The position numbers and the translations under genes are program-made. Source: Blastopirellula sediminis (GTDB taxonomy: Bacteria > Planctomycetota > Planctomycetia > Pirellulales > Pirellulaceae). From it: DNA of 64,000 bases. The stretch is taken from assembly GCF_020966755.1 (NCBI RefSeq), contig NZ_JAJKFT010000004.1, forward strand, positions 1,550,001 through 1,614,000. The letters are read 5' to 3'. How positions within the stretch are numbered: the first letter of the stretch is position 1; every line of letters begins with the position of its first letter. The notes beneath the pieces are model-generated. The model had not been told where the DNA came from, did not search any database, and saw only the letters and a list, made by a program, of their open reading frames with translations. Of the stretch, positions 1-64,000 are shown piece after piece.

Positions 1-1054
1 CGGACGGCGGGATCAGGTCGTTCTTCATCCGATTGAAGTTGTCGCCGTGCGTGTCCCAGAAGTTCTTGCCGTCGTTGTGCCAATTGACCGAAACGAGCGG
101 GACCCCATGTTCGACCAGGCGGCGCGCCATCAGCACGCTCTGCCCATGAATGTTGCGACCATAACGCTCGCGGGTCGCGTCCGACTCTTGCGTCAAATCG
201 AACGCACTACGAACCTTCGCGGAGCCGACCATCTCGATCGCCCGCGTTTGATGATTGTTGAACGCAGCGCCGGCGAGCGACTTGTGCAGCTCGGCCCGCT
301 GAGCGTCGAGCGTCTTCAGCAGCGCGACGCGCGACTCCAGACGGTCGAGTCCCATGTCGGCTGGAAGGCCAAGCCCCTGCGGTCGCCATTTGGGATCGTT
401 CAAGTCGCCGGTAAGCAGCATGCCGTCGTACGCGGGACCGAGCCAACCGCCGTGTTGACCAGGAGCTTCGCCGCCGGGCGCCGCCGGATGCAGCGCTTTC
501 CAAGGCATCGCGACAAACGATGGAAGCCCAGCGTCGCCGGGGCGAAACTTCGAGATCAGCGAACCAAGATGGGGCGAGTCTTTCGAGCTCGGCGGATCGG
601 CGTCGCTTTTGACGACCGGCGCTAGTTGTCCGGTCAACGTGGCGTGGCCGCTGGAAAGGTGGGCTGGATCGTTGTGCGTGAGTGAGCGGATGATCGCCAG
701 CTTGTCGGTCCACTGGGCGACGCGGCTAAAGTGTTCGCAGATTTGCGTACCTGGCACTTTGGTGGCGATCGGCTTGAAATCGCCGCGCACTTCCTCCGGA
801 GCGTCGGGCTTCAAGTCGAACGTTTCGAGCTGACTCGGCCCGCCCCACATGAAGAGAAAGATGCAGGCCTTCGCCTTCCGGCCGTTGCGCCCTGGTTGCA
901 GCATTTCGGAGGCGGCAAGTTGCTGCTGAAAACTGCCGAGCCCAAGGCCTAGCGCGCTGAGTGCGCCGACCTGAAGCATCTGTCGCCGGCTGACGCTGGT
1001 TGCGCGACGGAAGTCTTGGCAGCCGCGAAGTGGATTGCTGGGGGAAGTCGACAT
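1..1054 (-). CDS. DUF1501 family protein, Tat-type leader (3' end beyond window)
   Basis: This is an open frame on the minus strand from an ATG at 1054 that runs off the left edge (about 351 codons visible). The N-terminus has a twin-arginine-like motif (SRRQML) followed by a hydrophobic stretch, so export of a folded protein is likely. The body has the DUF1501 signatures: an LFMWGGPSQLETFDLKP block near residue 65 and, near the edge, ARRLVEHGVPLVSVNWH, followed by WDTHGDN. DUF1501 proteins belong to the alkaline-phosphatase/sulfatase-like superfamily and are hugely expanded in planctomycetes, usually next to PSCyt1 genes; their substrate is unknown. Any PSCyt1 partner would lie upstream or outside the window, and none is seen beside it here. 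Confidence 0.9.
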   Translation of the reverse strand, partial: MSTSPSNPLRGCQDFRRATSVSRRQMLQVGALSALGLGLGSFQQQLAASEMLQPGRNGRKAKACIFLFMWGGPSQLETFDLKPDAPEEVRGDFKPIATKVPGTQICEHFSRVAQWTDKLAIIRSLTHNDPAHLSSGHATLTGQLAPVVKSDADPPSSKDSPHLGSLISKFRPGDAGLPSFVAMPWKALHPAAPGGEAPGQHGGWLGPAYDGMLLTGDLNDPKWRPQGLGLPADMGLDRLESRVALLKTLDAQRAELHKSLAGAAFNNHQTRAIEMVGSAKVRSAFDLTQESDATRERYGRNIHGQSVLMARRLVEHGVPLVSVNWHNDGKNFWDTHGDNFNRMKNDLIPPS

Positions 1055-1506
1055 GGTTTTGTTGGCTGCTGGAGGGATCGGAAGGAAGGCGCCGCGTGCC
1101 GCAGCAGGTCTTCCGGGAAGGTGTGGCTCCCAAGGACGGAGCCGTAACGCAGCGGAATCAGGCGAGGGAGGTAGCAGTCTTGGGGAGGCAGGTTGGATCG
1201 ATATATCAGTATCGAGAATCACCCAAACTATTGCAACACAAAGTTGTTGCTGAGCCTTGGTTGAATTCGTTCCCCTCTCGCTCAAATCGTGCAGTCGTGG
1301 CAACAGATTCATTGGCGCTGATGCTCAAAAACCAAGCGAGCGCAGCCTGTTTAAGTCGCTGGATCGCAAAGATCGACAGGGAGATTGAGAATTACGCCGC
1401 TGTTGCTCGGAGAGAACGTCTGCCTAAATCGCCCGACCTCATTAGTTTCCGACGAAAGGCTGGTAGTAGAATTGGCAGACTTTTTGTCGCCTATGCCGGT
1501 GGGAGC
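1055..1506. other. intergenic region, no gene seen
   Basis: The 450 bp between the DUF1501 start and the end of the response regulator hold no convincing gene. An AT-rich patch around 1195-1260 may carry the DUF1501 promoter. A 6-bp hairpin (GGCTCC at 1125-1130 pairing with GGAGCC at 1138-1143) lies in the presumed DUF1501 leader; its role is unknown. Confidence 0.5.
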
Positions 1507-2865
1507 TTAGTGGAGCCCGTAGCGACTCATCTTGTAATGCAGCGTACGGAGACTGATATCGAGCGCCTTTGCCGTTTTTTCGCGATGAAATTCGCATTGG
1601 GAAAGTGCGGCTTGGATCGCTTGTTTTTCGGCCGCTTCGGCCGTCTCGGCCAACGGAACGATTCTGGCGGCGCCAAAGGGGATTGTCGACTGCAGTTCGC
1701 TCGGCAGCATCTGGGAAGTGATGACGTCGGCTTGCTCGGTAACGACCAGACGTTCAATCAGGTTGCGCAATTGGCGGACGTTCCCGGGCCAGTGCGCCGA
1801 AACGAGTTTCTGCATCGCATCGTCCGCAAAGGCCTTCAGCGGCCGTCGATGGTGCTGACAGAAGTGATTCAGGAAGTGTTCGACCAGCAGCGGAATGTCT
1901 TCGCGGCGCTGCCGGAGCGAAGGAACTTCGATCGGAACGATGTTCAGTCGATAGTAAAGATCTTCGCGGAACCGTCCCTCTTCGACCAGTTTCAGGATGT
2001 TGCGATTGGTCGCCGATACGATGCGCGCGTCCGACGTCAGCGACTCTTCTCCGCCGACGCGCACGAAGCGATTCGTCTCCAGGATGCGGAGCAGATCGAC
2101 TTGACTCTTGGCCGGCATCTCGGTGATTTCATCGAGAAACAACGTACCGCGCCGCGCTTGTTCGAAACAGCCAGGCTTCCGCCGCGTCGCGCCGGTAAAA
2201 GAACCGATCTCATGGCCGAACAATTCGCTCTCCAAGAGCGACTCGGGAAAAGCGCCCAGGTTGACCGCGACGAACGGCCCGCTGCTGCGATCGCTCAAGT
2301 CATGCAGCGCCCGGGCGATCAACTCTTTACCGGTTCCGCTCTCGCCCCGGATCAGCACCGTGGCGTCGGTGCTCGCGACTTGCTGGACCAGGCGAATGAC
2401 GTCGCGAAACGCGGTGCAATTGCCGATGATGCCGCAAATCTCGTCGGCGGCGATAAGCCGGCTGCGGAGCTGGCGGTTCTCCTCTTGCAGGCGATGATGC
2501 GTCAGCGCTTTTTGCACCTGCTGCCGGATCAGAGCGAGGTCGACCGGCTTCGAGATAAAATCATACGCGCCGCGGCGCATCGCTTCGACCGCCATTTCGA
2601 CCGTGCCTTGCGCGGTAATGACGATGACGATCGTCTCCGGCTCTTCCTGAAGGAGTCGCGAGACGAGTTCGAGTCCATCGAGATCGCCAGGCAATCGCAC
2701 GTCGGCGATGACAAGTTGAAAGGCGCGTTCCGCGAATTTGCGCAACGCTTCTTCGGCGTCGCCGGCGGTTTCAATCCGCGCAGCTTCTTTCACGAGTCCC
2801 TTGGCGAGACCAGAGCGAATGTTGGGCTCGTCGTCGACGATCAAAATGCCGTAGTCATGTTCCAC
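1507..2865 (-). CDS. NtrC-family sigma-54-dependent response regulator
   Basis: This 452-residue protein should be a DNA-binding activator that uses ATP to open sigma-54 promoters. The receiver domain (about 1-125) has the acidic pair near D11/D12 and the phosphoacceptor D55 in VIADVRLPG. The AAA+ domain (about 145-380) has Walker A GESGTGK at 174-180, the L1 loop at 221-226 and Walker B LFLDEI at 242-247. A Fis-type helix-turn-helix closes the protein (EKTAKALDISLRTLHYKM). The loop that touches sigma-54 reads GSFTGA instead of the usual GAFTGA. The gene starts 8 bp after the stop of a histidine kinase, so the two are an operon and almost certainly partners. Its likely target is the divergent dabA operon, where a sigma-54 promoter match and repeats are visible; that link is inference. 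Confidence 0.95.
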   Translation of the reverse strand: MEHDYGILIVDDEPNIRSGLAKGLVKEAARIETAGDAEEALRKFAERAFQLVIADVRLPGDLDGLELVSRLLQEEPETIVIVITAQGTVEMAVEAMRRGAYDFISKPVDLALIRQQVQKALTHHRLQEENRQLRSRLIAADEICGIIGNCTAFRDVIRLVQQVASTDATVLIRGESGTGKELIARALHDLSDRSSGPFVAVNLGAFPESLLESELFGHEIGSFTGATRRKPGCFEQARRGTLFLDEITEMPAKSQVDLLRILETNRFVRVGGEESLTSDARIVSATNRNILKLVEEGRFREDLYYRLNIVPIEVPSLRQRREDIPLLVEHFLNHFCQHHRRPLKAFADDAMQKLVSAHWPGNVRQLRNLIERLVVTEQADVITSQMLPSELQSTIPFGAARIVPLAETAEAAEKQAIQAALSQCEFHREKTAKALDISLRTLHYKMSRYGLH

Positions 2866-2873
2866 GAGTTTTC

Positions 2874-4247
2874 TTAGTCCTCGGCGCCGCTATGCGTAAC
2901 GGGCAACGTCACTTGAAAGATCGTTCCTTCCGTCGAATTCCAGCACTGCAACTCTCCATTATGCTGACGGACGATTTTATCGGTTATCGCCAGTCCCATG
3001 CCGGTGCCGGCGCTCTTCGTCGTAAAATATGGGTCGAAGATCCGCGTCTGCATTCCCTCTGGAATCCCTATTCCCGTATCAATGACTTGAATGACGACTG
3101 CGGAACCGCTTTCGTGCAGAAAAGTTCGCACCGTCAAGACGCCTCCGTCGCGCATCGCTTCCTCAGCGTTAATCAGCAAGTTCAGCAGCACTTGCTCTAG
3201 CCGCACGCGATCGGCGGATATCTTTGGCAACTCCGACGGGGACGTTTCGATCCGAATTTCGACGTTCGCGGCTTTGGCGCGCGGCTGAAAAAGCCGGGTT
3301 TGTCGAATGCAGACTTCGGAAACGTCGACCGGCGATAGGGACAAATGCTGCGACATCGCGTAGTCGCGAAAGTTTTCCAGCACTCCCCCAATGCGTACGA
3401 TCTCGGTTTGGATCACTTCCAGGCTCTCGTTCACTTCGTCCGATCGCTGCGAAGCGGCGAGTTGCTCCTCTAGCAATTGGATATGGAGCGAAAGCGCCGA
3501 CAACGGATTCTTAATCTCGTGATGCAATCCGGCGGCCAAGGAGCCGAGTCCCATAAAACGCTCCATTCGCAGCATTTGCTCGTCAAGCAAGACGCGTTCC
3601 GTCACGTCCTGCAATTGGATCACGCTGCCGATGTTCATCTCTTCATGGTTCTGCAGCGGTTGGCAATAGGCGCGTAGCGTCCGTTGCGATGATGCGGTCG
3701 CAACGGGGAAATCGCGCACCAGTTGCGACGGCGGATTGGCTTCGGCTTCGATGCGAAGCTCGTCGAGCGACAACGACGGCGACAAGGCGTCCAGGGACTG
3801 ACCCACGCAGGCGTCAGTGACCGACAGCATCTCCATGGCCCGCGCGTTGACGCTGGTAACGGCCCCCCGCAGATCGGTCGTAATCACCGCCTGGTCCATG
3901 CTGCTTAAGATGTCGGCCGCCAGCGCTTTGACGTCTCGGAGCGAATCTTGCGAATTGCGATAGGCGCGCCATAACAGGTAAATCGCGACCGCCGTCACGG
4001 CCAGATTCAGGATAGCGAGTACCGAAAGTCGAATCGTCCAGCGCAACTGCCCCTCAAGCGCCTCGCCCTGCGTCTCTAATTTCGGGGGCAACTCGCGGAG
4101 TAGATCGTGGAGGATCTGGCTCTCTCGAAAAAAGAGGTCCCCCATCACCCAGGCAGTCGCCAGAAACGCCGTCAAAATGAGGGCCAAGAGCGTGACGATT
4201 GCGCGGCGAAAACTGCGCTCGGAACCATTCGGCCGAACACGGAACAT
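2874..4247 (-). CDS. membrane sensor histidine kinase with PAS domain
   Basis: This 457-residue kinase would sense an unknown signal and phosphorylate the NtrC-like regulator encoded just downstream. Two membrane helices (about 15-35 and 73-93) bracket a short extracytoplasmic segment of roughly 40 residues, too small for a classical ligand domain. A PAS domain follows (about 108-220), then the HisKA helix with HHEIKNPL, phosphoacceptor H243, and an ATPase domain with an N-box (LLNLLINAEEAM) and a G1 box (DTGIGIP). The ATG at 4247 opens directly before a basic segment and the first helix, a plausible start. The small outer loop suggests sensing within the membrane or through the PAS domain. 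Head-to-head placement with dabA suggests a signal tied to inorganic carbon, but this is not shown. Confidence 0.93.
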   Translation of the reverse strand: MFRVRPNGSERSFRRAIVTLLALILTAFLATAWVMGDLFFRESQILHDLLRELPPKLETQGEALEGQLRWTIRLSVLAILNLAVTAVAIYLLWRAYRNSQDSLRDVKALAADILSSMDQAVITTDLRGAVTSVNARAMEMLSVTDACVGQSLDALSPSLSLDELRIEAEANPPSQLVRDFPVATASSQRTLRAYCQPLQNHEEMNIGSVIQLQDVTERVLLDEQMLRMERFMGLGSLAAGLHHEIKNPLSALSLHIQLLEEQLAASQRSDEVNESLEVIQTEIVRIGGVLENFRDYAMSQHLSLSPVDVSEVCIRQTRLFQPRAKAANVEIRIETSPSELPKISADRVRLEQVLLNLLINAEEAMRDGGVLTVRTFLHESGSAVVIQVIDTGIGIPEGMQTRIFDPYFTTKSAGTGMGLAITDKIVRQHNGELQCWNSTEGTIFQVTLPVTHSGAED

Positions 4248-4440
4248 ATTGCAAATTCGATCGAAGGATGGAGGGAGGCGCCGGGCATTATCAAGGGAAA
4301 TCGTCGCCGGCCGTAGCGATCAATAATAGGCGTCCCTGTTCCCGCTGGCGAGGTCGCCCCGGGACGGCAAGCCGCGTCGCGCAACGCCGACCCCGAGAAA
4401 ATCAACGAGGAGGCGGAACTCGCGCCCTCCGGCTGGAGAC

Positions 4441-4486
4441 TGCAGGGGATGCAGGAAACTGCATGCAAAGTGCAAGAAATTGCATG
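4441..4486 (+). promoter_or_regulatory. TGCA-rich repeat cluster, candidate activator (UAS) sites
   Basis: Two 16-bp direct repeats are visible: TGCAGGAAACTGCATG at 4450-4465 and TGCAAGAAATTGCATG at 4471-4486. They agree at 14 of 16 positions and start 21 bp apart, which is two helical turns. Each is itself a TGCA-N6/8-TGCA dyad, and a looser half copy begins at 4441. Their centres lie about 150-170 bp upstream of the start predicted from the sigma-54 match, the usual distance for NtrC-type enhancer sites. Binding by the adjacent response regulator is inference. Confidence 0.55.
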
Positions 4487-4600
4487 TTTGTGAAGGCGTC
4501 GTTTTACCGGTAGGGCGGCAAAATGGGCTCTAACGGAAAATTGCCGACTATTGCTGTTCGTGGGAAACGTCTCAGCTCGATTCTCCTCTTTCGAGCTTTC

Positions 4601-4618
4601 CCGGCACGCGAATTGCAG
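4601..4618 (+). promoter_or_regulatory. sigma-54 (-24/-12) promoter candidate for dabA
   Basis: The stretch GGCACGCGAATTGCA fits the TGGCAC-N5-TTGCW consensus: GG at 4603-4604 and GC at 4615-4616 are spaced as in known -24/-12 elements; only the leading T differs (C). It predicts a start near 4628 and a leader of about 80 nt before dabA. Confidence 0.6.
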
Positions 4619-4706
4619 AGGAACGGCGGTACGCTCTTTCGATCGCCTACCCCACCAAAAGTTGGAAAGAGCCTCATTCGAATGATTTCCGGCAAGAAGG
4701 CGGGAC

Positions 4707-7700
4707 TTGGCTACTGCAAAATTCGACGTGCGCAACGCAACGTCGCCACCGACCTTCGAATCTTCCCGGCAGTCGCAGCAGGAAATCCTGGAGGCGATTG
4801 AGCATGCGGCGGAGTATCTACCCGCCCAAGGGCCGATTACGTCGTTTGTGCATCACAACACGCTGCACGCCTTTGAAGATCTCACGTTCGATGAAGGAGT
4901 GCGGATCGGCGGCAGTCTATTCCAATGCCACGAGTATCTGCCGGAGGAAAAATATCGCGAGCACCTTCACCGCGGTCGCATCACCGCATCGGATCTGGAC
5001 GCAGTCCTTGTGGAAGACCTCGGGGAAGAGGTGGACCGCTTGGTGGCCAGTTTTGGGAGTCGGCACGCACTGCGATTTGCGATGCTGCGATACCCGCTCT
5101 TCTTTGGCGATCGGCACGAATTGCATTGGGTGGTCTCGGAAACCGACGCCCTCAGCAAGTTTCGCAGCGACGTCGACCCCGGCGTCCGCGATCGGATGAT
5201 TAAGCGGACGCGCCAGTGGGTCCTTCGCAATCGGCAACAGATCGAAGGCCGATCGCCTGGCGACGAAGATCCCTTGTCGCGGACGCTCTCTCGATTCCAG
5301 AGCGTGAAGTTCGATTCGTGGGATGACGCCACTTGGGAAAAATTCGTCCTGAATTTCCTTTGGCGAGTTTGTCGCGATGGAGTCGCGACGGCGCAGAACT
5401 CTACCGATACCGCTGACGAAACTACGTTTGTGCGCCATCGGGATGCATTGCTGGCGGCGACCGGAGGAGACGCCGACGTCATCGTCCACGAACATTTGGT
5501 TTCGTTTTGCGCCGCGTTCCTGGATCAAGGGTATGCGACCCTGGCTCCCCCGAACCGCGGTCAGGGATTCTACTTGTCGTTCCTTTCGCTCTACAGTCAA
5601 GGCTGGGGCGCACCGACTCGATGGCTGGCGAACCTTCAGCAAGAATCGCAACGGTTGCTGGCAAGGAACTTCTCTCCGCTCGATTCGATCGAAGAATCGC
5701 TGACATTGCTTGGCGTCGACCGGGAGGAACGCTCCGTCTTCATTCGGGACGAACTGTTGGCGCTGCGCGGTTGGGCCGGGATGATTTGGCAACTCGAATC
5801 GAATCCCAAATGGGAAACTCCGTCGACCTTTCATTGCAATTTGACCGAGTTCCTGGCGGTTCGGTTGATGTTGGTTCGGCTCGCGCTTCAACGCATCGCG
5901 GCCGCAGGGGGCGATTCTTCGGTCCGTTTGGATCAAATCCGTGAGCGTTACCAGGGGCAAAAGCGATCTTCCCAAACCGACGATCGCGAACTCCTCGCCT
6001 ACGTCCTCTTTCAACTCGCGCAGGTGCGAGGTTGGCGCCCCGACGAATTGCACCACCTGCAACACGAGCAATGGACGTCGCTCGTCGGCGAGGTGAACGC
6101 GTTTTCCAGTCTGGATCGTCGACGGATTTATCATGCGGCGTACGAACGCAAATACGCTCGCGAAGCGCTCGACGCGCTCCTGGCCTATTCCAAGCGGCGA
6201 ACTCGCGAAACAACTGCTCCGGCGAAGGGGGAATCGCCAAGCTTTCAAGCGATTACCTGTCTGGACGACCGCGAGGAGTCGTTTCGGCGTCATTTGGAAG
6301 AAATCGATCCGAGTTGCGAGACGTACGGTACGGCGGGCTTCTTTGGCGTCGCCATGTCGTATCGCGGGATTGCGGATGCGCGATTCGTGTCGCTTTGCCC
6401 GGTCAACGTCGTCCCCCGTCATCAGGTCGTCGAAACGCCCGACTTTTCCGCAGCGCGATCCGAAGAACGCCTGGCGCAAACGCGGCGACATATCGGTCGT
6501 GCGACGCATCAGGCGCACCTGGCGTCGAGAACGTTTCTCGGCGGCACGATCGCAGGGCTCCTCGGTTCGGCATTAGCCTTCGTTTTGGTCGTGCGAGTTA
6601 TTTTTCCGCGGCTCGCGTCGTATGCACATCGCCAGGCTCGCTCGCTGATTTATACGAATCGTACCACGCTGCAATTGGAGCAAGACTCGACTTCGCCAGA
6701 GGGGGAAGAACGTTTGCGCGGGTACTGTGTGGAAGAAATGGGCGAAATCGTCAAAGGGTTGCTGAAAAGCGTCGGGCTGACCGGGAATTGGGCGCCTTTG
6801 GTCGTCCTTTTGGGGCACGGCTCCGCCAGTTTGAACAACCCGCACGAGTCCGCCTACAACTGCGGTGCGTGCGCCGGAGGACGGGGCGGTCCGAACGCAC
6901 GTGCGTTCGCTGCGATGGCGAACGATCTGCGAGTTCGTCGCCTGCTCGCCGAGCAAGGGTTGGAGATCCCCGAAACGACCTTTTTCGTCGGCGGCTATCA
7001 TGATACGACCAACGACGCCGTGACGTTCGCCGATGTGGACCACGTTCCCCACTCGCACCGCCAGCGGTTTGAGGAAGTCGTGCGCACGTGCGACGAGGCG
7101 CGCCGCCGCAACGCCCAAGAACGTTGCCGACGTTTCGAGTCGGCCGATTTGAACATTTCTCCCGCCGATGCGCTGCGGCACGTCGAAAATCGACCGGAGG
7201 ACCTGTCGCAACCCCGTCCGGAATACAACCACGCGACCAATGCGATGTGCATCGTCGGGCGTCGCGAAAACGTTCGCGGATTGTTTCTCGATCGCCGCGC
7301 CTTTCTGGCGTCATATGATCCGACGCAAGACGATGCGAATGGGACCGTGCTCGAAAGCCAACTGCGCGCCGTGATCCCGGTATGCGCCGGCATCAACCTG
7401 GAGTACTACTTCTCGACGGTTGATCCGGAAGGGTATGGGTGCGGCTCGAAGTTGCCTCACAACATTACTTCGCTGTTGGGGGTGATGACCGGTGCGGCCA
7501 GCGACTTGCGACCGGGTTTGTCGACGCAGATGATAGAGATTCATGAGCCGATGCGATTGCTGTTCGTCATTGAAACGACGACGGAGGTCATGCAGCGAAT
7601 CATCGAGTGCAATGAAACGATCGCTCGGCTGGCGAAAGGGAAATGGATTCAACTGGCGGTGATCGACTATGCGTCAGCTCAAGTTTGGCGCTTTGACGGC

Positions 7701-7835
7701 GCGAGATTTATTCAATACATGCCGGAAGAGGACGAACTTCCCGTCGCTGCGTCTTCGTACGCCTGGTACCAGGGACGCCGCGGAAATCTTCCCTTCGCAG
7801 AAATTGCCCCCTCCTCGGCCGGTCTGGGAGGTTAG
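4707..7835 (+). CDS. dabA: DabA, zinc subunit of the DAC inorganic-carbon transporter (DUF2309)
   Basis: This 1042-residue protein matches DabA, which with a membrane DabB subunit accumulates bicarbonate, probably by energy-coupled one-way hydration of CO2 on the cytoplasmic side. Its beta-carbonic-anhydrase-like zinc site is recognisable: C518 and D520 in ITCLDDREES, H704 in LGHGS and C719 in YNCGACAGG. The C-x-D pattern and the 15-residue H-to-C spacing match the ligand set I recall for characterised DabA (C351, D353, H524, C539), so the enzyme should be active. The start is a TTG at 4707 preceded by AAGAAGG at 4694-4700; no nearby in-frame ATG fits better. It is the first gene of dabA-dabB-second antiporter subunit-carbonic anhydrase homologue, with 6 bp to dabB. 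Confidence 0.95.
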   Translation: MATAKFDVRNATSPPTFESSRQSQQEILEAIEHAAEYLPAQGPITSFVHHNTLHAFEDLTFDEGVRIGGSLFQCHEYLPEEKYREHLHRGRITASDLDAVLVEDLGEEVDRLVASFGSRHALRFAMLRYPLFFGDRHELHWVVSETDALSKFRSDVDPGVRDRMIKRTRQWVLRNRQQIEGRSPGDEDPLSRTLSRFQSVKFDSWDDATWEKFVLNFLWRVCRDGVATAQNSTDTADETTFVRHRDALLAATGGDADVIVHEHLVSFCAAFLDQGYATLAPPNRGQGFYLSFLSLYSQGWGAPTRWLANLQQESQRLLARNFSPLDSIEESLTLLGVDREERSVFIRDELLALRGWAGMIWQLESNPKWETPSTFHCNLTEFLAVRLMLVRLALQRIAAAGGDSSVRLDQIRERYQGQKRSSQTDDRELLAYVLFQLAQVRGWRPDELHHLQHEQWTSLVGEVNAFSSLDRRRIYHAAYERKYAREALDALLAYSKRRTRETTAPAKGESPSFQAITCLDDREESFRRHLEEIDPSCETYGTAGFFGVAMSYRGIADARFVSLCPVNVVPRHQVVETPDFSAARSEERLAQTRRHIGRATHQAHLASRTFLGGTIAGLLGSALAFVLVVRVIFPRLASYAHRQARSLIYTNRTTLQLEQDSTSPEGEERLRGYCVEEMGEIVKGLLKSVGLTGNWAPLVVLLGHGSASLNNPHESAYNCGACAGGRGGPNARAFAAMANDLRVRRLLAEQGLEIPETTFFVGGYHDTTNDAVTFADVDHVPHSHRQRFEEVVRTCDEARRRNAQERCRRFESADLNISPADALRHVENRPEDLSQPRPEYNHATNAMCIVGRRENVRGLFLDRRAFLASYDPTQDDANGTVLESQLRAVIPVCAGINLEYYFSTVDPEGYGCGSKLPHNITSLLGVMTGAASDLRPGLSTQMIEIHEPMRLLFVIETTTEVMQRIIECNETIARLAKGKWIQLAVIDYASAQVWRFDGARFIQYMPEEDELPVAASSYAWYQGRRGNLPFAEIAPSSAGLGG

Positions 7836-7841
7836 AAAGAG

Positions 7842-9242
7842 ATGGATCTCGTGACGTGGGACGCTTTTATTTTCGGTCTGGGGATCGGTTGCCTGGCCGC
7901 CCCTGCATTGTTGCTTGTCGTTCTTGCGGCGGCCAGCTTCTTGAGCCGGCGACTCACTGAACGCGCGACGGCGAGACTAACGGCGATTTGCGTTATTTTC
8001 GGGATGGTCTGCGCCATGATCATCTTGGGGACGATGCTTGCCAGCGGAAGTCGCAAGGTCGTGATCGAACTTGGCAATTGGGTGGCGATCCCCTCAGAAC
8101 ACTATCACTTCCAACTGCGATTCATTTTCGACCGCCTTTCGATTCCCTTCGTGCTGCTCACGTACGTTCTCTGCGGCGTCGTCGGGAAATTTGCGAGCCG
8201 CTATCTGCATCGCGAGATCGGATTCACGCGATTCTTCTTGTTCTACTCTTTCTTTTTCTTCGGGATGGTCGTGTCGTCGCTGGCCGGTACGATCGAAACG
8301 TTGTTTCTCGGTTGGGAATTCGTCGGTCTGTCGTCCGCTCTGTTGATCGCCTACTTTCACCAACGCACGAATCCGGTTCAAAATGGCCTGCACGTCTGGG
8401 CGATCTATCGCTTGTCCGATGCGGCGCTGGTGATCTCGATGCTGACGCTGCATCATGCGACCGGGGGCGGAGATTTCGATCATATTGTGGGGAGGCAGCC
8501 TTGGCCGCTGGGGAATGTCGAACTCGACCAGTTCAACCTCCTGATGATCAGCGGTTTGTTGTTGATCGCGGCGGCGGGAAAGTCCGCGCTGATTCCATTT
8601 TGCGGTTGGTTGCCGCGAGCCATGGAAGGCCCGACTCCGTCTAGCGCGATCTTCTATGGCGCACTGTCGGCCCATTTGGGCGCGTTTCTGTTGCTCCGGT
8701 TCAGCCCGTTGATCGCCGCTTCGTGGATCGTCAGTACCGTCGTCATCCTCATTGGACTGGCGACCGCTTGTTTGGGCGCCATGTCGGCCCGCGTTCAAGC
8801 CGACGTGAAAAGCGCCATCGCTTTTTCCTCCCTCACGCAGGTCGGGATCATCCTGGTGGAGATCGGGCTTGGTCTTCCGTATGTCGCGCTGATTCACATC
8901 ATCGGTCATGCCTGCTTGCGAACGCTGCAGTTCCTCCGCGCTCCGTCGGTGTTGCACGACTACAACGCCTTGGAAAACGCCATCGGTTCGCGATTGTCGC
9001 CTACGCACTTGCCGGAGTCATTAACGGAAGCGTCGTTCGGCCGCCAATGGACGTACCGCTTTTCGCTCGAACGCGGATTCCTGGATGAGATCCTCCGTTC
9101 CTATATTGTTGCGCCCTTTATGGGAACGTTCCGCTGGTTCGACAAGCAGGAGCGTCGTTGGACCCAGTTTTTGTCGGGGGAAAGCGGAGAGGAACGGGCC
9201 GCGGCAATTCATCAAGATCGCTCTTTGGAAGAACTGACCTAA
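7842..9242 (+). CDS. dabB: DabB, NuoL-like proton-conducting membrane subunit
   Basis: This 466-residue, many-helix membrane protein is of the complex I/Mrp antiporter family (Proton_antipo_M) and should conduct the ion flow that drives DabA. The central block [19 protein letters not shown] contains the membrane lysine and the WLP-x-AMEGPTP signature; it continues into [14 protein letters not shown], where respiratory NuoL has HAATMV. That substitution is what I recall for DabB. The protein ends in a hydrophilic tail of about 50 residues without the long lateral helix of NuoL. The gene lies 6 bp after dabA, and its TAA stop shares one base with the next ATG. Confidence 0.92.
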
Positions 9243-10666
9243 TGGCTGAACTGCACGCGCCCTGGTTGGAACTCGCAGTTCTGGTCACCTTGGCGGGATC
9301 CATCCTGACCGCGGCCATCCAAGATCGATCGAGCTGCCAACGCGTTTGCCTGGCGATCTGCATCGTGGCGCAACTTCTTGCGCTCGGCGGTTGCGTCGAC
9401 TTTTTCGCCTCCGGCGCCGACGCAGGGAGTTTCGCAGCGCTCGGCAGTCTTGGCCTGGTGATCGACGACTTAAGTTCGCCGCTGATTCCGCTGGCGGCGC
9501 TGCAATTTCTGTTGACGGTCTTGTCGACGCTAAAGACCAAGGTCGGCCGTTTTTCGTTTAGCGCGGCCCTCTTTTCGGAAGGAATCGCGTTCGCCTTGCT
9601 AGGATGTCTCAATTCGCCAGGCATTCTGATGCTGTTGATCGTCGGGGCCATCCCGCTCTGGATGGAGTTGCGGCTGCGCCGACAGTCGACCCGCGTTTAC
9701 ACGTTTTATTTCTCGCTGTTCGCCGCACTTTTGATCGCTGGTGAAATCGTTTCCCTCTCCGGCTCTCCCGTTTGGGGCGGTGCGCTCACGACGGCGGCGA
9801 TTCTGCTCCGCTGCGGGGTCGTTCCGCTGCATGGCTGGGCGGCCGACTTGATCGAGCGGGCCTCGTTTGGTTCGGCGCTCCTCACGTTGACCCTCATGCC
9901 GGGCGTCTACGCGATGGCGCGACTGGTTCTTCCCGAGGCGCCGGCGGCGACGCTGCAAGTGGTCGCGATTCTTTCGCTGATTACCGCGGCGTATGCCGCG
10001 TCGATGGCGCTGGTTCAAACGGAGGCTCGCCGATTTTTCGCCTACCTGTTTTTGAGCAACTCGTCGTTGGTTCTGGTCGGACTGAGCGCTGCGACGCCCA
10101 TCAGCATGACCGGCGCCATGTGCGCCTGGATCTCGATCCAACTGGCCTTAACTGGTCTCGGAATCACCTTGCGCTGCGTCGAAGCTCGGATTGGTCGCAT
10201 CTCGCTCAGCGAGTACCACGGCTTTTACGATCACATGCCGATGTTGGCCGCCTTGTTTTTGATCACGGGGCTCGCGTCGATTGGTTTTCCCGGAACGATC
10301 GGCTTTATCGCCGGTGAGATCTTGATTGACGGCGTCGTGACCGCCTACCCCATTGCCGGGATATTGGCGGCCGCGATCAGCGCGCTAAACGGCATTGCGA
10401 TTTTGAAGGTCTATTTTCGCATCTTCAATGGGCGCTCGCGCGTCGTTTACTACTCGATCGGCTCGCGGCCTGCGGAGCGGTTCGCCATTTCGATAATCGC
10501 CGCGCTCATCATCGCCGGCGGCCTCTTTCCGCAGTTGGGAATGAGTTCCTGTTTCCGGGCGGCGCAGCATTTTGTTCAAAGACGCGAAGAGAACTTCGGC
10601 GCACATCCGCCCCACACGACGCAGCATGCGGCCGTTTCGCCGGCGGCGACGCATCCCCGCGAGTGA
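9242..10666 (+). CDS. second NuoM/NuoN-like antiporter subunit in the DAC operon
   Basis: This 474-residue hydrophobic protein has roughly a dozen membrane helices and the Proton_antipo_M core, including VVPLHGWAADLIERAS in place of the usual WLPDA-x2-xAPTP. The frame opens 28 codons upstream, but the ATG at 9242 overlaps the dabB stop by one base, and [11 protein letters not shown] is a better N-terminus. The last 40 residues are hydrophilic and histidine-rich. Characterised DAC systems are described with one DabB-type subunit; here a second, clearly different paralogue sits in the same operon. It may form a larger ion channel with DabB, or be an alternative subunit. Confidence 0.88.
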   Translation: MAELHAPWLELAVLVTLAGSILTAAIQDRSSCQRVCLAICIVAQLLALGGCVDFFASGADAGSFAALGSLGLVIDDLSSPLIPLAALQFLLTVLSTLKTKVGRFSFSAALFSEGIAFALLGCLNSPGILMLLIVGAIPLWMELRLRRQSTRVYTFYFSLFAALLIAGEIVSLSGSPVWGGALTTAAILLRCGVVPLHGWAADLIERASFGSALLTLTLMPGVYAMARLVLPEAPAATLQVVAILSLITAAYAASMALVQTEARRFFAYLFLSNSSLVLVGLSAATPISMTGAMCAWISIQLALTGLGITLRCVEARIGRISLSEYHGFYDHMPMLAALFLITGLASIGFPGTIGFIAGEILIDGVVTAYPIAGILAAAISALNGIAILKVYFRIFNGRSRVVYYSIGSRPAERFAISIIAALIIAGGLFPQLGMSSCFRAAQHFVQRREENFGAHPPHTTQHAAVSPAATHPRE

Positions 10667-10730
10667 TTTTTGACGCGCCGCTTGTCGCTGAAACGAACGC
10701 CCAATGTCCTAGTTTTTATAGTCCATACGC

Positions 10731-11366
10731 ATGATTCTGCTCGACAAAAGCCTGCACCAGTTCGCTCCCCAATACTTTGGTACGGCGTTTGACATTCAGC
10801 AGTCGCTGGATGACGACGTATGCGACATTCTGATGATCGCCTGCTCTTGCCATGGGAGCGCACCGGACGAAGTTTCGATCGCAGGGCCGGAGCGAATTTT
10901 CACTTTGCAGCATCTAGCCGCGACGGTTCCGGCGGCAACGGAGGAGAGTCCGACTTCTGCGGCGGATGACCTGGCCTATGCGTTTCAGTACTTCGACTTC
11001 AAGCATGTCATCCTTTGCGGACATATGGGCTGCAACGTGATCCGCCGCTGGGCTCAGCCTGACCAGAACGATAGTCGGGGGCTGCAAAAGAAGTTTCAGC
11101 AGACGACGGCCAGCGTGGTGGATCAGACCTATCCCACGCGGCTCGATCACGAGCGGCAACGACTGCTGATTTGCGAGCACCTATTATGTCAGCTGGAGAA
11201 TCTCCTGACGCACGACTTTGTCCTGGATCGTCTGGAAACCGGTGAGCTGCGCCTGCACGGCTGGCTGGTCGACGAAATGACGGCCCGCATTCGGGCGTAC
11301 GATGCGGTCCATGGACGCTTCGTGCCGATCGAAAAGCTCCGGCGCGAATCGTTGGCGCAGTCCTAG
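10731..11366 (+). CDS. beta-carbonic-anhydrase homologue lacking the Asp-Arg dyad
   Basis: This 211-residue protein has the beta-carbonic-anhydrase zinc ligands: C38 in IACSCHGS, and H98 and C101 in CGHMGCN, with spacing close to that of E. coli-type enzymes. The usual C-x-D-x-R motif is C-S-C-H-G here, so the Asp and Arg that gate the zinc-bound hydroxide are Cys40 and Gly42. The protein could bind zinc yet be inactive, altered or regulatory. It lies 64 bp after the antiporter gene on the same strand, so it is probably co-transcribed. An accessory role, such as sensing bicarbonate or assisting DabA, is inference. No signal peptide is seen, so it should be cytoplasmic. Confidence 0.85.
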   Translation: MILLDKSLHQFAPQYFGTAFDIQQSLDDDVCDILMIACSCHGSAPDEVSIAGPERIFTLQHLAATVPAATEESPTSAADDLAYAFQYFDFKHVILCGHMGCNVIRRWAQPDQNDSRGLQKKFQQTTASVVDQTYPTRLDHERQRLLICEHLLCQLENLLTHDFVLDRLETGELRLHGWLVDEMTARIRAYDAVHGRFVPIEKLRRESLAQS

Positions 11367-11382
11367 CGCAATTAGAAGTTCG

Positions 11383-12810
11383 TTACGCCAACAGGTCGTG
11401 AACGACGTTCCCTTCGACGTCGGTCAGCCGATAGTCGCGGCCAGCGTGACGATACGTCAGCTGCTCGTGGTTGAAGCCCATGAGATGCAGGATTGTGGCG
11501 TGGAAGTCGTGGACGTGGACCGGCTTCTCGACGGCGTGCATCCCGTACTCGTCGGTGGCGCCATGGACGATTCCCCCTTTGGCGCCGCCGCCGGCCAGCC
11601 ATGAGCTGAACGCCCAGGAGTGATGCTCGCGTCCTTTGGCGTCGGCCGTGTTGTTAAACGGCGTCCGACCAAATTCGGTCGTCCAGACGACCAGCGTTTC
11701 TTCAAGCAACCCCCGTTGTTTCAGGTCTTTCAACAGGGCGGCGATCGGTTGGTCGACGTTCTGGGCGAGGCCGACATGCGACATCATGTCGCCATGGGCA
11801 TCCCAGTTGTTGGACGAGCCGGTATCGATCAGTTCGACGAACCGAACGCCCCGTTCGACCAGTCGCCGCGCCGCGAGACACTGCCAGCCGAAACCGGAGG
11901 TTTGACCCGGCGCGAGGGCGTAGCTTTCTAAAGTCGCTTGGCTTTCCTGCCGAAAATCGAACGCTTCCGGGACCGCCATCTGCATTCCAAAGGCGGTCTC
12001 GAAGGTCCGCAAGCGACCTTCGAGCAGCGGATTGTGCCCGCCGTGCGCGGCGAGATGAGCTTCGTTGAGTTGGCGCAGCGCCGCTAGTTCGAGCGATTGG
12101 CGATCGGTCGGAATACGAGGCTGGACGTTCGCGACCGGTTCGGTTCCGGGAACGACGAGCGTCCCTTGATGAGCGGCCGGCAAAAAGTCGTTCGCGTAGA
12201 CCTGACTGCCGGCGTACGTTTGCTTCGGCGCGATCACGACGAAGCCTGGCAGGTTGCGGTTCAGCGCTCCCAGGCCATAGCTGAGCCAAGATCCAATGCT
12301 CGGCCGCGAGAAGGCGAACGAGCCGGTATGCATTCCGAGCGTCGCGTTGTAATGGTTCGAGTGGGACGTATGCATCGAATGGATCAACGCGATATCGTCC
12401 ATGCACTGCCCGACGTGTGGAAACAGGGTGCTGACTTCCGTTCCGCACTCGCCCTGCGGAGCGAACTCCCACTGGGGACGCTTGAGGTAGATCCGTTCGT
12501 AGCCAGGGCGGTTTTTGATTTCGGGATGATCGGCCTTGATTTCTTTGCCGTGATCTCGGACCAGCGCCGGCTTGGGATCGAACGTATCGACATGCGACAC
12601 GCCGCCGGTCATGAAGAGAAAGACGACGTTCTTCGCTTTGGCGGGGAAGTGAGGCTGCCGCGCGGCTAGCGGATCGCCGGCATCCGCCAACAGTTGCTGG
12701 ACGATGCCGGGGAAGAGGAGCGATCCTGCGACCGACGAACGAAGGAAAGACCGACGGCTGGCAGATTGGTGGTTCACGTTGGTTGCCTGAGGTTCGTGGT
12801 CAATCGACAT
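11383..12810 (-). CDS. DUF1501 family protein with Tat signal
   Basis: This 475-residue protein starts with a twin-arginine leader (SRRSFLRSS, residues 19-27) before a hydrophobic stretch and should be exported folded. It has the family blocks VFLFMTGGVSHVDTFDPKP near residue 63, ARRLVERGVRFVELID in the middle, then WDAHGDM, and VVWTTEFGRTPF. DUF1501 proteins have an alkaline-phosphatase-like fold and unknown chemistry. The start overlaps the end of the upstream PSCyt1 gene by 11 bp, so the two are translationally coupled and probably work together in the periplasm. The C-terminus ends convergently 16 bp from the carbonic-anhydrase homologue. Confidence 0.93.
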   Translation of the reverse strand: MSIDHEPQATNVNHQSASRRSFLRSSVAGSLLFPGIVQQLLADAGDPLAARQPHFPAKAKNVVFLFMTGGVSHVDTFDPKPALVRDHGKEIKADHPEIKNRPGYERIYLKRPQWEFAPQGECGTEVSTLFPHVGQCMDDIALIHSMHTSHSNHYNATLGMHTGSFAFSRPSIGSWLSYGLGALNRNLPGFVVIAPKQTYAGSQVYANDFLPAAHQGTLVVPGTEPVANVQPRIPTDRQSLELAALRQLNEAHLAAHGGHNPLLEGRLRTFETAFGMQMAVPEAFDFRQESQATLESYALAPGQTSGFGWQCLAARRLVERGVRFVELIDTGSSNNWDAHGDMMSHVGLAQNVDQPIAALLKDLKQRGLLEETLVVWTTEFGRTPFNNTADAKGREHHSWAFSSWLAGGGAKGGIVHGATDEYGMHAVEKPVHVHDFHATILHLMGFNHEQLTYRHAGRDYRLTDVEGNVVHDLLA

Positions 12811-15715
12811 GGAGGAATTCGTTTCCGGCCAGCAGCACGCGAACGTAAGCTCGCCACTTTTCAGATGCTTCGGCGGGATAGTTCTGTAGGAAGGCGCTGG
12901 CCGCCTTAGTCTCGCTTGCGGTCGGCTGTCGCTGGAACAGGAGCCGGTAAGCGATCTGCAGACGCTGGTCGTCGTTCTCTTCGTTCGACAAACGGTCGGC
13001 GGTCGCCGCCGCTTGGGCGTGGAAGAAGGGATCGTTCAGAAAATAAAGTGACTGCGTCGGGACGGTGCTGGTTTCTCGCGCCGGAGTGCTTGCATTCGGA
13101 TCGGCGCCGTCGAACAACGACAAAAACGGATGGCGATGCTGCCGCTGCACCATCAAGTAGGCGCTCCGTTTGTTCGTCTCGTAGATCGCGTTGAACGGAG
13201 TGTGCTGCGTGAAGGTCCAGGTTGATTCGTCGGGAAAGGGGTGCTCCTGGGCGGGAGCGAGATCAAGCTGGCCGGAGACGAACAGCAAGCTGTCCCGAAT
13301 CTCTTCCGCACTGAGGCGACGGAGATTGTAGTGGCTGAGAAGATGATTTTCGGGATCGGCGTCGAGCGAGCCGGTCGGCGGATCGCTGCTCCGCTGATAG
13401 GCGGCGGTTTGCAGGATCAGGCGATGGAGCGTTTTCACCTGGTAGCCGCTGGCGACAAATTCCGCCGTCAGCCAATCGAGCAATTCCGGATGCGTCGGCA
13501 ACTGACCACGCGAGCCGAAGTTGTTGGGAGTTCCGACCAGGCCTTGGCCAAAGTGCCACTGCCAGACGCGATTGACGAAAACGCGAGCCGTCAGCGGATG
13601 CTGGGCCACCAGGTCGGCCAATTCGCGCCGGCCGCTTTCCTGGGGATTGGCGATCGAAGTTCCGCCGAAGACGGTGAGCCAGTGACGCTCGACTTCGTCG
13701 CCGGGCTGTTCGGGATCTCCCCGCTTCTGGATCTTGGCGTTGGTCGGCTTGGCGTCGATCACGGAATAGGCGACGGGAAGCTTTGGTTTGGGGCCCGGAT
13801 CAATCGCCGGAGCGGCCGCTTCCTTCCCCATTTCAATCAACCCGGCGCCGTATTGCGGCGCGGCGATCTGGACCAGATCGAAGGCGACCCCATCGCTGCC
13901 GCTTGGATGGGCGTCGGCGACGGCGCCAGAGATGGTAACGGCGCCATCGATGGGGCTGATCCACGCTACCGTTACAGGGCGGTTGTGCTCGGGATGGACA
14001 AAGAACGCCTTTGCGGGAAGAGTCGTCCAGACGTCGACCGGCTGGTCCGACGTGTTGACGAAGATCGAGAGGGCGTCATCGAATCGTTTCCAGGCCTTCA
14101 GCGCCGGGTTGTTCTGCAGCGAGTCGTACCGCTGCGAAAGGGAGATCGGCCCAGTGGTCGTTTCCAAGAAGCACCAGGTCGCTTCGTCGTGGTCGGCGAG
14201 CGGGTTGCCTTGCGAGATCTTGTCGATCAAATTGTCAACGTTCCACGTTCTGCCAGCTTCTCCTTCTTCCTTGATGGTCCATTCGACGCGCGTGCTGTCG
14301 GCGCCATGGCTTTCGTTGGGAAAGACCGTCAACTGGAGCACTTCTCCTTTGCGTACCGTGGCGGTGAGATTGGCGAACGGAACGCTCGTCCCCTCGGCGA
14401 CCAGGGTCTTGTCGACAAGTGGCCGCGCGTTCTCTGTACGAAAGCCGAGCAGGGCTGCGGCCGTTTGCTCCAGTTGTTTTTTCTTTGTGTCCGCAGCGGC
14501 TACTTTTTCGTTCCAAGGCTGCATCAGCGCGTCGATCTGCTCTGGCGACGCCAGCGAGATCAAGTCCCGCGGCTGGCCCTTCGGTTCGCAGCCGGGAAAT
14601 GCGAAGCGGGTTGACTCAAAGACGCCGTAGAGTGCGTAGTAGTCGTCGACCGTGATCGGGTCGTACTTGTGATTGTGGCACCGCGCACATCCGGTCGTGA
14701 GGCCGAGAAAGTTTTTGCCGAGGTTGTCGATCACGTCCTCGTGCATCAGATAGTTCTGTTCGTCGATATCGTGACCAAAGCGACGAGCGATCGCCAGATA
14801 TCCGGTGGCGATGATTCCTTCGTTCGTCTGGTCGCGCGGCTGCTTGGCGCCGATCAAGTCGCCGGCGAGTTGGAGCCGGACGAACTGGTCAAACGGTTTG
14901 TCTTGATTCAAAGCGTCGATGACCCAATTGCGATAGCGCCACGCGTGCGGCAACGGACGATCGGTATTCTCGCCGGCCGTGTCGGCGTACCGCACGACAT
15001 CGAGCCAATGTCGTCCATAGCGGACGCCATATTGCGGCGACGCGAGCAGGCGATCAATCACTTTGGCGAAAGCGTCCGGCGACTCATCGGCCAGAAACGC
15101 GTCGACTTCTTCTGAGGTCGGCGGCAGGCCGGTCAAGTCGTAGGTCGCGCGGCGGAGCAGGGTCCGTTTGTCCGCCGGCGGTGCGGAAGTCAGACCCTGT
15201 TCGGCCAGTTTTTGGTCGAGATAGGCGTCAATCTTTGTCGCAGTTGGCGCAGGATCCGCGTTGGGAAGAGGCTGGAAAGCCCACCAGGCCTTCGCCTCCT
15301 CAGCGGTCATGCCTCCCAGTTTTACCGCTGCAATCCGCGGATCCGGAGCGCCGCGGCGAACCCATTCTTCCAGCGCCGCAATCTCTTCGCCGCTCAGCTT
15401 GCCGCCAGCTTCTTTTGGCGGCATCGCCAGAGATTCGGCGTCTTCGTAACGAATCGCTTGGATCAAGAGGGAATCGTCCGGCTGGCCGGGAACGATCGCC
15501 GTTCCATTGTCTCCCCCGTGCCGCCAACCGTCGCGGGTATCGAGCAACAGGCCCCCTTCGGAGTTCACGCCGGCATGGCAGTCGTAGCAATGCTTGACCA
15601 GGATTGGACGGATCCGCTTCTCAAAGAAATCGTCCCCTTCGTCGGCGGAGACGACGTCGCCAAACGACATGCAGAGCAACAGGAGCGACCACGAGAAGAC
15701 TTTGACAGGGTTCAT
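12800..15715 (-). CDS. PSCyt1/DUF1549/DUF1553 cytochrome-like secreted protein
   Basis: This is a 971-residue exported protein typical of planctomycetes. The chosen ATG at 15715 gives a signal peptide (MNPVKVFSWSLLLLCMSFG...) and has GGAA about 7 nt upstream; the open frame extends 13 codons further without a better leader. The PSCyt1 domain has a haem-type CYDCH (C43, C46, H47), DUF1549 follows with a second CxxCH (C343, C346, H347, in [11 protein letters not shown]), and DUF1553 fills the C-terminal third. A domain of unknown function lies between. The role is not known; the haem motifs suggest electron transfer in polysaccharide breakdown. It is followed directly by its DUF1501 partner and faces a second such pair head to head. 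Confidence 0.93.
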   Translation of the reverse strand: MNPVKVFSWSLLLLCMSFGDVVSADEGDDFFEKRIRPILVKHCYDCHAGVNSEGGLLLDTRDGWRHGGDNGTAIVPGQPDDSLLIQAIRYEDAESLAMPPKEAGGKLSGEEIAALEEWVRRGAPDPRIAAVKLGGMTAEEAKAWWAFQPLPNADPAPTATKIDAYLDQKLAEQGLTSAPPADKRTLLRRATYDLTGLPPTSEEVDAFLADESPDAFAKVIDRLLASPQYGVRYGRHWLDVVRYADTAGENTDRPLPHAWRYRNWVIDALNQDKPFDQFVRLQLAGDLIGAKQPRDQTNEGIIATGYLAIARRFGHDIDEQNYLMHEDVIDNLGKNFLGLTTGCARCHNHKYDPITVDDYYALYGVFESTRFAFPGCEPKGQPRDLISLASPEQIDALMQPWNEKVAAADTKKKQLEQTAAALLGFRTENARPLVDKTLVAEGTSVPFANLTATVRKGEVLQLTVFPNESHGADSTRVEWTIKEEGEAGRTWNVDNLIDKISQGNPLADHDEATWCFLETTTGPISLSQRYDSLQNNPALKAWKRFDDALSIFVNTSDQPVDVWTTLPAKAFFVHPEHNRPVTVAWISPIDGAVTISGAVADAHPSGSDGVAFDLVQIAAPQYGAGLIEMGKEAAAPAIDPGPKPKLPVAYSVIDAKPTNAKIQKRGDPEQPGDEVERHWLTVFGGTSIANPQESGRRELADLVAQHPLTARVFVNRVWQWHFGQGLVGTPNNFGSRGQLPTHPELLDWLTAEFVASGYQVKTLHRLILQTAAYQRSSDPPTGSLDADPENHLLSHYNLRRLSAEEIRDSLLFVSGQLDLAPAQEHPFPDESTWTFTQHTPFNAIYETNKRSAYLMVQRQHRHPFLSLFDGADPNASTPARETSTVPTQSLYFLNDPFFHAQAAATADRLSNEENDDQRLQIAYRLLFQRQPTASETKAASAFLQNYPAEASEKWRAYVRVLLAGNEFLHVD

Positions 15716-16158
15716 GTCACGTTCCATTCGGCGTTTGTCACGGCCTTGTAACAAGAGCGCTCGGATAAGACGTCATGCGTCCGCGGGCGGGAAAAACGAG
15801 CGGCGCGGCAAAAGGTGTGTCGGCCGCGATTATACCACTCCAGCGGTAGTCTGCGTCCAATTTTATTGGCGCGAAAAATGGGAATGCCGCCTCGGCCGTT
15901 TCTCGGCGAATTACTTCCATCAGGGGAAGCGGGTTCGGTAGGCCCAGCTCGAATAGACAGTTTTTGCTTGAACTTTCGGCCTCGGGGCAATATCGTCCGT
16001 TAAGCGAGCAGGATGTTCGACAGCACCTAGTCAGGCCCTCCGATATGCAGAGAAGCGCTGGTCGAGATGCACGATTGGCGCAACCGATCGCCAGTTGCGC
16101 GACTGCGAAGCCTCTTTTCCTCGCGTCTTTGATTCCTACCCGACGACTGCAAGTTCTC
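15716..16158. other. divergent intergenic region between two PSCyt1 genes
   Basis: About 440 bp lie between the two head-to-head PSCyt1 starts. The right-hand frame stays open upstream to 15964, but that extension lacks a leader and looks non-coding. An AT-rich tract near 15825-15880 may hold promoters. No repeat or RNA is recognised. Confidence 0.5.
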
Positions 16159-18933
16159 ATGATCCGTTGGCTTGTCGCCATATTCAGCCTCTTTGCAATC
16201 GCCGCTGGCGCCGCGTCGGCCGAGCCGGTCGACTTCGTCCGCGACGTTCGCCCGATTCTGCAGAAGCATTGCTACGAGTGCCATGCCGGCGACGTGCGCA
16301 AAAGCGGATTGCGATTCGATATTCGTTCGGAGGCGATGAAGGGGGGCGAGATTTACGGCGCTTCGATTGTCGCGGGCAAACCAGAGGAGAGTCCTCTCTG
16401 GAGTTTCGTCGCCGACGAAGAGGCCGATCTGGCGATGCCGCCGGAAGGGGATCGACTCACCGCTGCCGATATCGGGACGCTCCGTCGCTGGATTGAGGAA
16501 GGGGCGGTTTGGCCCGACGGGGTCGATACCGTCAAGCTGGAAGATCCCCGCGATCATTGGTCGTTTCGCCAAATTGAGTCGCCGCCGGTTCCAAGCGTCA
16601 AGCAGACCGCTTGGCCGAAAAACGAGATCGATCATTTTATTCTCGCCAAATTGGAGCAATTGCAGCTGGCCCCCTCGGCGCCGGCGACCCGCACCGAGTG
16701 GCTCCGCAGGGTCACGTTCGACTTGATCGGGCTTCCACCCACGCCGCAGGAAGTGGAAGCGTTCCACAACGATCAGGCGGATGGCGCCTATGAGCGGGTT
16801 GTCGAAAGACTCCTCGCTTCTCCGCGCTATGGCGAACGCTGGGCGCAGCATTGGCTCGATGTGGTTCGCTACGCCGACACGCATGGCTTCGAAGTGAACA
16901 CCGAACGCCCCAACGCCTGGCCGTATCGCGACTACGTGATCGAGGCGATTAACCAGGACCTGCCGTACGACCAGTTCATCCGCCAGCAGTTGGCCGGCGA
17001 TACGATGAACGCCAACGCCGCGACCGGATTTCTGGTGACTGCGTCGGTATTGCTGCCGGGACAGATCGGCAAGGACGAACCATCAAAACGACTGGCGCGG
17101 CAAGATTCGCTCGACGAAATCGTCACCAACATCGGGACCACCTTTCTTGGTTTGACAGTTCATTGTGCTCGCTGTCACAACCACAAGTTCGATCCGATCT
17201 CGCAGCGCGAATACTACCAAATGCAGGCCTTCGTCTCCGGCGTCGAATACGAAGATCGCGAAATCGCGCGTCCGCAGGGAGACATGCAGGCCGATCAACT
17301 GCACCGCTGGACTGAGCGTGCGCGGGAGGTCGCCTTGGAACTGGCGCGTCACGCGCCGCTGGCCGACTCAACTTCGCCCCGGGCGATGATCAACTCGTAC
17401 GAAAACGTCGACCGCTTCGCTCCGGTACGCACGACGCAAATTCGCTTTCACGTGAAGTCGACCAATTCGCTGGAGCCCTGCATCGACGAGCTGGAGGTTT
17501 TCAACGCGGATGGTCAGAACGTCGCTTTGGCGCAACTTGGGGGGAAGGTCTCCGCTTCCGGCGAAAGGAGATCCCCGAAGCGTCACGATTTGCGATTTGT
17601 GAACAATGGAGTTTACGGAAACTCGAGCAGTTGGATGTCGAGCGAAGTCGGCGGCGGCTGGGTTTCGGTTGAGTTTCCTCAGCCAGAGTGGATCGAATTC
17701 GTCGCTTGGGGACGTGATCGACAAGGGAAGTTCACCGATCGTCTGGCGGTCGACTACGTGATTGAAGCGCTCGGCGAGAATGGTCAATGGATACGCGTCG
17801 CCGACTCGACGAATCGCCGTCCGTTCGACATCTCGAAAAACTCCCACACGCCGATCGAGGTCGACTCGCTCTCGGAGGAAGAGCAAGCGGAGGTTCGCCG
17901 ATTGCTGGAGGAGAAGGAAACGCTGGCGAAGAAGCTGAGCCGGCTCGAAGAAAAGCAGCTTGTCTTCGCGGGAAAGTTTCGCCGGCCGGACGAGATTCAC
18001 GTCCTTAGTCGCGGCAACCCCGAAATGCCGAAGGAACAGGTGTCGCCTGGCGTTCCGGAAGTGCTGGGCGTGACCGCGCTGGCCCAAGACGCCAGCGAAG
18101 CGAGTCGCCGAATCGCGCTGGCCGATTGGATCGTGTCGAAGTCAAATCCGCTCACCGCTCGCGTGATGGTCAACCGCATCTGGCAAGGTCACTTCGGCAT
18201 GGGGTTGGTCGAAACGGCGAACGACTTCGGTCACAACGGCGTCCCGCCGACCCATCCGGAACTACTCGACTGGCTCAGCGCCGAGTTCATGCAAAGCGGC
18301 TGGTCGCTCAAGCGAATGCATCGTTTTATTGTCCTCTCCGCCGCCTATCGCCAAGGGGGGGACTACAACGCCGACGCCGCCGCGCTCGACGCCGATGATC
18401 TGCTTCTCTGGCGATTTCCGCCGCAGCGGCAGATGGGGGAAGTCATTCGCGATTCCATTTTGGCGATCAACGGCAATCTCAATCTCGAAATGGGAGGGCC
18501 TGGCTTCAGTCTGTTCGACAAGCGGGGCGGCTTAACCGGTTACGCGCCGATCGAGACGTTCGGCGAAGAGGGACTGCGGCGGATGATCTATTCGCACCGC
18601 GTCCGCCGCGAACGAGACGCCATCTTCGGCGCCTTTGATTGTCCCGACTACGGGCAAAGCACTTCCCGCCGTCGCGAGTCGACCACGTCGATCCAGGCGC
18701 TTAACCTGTTCAACAGTCGTTTTGTCCTCGACCAATCCGGCGTCCTGGCTGAGCGATTGCGGGCGGAACATCCAGAGCCGGCGGCTCAGATCAACGCCGT
18801 CTACGGCCTAGTCCTGTTGCGCGAGCCTTCGCCGCAAGAGCTGACCGAGGCGACGGCCTTCGTCAATGAGCACGGGCTCCAAACGCTCTGCCGCGTTTTG
18901 TTCAATAGCAACGAGTTTCTGTTTATCCGCTGA
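16159..18933 (+). CDS. PSCyt1/DUF1549/DUF1553 protein with discoidin-like insert
   Basis: This is a 924-residue exported protein. The ATG at 16159 gives a clean signal peptide ([21 protein letters not shown]); the open frame extends 65 codons upstream without leader features. PSCyt1 has CYECH (C38, C41, H42) and DUF1549 has [12 protein letters not shown] (C336, C339, H340). Residues about 414-555 look like an F5/8 type C (discoidin) carbohydrate-binding fold: [10 protein letters not shown], then [15 protein letters not shown], then [22 protein letters not shown] coiled coil follows (about 570-600), then DUF1553. The insert suggests attachment to a polysaccharide. Ten bases separate this gene from its DUF1501 partner. 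Confidence 0.93.
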
Positions 18934-18943
18934 AAGCTATCGC

Positions 18944-20416
18944 ATGTCTCGTTCGCAATCTCCCATCCTTCCGCCCACACGCTGGCTCGATCGCCGACGA
19001 TTTCTGAGCGACGCGGCGAGTGCCTTGGGAGCGATCGCCGTGACCAGCTTGCTGGGAGGCGATGGTCTGCTGGCGTCGGATGCGAACGTGATCGATCCGT
19101 CTCGTCCGAACCAGCCCCGTCCTTCCCACTATCCCGGCGCCGCGAAGAATGTGATCGTCATTTTCTGCGCCGGGGGCGTCAGTCACCTTGATACGTGGGA
19201 CTACAAGCCGGAACTGGAAAAGCAAGATGGCAAGCCCCTTGCCGGCGGTCCGGCGGTCACGTTTCAGGGACCCTCAGGCGAGCTCGCGCGGCCGCAGTAC
19301 AAGTTTCGCCCCCGCGGCGAGACCGGCAAGATGGTCTCCGACATGTTGCCCCACCTGGCCGAACTGACCGACGACTTCGCCTTCGTTCATTCGCTAACCA
19401 GCAAAAGCAACACGCATGGCCCGGCGGAGAATTTTCTCTCGACCGGCTCGGTGCTCGATGGTTTCCCGAGCCTGGGCGCTTGGGTGACATACGCCCTTGG
19501 CTGCGAAACGCAAGAGCTGCCCGCCTACGTAGCGATTCCCGATCCGCGCGGCGTGCCGCAAAACGGATCGAACAATTGGGGGCCTGGATTCTTGCCGGCG
19601 GCGTTTCAAGGAACGACCTTCAGCGCCGCCAGTCCGATTCGCAACTTGCAGCCGTATGGGTCGTCGTCCGATAGCGACGAAGCGGCGCGTCAGTTTCTCG
19701 CGCGGATGAACGAGCGGCATTTCAATGAGCACCCGCACGATTCAAAGCTGGCGGCGCGGATCGCCAGTTACGAGTTGGCCGCCCGGATGCAGTTGAGCGT
19801 GCCGAACGTGACCAATCTCGACAGCGAGCCGGAACATATCCTGAAGTTGTACGGAGCCGACTCGACCGACAAACACAAGGCGGCCTTCGCGAGAAACTGC
19901 ATCCTCGCGCGGCGGTTGGTGGAGAAAGGAGTTCGCTTCGTCCAACTGTTCAATGGCGCCTATGCCAGCGGCGGCGCGTTGAATTGGGATGGACACAACA
20001 AGCTGAAAGAACAATACGACACGCATGCGAATATCCTCGATCAACCCGCCGCAGCGTTGATCCGCGATCTCAAGCAACGCGGGCTGTTGGAAGATACCCT
20101 CGTCGTCTGGTGTACCGAATTCGGTCGCATGCCAATGTTCCAGAAAGGGGCCAAAGGGCGTGATCATAATCCGGACGGATTCACCTGCTGGATGACCGGA
20201 GCCGGCGTCAAGCCAGGCGTCAGCCACGGCGCCACCGACGAGTTCGGCGCCAAAGCGATCCAAGACGTCCACCCGCTGTACGACTTCAACGCGACCATTC
20301 TGCATCTGCTCGGACTCAATCACGAGCAGCTCACCGTCCGCCATAACGGAATCGACCGCCGTCTGACGAACGTTGAAGGTCACGTGATCCACGAGATCCT
20401 GGCCAGTCACACGTAG
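18944..20416 (+). CDS. DUF1501 family protein with Tat signal
   Basis: This 490-residue protein has a twin-arginine leader ([14 protein letters not shown]) and family blocks [19 protein letters not shown] and [13 protein letters not shown]. The frame is open from 18866 inside the PSCyt1 gene, but the ATG at 18944, just past the PSCyt1 stop, places the leader correctly. It forms a pair with the PSCyt1 gene before it, mirroring the divergent pair at 11.4-15.7 kb. The two DUF1501 proteins are clearly diverged from each other, so this is not a recent duplication. Its catalytic role is unknown. Confidence 0.93.
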
Positions 20417-20547
20417 CCGACGCTACAGCGCAGAAATCCTCGAGTGAAACGCCGATTAAAGGGGCTGCGTTGACCCACGCGCCGACTCCACCGATACTGG
20501 AGTGACCCTGCCCATTCTCGCCCTGTCATGCCAAAAGGGAGCCCCCA

Positions 20548-22032
20548 GTGAAGTTCACGACCCTTCTTCTACTAACCGCGGCCGTCGTTTTCTCCGGATG
20601 GCCGAACCGCCAGGCCGCTGCGGCTGACGCAAATCGTTTGCCGAACATCGTCATGATCGTTACGGACGATATGGGATACGGCGATCTCAGCAGCCAAGGG
20701 GCGAAGGGATTCTCGACGCCGAATCTGGACAAGCTGGGCGAGCAAGGAACGCGGTTCACCAGTTTCTATGTTGCGCAGCCCGTATGCACGGCGAGTCGCG
20801 CGGCCTTTCTGAGCGGCTGTTATCCGAATCGCGTGAGCCTGCAGGGAGCGCTCAACCATACGAGCAAGAACGGGATTCATCCCGACGAATTCTTGCTGCC
20901 GGAGATGCTGAAAGAGATGGGCTACGCGACGGCCGGGATGGGGAAGTGGCACTTGGGAACGGTGATGGAGTTCTGGCCGACGCGCAATGGTTTTGACGAG
21001 TGGTTCGGCACGCCGTACTCCAACGACAATACGAAGTACCATCCGGTGCTGGCTGACGAGATGCCGCCGTTTCCGCTCTACGAAGGGGAGAACGTCATCG
21101 AGCTCGATCCGGATCAAAGCCTGTTCACGAAGCGAATCACTGAGAAGGCGGTCTCCTTCATCAATCGCAACAAGGATCGTCCCTTCTTTCTTTACGTACC
21201 GCACATCATGCCGCATGTGCCGATCTTCGCTTCGGACGAATTCCGAGGGCGGACCGAGCATGGTCTGTACGGCGATGTGATCGAAGAGGTCGACTGGTCG
21301 GTTGGCGAGATCATGCGGACCCTCGATCGGCTCAAGCTGACCGACAACACGATCGTGATCTTCTTCAGCGACAACGGCCCCTGGCCGAGCTACGGCGAAC
21401 ATGCCGGCGACGCTGGCGGCCTGCGCGAAGGAAAACTGACGACCTTTGAAGGGGGCGTCCGCGTGCCTTGCATCATGCGTTGGCCGGGTCACATCCCGGC
21501 CGATCGCGTCTGCGACGAACCAGTCATGGCGATCGACCTGTTGCCGACCCTGACCAAGATCGTCGGGGGGCGGATGCCGACCAAGAAGATTGATGGTCTC
21601 GACATCAGCGACGTGCTGCTGACGAAGGATGGCAAGACGCCGCACGAGGCGCTCTTCTTCTACGCGGGGACCGAACTGCAAGCGGTTCGCCAAGGAAAGT
21701 GGAAACTCCACTTTCCGCATCCCTACATCACCGTCGCCGGCGAGCCGGGTAAGGGGGGCAAACCTTCGAACTGGGGCAAGAACGCCGCTCAATCGATCAC
21801 GCAAAGCGGTATCAATGGCATCGCGAGCCGTCACGGTGGTCGCGTGGAACATATCGAGCTGAGCCTGTTTGACCTGAGCGCCGACCCCAGCGAAACGAAG
21901 AACGTCGCGGCCGAACATCCCGACGTGGTCGAGCGGATGAAGAAGCTGGCCGAGCCGATCCGGAAGGAACTGGGGGACTCGCTCACCGGCGTGAAAGGGA
22001 GCGGCGTGCGTGAGGCGGGGTGGGTACAGTAA
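20548..22032 (+). CDS. secreted formylglycine-type sulfatase
   Basis: This 494-residue sulfatase starts at a GTG preceded by a GGGAG site. A signal peptide (to about residue 27) is followed by the metal-binding N-terminal block PNIVMIVTDDMGYGDL and the sulfatase signature PVCTASRAAF, with C80 as the residue converted to formylglycine and R84. GKWHLG comes next, and DNGPW supplies further metal ligands. It should cleave sulfate esters from extracellular polysaccharide or glycan; the substrate cannot be read from the sequence. Activity requires a formylglycine-generating enzyme, which is not in this window. It lies 131 bp after the DUF1501 gene on the same strand and may be co-transcribed with it. 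Confidence 0.93.
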   Translation: MKFTTLLLLTAAVVFSGWPNRQAAAADANRLPNIVMIVTDDMGYGDLSSQGAKGFSTPNLDKLGEQGTRFTSFYVAQPVCTASRAAFLSGCYPNRVSLQGALNHTSKNGIHPDEFLLPEMLKEMGYATAGMGKWHLGTVMEFWPTRNGFDEWFGTPYSNDNTKYHPVLADEMPPFPLYEGENVIELDPDQSLFTKRITEKAVSFINRNKDRPFFLYVPHIMPHVPIFASDEFRGRTEHGLYGDVIEEVDWSVGEIMRTLDRLKLTDNTIVIFFSDNGPWPSYGEHAGDAGGLREGKLTTFEGGVRVPCIMRWPGHIPADRVCDEPVMAIDLLPTLTKIVGGRMPTKKIDGLDISDVLLTKDGKTPHEALFFYAGTELQAVRQGKWKLHFPHPYITVAGEPGKGGKPSNWGKNAAQSITQSGINGIASRHGGRVEHIELSLFDLSADPSETKNVAAEHPDVVERMKKLAEPIRKELGDSLTGVKGSGVREAGWVQ

Positions 22033-22131
22033 GTCGCGAGTGGCGAGACAAAGCAGTTCGGGGAATTTGGGGCTGAGGTTTAAAGCGGCCTCCGTCCCTA
22101 TTTGGGCCCGCCATAGACAAGCCTCTTGGCA

Positions 22132-22878
22132 CTAAGTGTATGATTCAGCGACCATGCAGCCCGACGCAAGCCAATGATCAATTGCCTCAGCGAAGCCGCT
22201 TGCGTAAATCTCGATGTATCTTTCCATTTCGATCGGCATGTAGCCAACAACCCCGTCGGGACGAAGAAGCAAATAATCGCAACCGCCGCTGACATGAATA
22301 ATACTTGAGTCGAGCCATTCCTTCTGAGGTCGCTGCCGCGAAAGAATCATCCGAGGGTCAGCCTCATGAAGGGGAAATCTATTGAAATTATCGATCCCGA
22401 AATAGGGCGGGCTTTCTCGCAGTCCGTCATAAGTCAAAAAGAAGCGATTTACCAGGTTCAGTTCAAAAAGCTGCTTGAGCCGCTTGCGGTCAATCTGAAA
22501 CGCCGGCTCGCGCAGAAAAACGAAATCGCCAGGCTGGGAGGAAAGCAGGAGGTTCAGATCGATTCCGCCTGACGATCCGCCCCTTTTTTGTAGAACCAGC
22601 CAGCATTCAGGCGAGTTCCGCTTCTCCTCCTTGGTGCATACGAGCACTCCGGCAACCTCTCTGGCGTGAAATAGTCGGGCGGTGAAATCGGCGATGACGT
22701 CGCAGCCAAAAACCGACTGCAGTTGTCGAATATTGCCCTCGACGTTTTCCTGTCGCAACCAGCTGCCGAACCAATCGCTCGCTTCTGGATATTCCGACGC
22801 GTCGCCCAGGGAGTAAAAGCGAAAATCGGCAGCCGTGACGCTCGGTTGGAGACGAATTGGAAAAAACTCGCTACGCAT
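22132..22878 (-). CDS. hypothetical protein, possibly SUKH/SMI1-like
   Basis: I do not recognise this 248-residue protein with confidence. It has no signal peptide or membrane helix and is rich in aromatic residues. The stretch FFLTYDGLRESPPYFGIDNF, then a hydrophobic strand and SGGCDYLLLRPDG, recalls the layout of SUKH/SMI1-KNR4 proteins, but this is weak. It is convergent with the sulfatase. The ATG at 22878 opens a well-behaved frame, with no clear ribosome site seen. Base composition is lower in GC than its neighbours, which could mean a recent arrival. Confidence 0.6.
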   Translation of the reverse strand: MRSEFFPIRLQPSVTAADFRFYSLGDASEYPEASDWFGSWLRQENVEGNIRQLQSVFGCDVIADFTARLFHAREVAGVLVCTKEEKRNSPECWLVLQKRGGSSGGIDLNLLLSSQPGDFVFLREPAFQIDRKRLKQLFELNLVNRFFLTYDGLRESPPYFGIDNFNRFPLHEADPRMILSRQRPQKEWLDSSIIHVSGGCDYLLLRPDGVVGYMPIEMERYIEIYASGFAEAIDHWLASGCMVAESYT

Positions 22879-22975
22879 AGGAGCACCTTATTATCCAGAA
22901 CCAATCGTTAAGGTTATGCCAGGCACGTCACCAACTAGCAGTCTGGGCGGCAATCGCGGCGCCTTTCCGGTTCTT

Positions 22976-23590
22976 TTAGTAGGCTTTCACAACCACATCT
23001 TTCAGTGCGAACGTCCCTTCATTGAACGAGACGCTGAAGTTCTTCTTGTCGCGGCCGTAAGAGGTGTGACGGAACGTCTGCTCAAACTTGTCGCCGATCT
23101 TGACGGTGACTTCCTCTCCCTTGCTGGTGACCTGCATGTCTACCCATTCGCCGGATTGGAACAAGGCCTCTTTGCCGGCGGCCGCCTGAATCGAATGCTT
23201 TTCTCCTTCTGGCGGAAAGGCGCGCACGTTGTAACCTTCTGGTCGCATGATGATGCGGAAGACATGGCCCTCGGCGTTATTTTCGGTGAAGGTGACGATC
23301 GTCGATTCGGTCGCTTTGAACGAAAAGCGAATCACGGCGTCGCGATAGGCGAGATCGTAGAAGACGATCGGGCCGTGATCTTTGAACTTCTTGTAAAGCT
23401 CTTGATCGAACGGACAACTGATCACACCCTCTTTCACTTGCCAATCGCCGCGAGCCGCACGCCGGGCAGGATGTTTCGGGCTGACAAAGTGATCGCTGAG
23501 AAGTTCCGTTTCGGCCTGCAGCGATCCAATCGCGCCAAGGATCAAGAAGCAGGCAAGGGCTGGGGCGGAAATGCGGATGCGTGATTTCAT
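22976..23590 (-). CDS. secreted jelly-roll protein, DUF1080-like
   Basis: This 204-residue protein starts at the ATG at 23590 with a clear signal peptide (MKSRIRISAPALACFLIL...). The mature part reads LLSDHFVSPKHPARRAARGDW, then VIRFSFKATE and WVDMQVTSKGEEVTVKIGD, a pattern of two beta sheets like the 3-keto-disaccharide hydrolase/DUF1080 or concanavalin-like fold. Such proteins are abundant in planctomycetes, where they bind or cleave sugars. The open frame runs far upstream of the start, but that part is antisense to the SDR gene and lacks coding character. A catalytic role is not demonstrable. Confidence 0.8.
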   Translation of the reverse strand: MKSRIRISAPALACFLILGAIGSLQAETELLSDHFVSPKHPARRAARGDWQVKEGVISCPFDQELYKKFKDHGPIVFYDLAYRDAVIRFSFKATESTIVTFTENNAEGHVFRIIMRPEGYNVRAFPPEGEKHSIQAAAGKEALFQSGEWVDMQVTSKGEEVTVKIGDKFEQTFRHTSYGRDKKNFSVSFNEGTFALKDVVVKAY

Positions 23591-23745
23591 GATGGTAGTT
23601 CGTGGGGGAAGGGGGTGTTGATTCGCAACGTCGAGACGACTTGGCGAGAAGCATCTCCAGTTCAGGGCATTTCCGTTACACGAAAATCGGGAATCCGGCG
23701 TAACTCCGATGATAGTCGAATTCTGGGGAAGGTGCTCAAGGACGC

Positions 23746-24531
23746 CTACCCCTTGGACGAGACGAGCCAACCGGCGATCGAAGCGGCCAACCACCGGGGG
23801 ACGATTTTGGTGAAGTAGCTGACGATGCGGTTCCCGACGCCGTCGACGACCAGGCTCCGGTTGCGGTCGAAGGCGCGGAGCGCGGTTGCCACAACTTGCT
23901 CCACGGTACGCGGGATTCCGACCGCCGCAGCGTTGGCGTTGGCCCGGTCGAAGATTTCGGTTTTCGTCGTGCCAGGGCAGAGGCCGAGAACCCGGACGTT
24001 CCGGCCGCGGCACTCCTGCCGCAGGGCGACCGAAAAGGAAATTACGAACGCTTTGGTGGCGGCGTAAACGGTCAGGTAAGGGATCGGTTGAAAACCGGCC
24101 AGCGACGCGTTGTTGATGATCCCGCCGGACCGGCGCGCCAGCATCCCCGGCAGAAACGCGTGGGTCAGCCCGACCAGGGCGGCGATGTTGACCTGGATTT
24201 CGGCCTGCTCTTGGGCCGGATCGATCGACTCGAATGGTCCGTAGGTGACGAAGCCGGCGTTGTTGACCAGCAGATCGACGTTCCAGCCGAGCTGCTCGGC
24301 ATGGGCGAAGACGTTGGCCGCGGCGGTCGGCTCGCTCAGGTCTTGGGGAAAGACGTCGACCTGGACGCCGTGGCGAGCACGCAACTCGTCGGCAATCTTG
24401 TCCATCGCGGCCTGGTTGCGAGCGACCAGGATCAAATTCATCCCGCGAGCCGCCAGTTCGCGTGCGAACTGGGCGCCGATTCCGCTCGATGCGCCCGTAA
24501 TGAGAGCCGTCTTGCCATTGTAGGGAAACAT
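23746..24531 (-). CDS. short-chain dehydrogenase/reductase
   Basis: This 261-residue classical SDR should use NAD(P)H to oxidise an alcohol or reduce a carbonyl. It has the nucleotide-binding TGASSGIG at 12-19, an NNAGF block near 92, and the catalytic YAATK. The C-terminal tail suggests the acyl-chain-reducing branch often annotated DltE/YqjQ-like. It has no signal peptide. No pathway partner is visible nearby; downstream comes the secreted jelly-roll protein, with a 155-bp gap. The substrate is unknown. Confidence 0.9.
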   Translation of the reverse strand: MFPYNGKTALITGASSGIGAQFARELAARGMNLILVARNQAAMDKIADELRARHGVQVDVFPQDLSEPTAAANVFAHAEQLGWNVDLLVNNAGFVTYGPFESIDPAQEQAEIQVNIAALVGLTHAFLPGMLARRSGGIINNASLAGFQPIPYLTVYAATKAFVISFSVALRQECRGRNVRVLGLCPGTTKTEIFDRANANAAAVGIPRTVEQVVATALRAFDRNRSLVVDGVGNRIVSYFTKIVPRWLAASIAGWLVSSKG

Positions 24532-24776
24532 GGGAGCGAATCTCCAAATACGTTCTCAGGCGAGCAATCGGTCGCGCTTCGGTGGTCAAAATTTACGCTT
24601 GAACGCCCAGCCAACGTAGACGGCAAGCCTTCGTTAATCGGTCGTCAACTTGCCCGAAGTCCTGATTTTCCCGAGGATTCTTCATGTTTTACTCATGCAG
24701 TTCTTACCGACATTGGTAATCATGTAGAGGGAATTTCCTTGTTGCCATCGTTTCGCGGCCGTATGGACCCTAACCC

Positions 24777-25409
24777 ATGAACACTTGGGAAATGCGCGAT
24801 TACATGCTCGAGCGAGTCCAGAGATGGCTCCCCCGGCAAAGCGACTACGTGCACAAGACGCTCGGCGTTTTCTTCTGCTACAAGAACTGCTTGGCGCATC
24901 AGCTCTACATTTTCGGCACCTCGTCCGAGTCGGACAAGACATGGGTCTATGACCGCTCGTTCCGCTACATGAAGAAGGTGATGCTCGACTGGTGCGATAT
25001 GAAGGGGATCAAGGACGCGATCTTCGCCCGGCGCAATGAGTTGCTGAAAGAGCTGTTCGCGGTCCATCAGCCCCTCTTGGTGCATCACGATTATCTGTAT
25101 CAGATCGACTATTCGCATTTGGCCGCCGCACTGGCGCGGTGGACGGCCGGAGGAGCGATCAGCAATTTTGTGGCGGCTCGCAGCTTGTGCAACGTCCTCT
25201 ACAATCTCGAGGAATACCATCACATCTGGAACGCCGAAGACGTGCGCTACTATGTGCAAAACAAGCTGAATTTTTACGACAACTGCGAAGTCTGGTTCGA
25301 CTTTCACGGCTTGCAGCACGACGGCGAGTTCTGGGACATCCTCTACTCGACGATGGGGATATATCGCGAGAAGTATTGCTACATGAAATCGCAATTCGCG
25401 TTTCCGTAA
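24777..25409 (+). CDS. hypothetical protein, aromatic-rich, 210 residues
   Basis: I do not recognise this protein. It is a soluble-looking 210-residue product, unusually rich in Tyr, Trp, His and Cys (for example KTLGVFFCYKNCLAHQLYIF and DWCDMK), with no signal peptide. The composition and the many His/Cys residues could bind a metal, but no motif is clear. An ATG at 24777 follows a gap of 245 bp from the divergent SDR; no strong ribosome site is visible. Its frame is cleanly open and its neighbours are unrelated, so no function is suggested. Confidence 0.75.
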   Translation: MNTWEMRDYMLERVQRWLPRQSDYVHKTLGVFFCYKNCLAHQLYIFGTSSESDKTWVYDRSFRYMKKVMLDWCDMKGIKDAIFARRNELLKELFAVHQPLLVHHDYLYQIDYSHLAAALARWTAGGAISNFVAARSLCNVLYNLEEYHHIWNAEDVRYYVQNKLNFYDNCEVWFDFHGLQHDGEFWDILYSTMGIYREKYCYMKSQFAFP

Positions 25410-25426
25410 GCGATCGCTCTTTGCGA

Positions 25427-26275
25427 TTACTTCGCGCCGAGCAGAAAGCGGAGCGGCACGTCGACGCGGCGGCGCCAGGCCCGCTCGGAATGGTCGTGTC
25501 CCCGCCAGACCTGCGCGAGCAGATTGGCTTCCGCGACATAACCGGCGTCGGCCAGGTGAGCGTCCATCCGCTCTTGCAGCGGCCCGTACGATTCGTCGAG
25601 CGCTATGGTACCGCGATCGAAGTAGAGTCGATGATTGCTAGGATCGGGAAGGTCGCGCCCCATCGCGTCGACTAGTTCAAATCCTCCGATCACCCAGTGG
25701 GTCGAAAGGCACCCCGCGCCGCCGAATACGTCGGGATAACTCTCGATCGCGTTGAGCGACGCGAGACCCCCCATGCTGGAACCCATCACAAACGTCTGCG
25801 CTGGATCGGGCGACGTCGGAAAATTCTCATCGACAAATGGCTTGAGTTCTTCGACGATGAACTTGAGGTAGTCGTCTGAGTAGGGAAGACCTCCCTGGTC
25901 GGCGACGAATTTGTTGATCACCTCCGTCGTCAGATCTTGCTCGAACGGCTTTTTCGGCATCAGCTCGCGCTTACGCTGCGGGCTGTTCCAGATGCCGACC
26001 ACAATCGCTCCAGGGATCACGCCGGCCTCGGTCAGTCGAACGATCGCTTCGTCCATTCCCCAGTCGACCCCGGCGAACGACAACGCCGGGTCAAACAGAT
26101 TTTGCCCGTCGTGCATGTAAATGACCGGCAATGGAATCGCCGACTTGCGACCCAACGGGACGGGGCACCAGATATCGACGTTGCGACGATCGGCCAGATT
26201 CGCCGAAGGGAAGCGGACGCGATGCGCAAAGCCGCTTTTGTCGGAAAAAGCGAATCTTTCCAGCGATTTGGGCAT
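25427..26275 (-). CDS. esterase of the enterochelin-esterase-like (esterase D) family
   Basis: This 282-residue alpha/beta hydrolase has LPVIYMHDGQNLFDP, typical of the esterase D family, and the nucleophile S167 in GSSMGG. A C-terminal GHDH probably gives the catalytic His. No signal peptide is obvious, so it may act in the cytoplasm. Similar proteins cleave siderophores, acylated sugars or acyl esters in polysaccharides; this one cannot be assigned a substrate. It ends 17 bp from the unknown gene at 25409, transcribed convergently. Confidence 0.88.
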   Translation of the reverse strand: MPKSLERFAFSDKSGFAHRVRFPSANLADRRNVDIWCPVPLGRKSAIPLPVIYMHDGQNLFDPALSFAGVDWGMDEAIVRLTEAGVIPGAIVVGIWNSPQRKRELMPKKPFEQDLTTEVINKFVADQGGLPYSDDYLKFIVEELKPFVDENFPTSPDPAQTFVMGSSMGGLASLNAIESYPDVFGGAGCLSTHWVIGGFELVDAMGRDLPDPSNHRLYFDRGTIALDESYGPLQERMDAHLADAGYVAEANLLAQVWRGHDHSERAWRRRVDVPLRFLLGAK

Positions 26276-26378
26276 GTAGTGAGCAACGTGGGAGGATCAG
26301 AACGAAGCAGTGCAGGCTAACCGGGTCACGACTTCCTATCAAGGCGTGATCCGAGAATAGCCAACTGCGTTCATTATT

Positions 26379-27200
26379 CTACCAGAACTTCCACCACGGC
26401 TTTTCGCTCGCTCCGCTCTCATAAACCAGCCGCATTACTTTTCCTTCATGGCCAAAGTTCGACTTGCCGTAGATCACGCGGATCTTCTCGTTGGCGTCTT
26501 GGCCGACGGTGTCGCCGTCTCTGATCACCGGTCCATTTTCCAGCACATAACCGGCCAGGCTCATCAGCCGGTCGTATAGTTCGCGGGGCGGTTCGGTCGC
26601 CCCATTCGCTTCCAGTTCCATGTGTCCCAGGGCGGCCATACCGCAGGTGAAGCCGGAACTGGTGTTCGAACTTTCGGCGCCGACGCGGAAGTCGACCCAG
26701 ATATGCAGCGGCGGTCCGTCCGACATCACTTCTGTGGCGAAGTCGAGAAAGATCGCCTTGGGAACGATCAGCGTCGCGTTGCCCCAATAGACCCCCAGCG
26801 ACGAAGGGGAAGCGGCGAGAACTGCGGTTACGACTTTGGTCAGCATCGTCGAATGAGGAATCGGATCGAGCTCGGCGTTGAGCGATACGATCGCGTGCGT
26901 CTGGTGCGTCTTCAACTGTTCCGCCGCATCCTTCCAAAGAATGCTGGTCGCACAGGGACCTTCCAGGTCGGACCACGGAAACGGCGCCGGCATCAGCGCG
27001 ACGATCACTTGGGCTTCGCCAAGATCGAAGATATAGGTGTTGTCCTCTCCGGTGACGTCGCTGGCCGCGGGGAGTTCGGGCCAGCGGGTCGCCAGCTCTT
27101 GTTGAATCGCTTCGATCGAGAGCTGCGGTTGGTCAGGGAACAGGACCATCGAAATCGCTAGCGCCACGGCGTCTCCTTTGCGTTGGATGTTGTCCAGCAA
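26379..27200 (-). CDS. DUF4261 domain protein
   Basis: This 273-residue protein has the DUF4261 layout: an N-terminal AISMVLFPDQPQLS, then EAQVIVALMPAPFPWSDLE, a middle TLIVPKAIFLDF and a C-terminal LENGPVIRDGDTVG. The function of the family is unknown. It has no signal peptide or membrane segment and ends in a tryptophan-rich tail. The gene is 36 bp downstream of the sulfatase at 27237, on the same strand, and may be in its transcript. Confidence 0.85.
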   Translation of the reverse strand: MLDNIQRKGDAVALAISMVLFPDQPQLSIEAIQQELATRWPELPAASDVTGEDNTYIFDLGEAQVIVALMPAPFPWSDLEGPCATSILWKDAAEQLKTHQTHAIVSLNAELDPIPHSTMLTKVVTAVLAASPSSLGVYWGNATLIVPKAIFLDFATEVMSDGPPLHIWVDFRVGAESSNTSSGFTCGMAALGHMELEANGATEPPRELYDRLMSLAGYVLENGPVIRDGDTVGQDANEKIRVIYGKSNFGHEGKVMRLVYESGASEKPWWKFW

Positions 27201-27236
27201 GGTTGGTAGAGATGAGAGTCGTTGAAAAGTTCGTCG

Positions 27237-28694
27237 TTACCGGCTGCCTGGCTTCAACTGCACGTAGGGTTGAAGTTGGCGGGAAAGCTCGGCCACCGTT
27301 TCCGCGTGTTCGGTACTATCAGCCAGGTTCGTCACTTCGCCGGGGTCATTGGCGTGGTCGTATAGTTCGCGCCCCGCTTTCCCTTCCAGCCATTCGGTAT
27401 AGCGATAGCGATCGGTCCGAATCGAATAGCCCCATGCGTTTCGCCCATGCCAAACTTGCGTGACGGCCGGCTTGTCCCATTTGCCGCCGGTCGGATCGGT
27501 AAGTAGCGGCCGGAGCGATTGGCCTTCCAGGTTCTTCGGCGGTGCGAGCCCGCACAGATCGGCCAGCGTCGGATACAAGTCGACCAGTTCCACCGGCTTG
27601 GCGGTATTTTCCCCTTGCCGAAGACCCGGCGCCGCGATGATCAGCGGCATACGGGCCGAGCGCTCGAACGCTTTCCGCTTGTACCAAAGTCCCTTCTCGC
27701 CGAGGAAGTAACCATGGTCGGACCAGAAGACGATCACCGTGTTGTCCATCAGGTCGTTCTCTTCCAGCGCATCGAGCAACTTGCCGACTTGCGCGTCGAC
27801 GAACGAGATCGAAGCGTAGTAGGCCTGCTTGCATTTTCGCGCTTCCTCGACCGAGACGTCCTTGAAGTAGTAGGGCCAGTTCTTGGCGTCGCGCTGGATC
27901 GCCATCGCGGGGACGTCTTCCAGGTCGCGCTTCGCCTCTTCCAGATCGGGCATCGTGATTTGATCGAGCGGATAGAGATCGAAGTATTTCTTTGGCGCGA
28001 CGTAAGGGCAGTGGGGATTGAAGAAGCCGGCCGCCAGGAAGAACGGCTCACCTTTCTTCTCGTTGATCAGCTCAACAATCTTGTCGGCGACCTTGCCGTC
28101 GGTATGTTCGTTGTCGGCGCTCTCCGGATCCCACCATGCCATGCTGATGCCGAGGTTCGTGTTCTTCTCCTGACCGGCGCCGTAGCGGGTGATCTTTTCC
28201 TGCTGCGAACGATCAATGCCGATCGGGTTGTAGCGCTCGTTCCAGGTCGCTGGGTCGTCATTGCCGTCGGTCCCGATCTGGGCTGGGTTGCCGTAGTGAT
28301 AGATCTTGCCGGCCCGCGCCGAGAAGTAGCCGTTGTTGCGAAACATCTGCCCCAGCGTCACCACGTCAGGGTTCTTTTGCCGCAGCTCATGATTCAAGGT
28401 ATGCATGTCGAGCGTATCAGGCCGCAAGCCGGTCATGATGCTGGCCCGACTTGGCCCGCACAGCGGCTGTTGACAATAGGCGGCGTCGAAGCGAACCCCC
28501 ATTTTGCACAGCCGATCGAGATTCGGCGTCTTCACCAGCGGATCGCCATAGCAGCCCAAGTCGCAGTTCATATCGTCGGCCGCAATGAACAACACATTTA
28601 GCCGCTCAGCGCCGCGAGCGCTCGAACCGACAAGCAAGAAAACGATAGCGATGAGTGGAACGGCCGCAAAGATTGGGCGAAGGAGAAGGCACAC
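27237..28694 (-). CDS. secreted iduronate-2-sulfatase-like sulfatase
   Basis: This 485-residue protein starts at a GTG at 28694, preceded by GAGGAA about 8 nt upstream. A signal peptide (about 1-29) is followed by LNVLFIAADDMNCDLGCYG, whose DDMN block is typical of iduronate-2-sulfatase-like enzymes. The signature is PLCGPSRAS, with formylglycine site C79 and R83. The protein should remove sulfate from uronate-containing polysaccharide such as algal or animal glycans, the usual prey of marine planctomycetes. Substrate assignment is by family only. Confidence 0.93.
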   Translation of the reverse strand: MCLLLRPIFAAVPLIAIVFLLVGSSARGAERLNVLFIAADDMNCDLGCYGDPLVKTPNLDRLCKMGVRFDAAYCQQPLCGPSRASIMTGLRPDTLDMHTLNHELRQKNPDVVTLGQMFRNNGYFSARAGKIYHYGNPAQIGTDGNDDPATWNERYNPIGIDRSQQEKITRYGAGQEKNTNLGISMAWWDPESADNEHTDGKVADKIVELINEKKGEPFFLAAGFFNPHCPYVAPKKYFDLYPLDQITMPDLEEAKRDLEDVPAMAIQRDAKNWPYYFKDVSVEEARKCKQAYYASISFVDAQVGKLLDALEENDLMDNTVIVFWSDHGYFLGEKGLWYKRKAFERSARMPLIIAAPGLRQGENTAKPVELVDLYPTLADLCGLAPPKNLEGQSLRPLLTDPTGGKWDKPAVTQVWHGRNAWGYSIRTDRYRYTEWLEGKAGRELYDHANDPGEVTNLADSTEHAETVAELSRQLQPYVQLKPGSR

Positions 28695-28862
28695 GTGGAG
28701 ATTCCTCGAACTTGCGCAGGGTGGAGTTCCGCCCGCCCAAAGTGCATGAAATCGCCTGACGAGAGTTCGTCGCTTGAGACAGGGGCAGGGGAGGGGCGAC
28801 TCTGTTTTACACCACCAGAAGGGCGAGAGGAAGTTTTTCTTGGCCGCCGCTCCCCAGCTATT

Positions 28863-29714
28863 TCAAAGCGAATCGACGATCTCCGCCCGAACGATCATGA
28901 TCAACTCGATCTCTTCCATTTCGCCAGGCGCGGTCTGGCTCTTTCCCATTTGCACGAAGCCGGAGAAGAGATAGGTCTCTCCAGCATTCATCTCAATAGC
29001 GGTGCGGAGCCCCCGAGTGCGCACGCCTGGTACGGTCACATTTCCCGTCGTCACATTCAGACTCGGATCAAGTTCGCTCAATTCCGGGTGCAAATCAAGC
29101 TTGAGTTTTCCCTCTCCCAGCACCACCGGAGTGACGCTCAGCTGCGTGCCGTAAGGGCGAAACTGCGTCGCCGTATTCCCGTCCTTTTGCGCGACCAGAA
29201 TCGGAAACTCACCGCCGACATGCAACGACGCGGGGCGACCGTCAAGCGTCGTGACCGTTGGCTCGGCCAAAACCTTCCAGGCGCCGGCGTGCTTCAAGTC
29301 GGCGATCAGCTTTTTCAAAGCGACGTCGCTATCGAGCGTTCGCGTCATCGAATTGATCCGATCTCTCTCCGCCGCGGACGGCTGTCCCAACTCTTTCGCT
29401 TGTCGAGCCGACAGCACGTCTTCGAATCGATAGGTGGGAGGCCATTTCGCGTCAAATCCAGGAACGTCGATCTCCGCATTGCGCGCCTTCGTCAGCGATA
29501 GCTCGCAAACCTGCACCGAGACGATCACCTGCTGTTGCAGGCCGGTGGCCTTGCGCAGCTGGGCAATCTCCGTCGTCAGCGCATCGCGCGCCGCGATCAG
29601 CCGCTTCAACTCTTCGGCCGCATCGGCACTCTTGGGAGGGCGCAGCGGATTTTGACACCAAGCGACGGCCGGTAGTACGAAGAGGAGCAACAAGGGAAGC
29701 GTGCGTTCCAACAT
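28863..29714 (-). CDS. stand-alone secretin-domain protein
   Basis: This 283-residue protein has a signal peptide (MLERTLPLLLLFVLPAVAWC), a short coiled coil (about 30-60) and a C-terminal domain of the bacterial type II/III secretin family: VTTLDGRPASLHVGGEFP, QFRPYGTQLSVTPVVL, LKLDLHPELSEL and a terminal RAEIV. It lacks the N0/N1 domains needed for a full GspD channel. The Cys at residue 20 could be a lipobox cysteine, so it may be an outer-membrane lipoprotein. No other secretion gene is nearby. Planctomycetes carry many such orphan copies; the role is unknown. Confidence 0.88.
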   Translation of the reverse strand: MLERTLPLLLLFVLPAVAWCQNPLRPPKSADAAEELKRLIAARDALTTEIAQLRKATGLQQQVIVSVQVCELSLTKARNAEIDVPGFDAKWPPTYRFEDVLSARQAKELGQPSAAERDRINSMTRTLDSDVALKKLIADLKHAGAWKVLAEPTVTTLDGRPASLHVGGEFPILVAQKDGNTATQFRPYGTQLSVTPVVLGEGKLKLDLHPELSELDPSLNVTTGNVTVPGVRTRGLRTAIEMNAGETYLFSGFVQMGKSQTAPGEMEEIELIMIVRAEIVDSL

Positions 29715-29844
29715 GGGAGAACTCCGCTGGCGGTTTCGGCAAACTGAAAGTTCGTGCGAGGAGTGTAGCGGCGAATTCGCACGACTTGAATGTCAGTTTG
29801 ATGAGCGGTGCTGCTAGCTGCGCGGGCTGGGTTGCAATCCAGCA

Positions 29845-30261
29845 CTAATCGCCACGCTCGCGCGACACCTGATGACGCAAAGCAAGCCCTGCTTTCGACA
29901 ATGCGTCGATGAACTGCGGATCGAGACAGAGCGATCGGCTTCCGTCGATGGCAAGCATATGCGATTGGATCTCGAGCGTTTTGTCGCAGCGGAATTCTTG
30001 GAGGAGCGCGGCGTGCGACACCAACCAACTCAGAACGCCATCCAGGACTTCCTCTGCGTCGGGTGGACGAATGGCGATTTGGATCGCGGCATAATAGTAT
30101 GCGTCGCCAGAATCCTCTTGCCCTTGATGCAGCCGGCCGTAGATCTCCGCATGGAACAATTCCGGGATCTGATGGATCCGGGGATCAGGGCCGATCATTT
30201 CCAGGATTACGTTATCGATCAGCATAGCTGTGTTATCAAAGGATGGATGATCGCGAACCAA
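29845..30261 (-). CDS. hypothetical protein, 138 residues
   Basis: No family is recognised. The frame is cleanly open from an ATG at 30261, and the product is acidic and soluble, with helices such as AAIQIAIRPPDAEEVLDGVL and a Cys in DKTLEIQSHM's neighbourhood. It has no signal peptide. The gene is isolated between the secretin and PlsC genes, on the same strand. Whether it is expressed is uncertain; composition and length favour a real gene. Confidence 0.6.
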   Translation of the reverse strand: MVRDHPSFDNTAMLIDNVILEMIGPDPRIHQIPELFHAEIYGRLHQGQEDSGDAYYYAAIQIAIRPPDAEEVLDGVLSWLVSHAALLQEFRCDKTLEIQSHMLAIDGSRSLCLDPQFIDALSKAGLALRHQVSRERGD

Positions 30262-30340
30262 CGTACCGATCCATCATAGCAAGAATGAACTTCCAGGCCC
30301 CGCCCTAGCGCCGACGATCAGGCGCCGCCCACATGATCCG

Positions 30341-30982
30341 TTAGTCCCACTCCGGACGATAACACTCTTGGGACAGCTCCTCAAATCGCGTCTGTAGCGA
30401 CGCAACGAACTCGTCGCGATTGCCGGTCCAGGTGACCTGCTCGCCAACAAAGATATCGACAAAGAACGGTACGAGAATTCCTTCGCCCCGCGGCAGGGCT
30501 TTCCCCAAGCCGTGCAAAAAGACCGGCACGATCGGCACGTCTGGCCTGCGCTTGGCGATATGGGCGATTCCATTTTGCAGCTTCGCCATCTGCTCCGGTT
30601 CGCCCCGTGAGCCTTCTGGGAAGAGGATCAGAATCTCATTTCTTTCCAGCCCTTCGCAGATGCCGGCCAAGGGATCGGTACGCATCCCCGCGACGTTCCG
30701 TTCTAGCGGCAAGATGCCGATGATCTTCGTCGAAAACCAGGCGATGCGCGGGTTCTTTAAAAAGTAGTCGGCGGCGGCGACCGGGTGCACCTGGTGAAGA
30801 CGGCGCATGCCAAACAAGGTAATCAACACGATCGCGTCGAGATGGCTATTGTGATTGGCGACGATAATCGCCGGTCCGTTCTGAGGAAGCAACTGGCCGC
30901 GGCGAATGTTCAGTCCCAGCACGATCAGAACGACCGGTCGTACGACAAGCAGGAAGAACAGATATCGCAAGACGTTGTTCAA
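30341..30982 (-). CDS. 1-acyl-sn-glycerol-3-phosphate acyltransferase (PlsC type)
   Basis: This 213-residue membrane-associated enzyme should acylate a lysophosphatidate-like substrate. It has an N-terminal hydrophobic segment, the H-x4-D motif in NHNSHLDA (H44, D49), and motif III FPEGSRGEPEQ, where the Glu-Gly helps bind the phosphate. It lies 58 bp downstream of the CdsA gene and is probably the last gene of a phospholipid operon with CDP-alcohol phosphatidyltransferase. A neighbouring orphan PlsC could act on a special lipid. Confidence 0.92.
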   Translation of the reverse strand: MNNVLRYLFFLLVVRPVVLIVLGLNIRRGQLLPQNGPAIIVANHNSHLDAIVLITLFGMRRLHQVHPVAAADYFLKNPRIAWFSTKIIGILPLERNVAGMRTDPLAGICEGLERNEILILFPEGSRGEPEQMAKLQNGIAHIAKRRPDVPIVPVFLHGLGKALPRGEGILVPFFVDIFVGEQVTWTGNRDEFVASLQTRFEELSQECYRPEWD

Positions 30983-31040
30983 AACCGAAGCTCTCCAAGG
31001 ATGACCCTGTTTCCCGTGGTGTGATCAAACGGGACGCATC

Positions 31041-32054
31041 TTAGCCGTAGCAGTAGTACAAAAAGTGAAAGAAGATCGGGGTCGTGTAGGTAAGGCTATC
31101 GACGCGATCCAGGATACCACCATGCCCTGGCAGCATCGAGCCAGAATCTTTGACGCCCAAGTCGCGCTTCAGCGCAGAGATCGAAAGATCGCCAACGAAG
31201 CCGCTCACTGCGATCAAGGCGCCGCCCAGCGCAGCGGTCTGCCAGTTCAGGATCGTCAGCCAAGGACCTAGCAGCACGGCCAGCACAACCGTCGAGCCAA
31301 TCCCTCCCAGCAGTCCCGCGACGGTCTTCCCGGGGCTGACCGTTGGCGCCGCTCGCATCCGGCCGAACGATTTGCCCCAGATATATTGAGCGACGTCATT
31401 GAACTGCGTGAGCAACACCAGCAACACCAACAGGGCGACGCCAGGGGCGATCTGATTGTCGGGGTCAGGCCAATCCGGCGTCACCAAGGCGGTCTCGGGG
31501 ATCTTCAGCGTCAGCAGCGCCACCATGTGAGAAAGACTGAAGACCATGGTCATCAGGCCCCAATTCAACGTAGAAACGGCCCGCAAATAGCCTTTGGTTT
31601 CACCGATGGAAATGACGCGAGCCGGCAGGAACAAGAACATATAGACCGGGATGAAAACGAGAAACATCCCATACCAGGCGATGTAGGCCAGGTAATACTG
31701 AACCGGGATCGCTAGATAGGCCCAGAAGAGAACCCGCCGATCTGCGCGGCGCGTCGGAATCAACGAGAAGTATTCCTTCAGCGCCAGAAAACTAACGAAG
31801 GCCAGGAAGATGGCCGACAACATCGGCGACAGCACCACGGCAAGTCCGAACATCCAGGCGATCACCCACCAGGTGCGCACGCGTAGCCGCAGTTCGGTAT
31901 GGTCCCGATCGGGCTGCAGCCGCTGCTGCACTCTTACCAGGATGCTGGCGATCACCAGCGCCAGGGCGATGCCGCTAAGCGTGATGATCACTTCGGTCGT
32001 CAGATGCTCGAACCGCGTCCATCCGCTCAGCCATTCCATTAGCGATTCGCTCAT
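31041..32054 (-). CDS. phosphatidate cytidylyltransferase (CdsA family)
   Basis: This 337-residue multi-helix membrane protein makes CDP-diacylglycerol from CTP and phosphatidate. The family signature is intact near the C-terminus: SALKRDLGVKDSGSMLPGHG, then GILDRVDS. It overlaps the preceding CDP-alcohol phosphatidyltransferase by 4 bp (ATGA), a sign of coupled translation, so the activated lipid is probably passed to that enzyme. As this is an operon copy, it is perhaps not the sole housekeeping CdsA. Confidence 0.94.
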   Translation of the reverse strand: MSESLMEWLSGWTRFEHLTTEVIITLSGIALALVIASILVRVQQRLQPDRDHTELRLRVRTWWVIAWMFGLAVVLSPMLSAIFLAFVSFLALKEYFSLIPTRRADRRVLFWAYLAIPVQYYLAYIAWYGMFLVFIPVYMFLFLPARVISIGETKGYLRAVSTLNWGLMTMVFSLSHMVALLTLKIPETALVTPDWPDPDNQIAPGVALLVLLVLLTQFNDVAQYIWGKSFGRMRAAPTVSPGKTVAGLLGGIGSTVVLAVLLGPWLTILNWQTAALGGALIAVSGFVGDLSISALKRDLGVKDSGSMLPGHGGILDRVDSLTYTTPIFFHFLYYCYG

Positions 32055-32773
32055 TGGACCGACTCCCGATTCGCAGCACGCTCACGCATTCTGTTCGCGA
32101 TGACGCTCAGACGTCTCACCGCGGTGACCAACCCGCCCAGGCAGACAATAAGGAGAGCCACGGCTGCGATCCCCATTTGCGTGTCGGAATGGATCGGTTG
32201 CCACGCATCAGGAAGCAACGCACATGCTACGCACGTGAGCGTCATCAACGCCATGCGCTGCTGTTTGGCGAACGGACCGAGAAAGACTTGTCCGACGCCG
32301 ACGCTGGCGCCAATGGCTCGAACGTAAGCCACAAACACCGCAATCAACGCCGCCGCCATCCCGGCAATGGGATTTCCGCCATAGGCCAGGCCGGCGCCGA
32401 TCAAAATCGCCGGGTCGGAAAGACGGTCCGGCACTTCGTTGAAAAGTTCGCCCACCGCGGAGGCCTTGCCCCCTTCGACCGCCACCATGCCGTCCAGCAG
32501 ATTGGCGATCAGTCGCAGTTGGATGAAGACCGCGCCGGCAAGCCACAAGCCGCGTCTTAGCAGCTCCGATTCCACCTGCGAAGTCGCCGCCAGGCAAATC
32601 CCCGCAAGCACCGCTGCGAACACGCTGCTGACCGAAATAGCGTTCGGGGTAACGCCAGAATTCGCCAGCTTCGCCGCGAGCCATTGAAAGAATGGCCACT
32701 GTCGACTTTTCAGGGGGCGTCGGCCGGCAGGCTCCTCCGCAGGGCTCGGCGATGTGGAAGCGGTTTCGGCCAT
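32051..32773 (-). CDS. CDP-alcohol phosphatidyltransferase, variant motif
   Basis: This 240-residue, six-helix-type protein belongs to the CDP-alcohol phosphatidyltransferase family, which swaps the CMP of CDP-lipid for an alcohol. The family motif D-x2-D-G-x2-A-R-x8-G-x3-D-x3-D is recognisable but altered: N91 replaces the first Asp, D94 and G95 are kept, V99 replaces Arg, G108 is kept, N112 replaces the third Asp and D116 is kept. Such changes suggest a separate subfamily (the E. coli YnbA branch may be related) with a different head group or a lost activity. It precedes CdsA with a 4-bp overlap. Confidence 0.88.
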   Translation of the reverse strand: MAETASTSPSPAEEPAGRRPLKSRQWPFFQWLAAKLANSGVTPNAISVSSVFAAVLAGICLAATSQVESELLRRGLWLAGAVFIQLRLIANLLDGMVAVEGGKASAVGELFNEVPDRLSDPAILIGAGLAYGGNPIAGMAAALIAVFVAYVRAIGASVGVGQVFLGPFAKQQRMALMTLTCVACALLPDAWQPIHSDTQMGIAAVALLIVCLGGLVTAVRRLSVIANRMRERAANRESVQ

Positions 32774-32775
32774 TC

Positions 32776-33123
32776 TTAGCGTCCCATAAGGTACATTCCA
32801 CCAATCAACAGCAGCATGCCAGCTACGTTGATCGGGCGAATCGGCGTTTCGTAAGCCAGGAGCCCGATCAAGGCGGCCCAGATGAAGGTAGTCGCGTAAA
32901 CCGGATACAGAACGGACAACGCTCCTCCCTTTTTAAATGCGGCCACGAATAGCACCATCACCGCGATATAACAAACGACGCCCCCCAGAATCCGCGGATT
33001 GAGCAAATAACTGCTGATTGAACCGCCTGCGGCGTCGGCGCCCGACTTATACAGAAACTGCCCCACGGCCCCAATCAAGGAAGCCAGCAGAAAGAGCAGG
33101 ATCGACATGTACGGAGTTGACAC
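32776..33123 (-). CDS. small four-helix transporter of the SMR/EamA type
   Basis: This 115-residue membrane protein has four predicted helices and the look of an SMR/EmrE-like or half-EamA transporter: GQFLYKSGADAAGG, then KKGGALSVLYPVYATTFIW and a C-terminal NVAGMLLLIGG. It is the first gene of a run with CDP-alcohol phosphatidyltransferase, CdsA and PlsC, only 2 bp from the next gene. In that context it might flip a lipid-linked product or export a head group; family members normally export small cations or act as flippases (ArnE/F-like). Confidence 0.85.
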   Translation of the reverse strand: MSTPYMSILLFLLASLIGAVGQFLYKSGADAAGGSISSYLLNPRILGGVVCYIAVMVLFVAAFKKGGALSVLYPVYATTFIWAALIGLLAYETPIRPINVAGMLLLIGGMYLMGR

Positions 33124-33581
33124 AGGAGATCTCCTCCCTCAGAAGTGAAAGAAAAGTCGGCGAGGCAACAGGAGCCGCATAGCAAGTCAGCGGCGCCCCA
33201 GCGATGGAACGCTGCGTAGATCATAGTTGGCGGCCCCTCCCAAATCACCTTCTTACTGGCCACTTCCAGCGAGACTTCTTCAAGGTCGTCTTCTTCGCGA
33301 GGAATATGCCCCTTTTTTTCTGATTTTCTCGATTTGGATGGTCCAGATTTTGAGTTACAGGTCATTGCCTAGCGGCTGAGCAAGACCGACGACTTTTCTC
33401 AAGTCGTCGGGGCGACCCACAGCCAGCCAATCCGATCAGACGCACCTACGTCTTCCATCAGATTCGACGCTGGCCTGTTTCTGAACAGCCAAAAAAGAAG
33501 CCTACGTGCCGAAACGGCCAAGGTGGGGCGGATGAAGTTGGCGTGCTCTAGCGCTAGCGATCCCGCTTGCGCCGGACGAAC
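33124..33581. other. intergenic region, mostly without genes
   Basis: About 460 bp separate the SMR-like gene from the next unknown gene. A 96-codon frame overlaps the SMR start here but has no ribosome site, and its C-terminal half reads as low-grade Cys-rich sequence, so it is left out. The one clear structure is the hairpin at 33386-33410. Confidence 0.5.
33386..33410. repeat. perfect 10-bp stem-loop
   Basis: CCGACGACTT at 33386-33395 and AAGTCGTCGG at 33401-33410 form a perfect 10-bp hairpin with a 5-nt loop (TTCTC). No T-run follows on either strand, so it is not a classical terminator. It may be a member of a dispersed intergenic repeat family. Confidence 0.7.
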
Positions 33582-34061
33582 CTACCCATAAAAACAAGAA
33601 TAAATCTCCAGGCCTTGCGCCAGCGCCGACTGCGACAACTGCCGAAAGGTCTCGGCCGATTCCAGATTCAGCCGTTCGCGGGTCGACTCTTCCTCGTCGT
33701 CGAAGAATTCGGCGGCCGCCTCGATCCACTTCTGTAAGATCGCTTCGTCCAACGTGGCGCCAGCGATCGCTTCGACATGCGGTACGCTCAAAGCGACGAT
33801 CCAGGGGCCCATCTCTTCGTTGATCGCGCGGACCAGTTCGCTCCGCGCCGTTTGGGTCGAGAGATCTCCGTTGCTCGACGGGATCGCGGCGGCCAAGAGT
33901 TCGAACTCAGTGTCGCCGATATTCCGGAGCGTGATCTTGGTCGCCATCTCCTCTTCGATTTCCGCCTGACGATCTTCATCCAGATCCTTCAGCGCGTCGG
34001 CCCACCGTTCAATTTGTTCTCGGGTGCAAAGGAAGTAGTCGATGAATTGAGCCATGGCCAT
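33582..34061 (-). CDS. hypothetical protein, 159 residues
   Basis: This soluble acidic protein is not recognised. The frame starts MAMAQFIDYFLCTREQIERW, so the real start may be the second Met (34055). It is mostly helical with many Glu residues in the middle (DEDRQAEIEEEM; EFFDDEEESTRERL). No motif, signal or membrane segment is seen. The C-terminus ends CFYG. It stands alone, with no obvious operon. Confidence 0.7.
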   Translation of the reverse strand: MAMAQFIDYFLCTREQIERWADALKDLDEDRQAEIEEEMATKITLRNIGDTEFELLAAAIPSSNGDLSTQTARSELVRAINEEMGPWIVALSVPHVEAIAGATLDEAILQKWIEAAAEFFDDEEESTRERLNLESAETFRQLSQSALAQGLEIYSCFYG

Positions 34062-34143
34062 GAAGGTTTTCTGCCGAGGAGCGGTGGAAGAGAAGTTGCG
34101 GAGGAATCTGCAGTGTAGCGATTCGTGGTCCGTTGGGTACTAG

Positions 34144-35568
34144 TCAAAATGTGGGAACTTCTTGCCGCGGCGCCGCTCCGAATTGTTTCGCCGCATTTCG
34201 GAGGCTGTTCCGGACGTTCTCGTCTGGGGTGATGGCGATCAAGGCCTCAAAATAGTGAGGCAAATCGGGCCACGCGATCTTTTCCTTTTCGCAGAATCTC
34301 GCGTAGTCGCAAAGCCTCGAAACCGCCGAACAGGCGACCGGCATGGCGCTCTGCGAGATCATTGCCTCCACTTGCTGAAGCCCTTCGTGGTGAACGGACT
34401 TCGTCGCTTTGCTTTCGTCTTGCATCAGATTCAGCAAGCCGCCTAGATAGAGATAATTGGTGTGTCGGTCGAGGTTCATTTGCGCCGGGCGACAATCGCG
34501 ATAGAACTGAAACAACGCTTTGCTTAAAGCAGGTTGTCCAGCCTCATGCAGGAAACAAGCGTCCCGGATGGCGGCGAGTCGGAAAATGCACTCTTCATCT
34601 TCCGCCATTCTCTTGAGCGTTTGTAAGGCCTCCAAGCGGGACGAAAGGGGCGCCGATTTGTAGCCGGTTCGAACCAGGAAGCTGATTTCCCGTTCGCCGT
34701 AGTAACGCTCGTCCGGCGATACCGAATCCATTTCGGATAAAGCTTCCAGGCGACGCAAATGGCAGTCGAACCGTGCAAGTTGCTCCTGGTTCGTGAGCGA
34801 TCTGGCAGCCAAGCGGTAATTCACAAACTCGTAAACCAGGCTATGGCACTTCGGGTCTTTTAGAAGCTGCCAACAGGCGTCGATCTTTTGCTCGCTGGTA
34901 ATCGGGGCGCGCACCCGACCATAGGCGGTGAGAAAATTCCGATCGGTGACGGTATCCTGGGCGTCACTGACCGACAGGCACCAACGTGCAAAAAACGGAT
35001 CAGGATCCAAACAACCCACCAAAATCCGCTGGGCCGCTTGTTCGTCATTTCGCGTCGTCAAGATTTCGGCGATCCGGTCTAGTCGCTTGAGTTCCGACTC
35101 GGACGCCGGCGCAAAGAAGATTTCTCGGGGATAGTATTTGTCTGGTGGAAAGTAGGAGTACAGAACTTTGTCGCCAACTTGCGGCGGAACCTTGTTTTCC
35201 GACACGGCCAACCAAGAATCACGCACATACCAGAGCGATTCGATTTTCAACGTCTGTTCATGGAACGGTTTTCCAAAGATGACGCGATCGATGGCCAGCG
35301 TCAGCCGCAACTCGATGTAATCTGGGTGATGCCATTTGTCGATGTCTTCCTTGCCGGTCTTTTCAATCTGGGTAATGGTTCCCAGCAATAGCGTTCCCTC
35401 ATTGACGAGATAGGTAAACCTGCTGCCGTAGGGATCAACGCCGGGGTAGCGCGGTCGGTAACCCGACAGCACCTGGGCGCGGGCGGAAGTTGCGGAGATG
35501 CATAACGTCAGCAACATGCATGACGCGAACAGGAATGGTCTCATTCGCAGGGGGAAGAAGCGGGGCAT
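34144..35568 (-). CDS. hypothetical secreted protein, 474 residues
   Basis: The N-terminus is a signal peptide (RPFLFASCMLLTLCISATSARA, cleavage near residue 31). Residues about 50-150 resemble a beta-rich domain (LLLGTITQIEK, IELRLTLAIDRVIFG, QVGDKVLYSYFP), possibly an OB-like barrel. The rest is helical, with repeats of about 30-40 residues that could be HEAT-like. No catalytic motif is visible. The product is probably periplasmic or outer-membrane associated; the function is unknown. Confidence 0.75.
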   Translation of the reverse strand: MPRFFPLRMRPFLFASCMLLTLCISATSARAQVLSGYRPRYPGVDPYGSRFTYLVNEGTLLLGTITQIEKTGKEDIDKWHHPDYIELRLTLAIDRVIFGKPFHEQTLKIESLWYVRDSWLAVSENKVPPQVGDKVLYSYFPPDKYYPREIFFAPASESELKRLDRIAEILTTRNDEQAAQRILVGCLDPDPFFARWCLSVSDAQDTVTDRNFLTAYGRVRAPITSEQKIDACWQLLKDPKCHSLVYEFVNYRLAARSLTNQEQLARFDCHLRRLEALSEMDSVSPDERYYGEREISFLVRTGYKSAPLSSRLEALQTLKRMAEDEECIFRLAAIRDACFLHEAGQPALSKALFQFYRDCRPAQMNLDRHTNYLYLGGLLNLMQDESKATKSVHHEGLQQVEAMISQSAMPVACSAVSRLCDYARFCEKEKIAWPDLPHYFEALIAITPDENVRNSLRNAAKQFGAAPRQEVPTF

Positions 35569-35769
35569 GTGCGATCTCGGCAGCAGGAGGAGAAACGAGA
35601 ATTTGCCAAGCGAATTCTAAACATTTCTGCCTGCTCCCGCCTCATAAATGTCGCTTGACAAAGCGCACGCAATCGTGGTCGATTGCAGGGTGGTTTTGCG
35701 GATTGCTCTATCGCGAGATTGGAAGTTGGTAGGTGGAAGATGAATCGAAACGCTCCAGTCCGGGCGTGG

Positions 35770-35892
35770 AAAAAAACGCGCGAGCGGTCCAGTCCAGTGA
35801 TCAAAATGTGACCGGCGGGTTTCCCAGATTGCCGTGCGGGGCGGATGGGCAAGGTGACGCAAAAATAAATGCGTTCGCGGTCCAGTCCAGTG
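35770..35892. repeat. dispersed repeat, copy A
   Basis: This unit runs from a short A-tract through GCGGTCCAGTCCAGTGA, a middle with CCCAGATTGCCGTGCGGG, a second A-rich tract and a second GCGGTCCAGTCCAGTG. The same order recurs at 36126-36250, with few differences. The repeated CCAGTCCAGTG words at both ends mark the boundaries. Confidence 0.8.
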
Positions 35893-35930
35893 TCAGCGTC
35901 TTCAGCCCCATCGGGGCGGCGCTAATGTAG

Positions 35931-35966
35931 CCTAGGGTAAGTCGCCCATGGCGACGCAGCCCTAGG
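35931..35966. repeat. nested inverted repeat
   Basis: CCTAGGG at 35931-35937 pairs with CCCTAGG at 35960-35966, and inside it GTCGCC (35941-35946) pairs with GGCGAC (35950-35955) around a CAT loop. A related sequence near 36057-36100 keeps CCTAGGGCTAC but not the full palindrome. Confidence 0.65.
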
Positions 35967-36125
35967 TAGGCTGACGCGGATCAATCGAAAGCCCCAACGG
36001 GGCGAACTAAAATTCATGAACGTCCAGTCCAACGTCACCAATTTTTGGGGTCGTGTAACCTAGGGCTACATCACCTGCGGCGATTCCACCCTGGGCTGCT
36101 TTAGTAGCGCCCCGTTGGGGCTCAA

Positions 36126-36250
36126 GAAAAAATGTGCGCCGGCGGTCCAGTCCAGTGAGCCAAATGGGACCGGCAGGTTTCCCAGATTGCCGTGCGGGGC
36201 GGATGGGTAAGGCGACGTAAAAAAAATGCGTTCGCGGTCCAGTCCAGTGA
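36126..36250. repeat. dispersed repeat, copy B
   Basis: Second copy of the unit at 35770-35892, with the same CCAGTCCAGTGA ends and the CCCAGATTGCCGTGCGGG core. A shorter third copy (A-tract, GCGGTCCAGTCC) lies at about 36349-36377. Hairpins GCCCC-AT-CGGGGC (35905-35917), GCCCC-AAC-GGGGC (35991-36003) and GCCCC-GTT-GGGGC (36109-36121) lie between and beside the copies. Confidence 0.8.
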
Positions 36251-36521
36251 TGGGGTGGAGTTTGGTTGGTGAGGCCGAGCGGAGGGCGCGGCGTCTTGTC
36301 GCTGCGTGACTCGCCCAGTCTTCGGGAGACTGGACGGGCCAACCGGTTTGAAAAAAAGTGTGCGGGCGGTCCAGTCCTGGGATCGAAGACATGCTCATCC
36401 GGCGAAGACGCCGCAAGAGCATGGCACCAGTGCCAGTCGGTCCGTGGTCTGGCTCGACTGAGTGGTTGGCAAAGAGACGGCTCACAGAGCCGTGGCACGC
36501 GGTATAGGTAGAATGCGCATG

Positions 36522-36554
36522 AAAAAACGAGCCGTCTAAAAGACTGCTCGTTTT
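36522..36554 (-). terminator. terminator downstream of the tRNA gene
   Basis: On the minus strand, CGAGCAGTCT and AGACGGCTCG form a 10-bp interrupted stem, followed by TTTTTT. It lies about 32 nt past the 3' end of the tRNA. The plus-strand reading also gives a TTTT, so it might act in both directions. Confidence 0.8.
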
Positions 36555-36585
36555 GATGTAAGTGTTTGCTGATAAACAGCTTAAG

Positions 36586-36659
36586 TAGCGGCGGAGGGAT
36601 TCGAACCCCCGACACGCGGATTATGATTCCGCTGCTCTAACCGACTGAGCTACGCCGCC
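36586..36659 (-). tRNA. tRNA, anticodon CAT (probably elongator Met)
   Basis: A 74-nt cloverleaf reads from the minus strand: acceptor GGCGGCG pairing with CGCCGCT (G-U at the end), D-arm GCTC/GAGC, anticodon stem GCGGA/TCCGC with loop ATCATAA, and T-arm with GGTTCGAATC. No CCA is encoded. The absence of three G-C pairs in the anticodon stem argues against the initiator. A CAT anticodon could also be lysidine-modified Ile, so Met is the best but not the only reading. Confidence 0.93.
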
Positions 36660-36671
36660 AGAAGATGGTTA

Positions 36672-36700
36672 AATCTAAGCGTCACCTTTATATAGGTCAA
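36672..36700 (-). promoter_or_regulatory. sigma-70-type promoter of the tRNA
   Basis: On the minus strand TTGACC (36695-36700) and TAGATT (36672-36677) are separated by 17 bp, predicting a start a few bases before the tRNA 5' end at 36659. Confidence 0.6.
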
Positions 36701-36787
36701 GGAGGGTGAAGGCCGCGAGAAGGTTCTCGCCATTTTTTGGGGTAGGATTGTTCGGTATCGACCGGGATTGTTCCCCTAACAGTTGGT

Positions 36788-38332
36788 TTGAACGTGCGGA
36801 AATCAGTGATCCGAACTCGACTTACGGCATTTGCGACCTTCGCCGCGGTCTTGCTGACCGCTTCCTTGGCGCTGGGGGCGAAGGGGATTTTGCATTTGAA
36901 GGTGATCGACGCCGCGACCAAGGCGCCTCTGGCCGCTCGGATGCACCTGACCAATCCCCGCGGCAATCGCCAGCGAATCCCCGGCGTCCCGAACCTGGAC
37001 GATCACTTTGCGTTTATCGGCGAGCTCCATTTGGAACTAGCCCCCGGCCGGTACACGTTCGTGGTCGAAACCGGGCCGGAATACAAGAATCGGAGCGGCT
37101 ATTTCGAGCTGAAAAGCGGGGACGAAGATAGCAATACGCTGGAGATGCACCGCTACGTCGACATGGCGAAAGATGGCTGGTGGTCCGGCGATTTGTACGT
37201 CGCGCGAGAAGAGCGGGACCTGGAAACGCTGATGCTGTCCGAAGATCTGCACGTCGCGGTTAATCACACGTGGGACAACAAGCAAAACGCCTATGCCGGC
37301 CAGCCGATCGAAGATCCGCTGGCGACCTTCGCCGGCAACCATGCCTGGTGGAAGTTGGGTGGTCGCGACGAGCGGGCAGGGGGGCGAATGCTGATCATCA
37401 ACGCCAACTCGCCGCTGGCGGTGCAATCGGCAAAACCGGAATATCCTGCAACCCTCAGTTACCTGAAGGAATTGAACGGCCAAGAGAAGGTCCATCGCGC
37501 TGTCGACGCCGCGGCGTGGGACTTGCCGCTGTGGATCGCGCATGACGTCGTCGATTCGGTGGTGATCGCCGGGCCGGAGCTCGAAATGAAGGGGGGATCG
37601 AGGAAGATACCGCCTGGTTCGCGTCCGCCAGATCGGCTCCTCTTTCCTGGCGTGCAAGGGAACGCTCGCTGGGCGCAGCAGATCTATTTCCATCTGCTCA
37701 ACTGCGGACTGCGGATTCCTCCGTCGGCCGCCAGCGGATCGGGCACGAGCAACAACCCGCCCGGCTACAACCGCGTTTACGTCCATTTAGATGGAGAGTT
37801 TTCGTACGACGCGTGGTGGCGAGAGCTGGCCGCGGGTCGCGTGGTGGTGAGCAATGGACCGCTGATTCGTCCGGTGGTCGAAGACAAGATGCCGGGAGAC
37901 GTCTTCACCGCGCCGGCCGGGCAGACGCTCGAAATTGATATCGCGCTGAACCTTGGTACCCGCGGCACGATCTCGTATCTCGAAGTGATCAAAAACGGCA
38001 AGGTCGAAGAGGAAGTGTCGCTGGTCGACTACGCGAAGAATCAGGGACACATGCCGAAGCTCCACTTTGAGGAGAGTGGGTGGTTTTGCATCCGCGCGGT
38101 GGAAGAACTGCCGGAGACCTACCGCTTTGGCCTGACCGGGCCGTACTACGTCCAGATTGGGGATCAGCCGCGGATCAGCAAAGCGTCGGCCAAGTTCTTC
38201 TACGACTGGGTGTTTGAACGGGCCGGAGCGATCGACCTGACCGATAGCGAGCAGCGGGACGAAGTGCTGGAAATGCATCGCCAGGCGAGGAACTTTTGGC
38301 GGGATATCTACCAAAAGGCGAATGCCCCCTAG
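36788..38332 (+). CDS. secreted CehA/McbA-like protein without the HxH metal motif
   Basis: This 514-residue protein starts at TTG 36788 or, possibly, GTG 36794; a signal peptide follows (about 11-30). The region GWWSGDLYVAREERDL near residue 130 and SEDLHVAVNHTW align with CehA/McbA-type PHP hydrolases, where the first would read GDLHxH. Here Y137 and A139 replace the two metal His, so metal-dependent hydrolysis may be lost or altered. The C-terminal half is beta-rich. It is predicted to be periplasmic. The next gene is 67 bp downstream on the same strand. Confidence 0.8.
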   Translation: MNVRKSVIRTRLTAFATFAAVLLTASLALGAKGILHLKVIDAATKAPLAARMHLTNPRGNRQRIPGVPNLDDHFAFIGELHLELAPGRYTFVVETGPEYKNRSGYFELKSGDEDSNTLEMHRYVDMAKDGWWSGDLYVAREERDLETLMLSEDLHVAVNHTWDNKQNAYAGQPIEDPLATFAGNHAWWKLGGRDERAGGRMLIINANSPLAVQSAKPEYPATLSYLKELNGQEKVHRAVDAAAWDLPLWIAHDVVDSVVIAGPELEMKGGSRKIPPGSRPPDRLLFPGVQGNARWAQQIYFHLLNCGLRIPPSAASGSGTSNNPPGYNRVYVHLDGEFSYDAWWRELAAGRVVVSNGPLIRPVVEDKMPGDVFTAPAGQTLEIDIALNLGTRGTISYLEVIKNGKVEEEVSLVDYAKNQGHMPKLHFEESGWFCIRAVEELPETYRFGLTGPYYVQIGDQPRISKASAKFFYDWVFERAGAIDLTDSEQRDEVLEMHRQARNFWRDIYQKANAP

Positions 38333-38399
38333 CGGCGACATGCGGCGGCGATTCTCCTGTATACTGGGGGTTTTCACCACGATTTAGCTGATTGCCTGT

Positions 38400-39281
38400 A
38401 TGCTCGCGCCGGCCGATTGGCGGAAGTTGTACCCTTTCGCCTCCCATACGCTCGACCTCGACGGTCAACGTTATCACTACGTTGACGAAGGAGCGGGTAA
38501 GCCCATGCTCTTCGTACATGGGAACCCGACCTGGTCGTTCTATTGGCGGAACTTGATCACGGCGTTTCGCGGGACGCATCGGACGTTAGCAGTCGATCAC
38601 ATCGGCTGCGGGCTGAGCGACAAACCGCAGAACTACGAGTACACGCTCGAGCAGCATATCGAGAACCTGACGCGGTTCCTCGAACGGCTCGACCTGCACA
38701 ACATCACGCTGGCGGTGCATGACTGGGGAGGCGCAATCGGCTTGGGAGCGGCGGTTCGCCAGCCGGAGCGGTTCGAGCGGCTGATCCTGTTCAACACCGG
38801 CGCCTTTCCGCCGCCGTACGTGCCGTGGCGAATTGCGGCGCTCCGGTTTCCGGTGCTGGGCAATGCGGCGATGCGAGGACTGAATCTGTTCGCACGTCCG
38901 GCAATCACGATGGCGACCGAAAAGCCGGAGCGAATGACGCCGGAGGTCGCGGCGGGACTGCTCGCGCCGTATGACAGCTGGACGAATCGAGTGGCGATCG
39001 CACGCTTTGTGCAGGACATCCCGCTTTCGTCGCGACATCCAACTTACGAAACGCTGAAGCAGATCGAGCGTCAACTGCCGGAGCTAGGTCACAAGCCGAT
39101 TCAGATGATCTGGGGAGCGAAGGATTGGTGCTTCACGCTCCAGTGCATGAAACAGTTCCAGACCTACTGGCCCGAAGCGGAGTCGCACCAATTTGACGAC
39201 TGCGGCCACTACGTAGTGGAAGACGCGTACGAGCGAATCATTCCGCTGGTCGAATCCTTTTTACAGCGAACTGCAACATGA
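38400..39281 (+). CDS. alpha/beta hydrolase of the haloalkane-dehalogenase type
   Basis: This 293-residue cytoplasmic hydrolase has FVHGNPTWSFYWRNL (oxyanion-hole region), the nucleophile D108 in VHDWGGAIG, and the catalytic His 270 in CGHYVVED. An Asp nucleophile with a Trp-Gly-Gly environment is the haloalkane-dehalogenase branch, which also includes OleB-type decarboxylases; which reaction it catalyses cannot be told. The first 40 residues lack a signal peptide. The stop overlaps the ATG of the following CitG-like gene by 4 bp, so the two are co-translated; why a hydrolase is linked to that gene is unclear. Confidence 0.88.
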   Translation: MLAPADWRKLYPFASHTLDLDGQRYHYVDEGAGKPMLFVHGNPTWSFYWRNLITAFRGTHRTLAVDHIGCGLSDKPQNYEYTLEQHIENLTRFLERLDLHNITLAVHDWGGAIGLGAAVRQPERFERLILFNTGAFPPPYVPWRIAALRFPVLGNAAMRGLNLFARPAITMATEKPERMTPEVAAGLLAPYDSWTNRVAIARFVQDIPLSSRHPTYETLKQIERQLPELGHKPIQMIWGAKDWCFTLQCMKQFQTYWPEAESHQFDDCGHYVVEDAYERIIPLVESFLQRTAT

Positions 39282-40159
39282 GCGACGATGGCCTGTCGGA
39301 TCAGCGTTGGTCGGAGATGACGATCGGGCAGATGGCGACTTTGGCCTGCCTGTTGGAAGTCAACGCGCCGAAGCCGGGGAATGTGCATCGGGGCGCCGAC
39401 TTTCATGATCTCGGCCTGAACGATTTCGCCGCGAGCGCCGTGGCGATCGGACCCGCGTTTGAAGCGGCCGGCCGCAGCCGGATTGGGCGAACCATTTTGA
39501 CTGCGATCCGAGCGACGCGGCGGTTTGTCGACTCGAACACGAATCTCGGCTTGGTGATGCTGCTCGCTCCGCTGGCGACCGTGCCAGTCAGAGAGCTGAA
39601 TCAGGCGGGGGTCGCCGCGCGTCTGGCCGATTTGAACCAGGATGACGCCGCCGACGTTTACCAGGCGATCGCCATCGCGCAGCCAGGCGGCTTGGGGCAT
39701 GTCGACGAGATGGATGTGCAGGACGCTCCGCCGGCCGATTTGCTGGCGGCGATGAAGTTGGCCGAAGGACGCGACCTGGTCGCTCGGCAGTACGTCAATG
39801 GTTGCGAGCAGGTCTTCGCGGCGGTCCGGTTTTTGACCGATCCGGCGACGGCGAAGTTGCCGCTGTCGGACCGAATTGTCCACGCGCATGTGCGGCAAAT
39901 GGCGGCGTTTCCCGACAGCCTGATCGGGCGGAAATGTGGCGAAGAGATCGCGCAGAAGAGCTCGCTGATGGCCAGCCGCGTGCTGGACGCAGGAGAGCCG
40001 ATCGACGAAGAATACTTTCAGGAGCTGCGGAATCTCGACTTTTGGCTGCGGGCCGACGGCCATCGTCGCAACCCGGGAACCTCGGCCGACATCATTGGTG
40101 CGGCGATCTTCGTCGCGCTGCGTCAGCGGAAGTTGACCTTGCCGCTGCGAGCTTTGTAG
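39278..40159 (+). CDS. triphosphoribosyl-dephospho-CoA synthase-like (CitG/MdcB family)
   Basis: This 293-residue protein is of the CitG/MdcB family, which makes the citrate-lyase or malonate-decarboxylase prosthetic-group precursor. It has NAPKPGNVHRGADFHDLG near residue 30, NLGLVMLLAPL in the middle and RRNPGTSADIIGAA at the C-terminus. No citrate lyase or malonate decarboxylase genes are present. In bacteria with methanopterin-linked C1 transfer, including planctomycetes, CitG-like genes occur in pterin gene islands, and a PTPS homologue follows here after 24 bp. A role in cofactor assembly for that pathway is the best inference. Confidence 0.87.
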   Translation: MSDDGLSDQRWSEMTIGQMATLACLLEVNAPKPGNVHRGADFHDLGLNDFAASAVAIGPAFEAAGRSRIGRTILTAIRATRRFVDSNTNLGLVMLLAPLATVPVRELNQAGVAARLADLNQDDAADVYQAIAIAQPGGLGHVDEMDVQDAPPADLLAAMKLAEGRDLVARQYVNGCEQVFAAVRFLTDPATAKLPLSDRIVHAHVRQMAAFPDSLIGRKCGEEIAQKSSLMASRVLDAGEPIDEEYFQELRNLDFWLRADGHRRNPGTSADIIGAAIFVALRQRKLTLPLRAL

Positions 40160-40183
40160 ACAAGTCCAGGCGGAATAATCGTT

Positions 40184-40675
40184 ATGTCCGAAACGTATTG
40201 GGTACGCATCGCGAAAGACAATCTGGTTTTCAGCGCCGGACATTTCATTACGTTCGGCGGCGGAACCTGCGAGCGCGTCCATGGCCATAACTATCGGGTC
40301 GAAGCGGAGATCTTCGGTCCGCTGGACGAAAACCACTACGTCGTCGACTTTATCGCCGCGCGAGATGCGCTGGCCCAAATCGTCGGCGAGCTTGATCACC
40401 GGATGCTGCTGCCGACCGAGCACCCGCAGATTCGGGTCGTCGCCGACGGCAAGGAGGTGACCGCGACGTTTGAAGATCGGCGTTGGATCTTTCCAGAGTG
40501 CGAATGCGTTTTGCTGCCGGTGCCGAATACGACGACGGAACTGCTGGCGCGATACGTCGGACGCCGTTTATTGGATCTTCTGGAAGAGCGAACCGGCGCT
40601 CGCCCGCAACACATCCGGATCGCCATTGACGAAAATTACGGTCAGTGGGGCGTCTGCGAGTTGCGCGGAGAATAA
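40184..40675 (+). CDS. 6-pyruvoyl-tetrahydropterin synthase homologue (PTPS/QueD family)
   Basis: This 163-residue enzyme has the zinc ligands H20 (FSAGH), H33 and H35 (HGH) and the motif C29-E30-R-V-H33-G-H35. That stretch meets both the C-x3-HGH pattern of QueD (PTPS-I) and the E-x2-HGH pattern of PTPS-III, which replaces dihydroneopterin aldolase in some bacteria; such CExxHGH proteins are thought to do both. The substrate is probably 7,8-dihydroneopterin triphosphate. It lies 24 bp after the CitG-like gene, so a pterin biosynthetic role (folate or methanopterin) is likely; no other queuosine gene is nearby. Confidence 0.9.
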   Translation: MSETYWVRIAKDNLVFSAGHFITFGGGTCERVHGHNYRVEAEIFGPLDENHYVVDFIAARDALAQIVGELDHRMLLPTEHPQIRVVADGKEVTATFEDRRWIFPECECVLLPVPNTTTELLARYVGRRLLDLLEERTGARPQHIRIAIDENYGQWGVCELRGE

Positions 40676-40885
40676 CGATTGCGCCACGGGCCGCGGCTGT
40701 CTGGGCCTCGTCCCTCTCGCGGAGATTGTCTGCGGGTATTACGACCATGCGCGAAATACATCTGAATCTTTCTTGACGACCATTAAGCCGGACCTAGGTT
40801 TGCTTGACGCTAAGGAGCGCCGCATAGATACATTCCCATCTCGTAGCATCGAGACTTTCACGCAATTCGGCAGGACACCCGAAAC

Positions 40886-41365
40886 ATGCAGGTCGAATAC
40901 ATTAACCCGTTCATTCGGTCGATGACCAAAACCTTCGACACGATGCTCGGCTGCGAGATCACGCGAGGCTCCCTCATTCTGGCTTCGGACTTCAAAGGCA
41001 ACTACGACGTTTGCGGCGTGATCGGGCTTTCCGGTCGAGCCCAAGGGGTCGTCGTTGTCAACCTCTCGAAGAGCGTCGCTCTGCAAGCGGCCGCCACGAT
41101 GTTGATGATGGACCCGGCCGAAGTGACCGACCTGAACGAAGACGTCATCGACGCAGTCGGCGAAATCGCCAACATGGTCGCTGGCGCCGCCAAGGCCGAA
41201 CTGGAAGATTTCGAGCTGTCGATCAGCTTGCCGAACGTCGTCGTCGGCTCCCCCCCGGACATTCGCTTCCCGTCGGAAGTGCACGCGATTGCGATCCCGT
41301 TCGAGTGCCCTTGGGGCCCGATGTCGATCAAAGTCGGCTTCGCCCCGGTTCACGCGTCGGCGTAG
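40886..41365 (+). CDS. CheX-like chemotaxis phosphatase
   Basis: This 159-residue protein is of the CheX/FliY/CheC phosphatase family that dephosphorylates CheY-P. The catalytic E-x2-N motif is visible: E93 and N96 in VGEIANMVAG, with flanking AAKAEL typical of CheX. It is a single-domain protein in the cytoplasm. It precedes fliG by 97 bp on the same strand. A weak promoter match (TTGACG, 17 bp, GATACA) lies near 40804-40832. In planctomycetes the swarmer cell is flagellated, which fits; no other che gene is nearby. Confidence 0.88.
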   Translation: MQVEYINPFIRSMTKTFDTMLGCEITRGSLILASDFKGNYDVCGVIGLSGRAQGVVVVNLSKSVALQAAATMLMMDPAEVTDLNEDVIDAVGEIANMVAGAAKAELEDFELSISLPNVVVGSPPDIRFPSEVHAIAIPFECPWGPMSIKVGFAPVHASA

Positions 41366-41422
41366 CTAGCATTGATCCCGATCGGGGCGGCAAAGTTTTC
41401 CTCATCGATACGAACCGCCGCG

Positions 41423-41451
41423 ACGATAAAAGAGGTAAGCGCTTTTATCGT
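41423..41451 (+). promoter_or_regulatory. 10-bp inverted repeat upstream of fliG
   Basis: ACGATAAAAG (41423-41432) and CTTTTATCGT (41442-41451) form a perfect dyad with a 9-nt spacer, ending 11 bp before the fliG ATG, between CheX and FliG. It could be an operator, an RNA hairpin that affects translation of fliG, or an internal processing site. There is no T-run after it. Confidence 0.45.
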
Positions 41452-41462
41452 AGGGAAGGGGC

Positions 41463-42491
41463 ATGCCAAAAGTTCGCGACAACGGGTCTCACCAGACCAA
41501 TCCCAATCTGCGCAAAGCGGCCATCGTCTTGATGAGCCTGCCTGAGGATGACGCCGCCCAACTGATGGGCCGGATGTCTCCGAAGGAAGTGGAGCTCGTC
41601 TGCATCGAGATCGCCCATCTCGATCGACTTACCGGAACCGACCAAGAAGCGGCGATCCTCTCTTTCGCTGAACAGAACCCCAACCAACTTGCTGGCGCCG
41701 GCGGCGGCATCGGTCTGGCCAAGAACCTGGTGACCCGGGCCCTGGGCAAAGGGGCGAATGAGACGCTCGATAACGTTCGCCAGTCGGTCGAATCGATTCC
41801 GTTCGGCTTCCTGCGGAAGGTCGACAGCCAGAACTTGCTGACGTTCATCGTCGACGAACATCCCCAAACCATCGCCCTGATCCTGTCGCACTTGCCGGCG
41901 TCGTACGGCGCCGAGATCATCTCCGGCTTGCCGGCCGATCGCCAGCTGTCGGTCATTCGCCGTATCGCCAACATGGGACAGACGAACCCCGAGGTGATCG
42001 AGGAAGTGGAGAAGGGGCTCGAATCGCGGATGGCGAGCGTCATGAGCCAGTCGTTCGAGAACGCCGGGGGCGTGCCGACCGTCGCCGAGATCCTGAACGT
42101 GACCGATCGCGCTACCGAACGAGCGCTGCTGGAACACCTGGCCCAGGAAGACCCGGACCTGGTCGAAGAGATCCGCCGCTTGATGTTCGTCTTCGACGAC
42201 ATTCAGAAGCTCAGCGACAAAGACATGCAAGCGGTCCTCAAGAACGTCGAAAGCTCGCAGTGGGCGATGGCGCTCAAAGGGGCCAGCCAGGAGCTGCGCG
42301 ACAAAGTCGTCGGCAACATGTCGAAACGTGCGGCGGACATGCTGCTCGAAGAAATGGACTTCCTCGGCGCCGTCAAGGTTTCGGAAGTCGAAGGGGTACA
42401 GCAGCAGATCGTCGACATCGTCCGCCGCCTGGAAGATGCTGGCGAAATCTCCCTCTCGGCGGGAGACGAGGAAGAGCAACTCGTTCAATAG
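41463..42491 (+). CDS. fliG: flagellar motor switch protein FliG
   Basis: This 342-residue rotor protein transmits torque and switching signals. It has the N-terminal FliF-binding region, the middle EHPQ motif (132-135) in DEHPQTIALILSHL, and the C-terminal charged helix with MFVFDDIQKL, where charged residues interact with MotA. Length is normal. It lies near CheX, but not in a typical fliF-fliG-fliH cluster. The C-terminus is followed by a 28-bp inverted repeat. Confidence 0.95.
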   Translation: MPKVRDNGSHQTNPNLRKAAIVLMSLPEDDAAQLMGRMSPKEVELVCIEIAHLDRLTGTDQEAAILSFAEQNPNQLAGAGGGIGLAKNLVTRALGKGANETLDNVRQSVESIPFGFLRKVDSQNLLTFIVDEHPQTIALILSHLPASYGAEIISGLPADRQLSVIRRIANMGQTNPEVIEEVEKGLESRMASVMSQSFENAGGVPTVAEILNVTDRATERALLEHLAQEDPDLVEEIRRLMFVFDDIQKLSDKDMQAVLKNVESSQWAMALKGASQELRDKVVGNMSKRAADMLLEEMDFLGAVKVSEVEGVQQQIVDIVRRLEDAGEISLSAGDEEEQLVQ

Positions 42492-42500
42492 CCAGGCGAA

Positions 42501-42638
42501 TCGTAGCCCGAGGCGCAAGCCGAGGGAAAGCGGATGGCCTATCGCGAAGAGAAGCTATCCGCATTGCGGCTTGAATGACCGTCGAATCTTGTTTCGCTAT
42601 TCCAACCACATTCCCTCGGCTTGCGCCTCGGGCTACGA
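42501..42638. repeat. 138-bp element with perfect 28-bp inverted ends
   Basis: Positions 42501-42528 (TCGTAGCCCGAGGCGCAAGC onward) are the exact reverse complement of 42611-42638. The 82 bp between them contain a shorter dyad (GCGGAT near 42531 and ATCCGC near 42556). It sits between fliG and an MBL gene and has no coding capacity. It resembles REP/BIME-type or miniature mobile elements. Confidence 0.85.
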
Positions 42639-42728
42639 TCGGTCGACAGGGTCGAAAGCATGGGAGTTTGGTCTCGCCGCGCATAGAATAGGTAGAGACC
42701 TAGCTCGACATCCCTGAAGAGATCCCCC

Positions 42729-43751
42729 ATGTCGATTCGTTACGAAGTCTTAGGCCCGCCCGGTCGCGACAACGCGCTGATGGTGACGGTCAATTCGGGG
42801 CATGGGCTGCATCGGTTGCTGTTCGATTGCGGCGATGGGGTCTTTTCGACGATCTCGATCGCCGACCTCCAGTTGATCGAGGGACTCTTCTTCTCCCACT
42901 TTCACTTCGACCATATCGCTGGCTTCGATACCTTTTTCCGGATGAACTGGGGGCGGACCGATGCGCCGGTTCGCATCTTTGGACCAAGCGATACCCGCGA
43001 GATCGTGCATCATCGATTACAAGGAGTAACGTGGAACCTGGTGTCGGAGATCCCGGGCGAGTTTCGCGTCACTTGTCTTGACGGCGAACGTCTGATTACG
43101 ACCGGCTACAAGACCTGCGAAGGTTTTCGGATTGAACGCCTGATTGGTTCCGAGGACTTCGACGGAGTCATCTATCGAACCGAGACCTTTGAAGTCGCCG
43201 CGATGCCGCTGCCGCATGGAACGGTCAGCATGGGATATGTGGTCCGAGAGCTTCCGCGGCAGAATGTGGATCTCAGCGTTCTGAAGGAGCTTGGTTTAAA
43301 GCCGGGGGCTTGGCTCAAAGCGGTCAAGGACGAAGCGAGACCGGACGCCGAAATTATCGATACAACCATCGGACCGAAGTCGCTCGGCGAACTGCGCAGC
43401 AAGTTGCTGGTCACCCATAGCGGCGAGAGTATCGCCTATCTGACCGACTTCTGGCTCGATAGTGAAGAGACGGAAGATCGTTTGCTCAAGATGCTGGCGG
43501 GATGTCGCGTGATGGTCTGCGAAAACAACTACGCCGATGCGGAACTGGAACTGGCCCGCAAGAACTACCACATGACTTCGTCCGAAGTCGGGCGCCTGGC
43601 GGCCAAGGTACAGCCGGAAGAGCTAATCGTGTTTCACGTCTCCGATCGCTACACGCCGCCTGAGCTGCTGGCTCAATTAAGCGAGGTCCAGCAGCATTTC
43701 CCCAAGGCGACGTTCCCGGCGGCCTGGATGGAAGCTATTTCTCAAAGGTGA
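42729..43751 (+). CDS. metallo-beta-lactamase-fold hydrolase (RNase Z-like)
   Basis: This 340-residue protein has the binuclear-metal motif H57-x-H59-x-D61-H62 in FFSHFHFDHIAGFD, and further ligands probably in LPHGTVSMG and a C-terminal VFHVSDR. The layout is that of the RNase Z/ElaC branch of the metallo-beta-lactamase family, so the substrate could be a tRNA 3' trailer, although related proteins act on phosphodiesters. It is cytoplasmic. It converges with the HAD gene, with a 17-bp overlap of the two coding ends. Confidence 0.87.
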   Translation: MSIRYEVLGPPGRDNALMVTVNSGHGLHRLLFDCGDGVFSTISIADLQLIEGLFFSHFHFDHIAGFDTFFRMNWGRTDAPVRIFGPSDTREIVHHRLQGVTWNLVSEIPGEFRVTCLDGERLITTGYKTCEGFRIERLIGSEDFDGVIYRTETFEVAAMPLPHGTVSMGYVVRELPRQNVDLSVLKELGLKPGAWLKAVKDEARPDAEIIDTTIGPKSLGELRSKLLVTHSGESIAYLTDFWLDSEETEDRLLKMLAGCRVMVCENNYADAELELARKNYHMTSSEVGRLAAKVQPEELIVFHVSDRYTPPELLAQLSEVQQHFPKATFPAAWMEAISQR

Positions 43752-44751
43752 AGATCTGCTTCCAGTCGTCCTTCATGCTGATCACGACCCAGCCCTTCTT
43801 CTCCGCTTCTTCCATCAGATCTTGCGGGAAATTGCCAAACTTGGTGTCGGGCATGCCGTTGGCGGGGCCATAGGCGTATTCCCGTTTGGCGTCATCGTGG
43901 AAGACGAGCATCTTCAGGCTGAGCCCTTCGCCGGCGCTGGTCCATTCGAGCATCTCGCGATCGCCGCCGGAATTGCCGAATGACGCGATCGGGCGCTTGC
44001 CGATGAAGCGGTTGATACCGACCGGCTTGCCGTCGTGGTCATCGATGAAGTCGATCTCCGGCAGACGCATCAGGACCGGCCCGCCCTCTTTCATTTCGAA
44101 CTTCGTTTTGGTGGTGGAGCCGACGACCTGGTCGGAGGGAATGCCATAGCAGCCGAGCGTGATCGGACGCATGAATTCAATGCCGCCGCCGGAGACGATA
44201 AAGGTCTTGAAGCCGTTGGCGCGGAGGTATTCGAGCAACTCGACCATCGGCTTGAAGGTGCACTGCGTGTAAGGCTGCTGGAAGCGGGGATGGCGATGAG
44301 TGGCGAACCACTCTTTGACGACCGCTTCAAAGTCGGTCGTCGTGATGTCGGTGTGCGACGCCAGGACCAGATCGACCAGACCCTTTTGCCCGGTAAAGGA
44401 CAACGCTTGCAGATCGTTATCAAGGACCGCCTTGAATGGCTGCTGGTCTTTCCACTCGGGGTGCGTCGGCGCTAACGCCTTCACGCGGTCGATCGCGAAC
44501 GCCATCTGCGTGTACATCGGGTGTTCGGTCCAAAGAGTGCCGTCGTTGTCGAATGTCGCGATCCGATCGGCGACCGGGACGAAGTCGGGCGAGTTCTCGT
44601 CGGTCACTTTCGCGACGAAATCGACGATCGCCTTCTTCGCGGCGGTGTTGTTCCACGACGGCAAGACGTCTTGCGCGACTAACAACGCAGGAAGGAGCAG
44701 GAGCGTGGCGAGGGCCGAAACCGCCCAGCGACCGTTAGTTCGATTGATCAT
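43735..44751 (-). CDS. secreted HAD-superfamily phosphatase
   Basis: This protein of about 338 residues belongs to the HAD superfamily, phosphoserine-phosphatase-like branch, with motif I FDNDGTLW (D68, D70). The start is placed at the ATG at 44751 because AGGA lies at a proper distance and a signal peptide (VSALATLLLLPALLVA) then begins; a codon 15 bp upstream is the alternative. It is probably a periplasmic phosphatase that salvages phosphate. Motif III and IV are spread in the second half (FGNSGGDREM). Confidence 0.88.
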   Translation of the reverse strand: MINRTNGRWAVSALATLLLLPALLVAQDVLPSWNNTAAKKAIVDFVAKVTDENSPDFVPVADRIATFDNDGTLWTEHPMYTQMAFAIDRVKALAPTHPEWKDQQPFKAVLDNDLQALSFTGQKGLVDLVLASHTDITTTDFEAVVKEWFATHRHPRFQQPYTQCTFKPMVELLEYLRANGFKTFIVSGGGIEFMRPITLGCYGIPSDQVVGSTTKTKFEMKEGGPVLMRLPEIDFIDDHDGKPVGINRFIGKRPIASFGNSGGDREMLEWTSAGEGLSLKMLVFHDDAKREYAYGPANGMPDTKFGNFPQDLMEEAEKKGWVVISMKDDWKQIFTFEK

Positions 44752-44891
44752 CGGTTGTTTCCTCATTGAGGCGAATGGAGAGCCAATTCCCAGCTATTTG
44801 ACTGACCGCGGCGCCCGTATCCGCGTCCATTTATCGTAGCGGCGTAACGCATGGAATTCGAACGAATTTCGACGCGTTCCTGGCAAATGAA

Positions 44892-44923
44892 GAGTTCGGC
44901 CGCGGTTGATTGCGACCGAACTC
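44892..44923 (-). terminator. stem-loop downstream of the sulfatase
   Basis: GAGTTCGGCCGC (44892-44903) and GCGACCGAACTC (44912-44923) make a 12-bp stem with one G-U wobble, 45-76 nt past the sulfatase stop. No T-tract follows, so it may be a weak terminator or an mRNA 3' end protector. Confidence 0.5.
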
Positions 44924-44967
44924 AAAGGACGACTTTCCCTTTGCTTAAGGCAGGGAGTGAGCTATCG

Positions 44968-46614
44968 CTAGTTTCCGGTCGGCAGCGGTAGCGAGATTCC
45001 CTGTTTCTGCAGTTTCTCGCGCACGAACTGGATGTTCTGGTATTCCGAGATGGTGATGGGACCGGTATAGACCTCGCTTTGCATCTTGCGGGGCGGATAC
45101 TGGACGTAGGTCTTCATCAGCTTCGCGACCTCATCATTGAACGTCACCAACGTCCAAGTACGTTCGGTGTAGTTGTTCATGAATATGTCGTAGCGCTCTT
45201 GCGGATCTTGCCAGAGGTCAAAGACTTGCGGAACGGTAGCGACGTACTTCTGGGCGCCTTTCCAACCGAGGTTGGAATCGACCGCCAAACCGCCGGTCGA
45301 CTGGCCGTCGTCGCCGCGGAGATTGAAGACCGCTTTGTAGTTGCCGGCTCGGGCGGCGCCAGGGGTAAGTTCATTCTCGGTGAAGTAGAACCACGACTTG
45401 CGTGCGCACTTGCCGGTTCCGGTCAAAAGCGGCGTCATATCGTAACTGTCGAAAATCATCGGTTGACCTTCGCGGTCTTTCTCCGGCAGTTTCACATCAG
45501 CGACGGCGGCGAACGTCGCCATCAGGTCGAGACCGCCGACGATGTCGTGATTGCGGACGCCAGGTTTGATCTTGCCGGGCCAAATGGCGATCGCCGGAAC
45601 GCGGCTGCCCCCTTCGCGAACGGTACCCTTGGTGCCGCGGAACGGCGTGTAGCCGGCGTCGGGATAGACGTCTTGCCAGGCGCCATTATCGGTGGTGTAG
45701 AAGACGAGCGTGTCTTGGTCGAGATTCAGCTCTTTGAGCTTGTCCATGACGTGGCCGATGCGAGCGTCGAGTTCAACGAGCGAGTCGGCGTACTTCGACT
45801 TCGAAAGCGATTTGTGCACGTACTCGGGGGCGGGAAGGTTCGGCTGGTGGACCTTCATGAAGTTGATGTTAATGAAGAAGGGAGTTTCCGGGTGCTTCGC
45901 CGCGTCTTCCAGAAACTTCAGGCCGGACTCTTCCACGTACTTGTCGAGGAAGGGAATGCCGACCACTCCTTTATCCGGTGTGTCGACGTACTGGCCATTG
46001 ACCTTCCAGTCTTCTTTGGGAGGTTGGCCCGCATTGCCCGAAAGCGAACCTTTGGTCACCTTGGCGAACATGTCGCGCAATTCCGCGGGCATATCGGGAA
46101 ACCAGGTCGGATCGCCGTAGGTATACGCGTTGCAGTGATAGAGGAAGCAATGCTCCATCACGTCATACCCTTGGGCGTTCGGCAGCGCGTAGTCCGATTC
46201 GCCCAGGTGCCACTTGCCGGTGAAGTAGGTCTTGTAGCCGGCCGCTTTCAGCACCGAGCCCAAGGTCCACTCCGCGGCTGGCAAGCCGCCTCCTTGTCCC
46301 TGGAAAGCGACGGTGGTCATACCGCTGCGATTCGGGATGCGACCGGTTTGCATCGCGGCGCGACCCGGCGTGCAGCTCGGCTGGGCGTAGAACGAGAAGA
46401 AGGTCATCCCTTGCGCCGCCATTTGATCGATGTTCGGCGTCGGCATACCGCGTCCTTCGCCGCCGCCGTACGGACCAAGATCTCCGTAGCCCGTGTCATC
46501 AGAAACGATGAACAGAATGTTGGGCTTCTTCGCTACGGCTGCCGCGCAAAGGCTAAGTAGCAGCGCTCCTGCGAATACAAACGTAGCGAGACGTAATACT
46601 TGGGGTGACTTCAT
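44968..46614 (-). CDS. secreted arylsulfatase-like sulfatase
   Basis: This protein of 548 residues starts at ATG 46614, after GGGAGC, and opens with a signal peptide (MKSPQVLRLATFVFAGALLL); a longer frame reaches 46680 but has no leader. The N-terminal PNILFIVSDDTGYGDLG block gives metal ligands, and the sulfatase signature is PSCTPGRAAM with formylglycine site C81 and R85. GKWHLGES follows. The length and C-terminal Trp-rich region match the arylsulfatase A-type group. It should cleave sulfated polysaccharide in the periplasm or outside. It is one of three sulfatases in the window. Confidence 0.93.
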   Translation of the reverse strand: MKSPQVLRLATFVFAGALLLSLCAAAVAKKPNILFIVSDDTGYGDLGPYGGGEGRGMPTPNIDQMAAQGMTFFSFYAQPSCTPGRAAMQTGRIPNRSGMTTVAFQGQGGGLPAAEWTLGSVLKAAGYKTYFTGKWHLGESDYALPNAQGYDVMEHCFLYHCNAYTYGDPTWFPDMPAELRDMFAKVTKGSLSGNAGQPPKEDWKVNGQYVDTPDKGVVGIPFLDKYVEESGLKFLEDAAKHPETPFFININFMKVHQPNLPAPEYVHKSLSKSKYADSLVELDARIGHVMDKLKELNLDQDTLVFYTTDNGAWQDVYPDAGYTPFRGTKGTVREGGSRVPAIAIWPGKIKPGVRNHDIVGGLDLMATFAAVADVKLPEKDREGQPMIFDSYDMTPLLTGTGKCARKSWFYFTENELTPGAARAGNYKAVFNLRGDDGQSTGGLAVDSNLGWKGAQKYVATVPQVFDLWQDPQERYDIFMNNYTERTWTLVTFNDEVAKLMKTYVQYPPRKMQSEVYTGPITISEYQNIQFVREKLQKQGISLPLPTGN

Positions 46615-46739
46615 GACAAATGCTCCCAATCCTCGGTGAAAAACAAATGTGCCAAATTCGGGGTCGCAACCGTGGCGCACGCTAATCTGGGGCAGGGGCG
46701 TTTTGCGGCAATCGGCTGCGGACTGGTTGGAAAGGGCAA

Positions 46740-46943
46740 GTGAAGAGACCGCGAGGGAAGAAGAGGCGACTCGCGCTTCTCGCTCTGGGAATTGCTCCGC
46801 TTGCGGTGTTGCTGCTCACGACTTTGGGCCATCGCTGGCCAAGAATCCAGTTAGAAAGTCGCCCCGTCATAACCATGCCCAAGGATGACGTAGCCGCCGC
46901 CGAAGGTAGCGGCTCAGGCGTTACATGTGGTATACCCCGCTAA
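46740..46943 (+). CDS. possible small membrane protein (67 residues)
   Basis: A 67-codon frame begins at GTG 46740 directly after a GGAAAGG site. The product has a basic start (KRPRGKKRRL), one strong membrane segment (LALLALGIAPLAVLLLTTL) and a short hydrophilic tail. The composition is plausible for a small membrane peptide, but with no homologue in mind this is a weak call; a non-coding stretch is possible. Confidence 0.35.
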   Translation: MKRPRGKKRRLALLALGIAPLAVLLLTTLGHRWPRIQLESRPVITMPKDDVAAAEGSGSGVTCGIPR

Positions 46944-47416
46944 TCGTAGGGATGCAAACGGAGCGGGTCATTCCGTTGAGAAAATCGGATGAAGTTTCGC
47001 GAGTTTTTACTTCAACGCGCGGCGTTTGCACGGTTCGCGAAGTTCAACAAGAGGCCAATACTCGATTCAACCAGCGTTCACGAGCTTTCGCTCGTTTAAC
47101 GCCTGGTGAAAGCGATTTGCGCAGATTCGGCGGCGAATGCATTGCAGTCGCCGATTGCAATGTGGAGTTGTGCGAAGCCATTGACACCCGGTCCGCGAAA
47201 GGGGGACAATTCAAGTAGCGACGCATGACGAGTCAGCGCGGAAACGCCGACTTGATTGCAAGCGATCCCCCGCCGGTTTTGATCCCCATCAAAGCTGCCG
47301 CCGGCCATGTTGAGACCGTTTTGGCAAGTTGCGAGCCATCGCGAATGACTTCCAAACGCCATCGCCGCTCTATCCATTCCAAATCTTGAATCTGTTGCGA
47401 AAGGAGAGATGCGATC
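46944..47416. other. intergenic region, no convincing gene
   Basis: About 470 bp. A 97-codon frame from 46925 to 47218 is open, but its product has no clear features. No repeat, RNA or promoter stands out. Confidence 0.5.
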
Positions 47417-47752
47417 ATGTCCATCAACACCCAAATTCCGCAGACCGAATGGAGCGAATTTTTCGTCGCATTTTCCAACGGCAACCAAGGACGTGAAGTG
47501 ACCCTAGAAGTCTTTTCCGTCGAGGAAGGCGCCGAAGGGCAAGCGCGGCAAGGGAAACTCCTCGCCTTGGATTACGATTCGCCGGAGAAGGGGAATCGGC
47601 TCATGCTGACTACCGGTGAGGGGGAAGTCGAGTATTCGCACACGGTCGACGCCCCGGTCGAAGTGATGCGGGCGCAAGAAGACGACGGCGAAATCGAAGC
47701 GCTCGAAATCATCGACCAGCAGGGAGTGAGAACGATTCTATCGCTGAAGTAG
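47417..47752 (+). CDS. small DUF5335-like protein
   Basis: This 111-residue acidic, soluble protein resembles DUF5335, with an N-terminal IPQTEWSEFFVAFSN, then REVTLEVFSVEEG and a beta-rich rest that ends in a hydrophobic ILSLK. The function of the family is unknown. The start ATG at 47417 has GAAAGGAG about 10 nt upstream. It lies 69 bp before the SpoIIAA-like gene on the same strand. Confidence 0.75.
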   Translation: MSINTQIPQTEWSEFFVAFSNGNQGREVTLEVFSVEEGAEGQARQGKLLALDYDSPEKGNRLMLTTGEGEVEYSHTVDAPVEVMRAQEDDGEIEALEIIDQQGVRTILSLK

Positions 47753-47821
47753 GTTCGCGATCGCAACCAACCGAACAGGCCAACGATTCAACGCCATTCT
47801 TTACGACACGGGAGACTCAAC

Positions 47822-48184
47822 ATGGAAAGTACTTTGGACATCGTCGAAGTCGGCAAGCTGGTGCACGTCAAAGCGACCGGCAAGCTGACCAAAGAGTCGT
47901 ATGAGGTGTTCGTGCCGGTGATCGAGAAGCAGATTGCGGAGCATGGCAAGCTGCGGATCTTGTTCGAGATGCATGATTTCCACGGCTGGACGATGAGCGC
48001 CGCGTGGGAAGACATGAAGTTCGACTACAAACACTGGAACGACATCGAACGGCTGGCGATCGTCGGTGAGTCAAAGTGGGAAGAAGGAATGGCGAGCTTC
48101 TGCAAGCCGTTTACCGGCGCAAAGGTCAAGTACTTTGATCATACGAAGCTGGACGAAGCGAAAGCCTGGTTGGCGGAAGAGTAG
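47822..48184 (+). CDS. SpoIIAA-like (STAS-fold) protein
   Basis: This 120-residue protein matches the SpoIIAA-like family (PF11964): MESTLDIVEVGKLVHVKATG at the start, a helix with ESYEVFVPVIEKQI, then ILFEMHDFHGWTMSAAW. The STAS fold could bind a lipid or a partner. No phosphorylatable Ser typical of anti-sigma antagonists is obvious. It follows the DUF5335-like gene, so they may be stress-linked, although this is inference. Confidence 0.85.
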   Translation: MESTLDIVEVGKLVHVKATGKLTKESYEVFVPVIEKQIAEHGKLRILFEMHDFHGWTMSAAWEDMKFDYKHWNDIERLAIVGESKWEEGMASFCKPFTGAKVKYFDHTKLDEAKAWLAEE

Positions 48185-48280
48185 CCCGTAGGAAGGATTA
48201 GGGCTGGCCGCACTTGCCCATGGAATTGCGGTCGGAACGGTTCCGGCAGGCACGGCTTGCCCTGCATTCTGGCTCCCCCT

Positions 48281-48309
48281 TTGACTCGGGGGAGCGGGGC
48301 CTTTAAAAT
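48281..48309 (+). promoter_or_regulatory. sigma-70-type promoter of the SRP RNA
   Basis: TTGACT (48281-48286) and TAAAAT (48304-48309) are separated by exactly 17 bp, predicting a start near 48316, at the 5' end of the SRP RNA. Confidence 0.75.
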
Positions 48310-48315
48310 GGCACG

Positions 48316-48436
48316 TTCCACTTCACTGTCGAAGAGCGACCCTCGCAGAGGGGAACCGGGAACCTGGTCAGGTCTTAACTGAAGCAGCCATAACCGGGGT
48401 ACTCTGGTGCGGGGGTCACTCCTCGACAGTGGAATG
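48316..48436 (+). ncRNA. ffs: bacterial SRP RNA (4.5S type)
   Basis: The core GGTCAGGTC ... GAAGCAGCC is the helix-8 motif that binds Ffh, and the ends close through TGTCGA near 48327-48332 pairing with TCGACA at 48423-48428. A promoter with 17-bp spacing precedes it, and dnaX follows. The apical loop between GGTC and GAAGCAG is TTAACT, a URRC-type loop, where most bacteria have CGGAAG. The RNA ends are approximate. Confidence 0.9.
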
Positions 48437-48560
48437 CTCCTTAGTGGGCAGGACCGGCGGTCAGATGGTACCATGCATGCAATTCTGTCGCATGTGGTTT
48501 GCCGGATCGCCAGGCGGAGCCGCTAAGCGACTCTCCCTCCTCTAAACCGGCCGCGAGACG

Positions 48561-50390
48561 ATGACGGACGAAGGAATCGAAAACGCCGAGCCTTCAGGCG
48601 CCCATGACCAATATGTGGTCGTCGCTCGCCGATATCGCCCCCAGTCGTTTGAGGAACTGGTCGGTCAGCATCAGGTCGCTCAAGCGCTGAAAAACGCCAT
48701 CGAGCGCGGACGCGTCGGACACGCTTACCTGTTCACCGGAGCCCGCGGGGTCGGAAAGACCTCTTCGGCCCGTATTTTGGCCAAAGCGCTGAACTGCCAG
48801 AAAGGGCCGACGGCGACTCCTTGCAACGAGTGCGACATCTGCCGCAGCGTGACGGTTGGCGAAGATGTCGACGTGCTCGAAATCGACGGCGCCAGCAACC
48901 GCGGTATCGAAGAAATTCGGCAGTTGCGGTCGAACGTCAACATCCGCCCGAGCCGCGCCCGCTTCAAGATTTACATCATCGACGAAGTCCACATGTTCAC
49001 CAAAGAGGCTTTCAACGCCCTGTTGAAGACCTTGGAGGAGCCGCCGGAGCATGTGAAGTTCATCTTCTGCACGACCGACCCCGAAAAGATCCCGATCACC
49101 GTCCTTTCGCGCTGCCAGAGGTTCGACTTCGGCGGCATTCGGATGGACGAAATCGTCGGCCGGTTGGCCTACATCGTCGAAAACGAAGGGGTAAAAGCGG
49201 AGCAGGAAGCGCTCCGGCTGTTAGCTCGCAAAGCGAATGGTTCGATGCGCGACAGCCAGTCGCTGCTGGAACAGCTGTTGGCGTTCGGCGGGAAGGAAAT
49301 CACGGTCGCCGACGTCAATCAGATGTTGGGCGCCGCGGGCAGTGAGCAAATTGCCGTGATCATGAGCGGGCTGGCGGCTCGCGACGCGGCGGCAGTGCTG
49401 GGACAGTTTGATCACGCACTAACCCGCGGCATCGACCCGGGGCAGCTGATCGAGCAGTTGCTCGGCTTTTTCCGAGACATGATGACGCTGGTCGTTGGCG
49501 CCGACGCGTCGCTGCTGCAGACCGTTTTGCCCGCCGACGCCGAGAATATCGCCGCGGTCGCCAAGAACTATGGCCTGGCAAATGTCATGGCGGCGGTGCA
49601 GATTCTGGACGATGCTCTCGTCCGGATGCAGCGTTCGGCCCATGCCCGAATTCTGGCCGAAATGGCCCTGGTCCGGGTCTGCCAACTTGAGGACCTCCAG
49701 AGTGTCGCCGACCTGGTGGAGACCATCCGCTCGGGAAAGCCGCTGCCGGCTCGGCCGGCAATTCAGGTGGTCGCGGGGACCGTGGCGGCGCCGCAAATCG
49801 CCCCCCAGGCGATTCCTCAAGCGGCCACAGTGGTCGCCGAACGACCAGCTGAGTCGTCGATCAATCAGGCGACGGTGATTGCTCCGAGCCGCCCAAGCGC
49901 ACCAGAAGTCCTACCGCCAGCAGGCGAAGAAGAGCCAGAATCGCCGCCAGAGGCCCAGAAACCTAAGGGTGGGATCGCGTTAACTGATTCGTCTGCGAAA
50001 AATATCTGGGACCGAATTCTGTCAGATATGTCGGATCTAGTAGGGGAGTATGCTCGCCCTTACAAATCGGTAGCAACTTCTGGGCCAAACCGACTAGTCG
50101 TCTCATTTTCTGCAGCGTATAATACGCAGGTCGAGTTCTTGCGACGGCCGGCGGCGAAAGCCCGGCTGGAAGGAATGCTGACCGAAATGGTCGGCGATTC
50201 GGTTTCGTTAGAGTTTCGCCTGCTGGACGATGTTCCTGCAGCGGCCTCGCCAGAACCGCCGAAGAAAAGTGGCCCCTCAACGGGTCAGATGATTCGAAAA
50301 GTGCAGCAGAACCAATTGGTTCAGCAGGCGATTGAGATGTTCGGAGCGGAAGTCACCAGCGTCCGAGCGCCCGAGTCGGGAGGTTCTTAG
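48561..50390 (+). CDS. dnaX: DNA polymerase III subunits gamma and tau
   Basis: This 609-residue protein is the clamp-loader ATPase. It has RRYRPQSFEELVGQHQVAQA, Walker A GARGVGKTS, the zinc cysteines in LNCQKGPTATPCNECDIC and Walker B IIDEVHMFTKEAF (DEVH). The C-terminal half (after about residue 380) is Pro- and Ala-rich and ends in a tau-like tail; no obvious slippery A6 site for a programmed frameshift was seen, so only the full-length form may exist. The arrangement SRP RNA, dnaX, ybaB, recR is common in bacteria. Confidence 0.95.
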   Translation: MTDEGIENAEPSGAHDQYVVVARRYRPQSFEELVGQHQVAQALKNAIERGRVGHAYLFTGARGVGKTSSARILAKALNCQKGPTATPCNECDICRSVTVGEDVDVLEIDGASNRGIEEIRQLRSNVNIRPSRARFKIYIIDEVHMFTKEAFNALLKTLEEPPEHVKFIFCTTDPEKIPITVLSRCQRFDFGGIRMDEIVGRLAYIVENEGVKAEQEALRLLARKANGSMRDSQSLLEQLLAFGGKEITVADVNQMLGAAGSEQIAVIMSGLAARDAAAVLGQFDHALTRGIDPGQLIEQLLGFFRDMMTLVVGADASLLQTVLPADAENIAAVAKNYGLANVMAAVQILDDALVRMQRSAHARILAEMALVRVCQLEDLQSVADLVETIRSGKPLPARPAIQVVAGTVAAPQIAPQAIPQAATVVAERPAESSINQATVIAPSRPSAPEVLPPAGEEEPESPPEAQKPKGGIALTDSSAKNIWDRILSDMSDLVGEYARPYKSVATSGPNRLVVSFSAAYNTQVEFLRRPAAKARLEGMLTEMVGDSVSLEFRLLDDVPAAASPEPPKKSGPSTGQMIRKVQQNQLVQQAIEMFGAEVTSVRAPESGGS

Positions 50391-50438
50391 CCGCCTGGCT
50401 GAACGCTGCAGCACTTTCCTCAATCAAGGAGAAAAGCG

Positions 50439-50801
50439 GTGTTCAATCTCGGCAATCTCGGCAACATCGCCAATATGCTACGTAGCGCCCAGGAAATGGG
50501 CGCCAAGGTGCAAGGTTTGCAGGAAGAGCTACGAGCGAAGCGCGTCACCGGCACGGCCGGCGGCGGCATGGTCGAGGTCGAAATGACCGGAACCGGCGAA
50601 ATGCTCTCGCTGCGAATCGATCCTGATCTCGTCGCCCGCGGCGAGAGAGAAATCATCGAAGACTTGGTCCCCGCCGCTGTGAACCAGGCCAGTATGAAGG
50701 CGAAGCAATTGCACGCCGAAATGATGAAGGAACTGACCGGCAGCATGAACGTCCCCGGTTTGGACGAAGCCCTGTCCAAAGTGACCGGGGGAAGCAAGTA
50801 G
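50439..50801 (+). CDS. ybaB: YbaB/EbfC nucleoid-associated protein
   Basis: This 120-residue protein begins at GTG 50439, preceded by AGGAG at 50426-50430. The N-terminal helix [20 protein letters not shown] and the core [18 protein letters not shown] are typical of the YbaB/EbfC family, a dimer that binds DNA with little sequence preference. It sits between dnaX and recR, as in many bacteria, which fits a role in replication or repair. The stop lies 31 bp before recR. Confidence 0.93.
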
Positions 50802-50832
50802 GAATACTCGCCTAGGTGAACGGACGCCCCTG

Positions 50833-51432
50833 ATGGTTCAAACGACAGATTCAGTAACGCGCTTGGTGGACGAATTCGCCAAGCTTCCGGGTATCGGACG
50901 CAAAAGCGCCGAGCGGCTCGCGTATCACATTCTGCGCGTGCACGAGTCGGAAGCGATGGCGCTTGCCGATGCGATCCGCACCGTTAAACAAAACGTTCGC
51001 TATTGCTCTCAATGTTTTAACCTGGCGGAATCCGAACTTTGTTCGATCTGTCAGGACCCGCGTCGCGACAAGACGCTGCTCTGCATCGTCGAACAGCCGC
51101 GCGACTTGATGGCGATTGAACAATCGGGCATGTATCCCGGCTTGTATCACGTCTTGCTGGGACGCATCGCTCCCTTGGAAGGAATCGGTCCTGATCAACT
51201 GACGATCGACGCGCTGGTCGATCGGGTACGAGCCGGTTCCTTTCGCGAGATCATCATGGCGACCAATCCCACCACTGAAGGGGATGGGACGGCGCTGCAT
51301 ATCTCGAACCTTTTGTCCGAGCTGCCCGTAACGTTAACGCGACTTGCGCGCGGGATCACGACCGGCAGCATCCTGGAGTTTACGAACAAAGAGATTTTGG
51401 CCGACGCGCTTTCCGGACGTCAAAAGCTATAA
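50833..51432 (+). CDS. recR: recombination mediator RecR
   Basis: This 199-residue protein acts in the RecFOR pathway of gap repair. It has a helix-hairpin-helix N-terminus ([15 protein letters not shown]), the four-cysteine zinc finger with CSQCFNL and CSICQDP, and a TOPRIM domain beginning [16 protein letters not shown] Walker-like [12 protein letters not shown] is seen later. It starts at an ATG at 50833 and is followed after 43 bp by rpoN. Confidence 0.95.
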
Positions 51433-51475
51433 TTCACGTTGTTCATCCCGCTACTCTTGAAACCTAGAAATTCCT

Positions 51476-52972
51476 ATGCGACTTTCGCTTGGTCTCGAAC
51501 AGAAGCTGGTCCAGAAGCAAGTTCTGGCGCCCAGGATGATCCAGTCGATGGAGATCCTGCAGCTGCCCGTCATGGCGCTGCAAGAGAAGATCGAACAGGA
51601 GATGAACGAAAATCCGTTGCTCGAAATTCAAGAGGTCGAGCCGGACGGCATCCCGGATGGGATGGACGATTCGTTAGATAAGTCCGACAACGATTCGATC
51701 GCCGATACCGAAAAAGAATTCGTCGTCGACGAAAACAAAGACAACGCCGACGACTTTGAACGTCTGCTCGATCTCGACAACGAATATCCCGATACGTTTG
51801 AGGATCGCCCGCAACGTTCGCTCAACCAGATGGAAGACGACGCCAATCGCAAGCATGACGCGTTGGCGAACGTCGCATCGCGAGTGGAAACGCTGCAGGA
51901 TCATCTTGATACGCAGCTTGGCGAACTGAACATTGAGCCGGAACTGCTCGAATTGGCGATGCGAATCATCTCGTCGCTCGATTCCAACGGCTATCTGACG
52001 ACTTCGCTCGAAGATCTGCTCCCTCCTGACTCTACCGAAGAAGTGCTGGCGCATGCCCGCGAAGCGCTGGCGATTGTGCAAGCGCTCGAACCGGCCGGCG
52101 TCGGCGCTCGCGATCTCCGCGAATGCTTGCTGCTGCAACTCGATCCGTCGCAACCTTATTTCGACGAATTGCGGACGTTGATCAGCAATCACCTCGAAGA
52201 TTTGTGCGAAAATCGCCTGCCGCTGATTCAGAAGAAGACCGGCTATTCGATCGACCTGATCCAGGACGCGTGGTCGGAACTGCGAAAGCTGAATCCGAAG
52301 CCGGGCGCCGCCTACAAAGACGACTTCATTCCGAACGTCGTGCCGGACCTGACGCTCGAAATCAGTGATGACGGCGAATATGGAGTGCGGACCGAAGATG
52401 GCGACGTGCCGCAACTGCGGATCAGCAATTACTATCGCAAACGTTTGATGGATCCGACGGCAACGGCCGAAGAGAAAGAGTTTATCAAGCGGAAGATTAA
52501 CGCCGCTCAGTGGCTGATCGATTCGATCAATCAGCGCAAAAACACGCTGGCCCGCGTCGCCCAGGCGATCGTTGACCACCAGCACGATTTCATCGAAAAG
52601 GGGCCCGAGTACATCGAGCCGCTGAAGATGCAGCAGATCGCCGACAAGGTGGGAGTCCACGTGACGACCGTCAGTCGCGCCGTCGACGACAAGTGGATTC
52701 AAACTCCTCGCGGCATTTTCCCGCTCAAGCGATTCTTCGCCGGCGGTACGACGAACGAAGCCGGGGACGAAGTGACCTGGGATGCGATCCGTCTGAAGCT
52801 GCAAGAGATCATCGACAGCGAAGACAAGGCGAAGCCCCACAGCGACGACGAACTCGTGACGCTCCTCAAAAACGAAGGGTTGAACGTCGCTCGCCGTACC
52901 GTCACCAAGTATCGCAAGAAGATGGGAATCCCCAGCTCGCGTCAGCGGCGCGATTGGTCGAAGAAGGGGTAA
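51476..52972 (+). CDS. rpoN: RNA polymerase sigma-54 factor
   Basis: This 498-residue protein has all three sigma-54 regions: the glutamine-rich region I (LEQKLVQKQVLAPRMIQSME and following LQLPVMALQE), an acidic region II, a core-binding domain and, at the C-terminus, the RpoN box RRTVTKYRKKMGIPSSRQRR, which reads the -24 element. It directly follows recR. It should work with the NtrC-like activator at 1.5-2.9 kb, and the -24/-12 match upstream of dabA would be its target; this is inference. Confidence 0.96.
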   Translation: MRLSLGLEQKLVQKQVLAPRMIQSMEILQLPVMALQEKIEQEMNENPLLEIQEVEPDGIPDGMDDSLDKSDNDSIADTEKEFVVDENKDNADDFERLLDLDNEYPDTFEDRPQRSLNQMEDDANRKHDALANVASRVETLQDHLDTQLGELNIEPELLELAMRIISSLDSNGYLTTSLEDLLPPDSTEEVLAHAREALAIVQALEPAGVGARDLRECLLLQLDPSQPYFDELRTLISNHLEDLCENRLPLIQKKTGYSIDLIQDAWSELRKLNPKPGAAYKDDFIPNVVPDLTLEISDDGEYGVRTEDGDVPQLRISNYYRKRLMDPTATAEEKEFIKRKINAAQWLIDSINQRKNTLARVAQAIVDHQHDFIEKGPEYIEPLKMQQIADKVGVHVTTVSRAVDDKWIQTPRGIFPLKRFFAGGTTNEAGDEVTWDAIRLKLQEIIDSEDKAKPHSDDELVTLLKNEGLNVARRTVTKYRKKMGIPSSRQRRDWSKKG

Positions 52973-52999
52973 GAGTTCGATCGGTTAGCCGCGCTCGCT

Positions 53000-54097
53000 T
53001 TACTCGCGCGGCTCGGCCGTCGAATCCGCACTCGCCATCATCTCTAACAACTCGCCAGCATAACGCTCGACGAGGCCAATCACTTCCGGCGTGGGATCGG
53101 TACGCGACATGAAGAGTCGGCGATAGACCGGCATGAGCGGGGTCGCCGCTAATTGTGCGGCCCGTCTGGGAGTCCAACCAGCAAGCTTTGCCGTCTGGCG
53201 GATCAAACCCATGCCAACGTCCATGCGCCCAAACGCAGCGACGTTCCAACCGGATTCAATGATTCGCCATGCCAAGGCCGATTGGAAGTCGGCGTCGGCC
53301 AGCAGTTCCGGACGCTCGCGTAGTCGTTCGGCAATGGCCTGCAGCACCTCAGCGAAACCAAGCGTGCTCCGATTGGAGAGGTTTTGTCCATGGACGCGGC
53401 GTTTGTAGAGCGGCTCGTCGATCACCACGAGGCCGGAGCGTGCAGCCAACGCCAGCAGAAAATGGAAGTCGGAGGCGACGATGAAATCTTCGCGCACGCC
53501 GCCGATCGCCTCCCAAGCGTCTCGTCGAAAGACAAGCCCAGGGTAACCCGCAGCGAACATTCCATGTCGCACGCATGTTGCGATCGCTTCGTCGCTGTTC
53601 AAACGGTACGTTCCTGCGGCGATCGGATTGCGTCGCCAACGGCGGTCTCGTAGGAAACGACCTTGGCCGATCGTGGCCGGCTTCTCCGGAGAATGCAGCA
53701 CGTTTCCTCGTGAGACGATGCAATCGGCCTGGGGATACAGGGAGATTGCCGTCAACGCTTTCTGCAAACGATCGGTGAGAAACAGATCGTCCTGGTCCAG
53801 GACGGCGATCCAGGGACTGTTTGCCGCTTTGATTCCCAGATTCGTCGGACGAGAGGGGCCTCCGCTGTTGTGCTCGGTCGAGAGAATCCGAACCGGCGAG
53901 CCGTTTTCGTCATTCCATCTGCGGACTTGCGCCAGGGAATCGTCCGAGGAGTGATCGTCGACGAGCACTATTTCTGTAGCGGGGGACGACTGATTCAGGA
54001 TCGACTGAAGCGTTTCAAGAACAAAAGGGGCGCCATTATAATGCGGCACAATCACCGAAATCGGTATCGCTGAGTCGTTTACGAATTTCTCAGACAT
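53000..54097 (-). CDS. family 2 glycosyltransferase
   Basis: This 365-residue GT-A protein has ISVIVPHYNGAPFVLETLQS at the N-terminus and the metal-binding D101-Q-D-D104 in AVLDQDDLFL. A VLVDDHSSDDS nucleotide-binding block is visible. It should add a sugar to a lipid-linked or surface glycan. There is no membrane segment, so it acts in the cytoplasm at the membrane. It is transcribed opposite to the rml genes but lies at the edge of the same polysaccharide island. The sugar is unknown. Confidence 0.9.
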   Translation of the reverse strand: MSEKFVNDSAIPISVIVPHYNGAPFVLETLQSILNQSSPATEIVLVDDHSSDDSLAQVRRWNDENGSPVRILSTEHNSGGPSRPTNLGIKAANSPWIAVLDQDDLFLTDRLQKALTAISLYPQADCIVSRGNVLHSPEKPATIGQGRFLRDRRWRRNPIAAGTYRLNSDEAIATCVRHGMFAAGYPGLVFRRDAWEAIGGVREDFIVASDFHFLLALAARSGLVVIDEPLYKRRVHGQNLSNRSTLGFAEVLQAIAERLRERPELLADADFQSALAWRIIESGWNVAAFGRMDVGMGLIRQTAKLAGWTPRRAAQLAATPLMPVYRRLFMSRTDPTPEVIGLVERYAGELLEMMASADSTAEPRE

Positions 54098-54325
54098 GCC
54101 GAAATGATCGATTAAGATTGAATTGTTATCAAAGAGTTAAGTCGGAGTGAAATCTGACGCTTTTCGCGCGGCATCCCGAATCGGCGCCCGGCGATCGGCC
54201 GAACGGCTGAGTATACTCGATCCCTTTCAGAGAGCGGCCGTTGTCGGGAAGAACTTCGCGAAATCTTCCCGGCGTCTCGCTTCACTCGACCTTGGAAACG
54301 CCTGACGGCGTCGCGCAACCGAAGC

Positions 54326-55396
54326 ATGAGCAAGACCGTTCTCGTTACCGGCGGAGCAGGTTTTATCGGCAGTTGCCTGGTGCGGCAATTGGTGCAGCTG
54401 GATGGTCTGACGGTCGTTAATCTTGATAAGCTGACCTACGCCGGCAATCTCGATTCGCTTGCGGAGCTCGAAGCCGATTCGCGGCATGTTTTCGTCGAAG
54501 GCGACATTTGCGATGGTGAGTTGGTTGCGCGCTTGCTGGGCGAGTATCGACCCGGCGCCATTTTGAATCTGGCCGCCGAATCCCATGTTGATCGCTCGAT
54601 CGATGGGCCGGCCGAGTTCGTTGCGACCAATGTCGTCGGTACGTTTACGCTCTTGGAGGCGGCACGCAATTACTGGAGCGATCTCCCGAAAGAGGAGGGC
54701 GCCGCATTTCGCTTCTTGCACGTTTCGACCGACGAGGTCTATGGCTCGCTCGGCAAGACCGGAAAGTTTACCGAGACGACCCCGTACTATCCCAATTCTC
54801 CCTATTCGGCGTCGAAAGCGTCCTCCGACCATTTTGTGCGGGCCTATTTCCATACGTATGGCCTGCCGACGCTGACGACCAATTGCTCGAACAATTACGG
54901 CCCGCGTCAGTTTCCCGAAAAGTTGATTCCAGTGATGATTCTCAACGCGCTGGAAGGAAAACCGCTGCCGATTTACGGGGACGGGCAAAACGTCCGCGAT
55001 TGGCTTTTTGTGGAAGACCACTGCCGAGCGATTCGTCGCGTGCTGGAGGCTGGGAGAACCGGTGAGGTTTATAACATCGGCGGCAATTGCGAGCGAACCA
55101 ATTTACAGATCGTAAAAGTGATTTGCGACGCGATGGATCGTCTGCGTCCTGATCTCCCTCACCGTCCGTGTGAAGAGTTGATTACGTTTGTCAAAGATCG
55201 TCCTGGGCACGATCGACGATATGCAATTGACGCCTCTAAGATGAATGTGGAGTTGGGCTGGAGCCCGCAGGAAACGTTTGAGACTGGTCTGGAAAAGACG
55301 ATTCAGTGGTACTTGGATAACCAGGCCTGGCTCGACCGAATCGCCACCGGCGGTTATCGACGCGAACGACTCGGTCTGCGCGAGTTGCAGAAATAG
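54326..55396 (+). CDS. rfbB: dTDP-glucose 4,6-dehydratase
   Basis: This 356-residue extended SDR makes dTDP-4-keto-6-deoxyglucose. The NAD site is GGAGFIGS, the catalytic Asp-Glu lies in [10 protein letters not shown], and the Y-x3-K is in YSASKASSD. Length and motifs fit RmlB. It starts the cluster rmlB-rmlA-rmlC, with 20 bp to rmlA. The product feeds dTDP-rhamnose made by RmlC and RmlD, for the exported glycan below. Confidence 0.96.
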
Positions 55397-55416
55397 TTTC
55401 ATTCGAAGGTTCGGCG

Positions 55417-56346
55417 ATGTCATCCAGTTTGTACCAAAAGGGAATTATTCTCGCGGGCGGTTCCGGAACGCGACTTTACCCTTTGACGCGCGCCGTCAGC
55501 AAGCAATTGCTGCCGGTGTACGACAAGCCGATGATTTTCTATCCGCTGACTACCTTGATGCTGGCCGGTATTCGCGAGATCTTGGTGATCAGCACTCCAG
55601 AGGATATCGGCGGGTTTCAGCGGTTGCTTCAAGATGGTTCGGACTGGGGTTTGCGGATCGAATATGCCGTGCAGCCGAAGCCGGAAGGTTTGGCGCAAGC
55701 GTTCGTAATCGGTCGGGAGTTCATTGGTGATGATTGCGTCGCCATGGTCTTGGGGGACAACTTGTTCTACGGCCAAGGATTTCAGCAGATTCTAGCGCGT
55801 GCGGCGAATCGGCTGGAAGGCGCCACGGTATTTGGATATCCCGTCCGCGATCCCCAGCGATATGGCGTCGTCGAGTTTGACGAAGAGGGGCGGGTCGTGT
55901 CGCTGGAAGAAAAGCCCCTGCAGCCGAAGTCGAACTACGCCGTGCCCGGGCTCTACTTTTACGACAACGACATCGTCGAAATCGCGGCGAATCTTAAGCC
56001 GTCGGCTCGCGGCGAGTTGGAGATTACGGACGTCAACCTTGAATATTTGCGCCGCGGGCAATTGCACGTTGAATGTTTTTCACGCGGCTTCGCTTGGCTT
56101 GATACCGGCACGCACGCGTCGCTGATGGAAGCTTCGAACTTCGTGCAGACGGTCGAAAACCGTCAAGGTCTGAAGATCGCGTGCGTTGAGGAAGTCGCAT
56201 ACAACAAGGGTTTCATTTCGGCTGACCAATTGCGAGAGTTGGCGAGTCGTCTGAAAGGCGAGTACGCCGATTACCTGCTTCATTTACTAGAGCCGATGAT
56301 CGGCGGACGCAAGGTGCAGCACACCAAAGGAGAATGGGTATCGTGA
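55417..56346 (+). CDS. rfbA: glucose-1-phosphate thymidylyltransferase
   Basis: This 309-residue nucleotidyltransferase has the signature [20 protein letters not shown], where the Arg and Lys bind dTTP and the sugar phosphate, and [11 protein letters not shown] downstream. It makes dTDP-glucose for RmlB. The stop overlaps the rmlC GTG start by 4 bp. It is cytoplasmic. No deviation from the family was noticed. Confidence 0.95.
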
Positions 56347-56891
56347 ATGTAGTCGCTACGACGATTCCCGACGTTCAACTCATTGAGCCGCGGGTTTTTC
56401 GGGACGAACGAGGGGAGTTCTTCGAGACCTTCCAGGCTGATCGCTACCGCGAAGTGACGTCGGTCGATTTCGTGCAAGACAACTGCTCGCGCTCGAAACG
56501 TGGCGTCTTGCGGGGACTTCACTACCAGATTGAAAACCCTCAAGCCAAGCTTGTGACGGTACTGCATGGAGAGATCTTCGACGTCGCGGTGGACATCCGC
56601 CAAGGCTCTCCGACCTTCGGCCAGTGGGTCGGTATGAATCTCAGCGGGGAAAACCGCAAGCAGCTCTATCTGCCCATCGGTTTCGCTCACGGCTTTTGCG
56701 TCGTAAGCGAATCGGCGGAAGTACTTTACAAATGTTCCGATTTCTACAATCCGCAAGGAGAACGCACAATTCAGTGGAATGACCCTGAATTGGCGATCGA
56801 TTGGCCAGTGGAAGTTCCGATTCTTTCGCCCAAGGACGCTGCGGCGACGTCCTTTGCGGACGCACCCTATTTCGAGCGGATTGCCGTTTAG
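56343..56891 (+). CDS. rfbC: dTDP-4-dehydrorhamnose 3,5-epimerase
   Basis: This protein has 182 residues from GTG 56343; the longer ATG at 56334 is less likely because AAGGAG is then only 3 nt away, while the GTG overlaps the RmlA TGA and gives the usual MNVxxTxIPDVxxxEP start. It is a cupin with GVLRGLHYQ and a catalytic His, converting the 4-keto sugar to the rhamnose configuration. The stop overlaps the convergent rmlD stop by 4 bp. Confidence 0.94.
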
Positions 56892-57742
56892 GCGAACCGC
56901 CGATCGGCGAGATAACGCTGCAATGCGTCGCGCCAGGTCGGCATTTCCTGGCCTGTCGCTTGGGCGTACTTGTTTAAGCTCAAAACGCTGTAGGCGGGCC
57001 GAGGCGCCGGCGCTCCATATTCGGTCGTTGTGATCGGATGGACATGCGTCGATCGCCTGGTGAGCGAAAAGACTTCTTGGGCCATGTCATACCACGTTAC
57101 GCTCTCGCTATTCGTGACGTGATAGAGCCCGGTCGCGTCCTGTCTGATCAGGCGCAGGACTGCGGTCGCAACATCGCGGCAGTAGCTTGGCGTGCAGCGC
57201 TGGTCGTTTACGACGCGTAGCTCCGGTTTCGATTCGGAGAGCCGTATCATCGTTTCGACGAAGTTCCTTTTTGTCGGCCCGCCGCCATACAGGCCGCAGG
57301 TTCGAACAATCAGGTGATTGGGCGCGGTCGCTGCCGCCAGTTCGCCTTGTAATTTCGACTGGGCGTAAATCCCTTGCGGCGACGTGGGCGTTTCTTCGCT
57401 CAGCGGAGTTGGGATTCCAGCATAGGCGTCAAAGACGTAGTCGGTGCTGATCTGGACGAACCGGATGTTCAAGTCGTGACAAAGTTCGGCCATGGTCGCT
57501 ACCGCTTTGGCGTTCGCGCGAAAGCAAGCGTCGGCGTCCGTTTCCGCCATATCAACAGCGGTGTATGCGGCGCAATTGATGAGCACGGAGGGACGCAGCT
57601 CGGCCAAGACCCGTCGGATCGAGTCATCGTCGGAGAGATCGAATTGGCTTCGCGTCAGGGACGCGGCAGCGCCTCCGAGTTGCTTCGCTAGTTCGCCGCC
57701 GAGTTGGCCAGCCGCGCCGGTAATTGCGATGGTCGAATTCAT
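56888..57742 (-). CDS. rfbD: dTDP-4-dehydrorhamnose reductase
   Basis: This 284-residue reductase completes dTDP-rhamnose synthesis. It has the NADPH site TGAAGQLGGEL, INCAAYTAVDMAE and the Y-x3-K in YAQSKLQGE. It is encoded on the opposite strand to rmlB-A-C, ending against rmlC, so it has its own promoter in the 187-bp gap before the ABC transporter gene. The unusual split could change the ratio of the enzymes. Confidence 0.94.
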   Translation of the reverse strand: MNSTIAITGAAGQLGGELAKQLGGAAASLTRSQFDLSDDDSIRRVLAELRPSVLINCAAYTAVDMAETDADACFRANAKAVATMAELCHDLNIRFVQISTDYVFDAYAGIPTPLSEETPTSPQGIYAQSKLQGELAAATAPNHLIVRTCGLYGGGPTKRNFVETMIRLSESKPELRVVNDQRCTPSYCRDVATAVLRLIRQDATGLYHVTNSESVTWYDMAQEVFSLTRRSTHVHPITTTEYGAPAPRPAYSVLSLNKYAQATGQEMPTWRDALQRYLADRRFA

Positions 57743-57929
57743 GGTCGGTACTGTAGCAATTCCCGGCGCAAAAAGGGATGCGGTAAAGGGGATTTAGAGC
57801 GATTCGGGCGGCTTGTCGGTTAAGAAGCGGTTAAAGCCGGTGGGGCAGTCGATTGTTGCCCTGGTCTTCGTCAAAACTTCACAGTTATGCGACTAGAATA
57901 CGAACTTTTCTTAAGAAGTCTTTCCGACA

Positions 57930-58958
57930 TTGGATGCGTCGCTGGGGAAACCAAGCAAACGATACGCATCCCATGCCGACCGCGTAATCCCTTTGGCAGC
58001 AATGCATAAAGCCCTTGATATCTCCGTATCCCGCGACAGTGACGCGATGATCGAGGATTCGAACCAGCCGAACAGCGGGAGGCTGAATCTGGCGTCCGAG
58101 TCTGGGGAGGAATTCACCAAAGCCGATGAAGTGAATGGGCTGGTATACTTCACCCCGCCGAGCGGATGGGGGGTGTTGGGGCTGCAAGAGATCTACAATT
58201 TTCGCGAGCTGATCTGGACGCTGGCCGCTCGCGATCTCAAGGTGCGCTACCGGCAGACCGCCATCGGCGTGATTTGGGCGATTCTACAACCACTGGCGAT
58301 GATGACCATCTTTACGGTCATGTTTCGACTCATGGGACGTGTCCCAGTGGAGGAGGGCGTTCCTTATGTGGTCGCCGTACTCTGCGGTTTGTTGCCTTGG
58401 CAATTGTTTGCGTCAACGCTGAACAGCGCCAGCGGCAGTCTCGTCGAACACCAGAATCTGATTGCAAAAGTCTACTTTCCCCGCGCCGTTTTACCGATCG
58501 CGTCGATGGCAGGCGGAATCGTCGATTTTACCATTGGCTTTAGTCTGTTGGCTTTGGCGATGATGTGGTACGGCGTCGCACCTACGTGGGCGATGTTGTT
58601 GATTCCAGCGTTCATTCTGCTGACGCTGGTCGCTTCGCTAGCCGCCGGACTTTGGCTATCCGCACTCAATGCGATTTACCGAGACATTGGCTACGTCGTT
58701 CCGTTCGTCTTGCAGGTCGGATTTTTTCTAAGTCCGGTCGTCTATGAAACGGACGCGTTGATCCCGCCGGAGTATCGCTTGATCTACTCTCTGAATCCGA
58801 TGGTGGGCGTGATCGACGGCTTACGTTGGGCGGCGCTCGGCCATACGCCTCCGGCGATTGGATCAATGCTCGTGTCGCTGGGTTGTCTGCTGCTGGTGCT
58901 GTTGGGCGGCATGGCCTATTTCCGTCAAGTGGAGCGGCATCTCGCCGATCGGATCTAA
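57930..58958 (+). CDS. ABC-2 type polysaccharide export permease (Wzm type)
   Basis: This 342-residue membrane permease has about six helices and the family block IYNFRELIWTLAARDLKVRY at the start of the transmembrane part. The first 60 residues are hydrophilic. The start is uncertain: 57930 is the longest frame, with alternatives at 58002 and 58047, none with a strong ribosome site. It should carry an undecaprenyl-linked glycan through the inner membrane. The ATPase gene follows after 4 bp. Confidence 0.88.
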   Translation: MDASLGKPSKRYASHADRVIPLAAMHKALDISVSRDSDAMIEDSNQPNSGRLNLASESGEEFTKADEVNGLVYFTPPSGWGVLGLQEIYNFRELIWTLAARDLKVRYRQTAIGVIWAILQPLAMMTIFTVMFRLMGRVPVEEGVPYVVAVLCGLLPWQLFASTLNSASGSLVEHQNLIAKVYFPRAVLPIASMAGGIVDFTIGFSLLALAMMWYGVAPTWAMLLIPAFILLTLVASLAAGLWLSALNAIYRDIGYVVPFVLQVGFFLSPVVYETDALIPPEYRLIYSLNPMVGVIDGLRWAALGHTPPAIGSMLVSLGCLLLVLLGGMAYFRQVERHLADRI

Positions 58959-58962
58959 GGTC

Positions 58963-60261
58963 ATGAGCCATATCGCCATCCGAGTTGAAAACATCGGCAA
59001 ACGCTATCGTCGCGGCTCCGCCGCTCCGTACCAGCGTTTCTCGGAAATGCTGCAGCGCGTTCCCGCAGCCGTGCTAGACGCCGCGCGAGGAGCGTTTCAG
59101 GCCAAGTCGCAAACGGACGACCAAAGCGAATTCTGGGCGCTGAAAGACGTTTCCTTCGACGTGAAAGAGGGAGAAGTGCTAGGCGTCATTGGGCGTAATG
59201 GCGCTGGCAAAAGCACGCTACTCAAGATCCTCTCTCGCATTACGGAACCAACTACCGGCCGCTTCGGCGTCCGGGGCCGTCTGGCCAGTCTGCTTGAAGT
59301 CGGAACCGGCTTCCACCCGGAACTTACTGGGCGCGAAAACATCTACCTAAGCGGCGCGATCCTTGGCATGAGCCGCGCCGAGATAAAACGCCGCTTCGAC
59401 GAGATCGTCGCCTTCGCCGAGATCGATGAAGCCCTCGACACTCCGGTCAAACGCTATTCGAGCGGCATGTATGTCCGCTTAGGCTTCGCCATCGCAGCAC
59501 ATCTGCAACCTGAGATTCTGATCGTCGACGAAGTCCTCGCGGTCGGAGATGCGGCGTTTCAGAAGAAGTGCTTAGGGAAGATGGGAGAGGTTGCCAACTC
59601 GGGACGGACGGTGTTGTTTGTTAGTCACAACATGACGGCGGTTGAGCGACTTTGTACGTCGGCGGTCTACTTGGAGCACGGAGAAATCCATTCGGCCGGC
59701 GATGTCGCCGATGTGCTTAAGCGGTACCTAAATGGGACAGACGCGTGTGAAGAGTCGCGTGGCAAGTTTGATGCATGGGGAAATGATCGCGTCAAACTTC
59801 ACGGCGCAAGAGCCTACCGAAACTGTGGCGACGACCATTCGCAACGGCTCACGGTTGCAGACGAGATTACGTTGGAGTTTGACGTCAGCCTGTCGTCGGA
59901 GAACGTCGTCTTAACGCCAAGTCTAATTGTCAATACTTCTGACGCTTATCCGGCGTTTAACGTAACGCCGGCCGACAATCACCTCGGAACGCTTACACCG
60001 CTGCAAAGCGGTCGCCAGTTTATCCGCTGTCGCATTCCCGAGAATCTGCTCAATAACGGGGAATATAGCGCTACGCTCTATATCATCCGGGACGGTAGTC
60101 AGCCGGAATTCATGTTCGATCAAGCGATCCGATTTGAGGTAGACGAACACCCGCAAAAAAAGCTGAGTTGGTTCGGAAAACGCGTCGGCGCGACCAGGCC
60201 CCTTTTGAATTGGGAAATCTCCGTGGTGGAGCAGGACCTAAGTGTTGTTGGAAATGGATGA
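58963..60261 (+). CDS. ABC transporter ATPase with C-terminal glycan-binding domain (Wzt type)
   Basis: This 432-residue protein has an ATPase domain with Walker A GRNGAGKST (77-85), an S-loop signature in YSSGMYVRLGFA and Walker B LIVDEVLAVGD. After about residue 260 a beta-rich domain follows, fitting Wzt_C, which in O-antigen export recognises the finished chain end. The frame is open upstream of 58963, but the ATG just past the permease stop is better. A terminator follows. Confidence 0.93.
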   Translation: MSHIAIRVENIGKRYRRGSAAPYQRFSEMLQRVPAAVLDAARGAFQAKSQTDDQSEFWALKDVSFDVKEGEVLGVIGRNGAGKSTLLKILSRITEPTTGRFGVRGRLASLLEVGTGFHPELTGRENIYLSGAILGMSRAEIKRRFDEIVAFAEIDEALDTPVKRYSSGMYVRLGFAIAAHLQPEILIVDEVLAVGDAAFQKKCLGKMGEVANSGRTVLFVSHNMTAVERLCTSAVYLEHGEIHSAGDVADVLKRYLNGTDACEESRGKFDAWGNDRVKLHGARAYRNCGDDHSQRLTVADEITLEFDVSLSSENVVLTPSLIVNTSDAYPAFNVTPADNHLGTLTPLQSGRQFIRCRIPENLLNNGEYSATLYIIRDGSQPEFMFDQAIRFEVDEHPQKKLSWFGKRVGATRPLLNWEISVVEQDLSVVGNG

Positions 60262-60280
60262 CTCAAAGTTGTTGGAGAGA

Positions 60281-60308
60281 GCGTCATTGTTCCATGACGC
60301 AGTTTTTT
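60281..60308 (+). terminator. rho-independent terminator after wzt
   Basis: GCGTCAT (60281-60287) and ATGACGC (60294-60300) form a 7-bp stem with a 6-nt loop, followed by AGTTTTTT. It ends the permease-ATPase transcript, so the next gene probably has its own promoter. Confidence 0.85.
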
Positions 60309-60434
60309 CCCCGCGAGTACGGTTTCAGAACAAGCGGGCGAACAAGCGACGTTAGCAGAGATTGTCTATTGGCAATAACGATTTCGTCCGCGTGTGGCGA
60401 AATCGGCCGTTAGACAGGTAACGAGTAATTGAAA

Positions 60435-61115
60435 ATGAGCGTACGTGCAGGAATGTTGGCGACCGCAGGAAGAGTAATTCAGAGAGCTGGCGACACGTTG
60501 GCGTTCATCGGACAACGAGTCGAGCAGAGAGCGAATCGAAATTCTGCTCAAAGGCGTTTGTCGCAAAACGCTCAGCCTTTGAAGCTTCACATCGGCTGCG
60601 GCACGATCCGTTTTGACGGTTGGGTAAACATCGACGCGCTCCCGACGGAAGCCGCCGACGTGGTTCTGGATGTGACGCACGGGATCCCGGCCCCCGATAA
60701 TTCCTGCAAGTACGTCTATAACGAGCACTTTCTAGAACACATTTCGGTTGAAGACGCTGTACGCCTGATTGCGGAAGTTCACCGAATCTTGCAGCCTGGC
60801 GGGGTTCTTCGAATCGCGATGCCGTCGATTGAAGTATGCGTCGCACGATATATGCGAGAGAACTGGAAAGAAGACGAAGCGATCATCCGGAACGGACTGA
60901 CTTGGTTAGAGACGAAGGCGGAAATGCTCAACGTCGCATTCCGGAACTGGGGGCATCAATGGCTCTACGACGAAGAAGAATTGCGTCGACGCTTGCTAGA
61001 GGGCGGTTTCCAGGACATTGCGTTTTTTCCGGCTGGCGATAGCGGCCATGAGGAACTGCGTGGAAGGGAATCGCGGCAAGAGTCGTTACTCGTTTGTGAG
61101 GCGACCAAACGATGA
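60435..61115 (+). CDS. SAM-dependent methyltransferase
   Basis: This 226-residue protein has a class I methyltransferase fold: LHIGCGTIRFDGWVNID, then YNEHFLEHIS and LQPGGVLRIAMPS. It is probably a methylase that caps or decorates the glycan. The ATG at 60435 is preferred; a TTG 6 bp upstream is also open. The first 45 residues are basic and hydrophilic. The stop overlaps the next gene by 4 bp (ATGA). No sugar specificity is readable. Confidence 0.86.
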   Translation: MSVRAGMLATAGRVIQRAGDTLAFIGQRVEQRANRNSAQRRLSQNAQPLKLHIGCGTIRFDGWVNIDALPTEAADVVLDVTHGIPAPDNSCKYVYNEHFLEHISVEDAVRLIAEVHRILQPGGVLRIAMPSIEVCVARYMRENWKEDEAIIRNGLTWLETKAEMLNVAFRNWGHQWLYDEEELRRRLLEGGFQDIAFFPAGDSGHEELRGRESRQESLLVCEATKR

Positions 61116-62140
61116 CCCGTTCTGCGGAACTGGCTGACAGCGGAGCCCAAGAGAACGTGACTCGCCAAAGCGGTTCCGAGGACCAATCGTGGCGTGACGT
61201 TCTGAATAGGGAGTTTCTCTTTATCATCGGATCTGATCGAAGCGGAACGACGTGGCTTCAATCGATGATTGCCGCTCATCCCCAGGTCGCGACGACGGTA
61301 CAGTTGACATTGTTCCATACTTACGTTCCGGACTGGATTCGCAGTTGGAACATGGAAGTCGGCTACATCGAGGACGCCGACCAGTGGGATATGGGGCTTC
61401 CGGTCGTTTGGTCGGAGCAAGAGTTTCACGAGTTTCTGCGGGAGTTTGTTGCGAAGGCCTACAGCAAGGTCGCTGAGAAGTCGCCAAATGCGTCGCACAT
61501 ACTCGACAAACATCCCGCCTATCGAGAGCACGTCGAGGATATCAATCTTCTGCTTCCGAATGCGAAGTTTATCCATGTTATTCGCGATGGACGCGACGTC
61601 GCGCTATCACTGATCGCAGCAAAGAAGGGCCTGGGCTGGGGATTCTCGTCTGTTCGGGAAGCGGCGGAGGCGTGGGCGAGATTCGTACGAAGAGGTCAGG
61701 AAGCTACGAAATATGGCGAGCGATACGTTGAAGTCCGTTACGAAGACTTGAAGACCGACGGCGTTGCGACGCTCCAGTCGGTATTTGAGTTTTGCGGATT
61801 GGCGGCGTCGGAAGAAGAGGTTGGGCGAATTCTCGAAGATCACCAATTCGAACGGATGAAGCGAAATCGCCAAACGCCTGACGCGACGCGAAATGCGCCA
61901 GCAGCGCATTATCGAAAAGGCGCTAGCGGTCAATGGAAAGAAGGTTACTCGGCAGTTCAACGCGGAGAGTTTCACCAGATCGCAGGGGGCCTTTTATGCG
62001 AACTAGGCTATGCGGAGCCTGGCTGGTGGTATCAAAGCCGCATCGAATGGATGTTCGTGAAGGCGGTATTGTTGGCCAAGTCGGGGCTCAGCGTTGTGCG
62101 AAAATTGATTAGCTGGGTCGGACGAACTGTGTTGGGGTAG
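61112..62140 (+). CDS. PAPS-dependent sulfotransferase
   Basis: This 342-residue protein has the 5'-phosphosulfate-binding loop FIIGSDRSGTTWLQSMI near residue 36, and the 3'-phosphate region near IHVIRDGRDVALS. It should add sulfate from PAPS to a sugar hydroxyl, probably in the glycan made by this island; sulfated polymers are typical of marine bacteria. Some related sulfotransferases act on proteins. The start ATG overlaps the upstream methyltransferase stop. Confidence 0.92.
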   Translation: MTRSAELADSGAQENVTRQSGSEDQSWRDVLNREFLFIIGSDRSGTTWLQSMIAAHPQVATTVQLTLFHTYVPDWIRSWNMEVGYIEDADQWDMGLPVVWSEQEFHEFLREFVAKAYSKVAEKSPNASHILDKHPAYREHVEDINLLLPNAKFIHVIRDGRDVALSLIAAKKGLGWGFSSVREAAEAWARFVRRGQEATKYGERYVEVRYEDLKTDGVATLQSVFEFCGLAASEEEVGRILEDHQFERMKRNRQTPDATRNAPAAHYRKGASGQWKEGYSAVQRGEFHQIAGGLLCELGYAEPGWWYQSRIEWMFVKAVLLAKSGLSVVRKLISWVGRTVLG

Positions 62141-62211
62141 TGACGATTGTCGCCAACGCGGCGATACGAAGAACAGGCGAACGCTATTCGTCGCTTCAAG
62201 GAAAATGAGAC

Positions 62212-62919
62212 GTGGATTGGCATTCATTTTGGGACGTATACCCGAACCGATTCGGCGATGGCAATTTGCTTCGCCAAGTTGGAAAGACCGTGAAAGGGGT
62301 TCCCATTTCGGAAAGCCAACTGCAGAGCCTGGTTCAAGACGTCATTGGGAAATTGGATTTGCAGAAGGACGATTTCCTGTTGGACCTTTGCTGCGGAAAC
62401 GGGCTGCTGACGAAAGAACTTGCGGCACGTTGCGGCGGGGCGGTCGGCGTCGATTTCTCGAAGCCAATGTTGGAAAGTGCGAATGAGGTTAATAGCGGAT
62501 CGAATATCGAATACCTGTTGATGGACGCTCGAAATATCGAGTCGCTAACGACTCGCTTCGGCGGGCGTTTCACGAAGGTCATGATGTACGAGGCGTTGGC
62601 CTATTTTGACGAAGACGACGTCGCCAATTTGCTGCGTAGTTTAAAACCGCTGATGTCCGACGACGCGAGGATTCTATTTGCAAGCGTATTGGACAGCGAT
62701 CTGAAGTGGCGATTTTTCAATACTTGGGGACGACGGTGGAACTATCTCGTTAACATTCGCATGCGGGGTAGGGATCCTGGAATCGGAAAATGGTGGGTCC
62801 GGCGCGATTTGGCTCGTATTTGCGAGAAGGCTGGTTTTGATGCACAGTTCATACCGCAGGACGCCGCTCTTCATACGTCGCACTATCGTGTCGACGTAGT
62901 TGGGACGCTGGTGGCGTAG
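62212..62919 (+). CDS. SAM-dependent methyltransferase
   Basis: This 235-residue protein opens at GTG 62212 with AAGGAAAATG upstream. It has LDLCCGNGLLTKELAARCGG (SAM-binding motif I), then VGVDFSKPML and LMDARNIESL. It is a class I methyltransferase that is not closely related to the one at 60435, so two different methylations may occur. The substrate is unknown. Confidence 0.88.
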   Translation: MDWHSFWDVYPNRFGDGNLLRQVGKTVKGVPISESQLQSLVQDVIGKLDLQKDDFLLDLCCGNGLLTKELAARCGGAVGVDFSKPMLESANEVNSGSNIEYLLMDARNIESLTTRFGGRFTKVMMYEALAYFDEDDVANLLRSLKPLMSDDARILFASVLDSDLKWRFFNTWGRRWNYLVNIRMRGRDPGIGKWWVRRDLARICEKAGFDAQFIPQDAALHTSHYRVDVVGTLVA

Positions 62920-63005
62920 AAATCAAAGCGATCTGACGAAAGTCGCGGCAACAGTTGCGAACGTGCCGAAAGGCTACGAGTTCCAAGGGTGAATGGAGAG
63001 AAGCG

Positions 63006-63746
63006 GTGAAACTAGGAGTCATGCAGCCCTATTTCTTTCCGTATGCCGGATACTTCGACTTGATTGATCAAGTCGATCGCTGGATCGTATTCGATACGCC
63101 GCAATACATTCGCCATGGCTGGGTCAATCGCAACCGAATCCTCCATCCAACGACTGGCTGGCAATACATTCTCGTACCGCTGCAGAAACATTCGCGGGAC
63201 GCGGCGATACGCGAAATTCGCGTTAAGGACAACGATTGGCGCGACCGGATTCTGGGGCAACTGAATCATTATCGAAAGAAAGCGCCCTATTTCGCAGAGA
63301 CTTGCGACTTGGTCCGCGAGAGCTTGGGAGGGGACGACGACAGGCTGTGCTCGATAAATGTGCGCATATTAGGCGCCGTCTGTTCTCGGTTAGGGATTTC
63401 GTTCAACGAAAAGGATGTGTTCTCTGAGTTAGATCTAGAAATCGAAAATGTCGAAGGTCCAGGCGATTGGGCGCTGGAAATCGGTCGCGCGGTGGGAGCG
63501 AGCGAGTATATCAACCCGCCGAACGGGAAGGACTTGTTCGACGAAGAACGATTTCGCGATGCTGGCATAGAGCTTGTCATTCAAGAGTTTGAGAACCTGA
63601 AGTACACGTGCCGAGGTTACGAATTTGAGCCGGGTCTCTCGATCATAGATTGCCTGATGTGGCGACGTCCGGAAGAGATCTTAGACATGTTGCGAGCACA
63701 ACGCCGGGGTAACGCCTTCGCGGCAAGTTCGGGAAATGACGCATGA
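63006..63746 (+). CDS. WbqC-like protein
   Basis: This protein has 246 residues from GTG 63006, preceded by GGAGAGAAG; the longer frame from 62955 lacks a good ribosome site. It matches the WbqC family (VMQPYFFPYAGYFDLIDQVD and FDTPQYIRHGWVNRN), often found in O-antigen and capsule clusters and suggested to be an enzyme of sugar decoration, without proof of the reaction. The stop overlaps the aminotransferase ATG by 4 bp. Confidence 0.9.
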   Translation: MKLGVMQPYFFPYAGYFDLIDQVDRWIVFDTPQYIRHGWVNRNRILHPTTGWQYILVPLQKHSRDAAIREIRVKDNDWRDRILGQLNHYRKKAPYFAETCDLVRESLGGDDDRLCSINVRILGAVCSRLGISFNEKDVFSELDLEIENVEGPGDWALEIGRAVGASEYINPPNGKDLFDEERFRDAGIELVIQEFENLKYTCRGYEFEPGLSIIDCLMWRRPEEILDMLRAQRRGNAFAASSGNDA

Positions 63747-64000
63747 ACAACGAAGTGAAGCTATTGTCCATGCCGCACAACGCCCTTGCCGTTCCGCTTC
63801 ATGTTGGTCGTCCCAACATTGGTGACCAGACCATTCTAATGGAACGCATTCAGGCGATATTCGACGGCAACTGGCTCACCAACGACGGACCCTTGGTCCG
63901 AGAGTTTGAACAACGTGTCGCGGATTTGGTCGGCGTGCGGCACTGTATCGCCATGTGCAATGGGACGGTGGCCCTGGAAATCGCAATTCGCGCCGTCGGC
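63743..64000 (+). CDS. DegT/DnrJ/EryC1 aminotransferase (3' end beyond window)
   Basis: The visible 86 codons match the N-terminus of the PLP-dependent sugar aminotransferase family (FDGNWLTNDGPLVREFE and then HCIAMCNGTVALEIA). It should make an amino-sugar nucleotide for the glycan. The catalytic Lys is not in view. The ATG overlaps the WbqC stop by 4 bp. An amino sugar beside WbqC fits an N-acylated deoxysugar pathway. Confidence 0.9.
   Translation, partial: MNNEVKLLSMPHNALAVPLHVGRPNIGDQTILMERIQAIFDGNWLTNDGPLVREFEQRVADLVGVRHCIAMCNGTVALEIAIRAVG

Follow-up and report, generated by a model that had tools for sequence, protein, structure and literature searches.

Beta-carbonic-anhydrase homologues without the Asp-Arg dyad in inorganic-carbon gene clusters of Pirellulales

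Introduction

What does a beta-carbonic anhydrase (beta-CA) homologue do once the Asp-Arg dyad of the catalytic enzymes is gone? The question is raised by a gene of Blastopirellula sediminis located in a stretch of 64,000 nucleotides, which we will call the window (contig NZ_JAJKFT010000004.1, positions 1,550,001 to 1,614,000). A preliminary description had suspected a new role for its product, for example as a bicarbonate sensor or a partner of DabA, and the suspicion is reasonable. We will use the label pCA for the group of dyad-less beta-CA homologues that includes the window protein.

Sequence and predicted fold of the window protein

The features of the window are collected in Table 1. 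Reading the sequence bears out the open reading frame, the zinc ligands Cys38, His98 and Cys101, and the motif CSCHG as first described. The Cys-His-Cys zinc triad is complete, and the Asp-Arg dyad of catalytic beta-CAs (CxDxR) is gone. The protein matches the Pro_CA family (PF00484) over residues 34-184 of 211 with 61.3 bits (cut-off 25.7). The host genome has three further Pro_CA genes, each scoring above the window protein, and both of those whose frame was read (L002 and L003) carry CADSR.

Table 1. Features of the window and their positions
Feature	Position	Strand	Remarks
Histidine kinase	2874..4247	-	divergent from dabA; PF00512/PF02518
TGCAAGAAATTGCA, possible activator site	4471..4484	+	one of two exact TGCAAGWAWTTGCA matches in the genome
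Sigma-54-like -24/-12 site, CGGCACGCGAATTGCA	4602..4617	+	105 nt 5' of the dabA ORF start
dabA	4707..7835	+	1042 aa; PF10070, E 1.4e-231; own CxDxR intact (CLDDR)
dabB1, NuoL-like antiporter subunit	7842..9242	+	466 aa; PF00361/PF00662
dabB2, second antiporter-like subunit (NuoM/N-like)	9158..10666	+	502 aa; PF00361
pCA, dyad-less beta-CA homologue	10731..11366	+	211 aa ORF, ATG to TAG
Codons 38-42, C-S-C-H-G at the CxDxR position	10842..10856	+	Cys38 kept, Asp40 to Cys, Arg42 to Gly
Codons 98-101, H-M-G-C	11022..11033	+	zinc ligands His98 and Cys101, within CGHMGC

An AlphaFold2 model built on a 14-row alignment has the beta-CA fold (pLDDT 83.8, pTM 0.84), with pLDDT below 50 in the altered loop (residues 41-48). 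A structure search with this model gave Z scores of 13.9-19.5 for 48 of the 50 entries listed and 10.0-10.1 for the other two. Among the entries listed, the top solved structure is CcaA (5swc; Z 19.5, rmsd 2.9 over 172 residues), a carboxysomal protein that is also the closest match in sequence (E 5.6e-13). CcaA keeps CSDSR where the window protein reads CSCHG.

A group marked by the loss of the dyad arginine

A search of 60 relatives with the window protein turned up three clear orthologues (39-42% identity). At E 1e-25, a profile of these four proteins picked out 18 of the 396 genomes searched in the order, 12 with dyad-less proteins and six with CxDSR. With a 13-member profile, matches at E 1e-42 were found in 15 of 241 genomes of the host's family; all 14 in which the motif can be read are dyad-less, and the fifteenth (G893), cut by a contig edge before the motif, was counted for genomic context and left out of the motif counts and the tree. 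A phylum-wide draw of 392 genomes gave 28 matches at E 1e-30, three dyad-less (G000, G089 and G118) and 25 with CSDSR. A scan of named genomes returned 14 loci, one an ordinary CSDSR enzyme (L157) and 13 pCA, including those of Rhodopirellula sp. JC639, Stieleria sedimenti, Stieleria tagensis, a Bythopirellula MAG and an alphaproteobacterial MAG (L148). The group has 20 members, 19 from Pirellulales and the one from the alphaproteobacterial MAG. Full-length dyad-less proteins score above 260 bits, the truncated member 166 and ordinary beta-CAs below 140. A broken copy in G214, left out of the 20, scores under the ordinary beta-CAs, and the cut-offs used (E 1e-25, 1e-30 and 1e-42) would miss members decayed in this manner or more diverged.

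None of the 19 full-length members has Arg42; glycine takes its place in 18 and aspartate in one. Position 40 is occupied by Asp in nine, Glu in seven and Gly in two; the cysteine occurs in the window protein alone. Since the arginine is lost throughout while Cys40 is confined to the window, CSCHG is private to this protein and the lost arginine is the family trait. The idea that homologues share CSCHG was therefore not borne out. A local mutation, which the preliminary description had named as the finding that would speak against it, is ruled out, as none of the 19 has CxDxR. Loss of the arginine thus marks the whole group as sampled, and loss of the acid is rarer and scattered. The retention of the zinc ligands holds for the window protein and for 16 of the 19, which have the complete triad; one or two ligands are lost in the other three, with Ser for Cys101 in G029 and G007, and Arg for His98 together with Ser for Cys101 in G204a. 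Zinc may be dispensable in this part of the group.

In a tree of the 19 pCA and 27 ordinary beta-CAs (a selection from those fetched), calculated without the dyad and ligand columns 38-42, 98 and 101 and with no fixed root position, a single branch with support 100/100 and a length of 1.48 changes per column splits the two sets. The reading frames of pCA are intact at about 40% identity between genera, and omega is 0.085-0.40 in six pairs tested, a sign of purifying selection that is rough where dS is high; some rows in both comparisons begin a few codons off. These omega values argue that pCA is functional. The broken copy in G214 and the patchy spread in the host's family (the 15 genomes mentioned above) would suit a functionless CA relic kept by linkage, but the intact frames, the low omega and a linkage to inorganic-carbon genes that is rearranged yet persistent make such a relic very improbable.

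Comparison with CafD and the question of residual catalysis

Outside pCA, loss of the dyad arginine appears in the sequences compared in a single fungal enzyme, CafD, the minor beta-CA of Aspergillus fumigatus, which has low activity. CafD has the same change of Arg to Gly as most pCA, aligns as CSDSG, and in entry 6jqe shares the beta-CA fold with the window model (Z 15.4). The change is natural, not being among the named mutations of entries 6lac and 6lai. CafD differs in that it keeps the Asp, is fungal and is 19-22% identical to the window protein. A search on CafC and CafD found no paper on CafD in the open-licence literature.

By this comparison, pCA could still be a CA with a slow or altered mechanism, in which zinc is bound and another residue partly replaces the dyad, as perhaps in CafD. 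The substitutes would be the Glu or Asp at position 40 of most relatives, and His or Gln at position 41. Sixteen of the 19 have an acid at position 40 and 16 have the full triad, which keeps weak or altered activity in consideration, and CafD provides a natural example with a related structure. On the other hand, the window protein has neither Asp nor Glu at position 40, one or two zinc ligands are missing in three relatives, and one pCA genome (G089) already has an ordinary beta-CA by dabA. The importance of the dyad is further illustrated by DabA2, whose beta-CA-like fold carries C351, D353, R355, H524 and C539; alanine at the zinc ligands and the dyad impaired growth at low CO2, so that the Asp-Arg pair matters to the function of DAB2 (PMC13144422). 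From this growth defect we infer that ordinary CO2 hydration is not the job of pCA, and we regard a slow CA as rather unlikely.

Genomic contexts

In the window, pCA closes a run on the plus strand, in the order dabA, dabB1, dabB2 and pCA. The preliminary description placed it beside dabA. It does belong to the same inorganic-carbon cluster, but it is fourth in the run, 64 nt past dabB2, and dabA is not its direct neighbour. DabA (PF10070), the subunit of a vectorial CO2 hydratase, is a large membrane-complex subunit with an intact dyad, whereas the homologous pCA is short and dyad-less.

Seventeen of the 20 members adjoin or lie near an inorganic-carbon gene, namely a dabA cluster in eight cases, an iota-CA gene in seven, an LCIB_C_CA gene in one and a SulP-CA fusion in one. 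Of the remaining three, two are next to a histidine kinase and one (G155) is near a CaMKII_AD gene. The dabA type has two arrangements. In the window, G089, G118 and G134, pCA is at the 3' end of a dabA-dabB1-dabB2 cluster, and in the last three it follows SulP (gaps of 32 nt in G134 and 34 nt in G118; all intergenic distances are approximate, gene starts being longest ORFs or our own estimates). In G306, G388, G889 and G891, it is divergent from dabA and adjoins a kinase. The iota-CA neighbours are found in G007, G029, G039, G204a, G802, G841 and L148; those of G029 and G039 match the solved iota-CA 7c5x at E 1.6e-90 and 2.4e-25, and the other five match these two. Two further genomes, G005 and G899 (L197 and L201), have iota-CA beside a gene that matches the SulP-CA fusion. 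The second pCA copy of G204 is 46 nt from the LCIB_C_CA gene, and in G353 pCA is downstream of a kinase and a regulator, on the far side of which lies the SulP-CA fusion, at a distance of about 4.5 kb. The two members next to a kinase are G893, at the contig edge, and G206, where pCA lies between an NtrC-type (sigma-54) response regulator and a histidine kinase. Upstream of this set in G206 is a PF03601 (Cons_hypoth698) protein (L066:4771-6435), which we would guess to be an anion or bicarbonate transporter.

In the alphaproteobacterial MAG, the iota-CA and pCA genes overlap by 11 nt if the first start codon is used (L148:9481-10603), and the pair is flanked by CobW genes on both sides. The pair would reflect either a cross-phylum transfer or a mis-binned contig. 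Mis-binning is possible because this MAG comes from the sample series IP29b, as do four planctomycete loci, although the contig measures 892 kb.

With eight of 20 members in a dabA cluster, the proposal that homologues always neighbour dabA does not hold. Searches by genome found no DabA match in G007, G029, G039 or G206, and G155 is not among the 177 DabA-matching genomes of the 396 searched in the order; G204 and G353 have DabA matches away from pCA. DabA was checked in four of the seven iota-CA-neighbour genomes (G007, G029, G039 and G204). Because the first three have no dabA, pCA is not a dedicated DabA partner, and this candidate was rejected; as a general role, such a partnership is unlikely. 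Judged by its neighbours, pCA is tied to the handling of inorganic carbon as a whole and not just to DabA. Nor is it simply the CA of its cluster, since an ordinary CSDSR beta-CA lies beside dabA in G089 and a gene matching beta-CA lies there in G118; that pCA is the only CA of its cluster is ruled out by G089.

The contexts also bear on whether pCA could be a pseudo-subunit, forming a heteromer with an ordinary beta-CA or docking onto DabA or iota-CA. Beta-CAs form dimers or larger oligomers, and the linkage is tight, as in the short SulP gaps of G134 and G118 and the overlap in L148. By contrast, DabA, iota-CA and LCIB are unrelated, so that a single conserved surface for docking would be surprising, and DabA is absent from three iota-type genomes (G007, G029 and G039). 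A pseudo-subunit is therefore improbable.

DAB clusters without pCA and the sigma-54-like sites

DabA is widespread in the order, with matches in 177 of the 396 genomes, and pCA can therefore be compared with DAB clusters that do without it. As controls, 20 clusters of the same type, about 18 kb each, were hand-picked for long DabA and long contigs; the genome of one of them (G353) carries a pCA at another site. None of these 20 clusters contains an intact pCA. The G214 control holds the broken remnant after dabB2 (L181:11919-12497), in a genus that also has intact copies (G089, G118 and G134). An ordinary CxDSR beta-CA is present in six of the 20. All 20 have dabB1 and dabB2, two different antiporter-like subunits, with SulP often coming after them. 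DAB2, by contrast, is described with one DabB (PMC13144422), and the two-dabB clusters are possibly a larger DAB variant.

The kinase of the window has PAS matches under the cut-off and N-terminal hydrophobic stretches, judged by eye, and is 44-45% identical to the kinases of the G206, G306 and G388 pCA loci. The sigma-54-like site upstream of dabA agrees with 11 of 12 positions of the consensus, and none of 200 shuffles equals it. As a counterpart to the possible activator site TGCAAGAAATTGCA of the window, TGCAAGTATTTGCA sits between dabA and the beta-CA gene in G089. Among pCA-bearing DAB and kinase loci, sites of at least 10/12 are found in nine of 15 upstream regions and sites of at least 9/12 in 14 of 15, the latter being weak matches equalled by 8 to 12% of shuffles. 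No site of at least 9/12 is found in the nine iota, CaMKII and LCIB pCA loci.

Such features also occur in many DAB clusters without pCA. A divergent kinase and an NtrC-type regulator accompany 11 of the 20 control clusters, compared with a kinase in nine of the 20 pCA loci. Sites of at least 10/12 precede dabA in eight of the 20 controls, in eight of the 11 with the NtrC-type regulator and in none of the nine without it. An unmatched control of 30 dabA loci, with such sites in none and sites of at least 9/12 in five, is misleading because it is mostly of another DabA type, higher-scoring and shorter. Kinase, regulator and sigma-54-like sites were therefore set aside as evidence for a sensory link specific to pCA, although G206 and G353, which have pCA with kinase and regulator and no dabA alongside, favour a link. 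From these patterns, many DAB clusters with long DabA are probably under sigma-54 two-component control, and we conclude that pCA is an optional passenger of this regulon, not its defining part. No paper on sigma-54 control or on a DabA/CA link in planctomycetes was found in the open-licence literature.

Iota-CA branch and zinc

All three pCA with incomplete zinc ligands belong to the iota branch, and iota-CA itself is metal-independent. For this branch alone, and overlapping with the other readings, pCA could be a low-zinc back-up within a Fur-family (Zur-like) regulon that swaps zinc enzymes for zinc-sparing versions. A CobW/COG0523 gene lies within about 8 kb of six of the eight branch members (G007, G029, G155, G204a, G841 and L148), Fur-family genes are near two (G155 and G204a), and a PTPS gene is near G155, with an 80% identical one in G204. 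The Zur regulons of other bacteria include COG0523, QueD and a gamma-CA paralogue (PMC2770081).

A palindrome, CTTGCA-N7-TGCAAG, is located between iota-CA and pCA in four of four divergent pairs with zero to two mismatches (L037:9234, L038:9521, L137:2268 and L138:1196), against a chance expectation of 0.65 to 2.1 matches per locus over three spacings. The same palindrome occurs 5' of CobW in G029 and G841 (L037 and L137), and we consider it a candidate metal-responsive box. It also precedes iota-CA in some genomes that lack pCA, with matches in nine of 24 placed loci (one region empty, the four pCA pairs included). As in the DAB clusters, pCA is optional here, being found in just four of the 29 iota-CA genomes of the host's family.

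Against the low-zinc reading, a search of the upstream regions of G039, G155, G204 and L148 did not find the palindrome, and the identity of the regulator as Zur is putative. The window itself is outside this reading, with no CobW match in its first 20 kb and no Fur-family gene among eight genes typed. A low-zinc role for the iota branch is plausible and would fit the lost zinc ligands, though we regard it as less likely than not.

Proposed function of pCA

We propose that pCA is a distinct, functional branch of beta-CAs that gave up the dyad and became an accessory protein of inorganic-carbon acquisition instead of a conventional CA, a proposal held with about as much belief as doubt. The loss of the dyad is read from the sequences, and the accessory role is suggested by genomic context. 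Since these recurring neighbours are not related to one another, they are better accounted for by a shared ligand (CO2 or bicarbonate) than by a shared docking surface. The retained beta-CA pocket would still bind CO2 or bicarbonate, with or without zinc. pCA would then report this binding to the co-encoded module for CO2 hydration or transport (DAB plus SulP, iota-CA or LCIB), or modulate that module; alternatively, the signal would be directed to the two-component regulator of the module. In the window protein, Cys40 together with Cys38, His98 and Cys101 could form a putative Cys3His zinc site that is closed, leaving no coordination position free. We infer that pCA would lack ordinary CA activity, bind a ligand and have a regulatory output, and a bicarbonate or CO2 sensor, as first suggested, is possible, although the kinase, regulator and sigma-54 sites that would speak for it are frequent in DAB clusters lacking pCA as well. 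A ligand-binding accessory or regulator, which we believe about as much as we doubt, is favoured over the weak CA, which is rather unlikely, and over the improbable pseudo-subunit.

A more specific form of this proposal draws on the alpha-class carbonic-anhydrase-related proteins (CARPs), which keep the CA fold, have lost catalytic residues and act as binding partners. pCA would be their beta-class counterpart, a dyad-less regulator that binds CO2 or bicarbonate, serves DAB, iota-CA, LCIB and SulP-CA in planctomycetes and is transferable with iota-CA to another phylum. The likeness is by analogy alone, since CARPs have an unrelated fold, are animal proteins and have lost zinc histidines rather than the dyad. 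We offer this counterpart tentatively, as less probable than the general proposal.

Significance

No bacterial group with a beta-CA fold, without the arginine and tied to several inorganic-carbon modules, was found in the open-licence literature. The RuBisCO large chain was matched in none of 17 pCA genomes (G893 left out), while the same search matched five of 14 control genomes. The inorganic carbon taken up here therefore probably feeds carboxylations other than those of the Calvin cycle. For annotation, the dyad should be checked before Pro_CA matches are counted as carbonic anhydrases. The evidence suggests that an old enzyme has been reused as a helper or sensor of inorganic carbon. If pCA senses or gates inorganic carbon, it would offer a handle on the control of DAB complexes and on the regulation of CO2 uptake in planctomycetes that lack RuBisCO.
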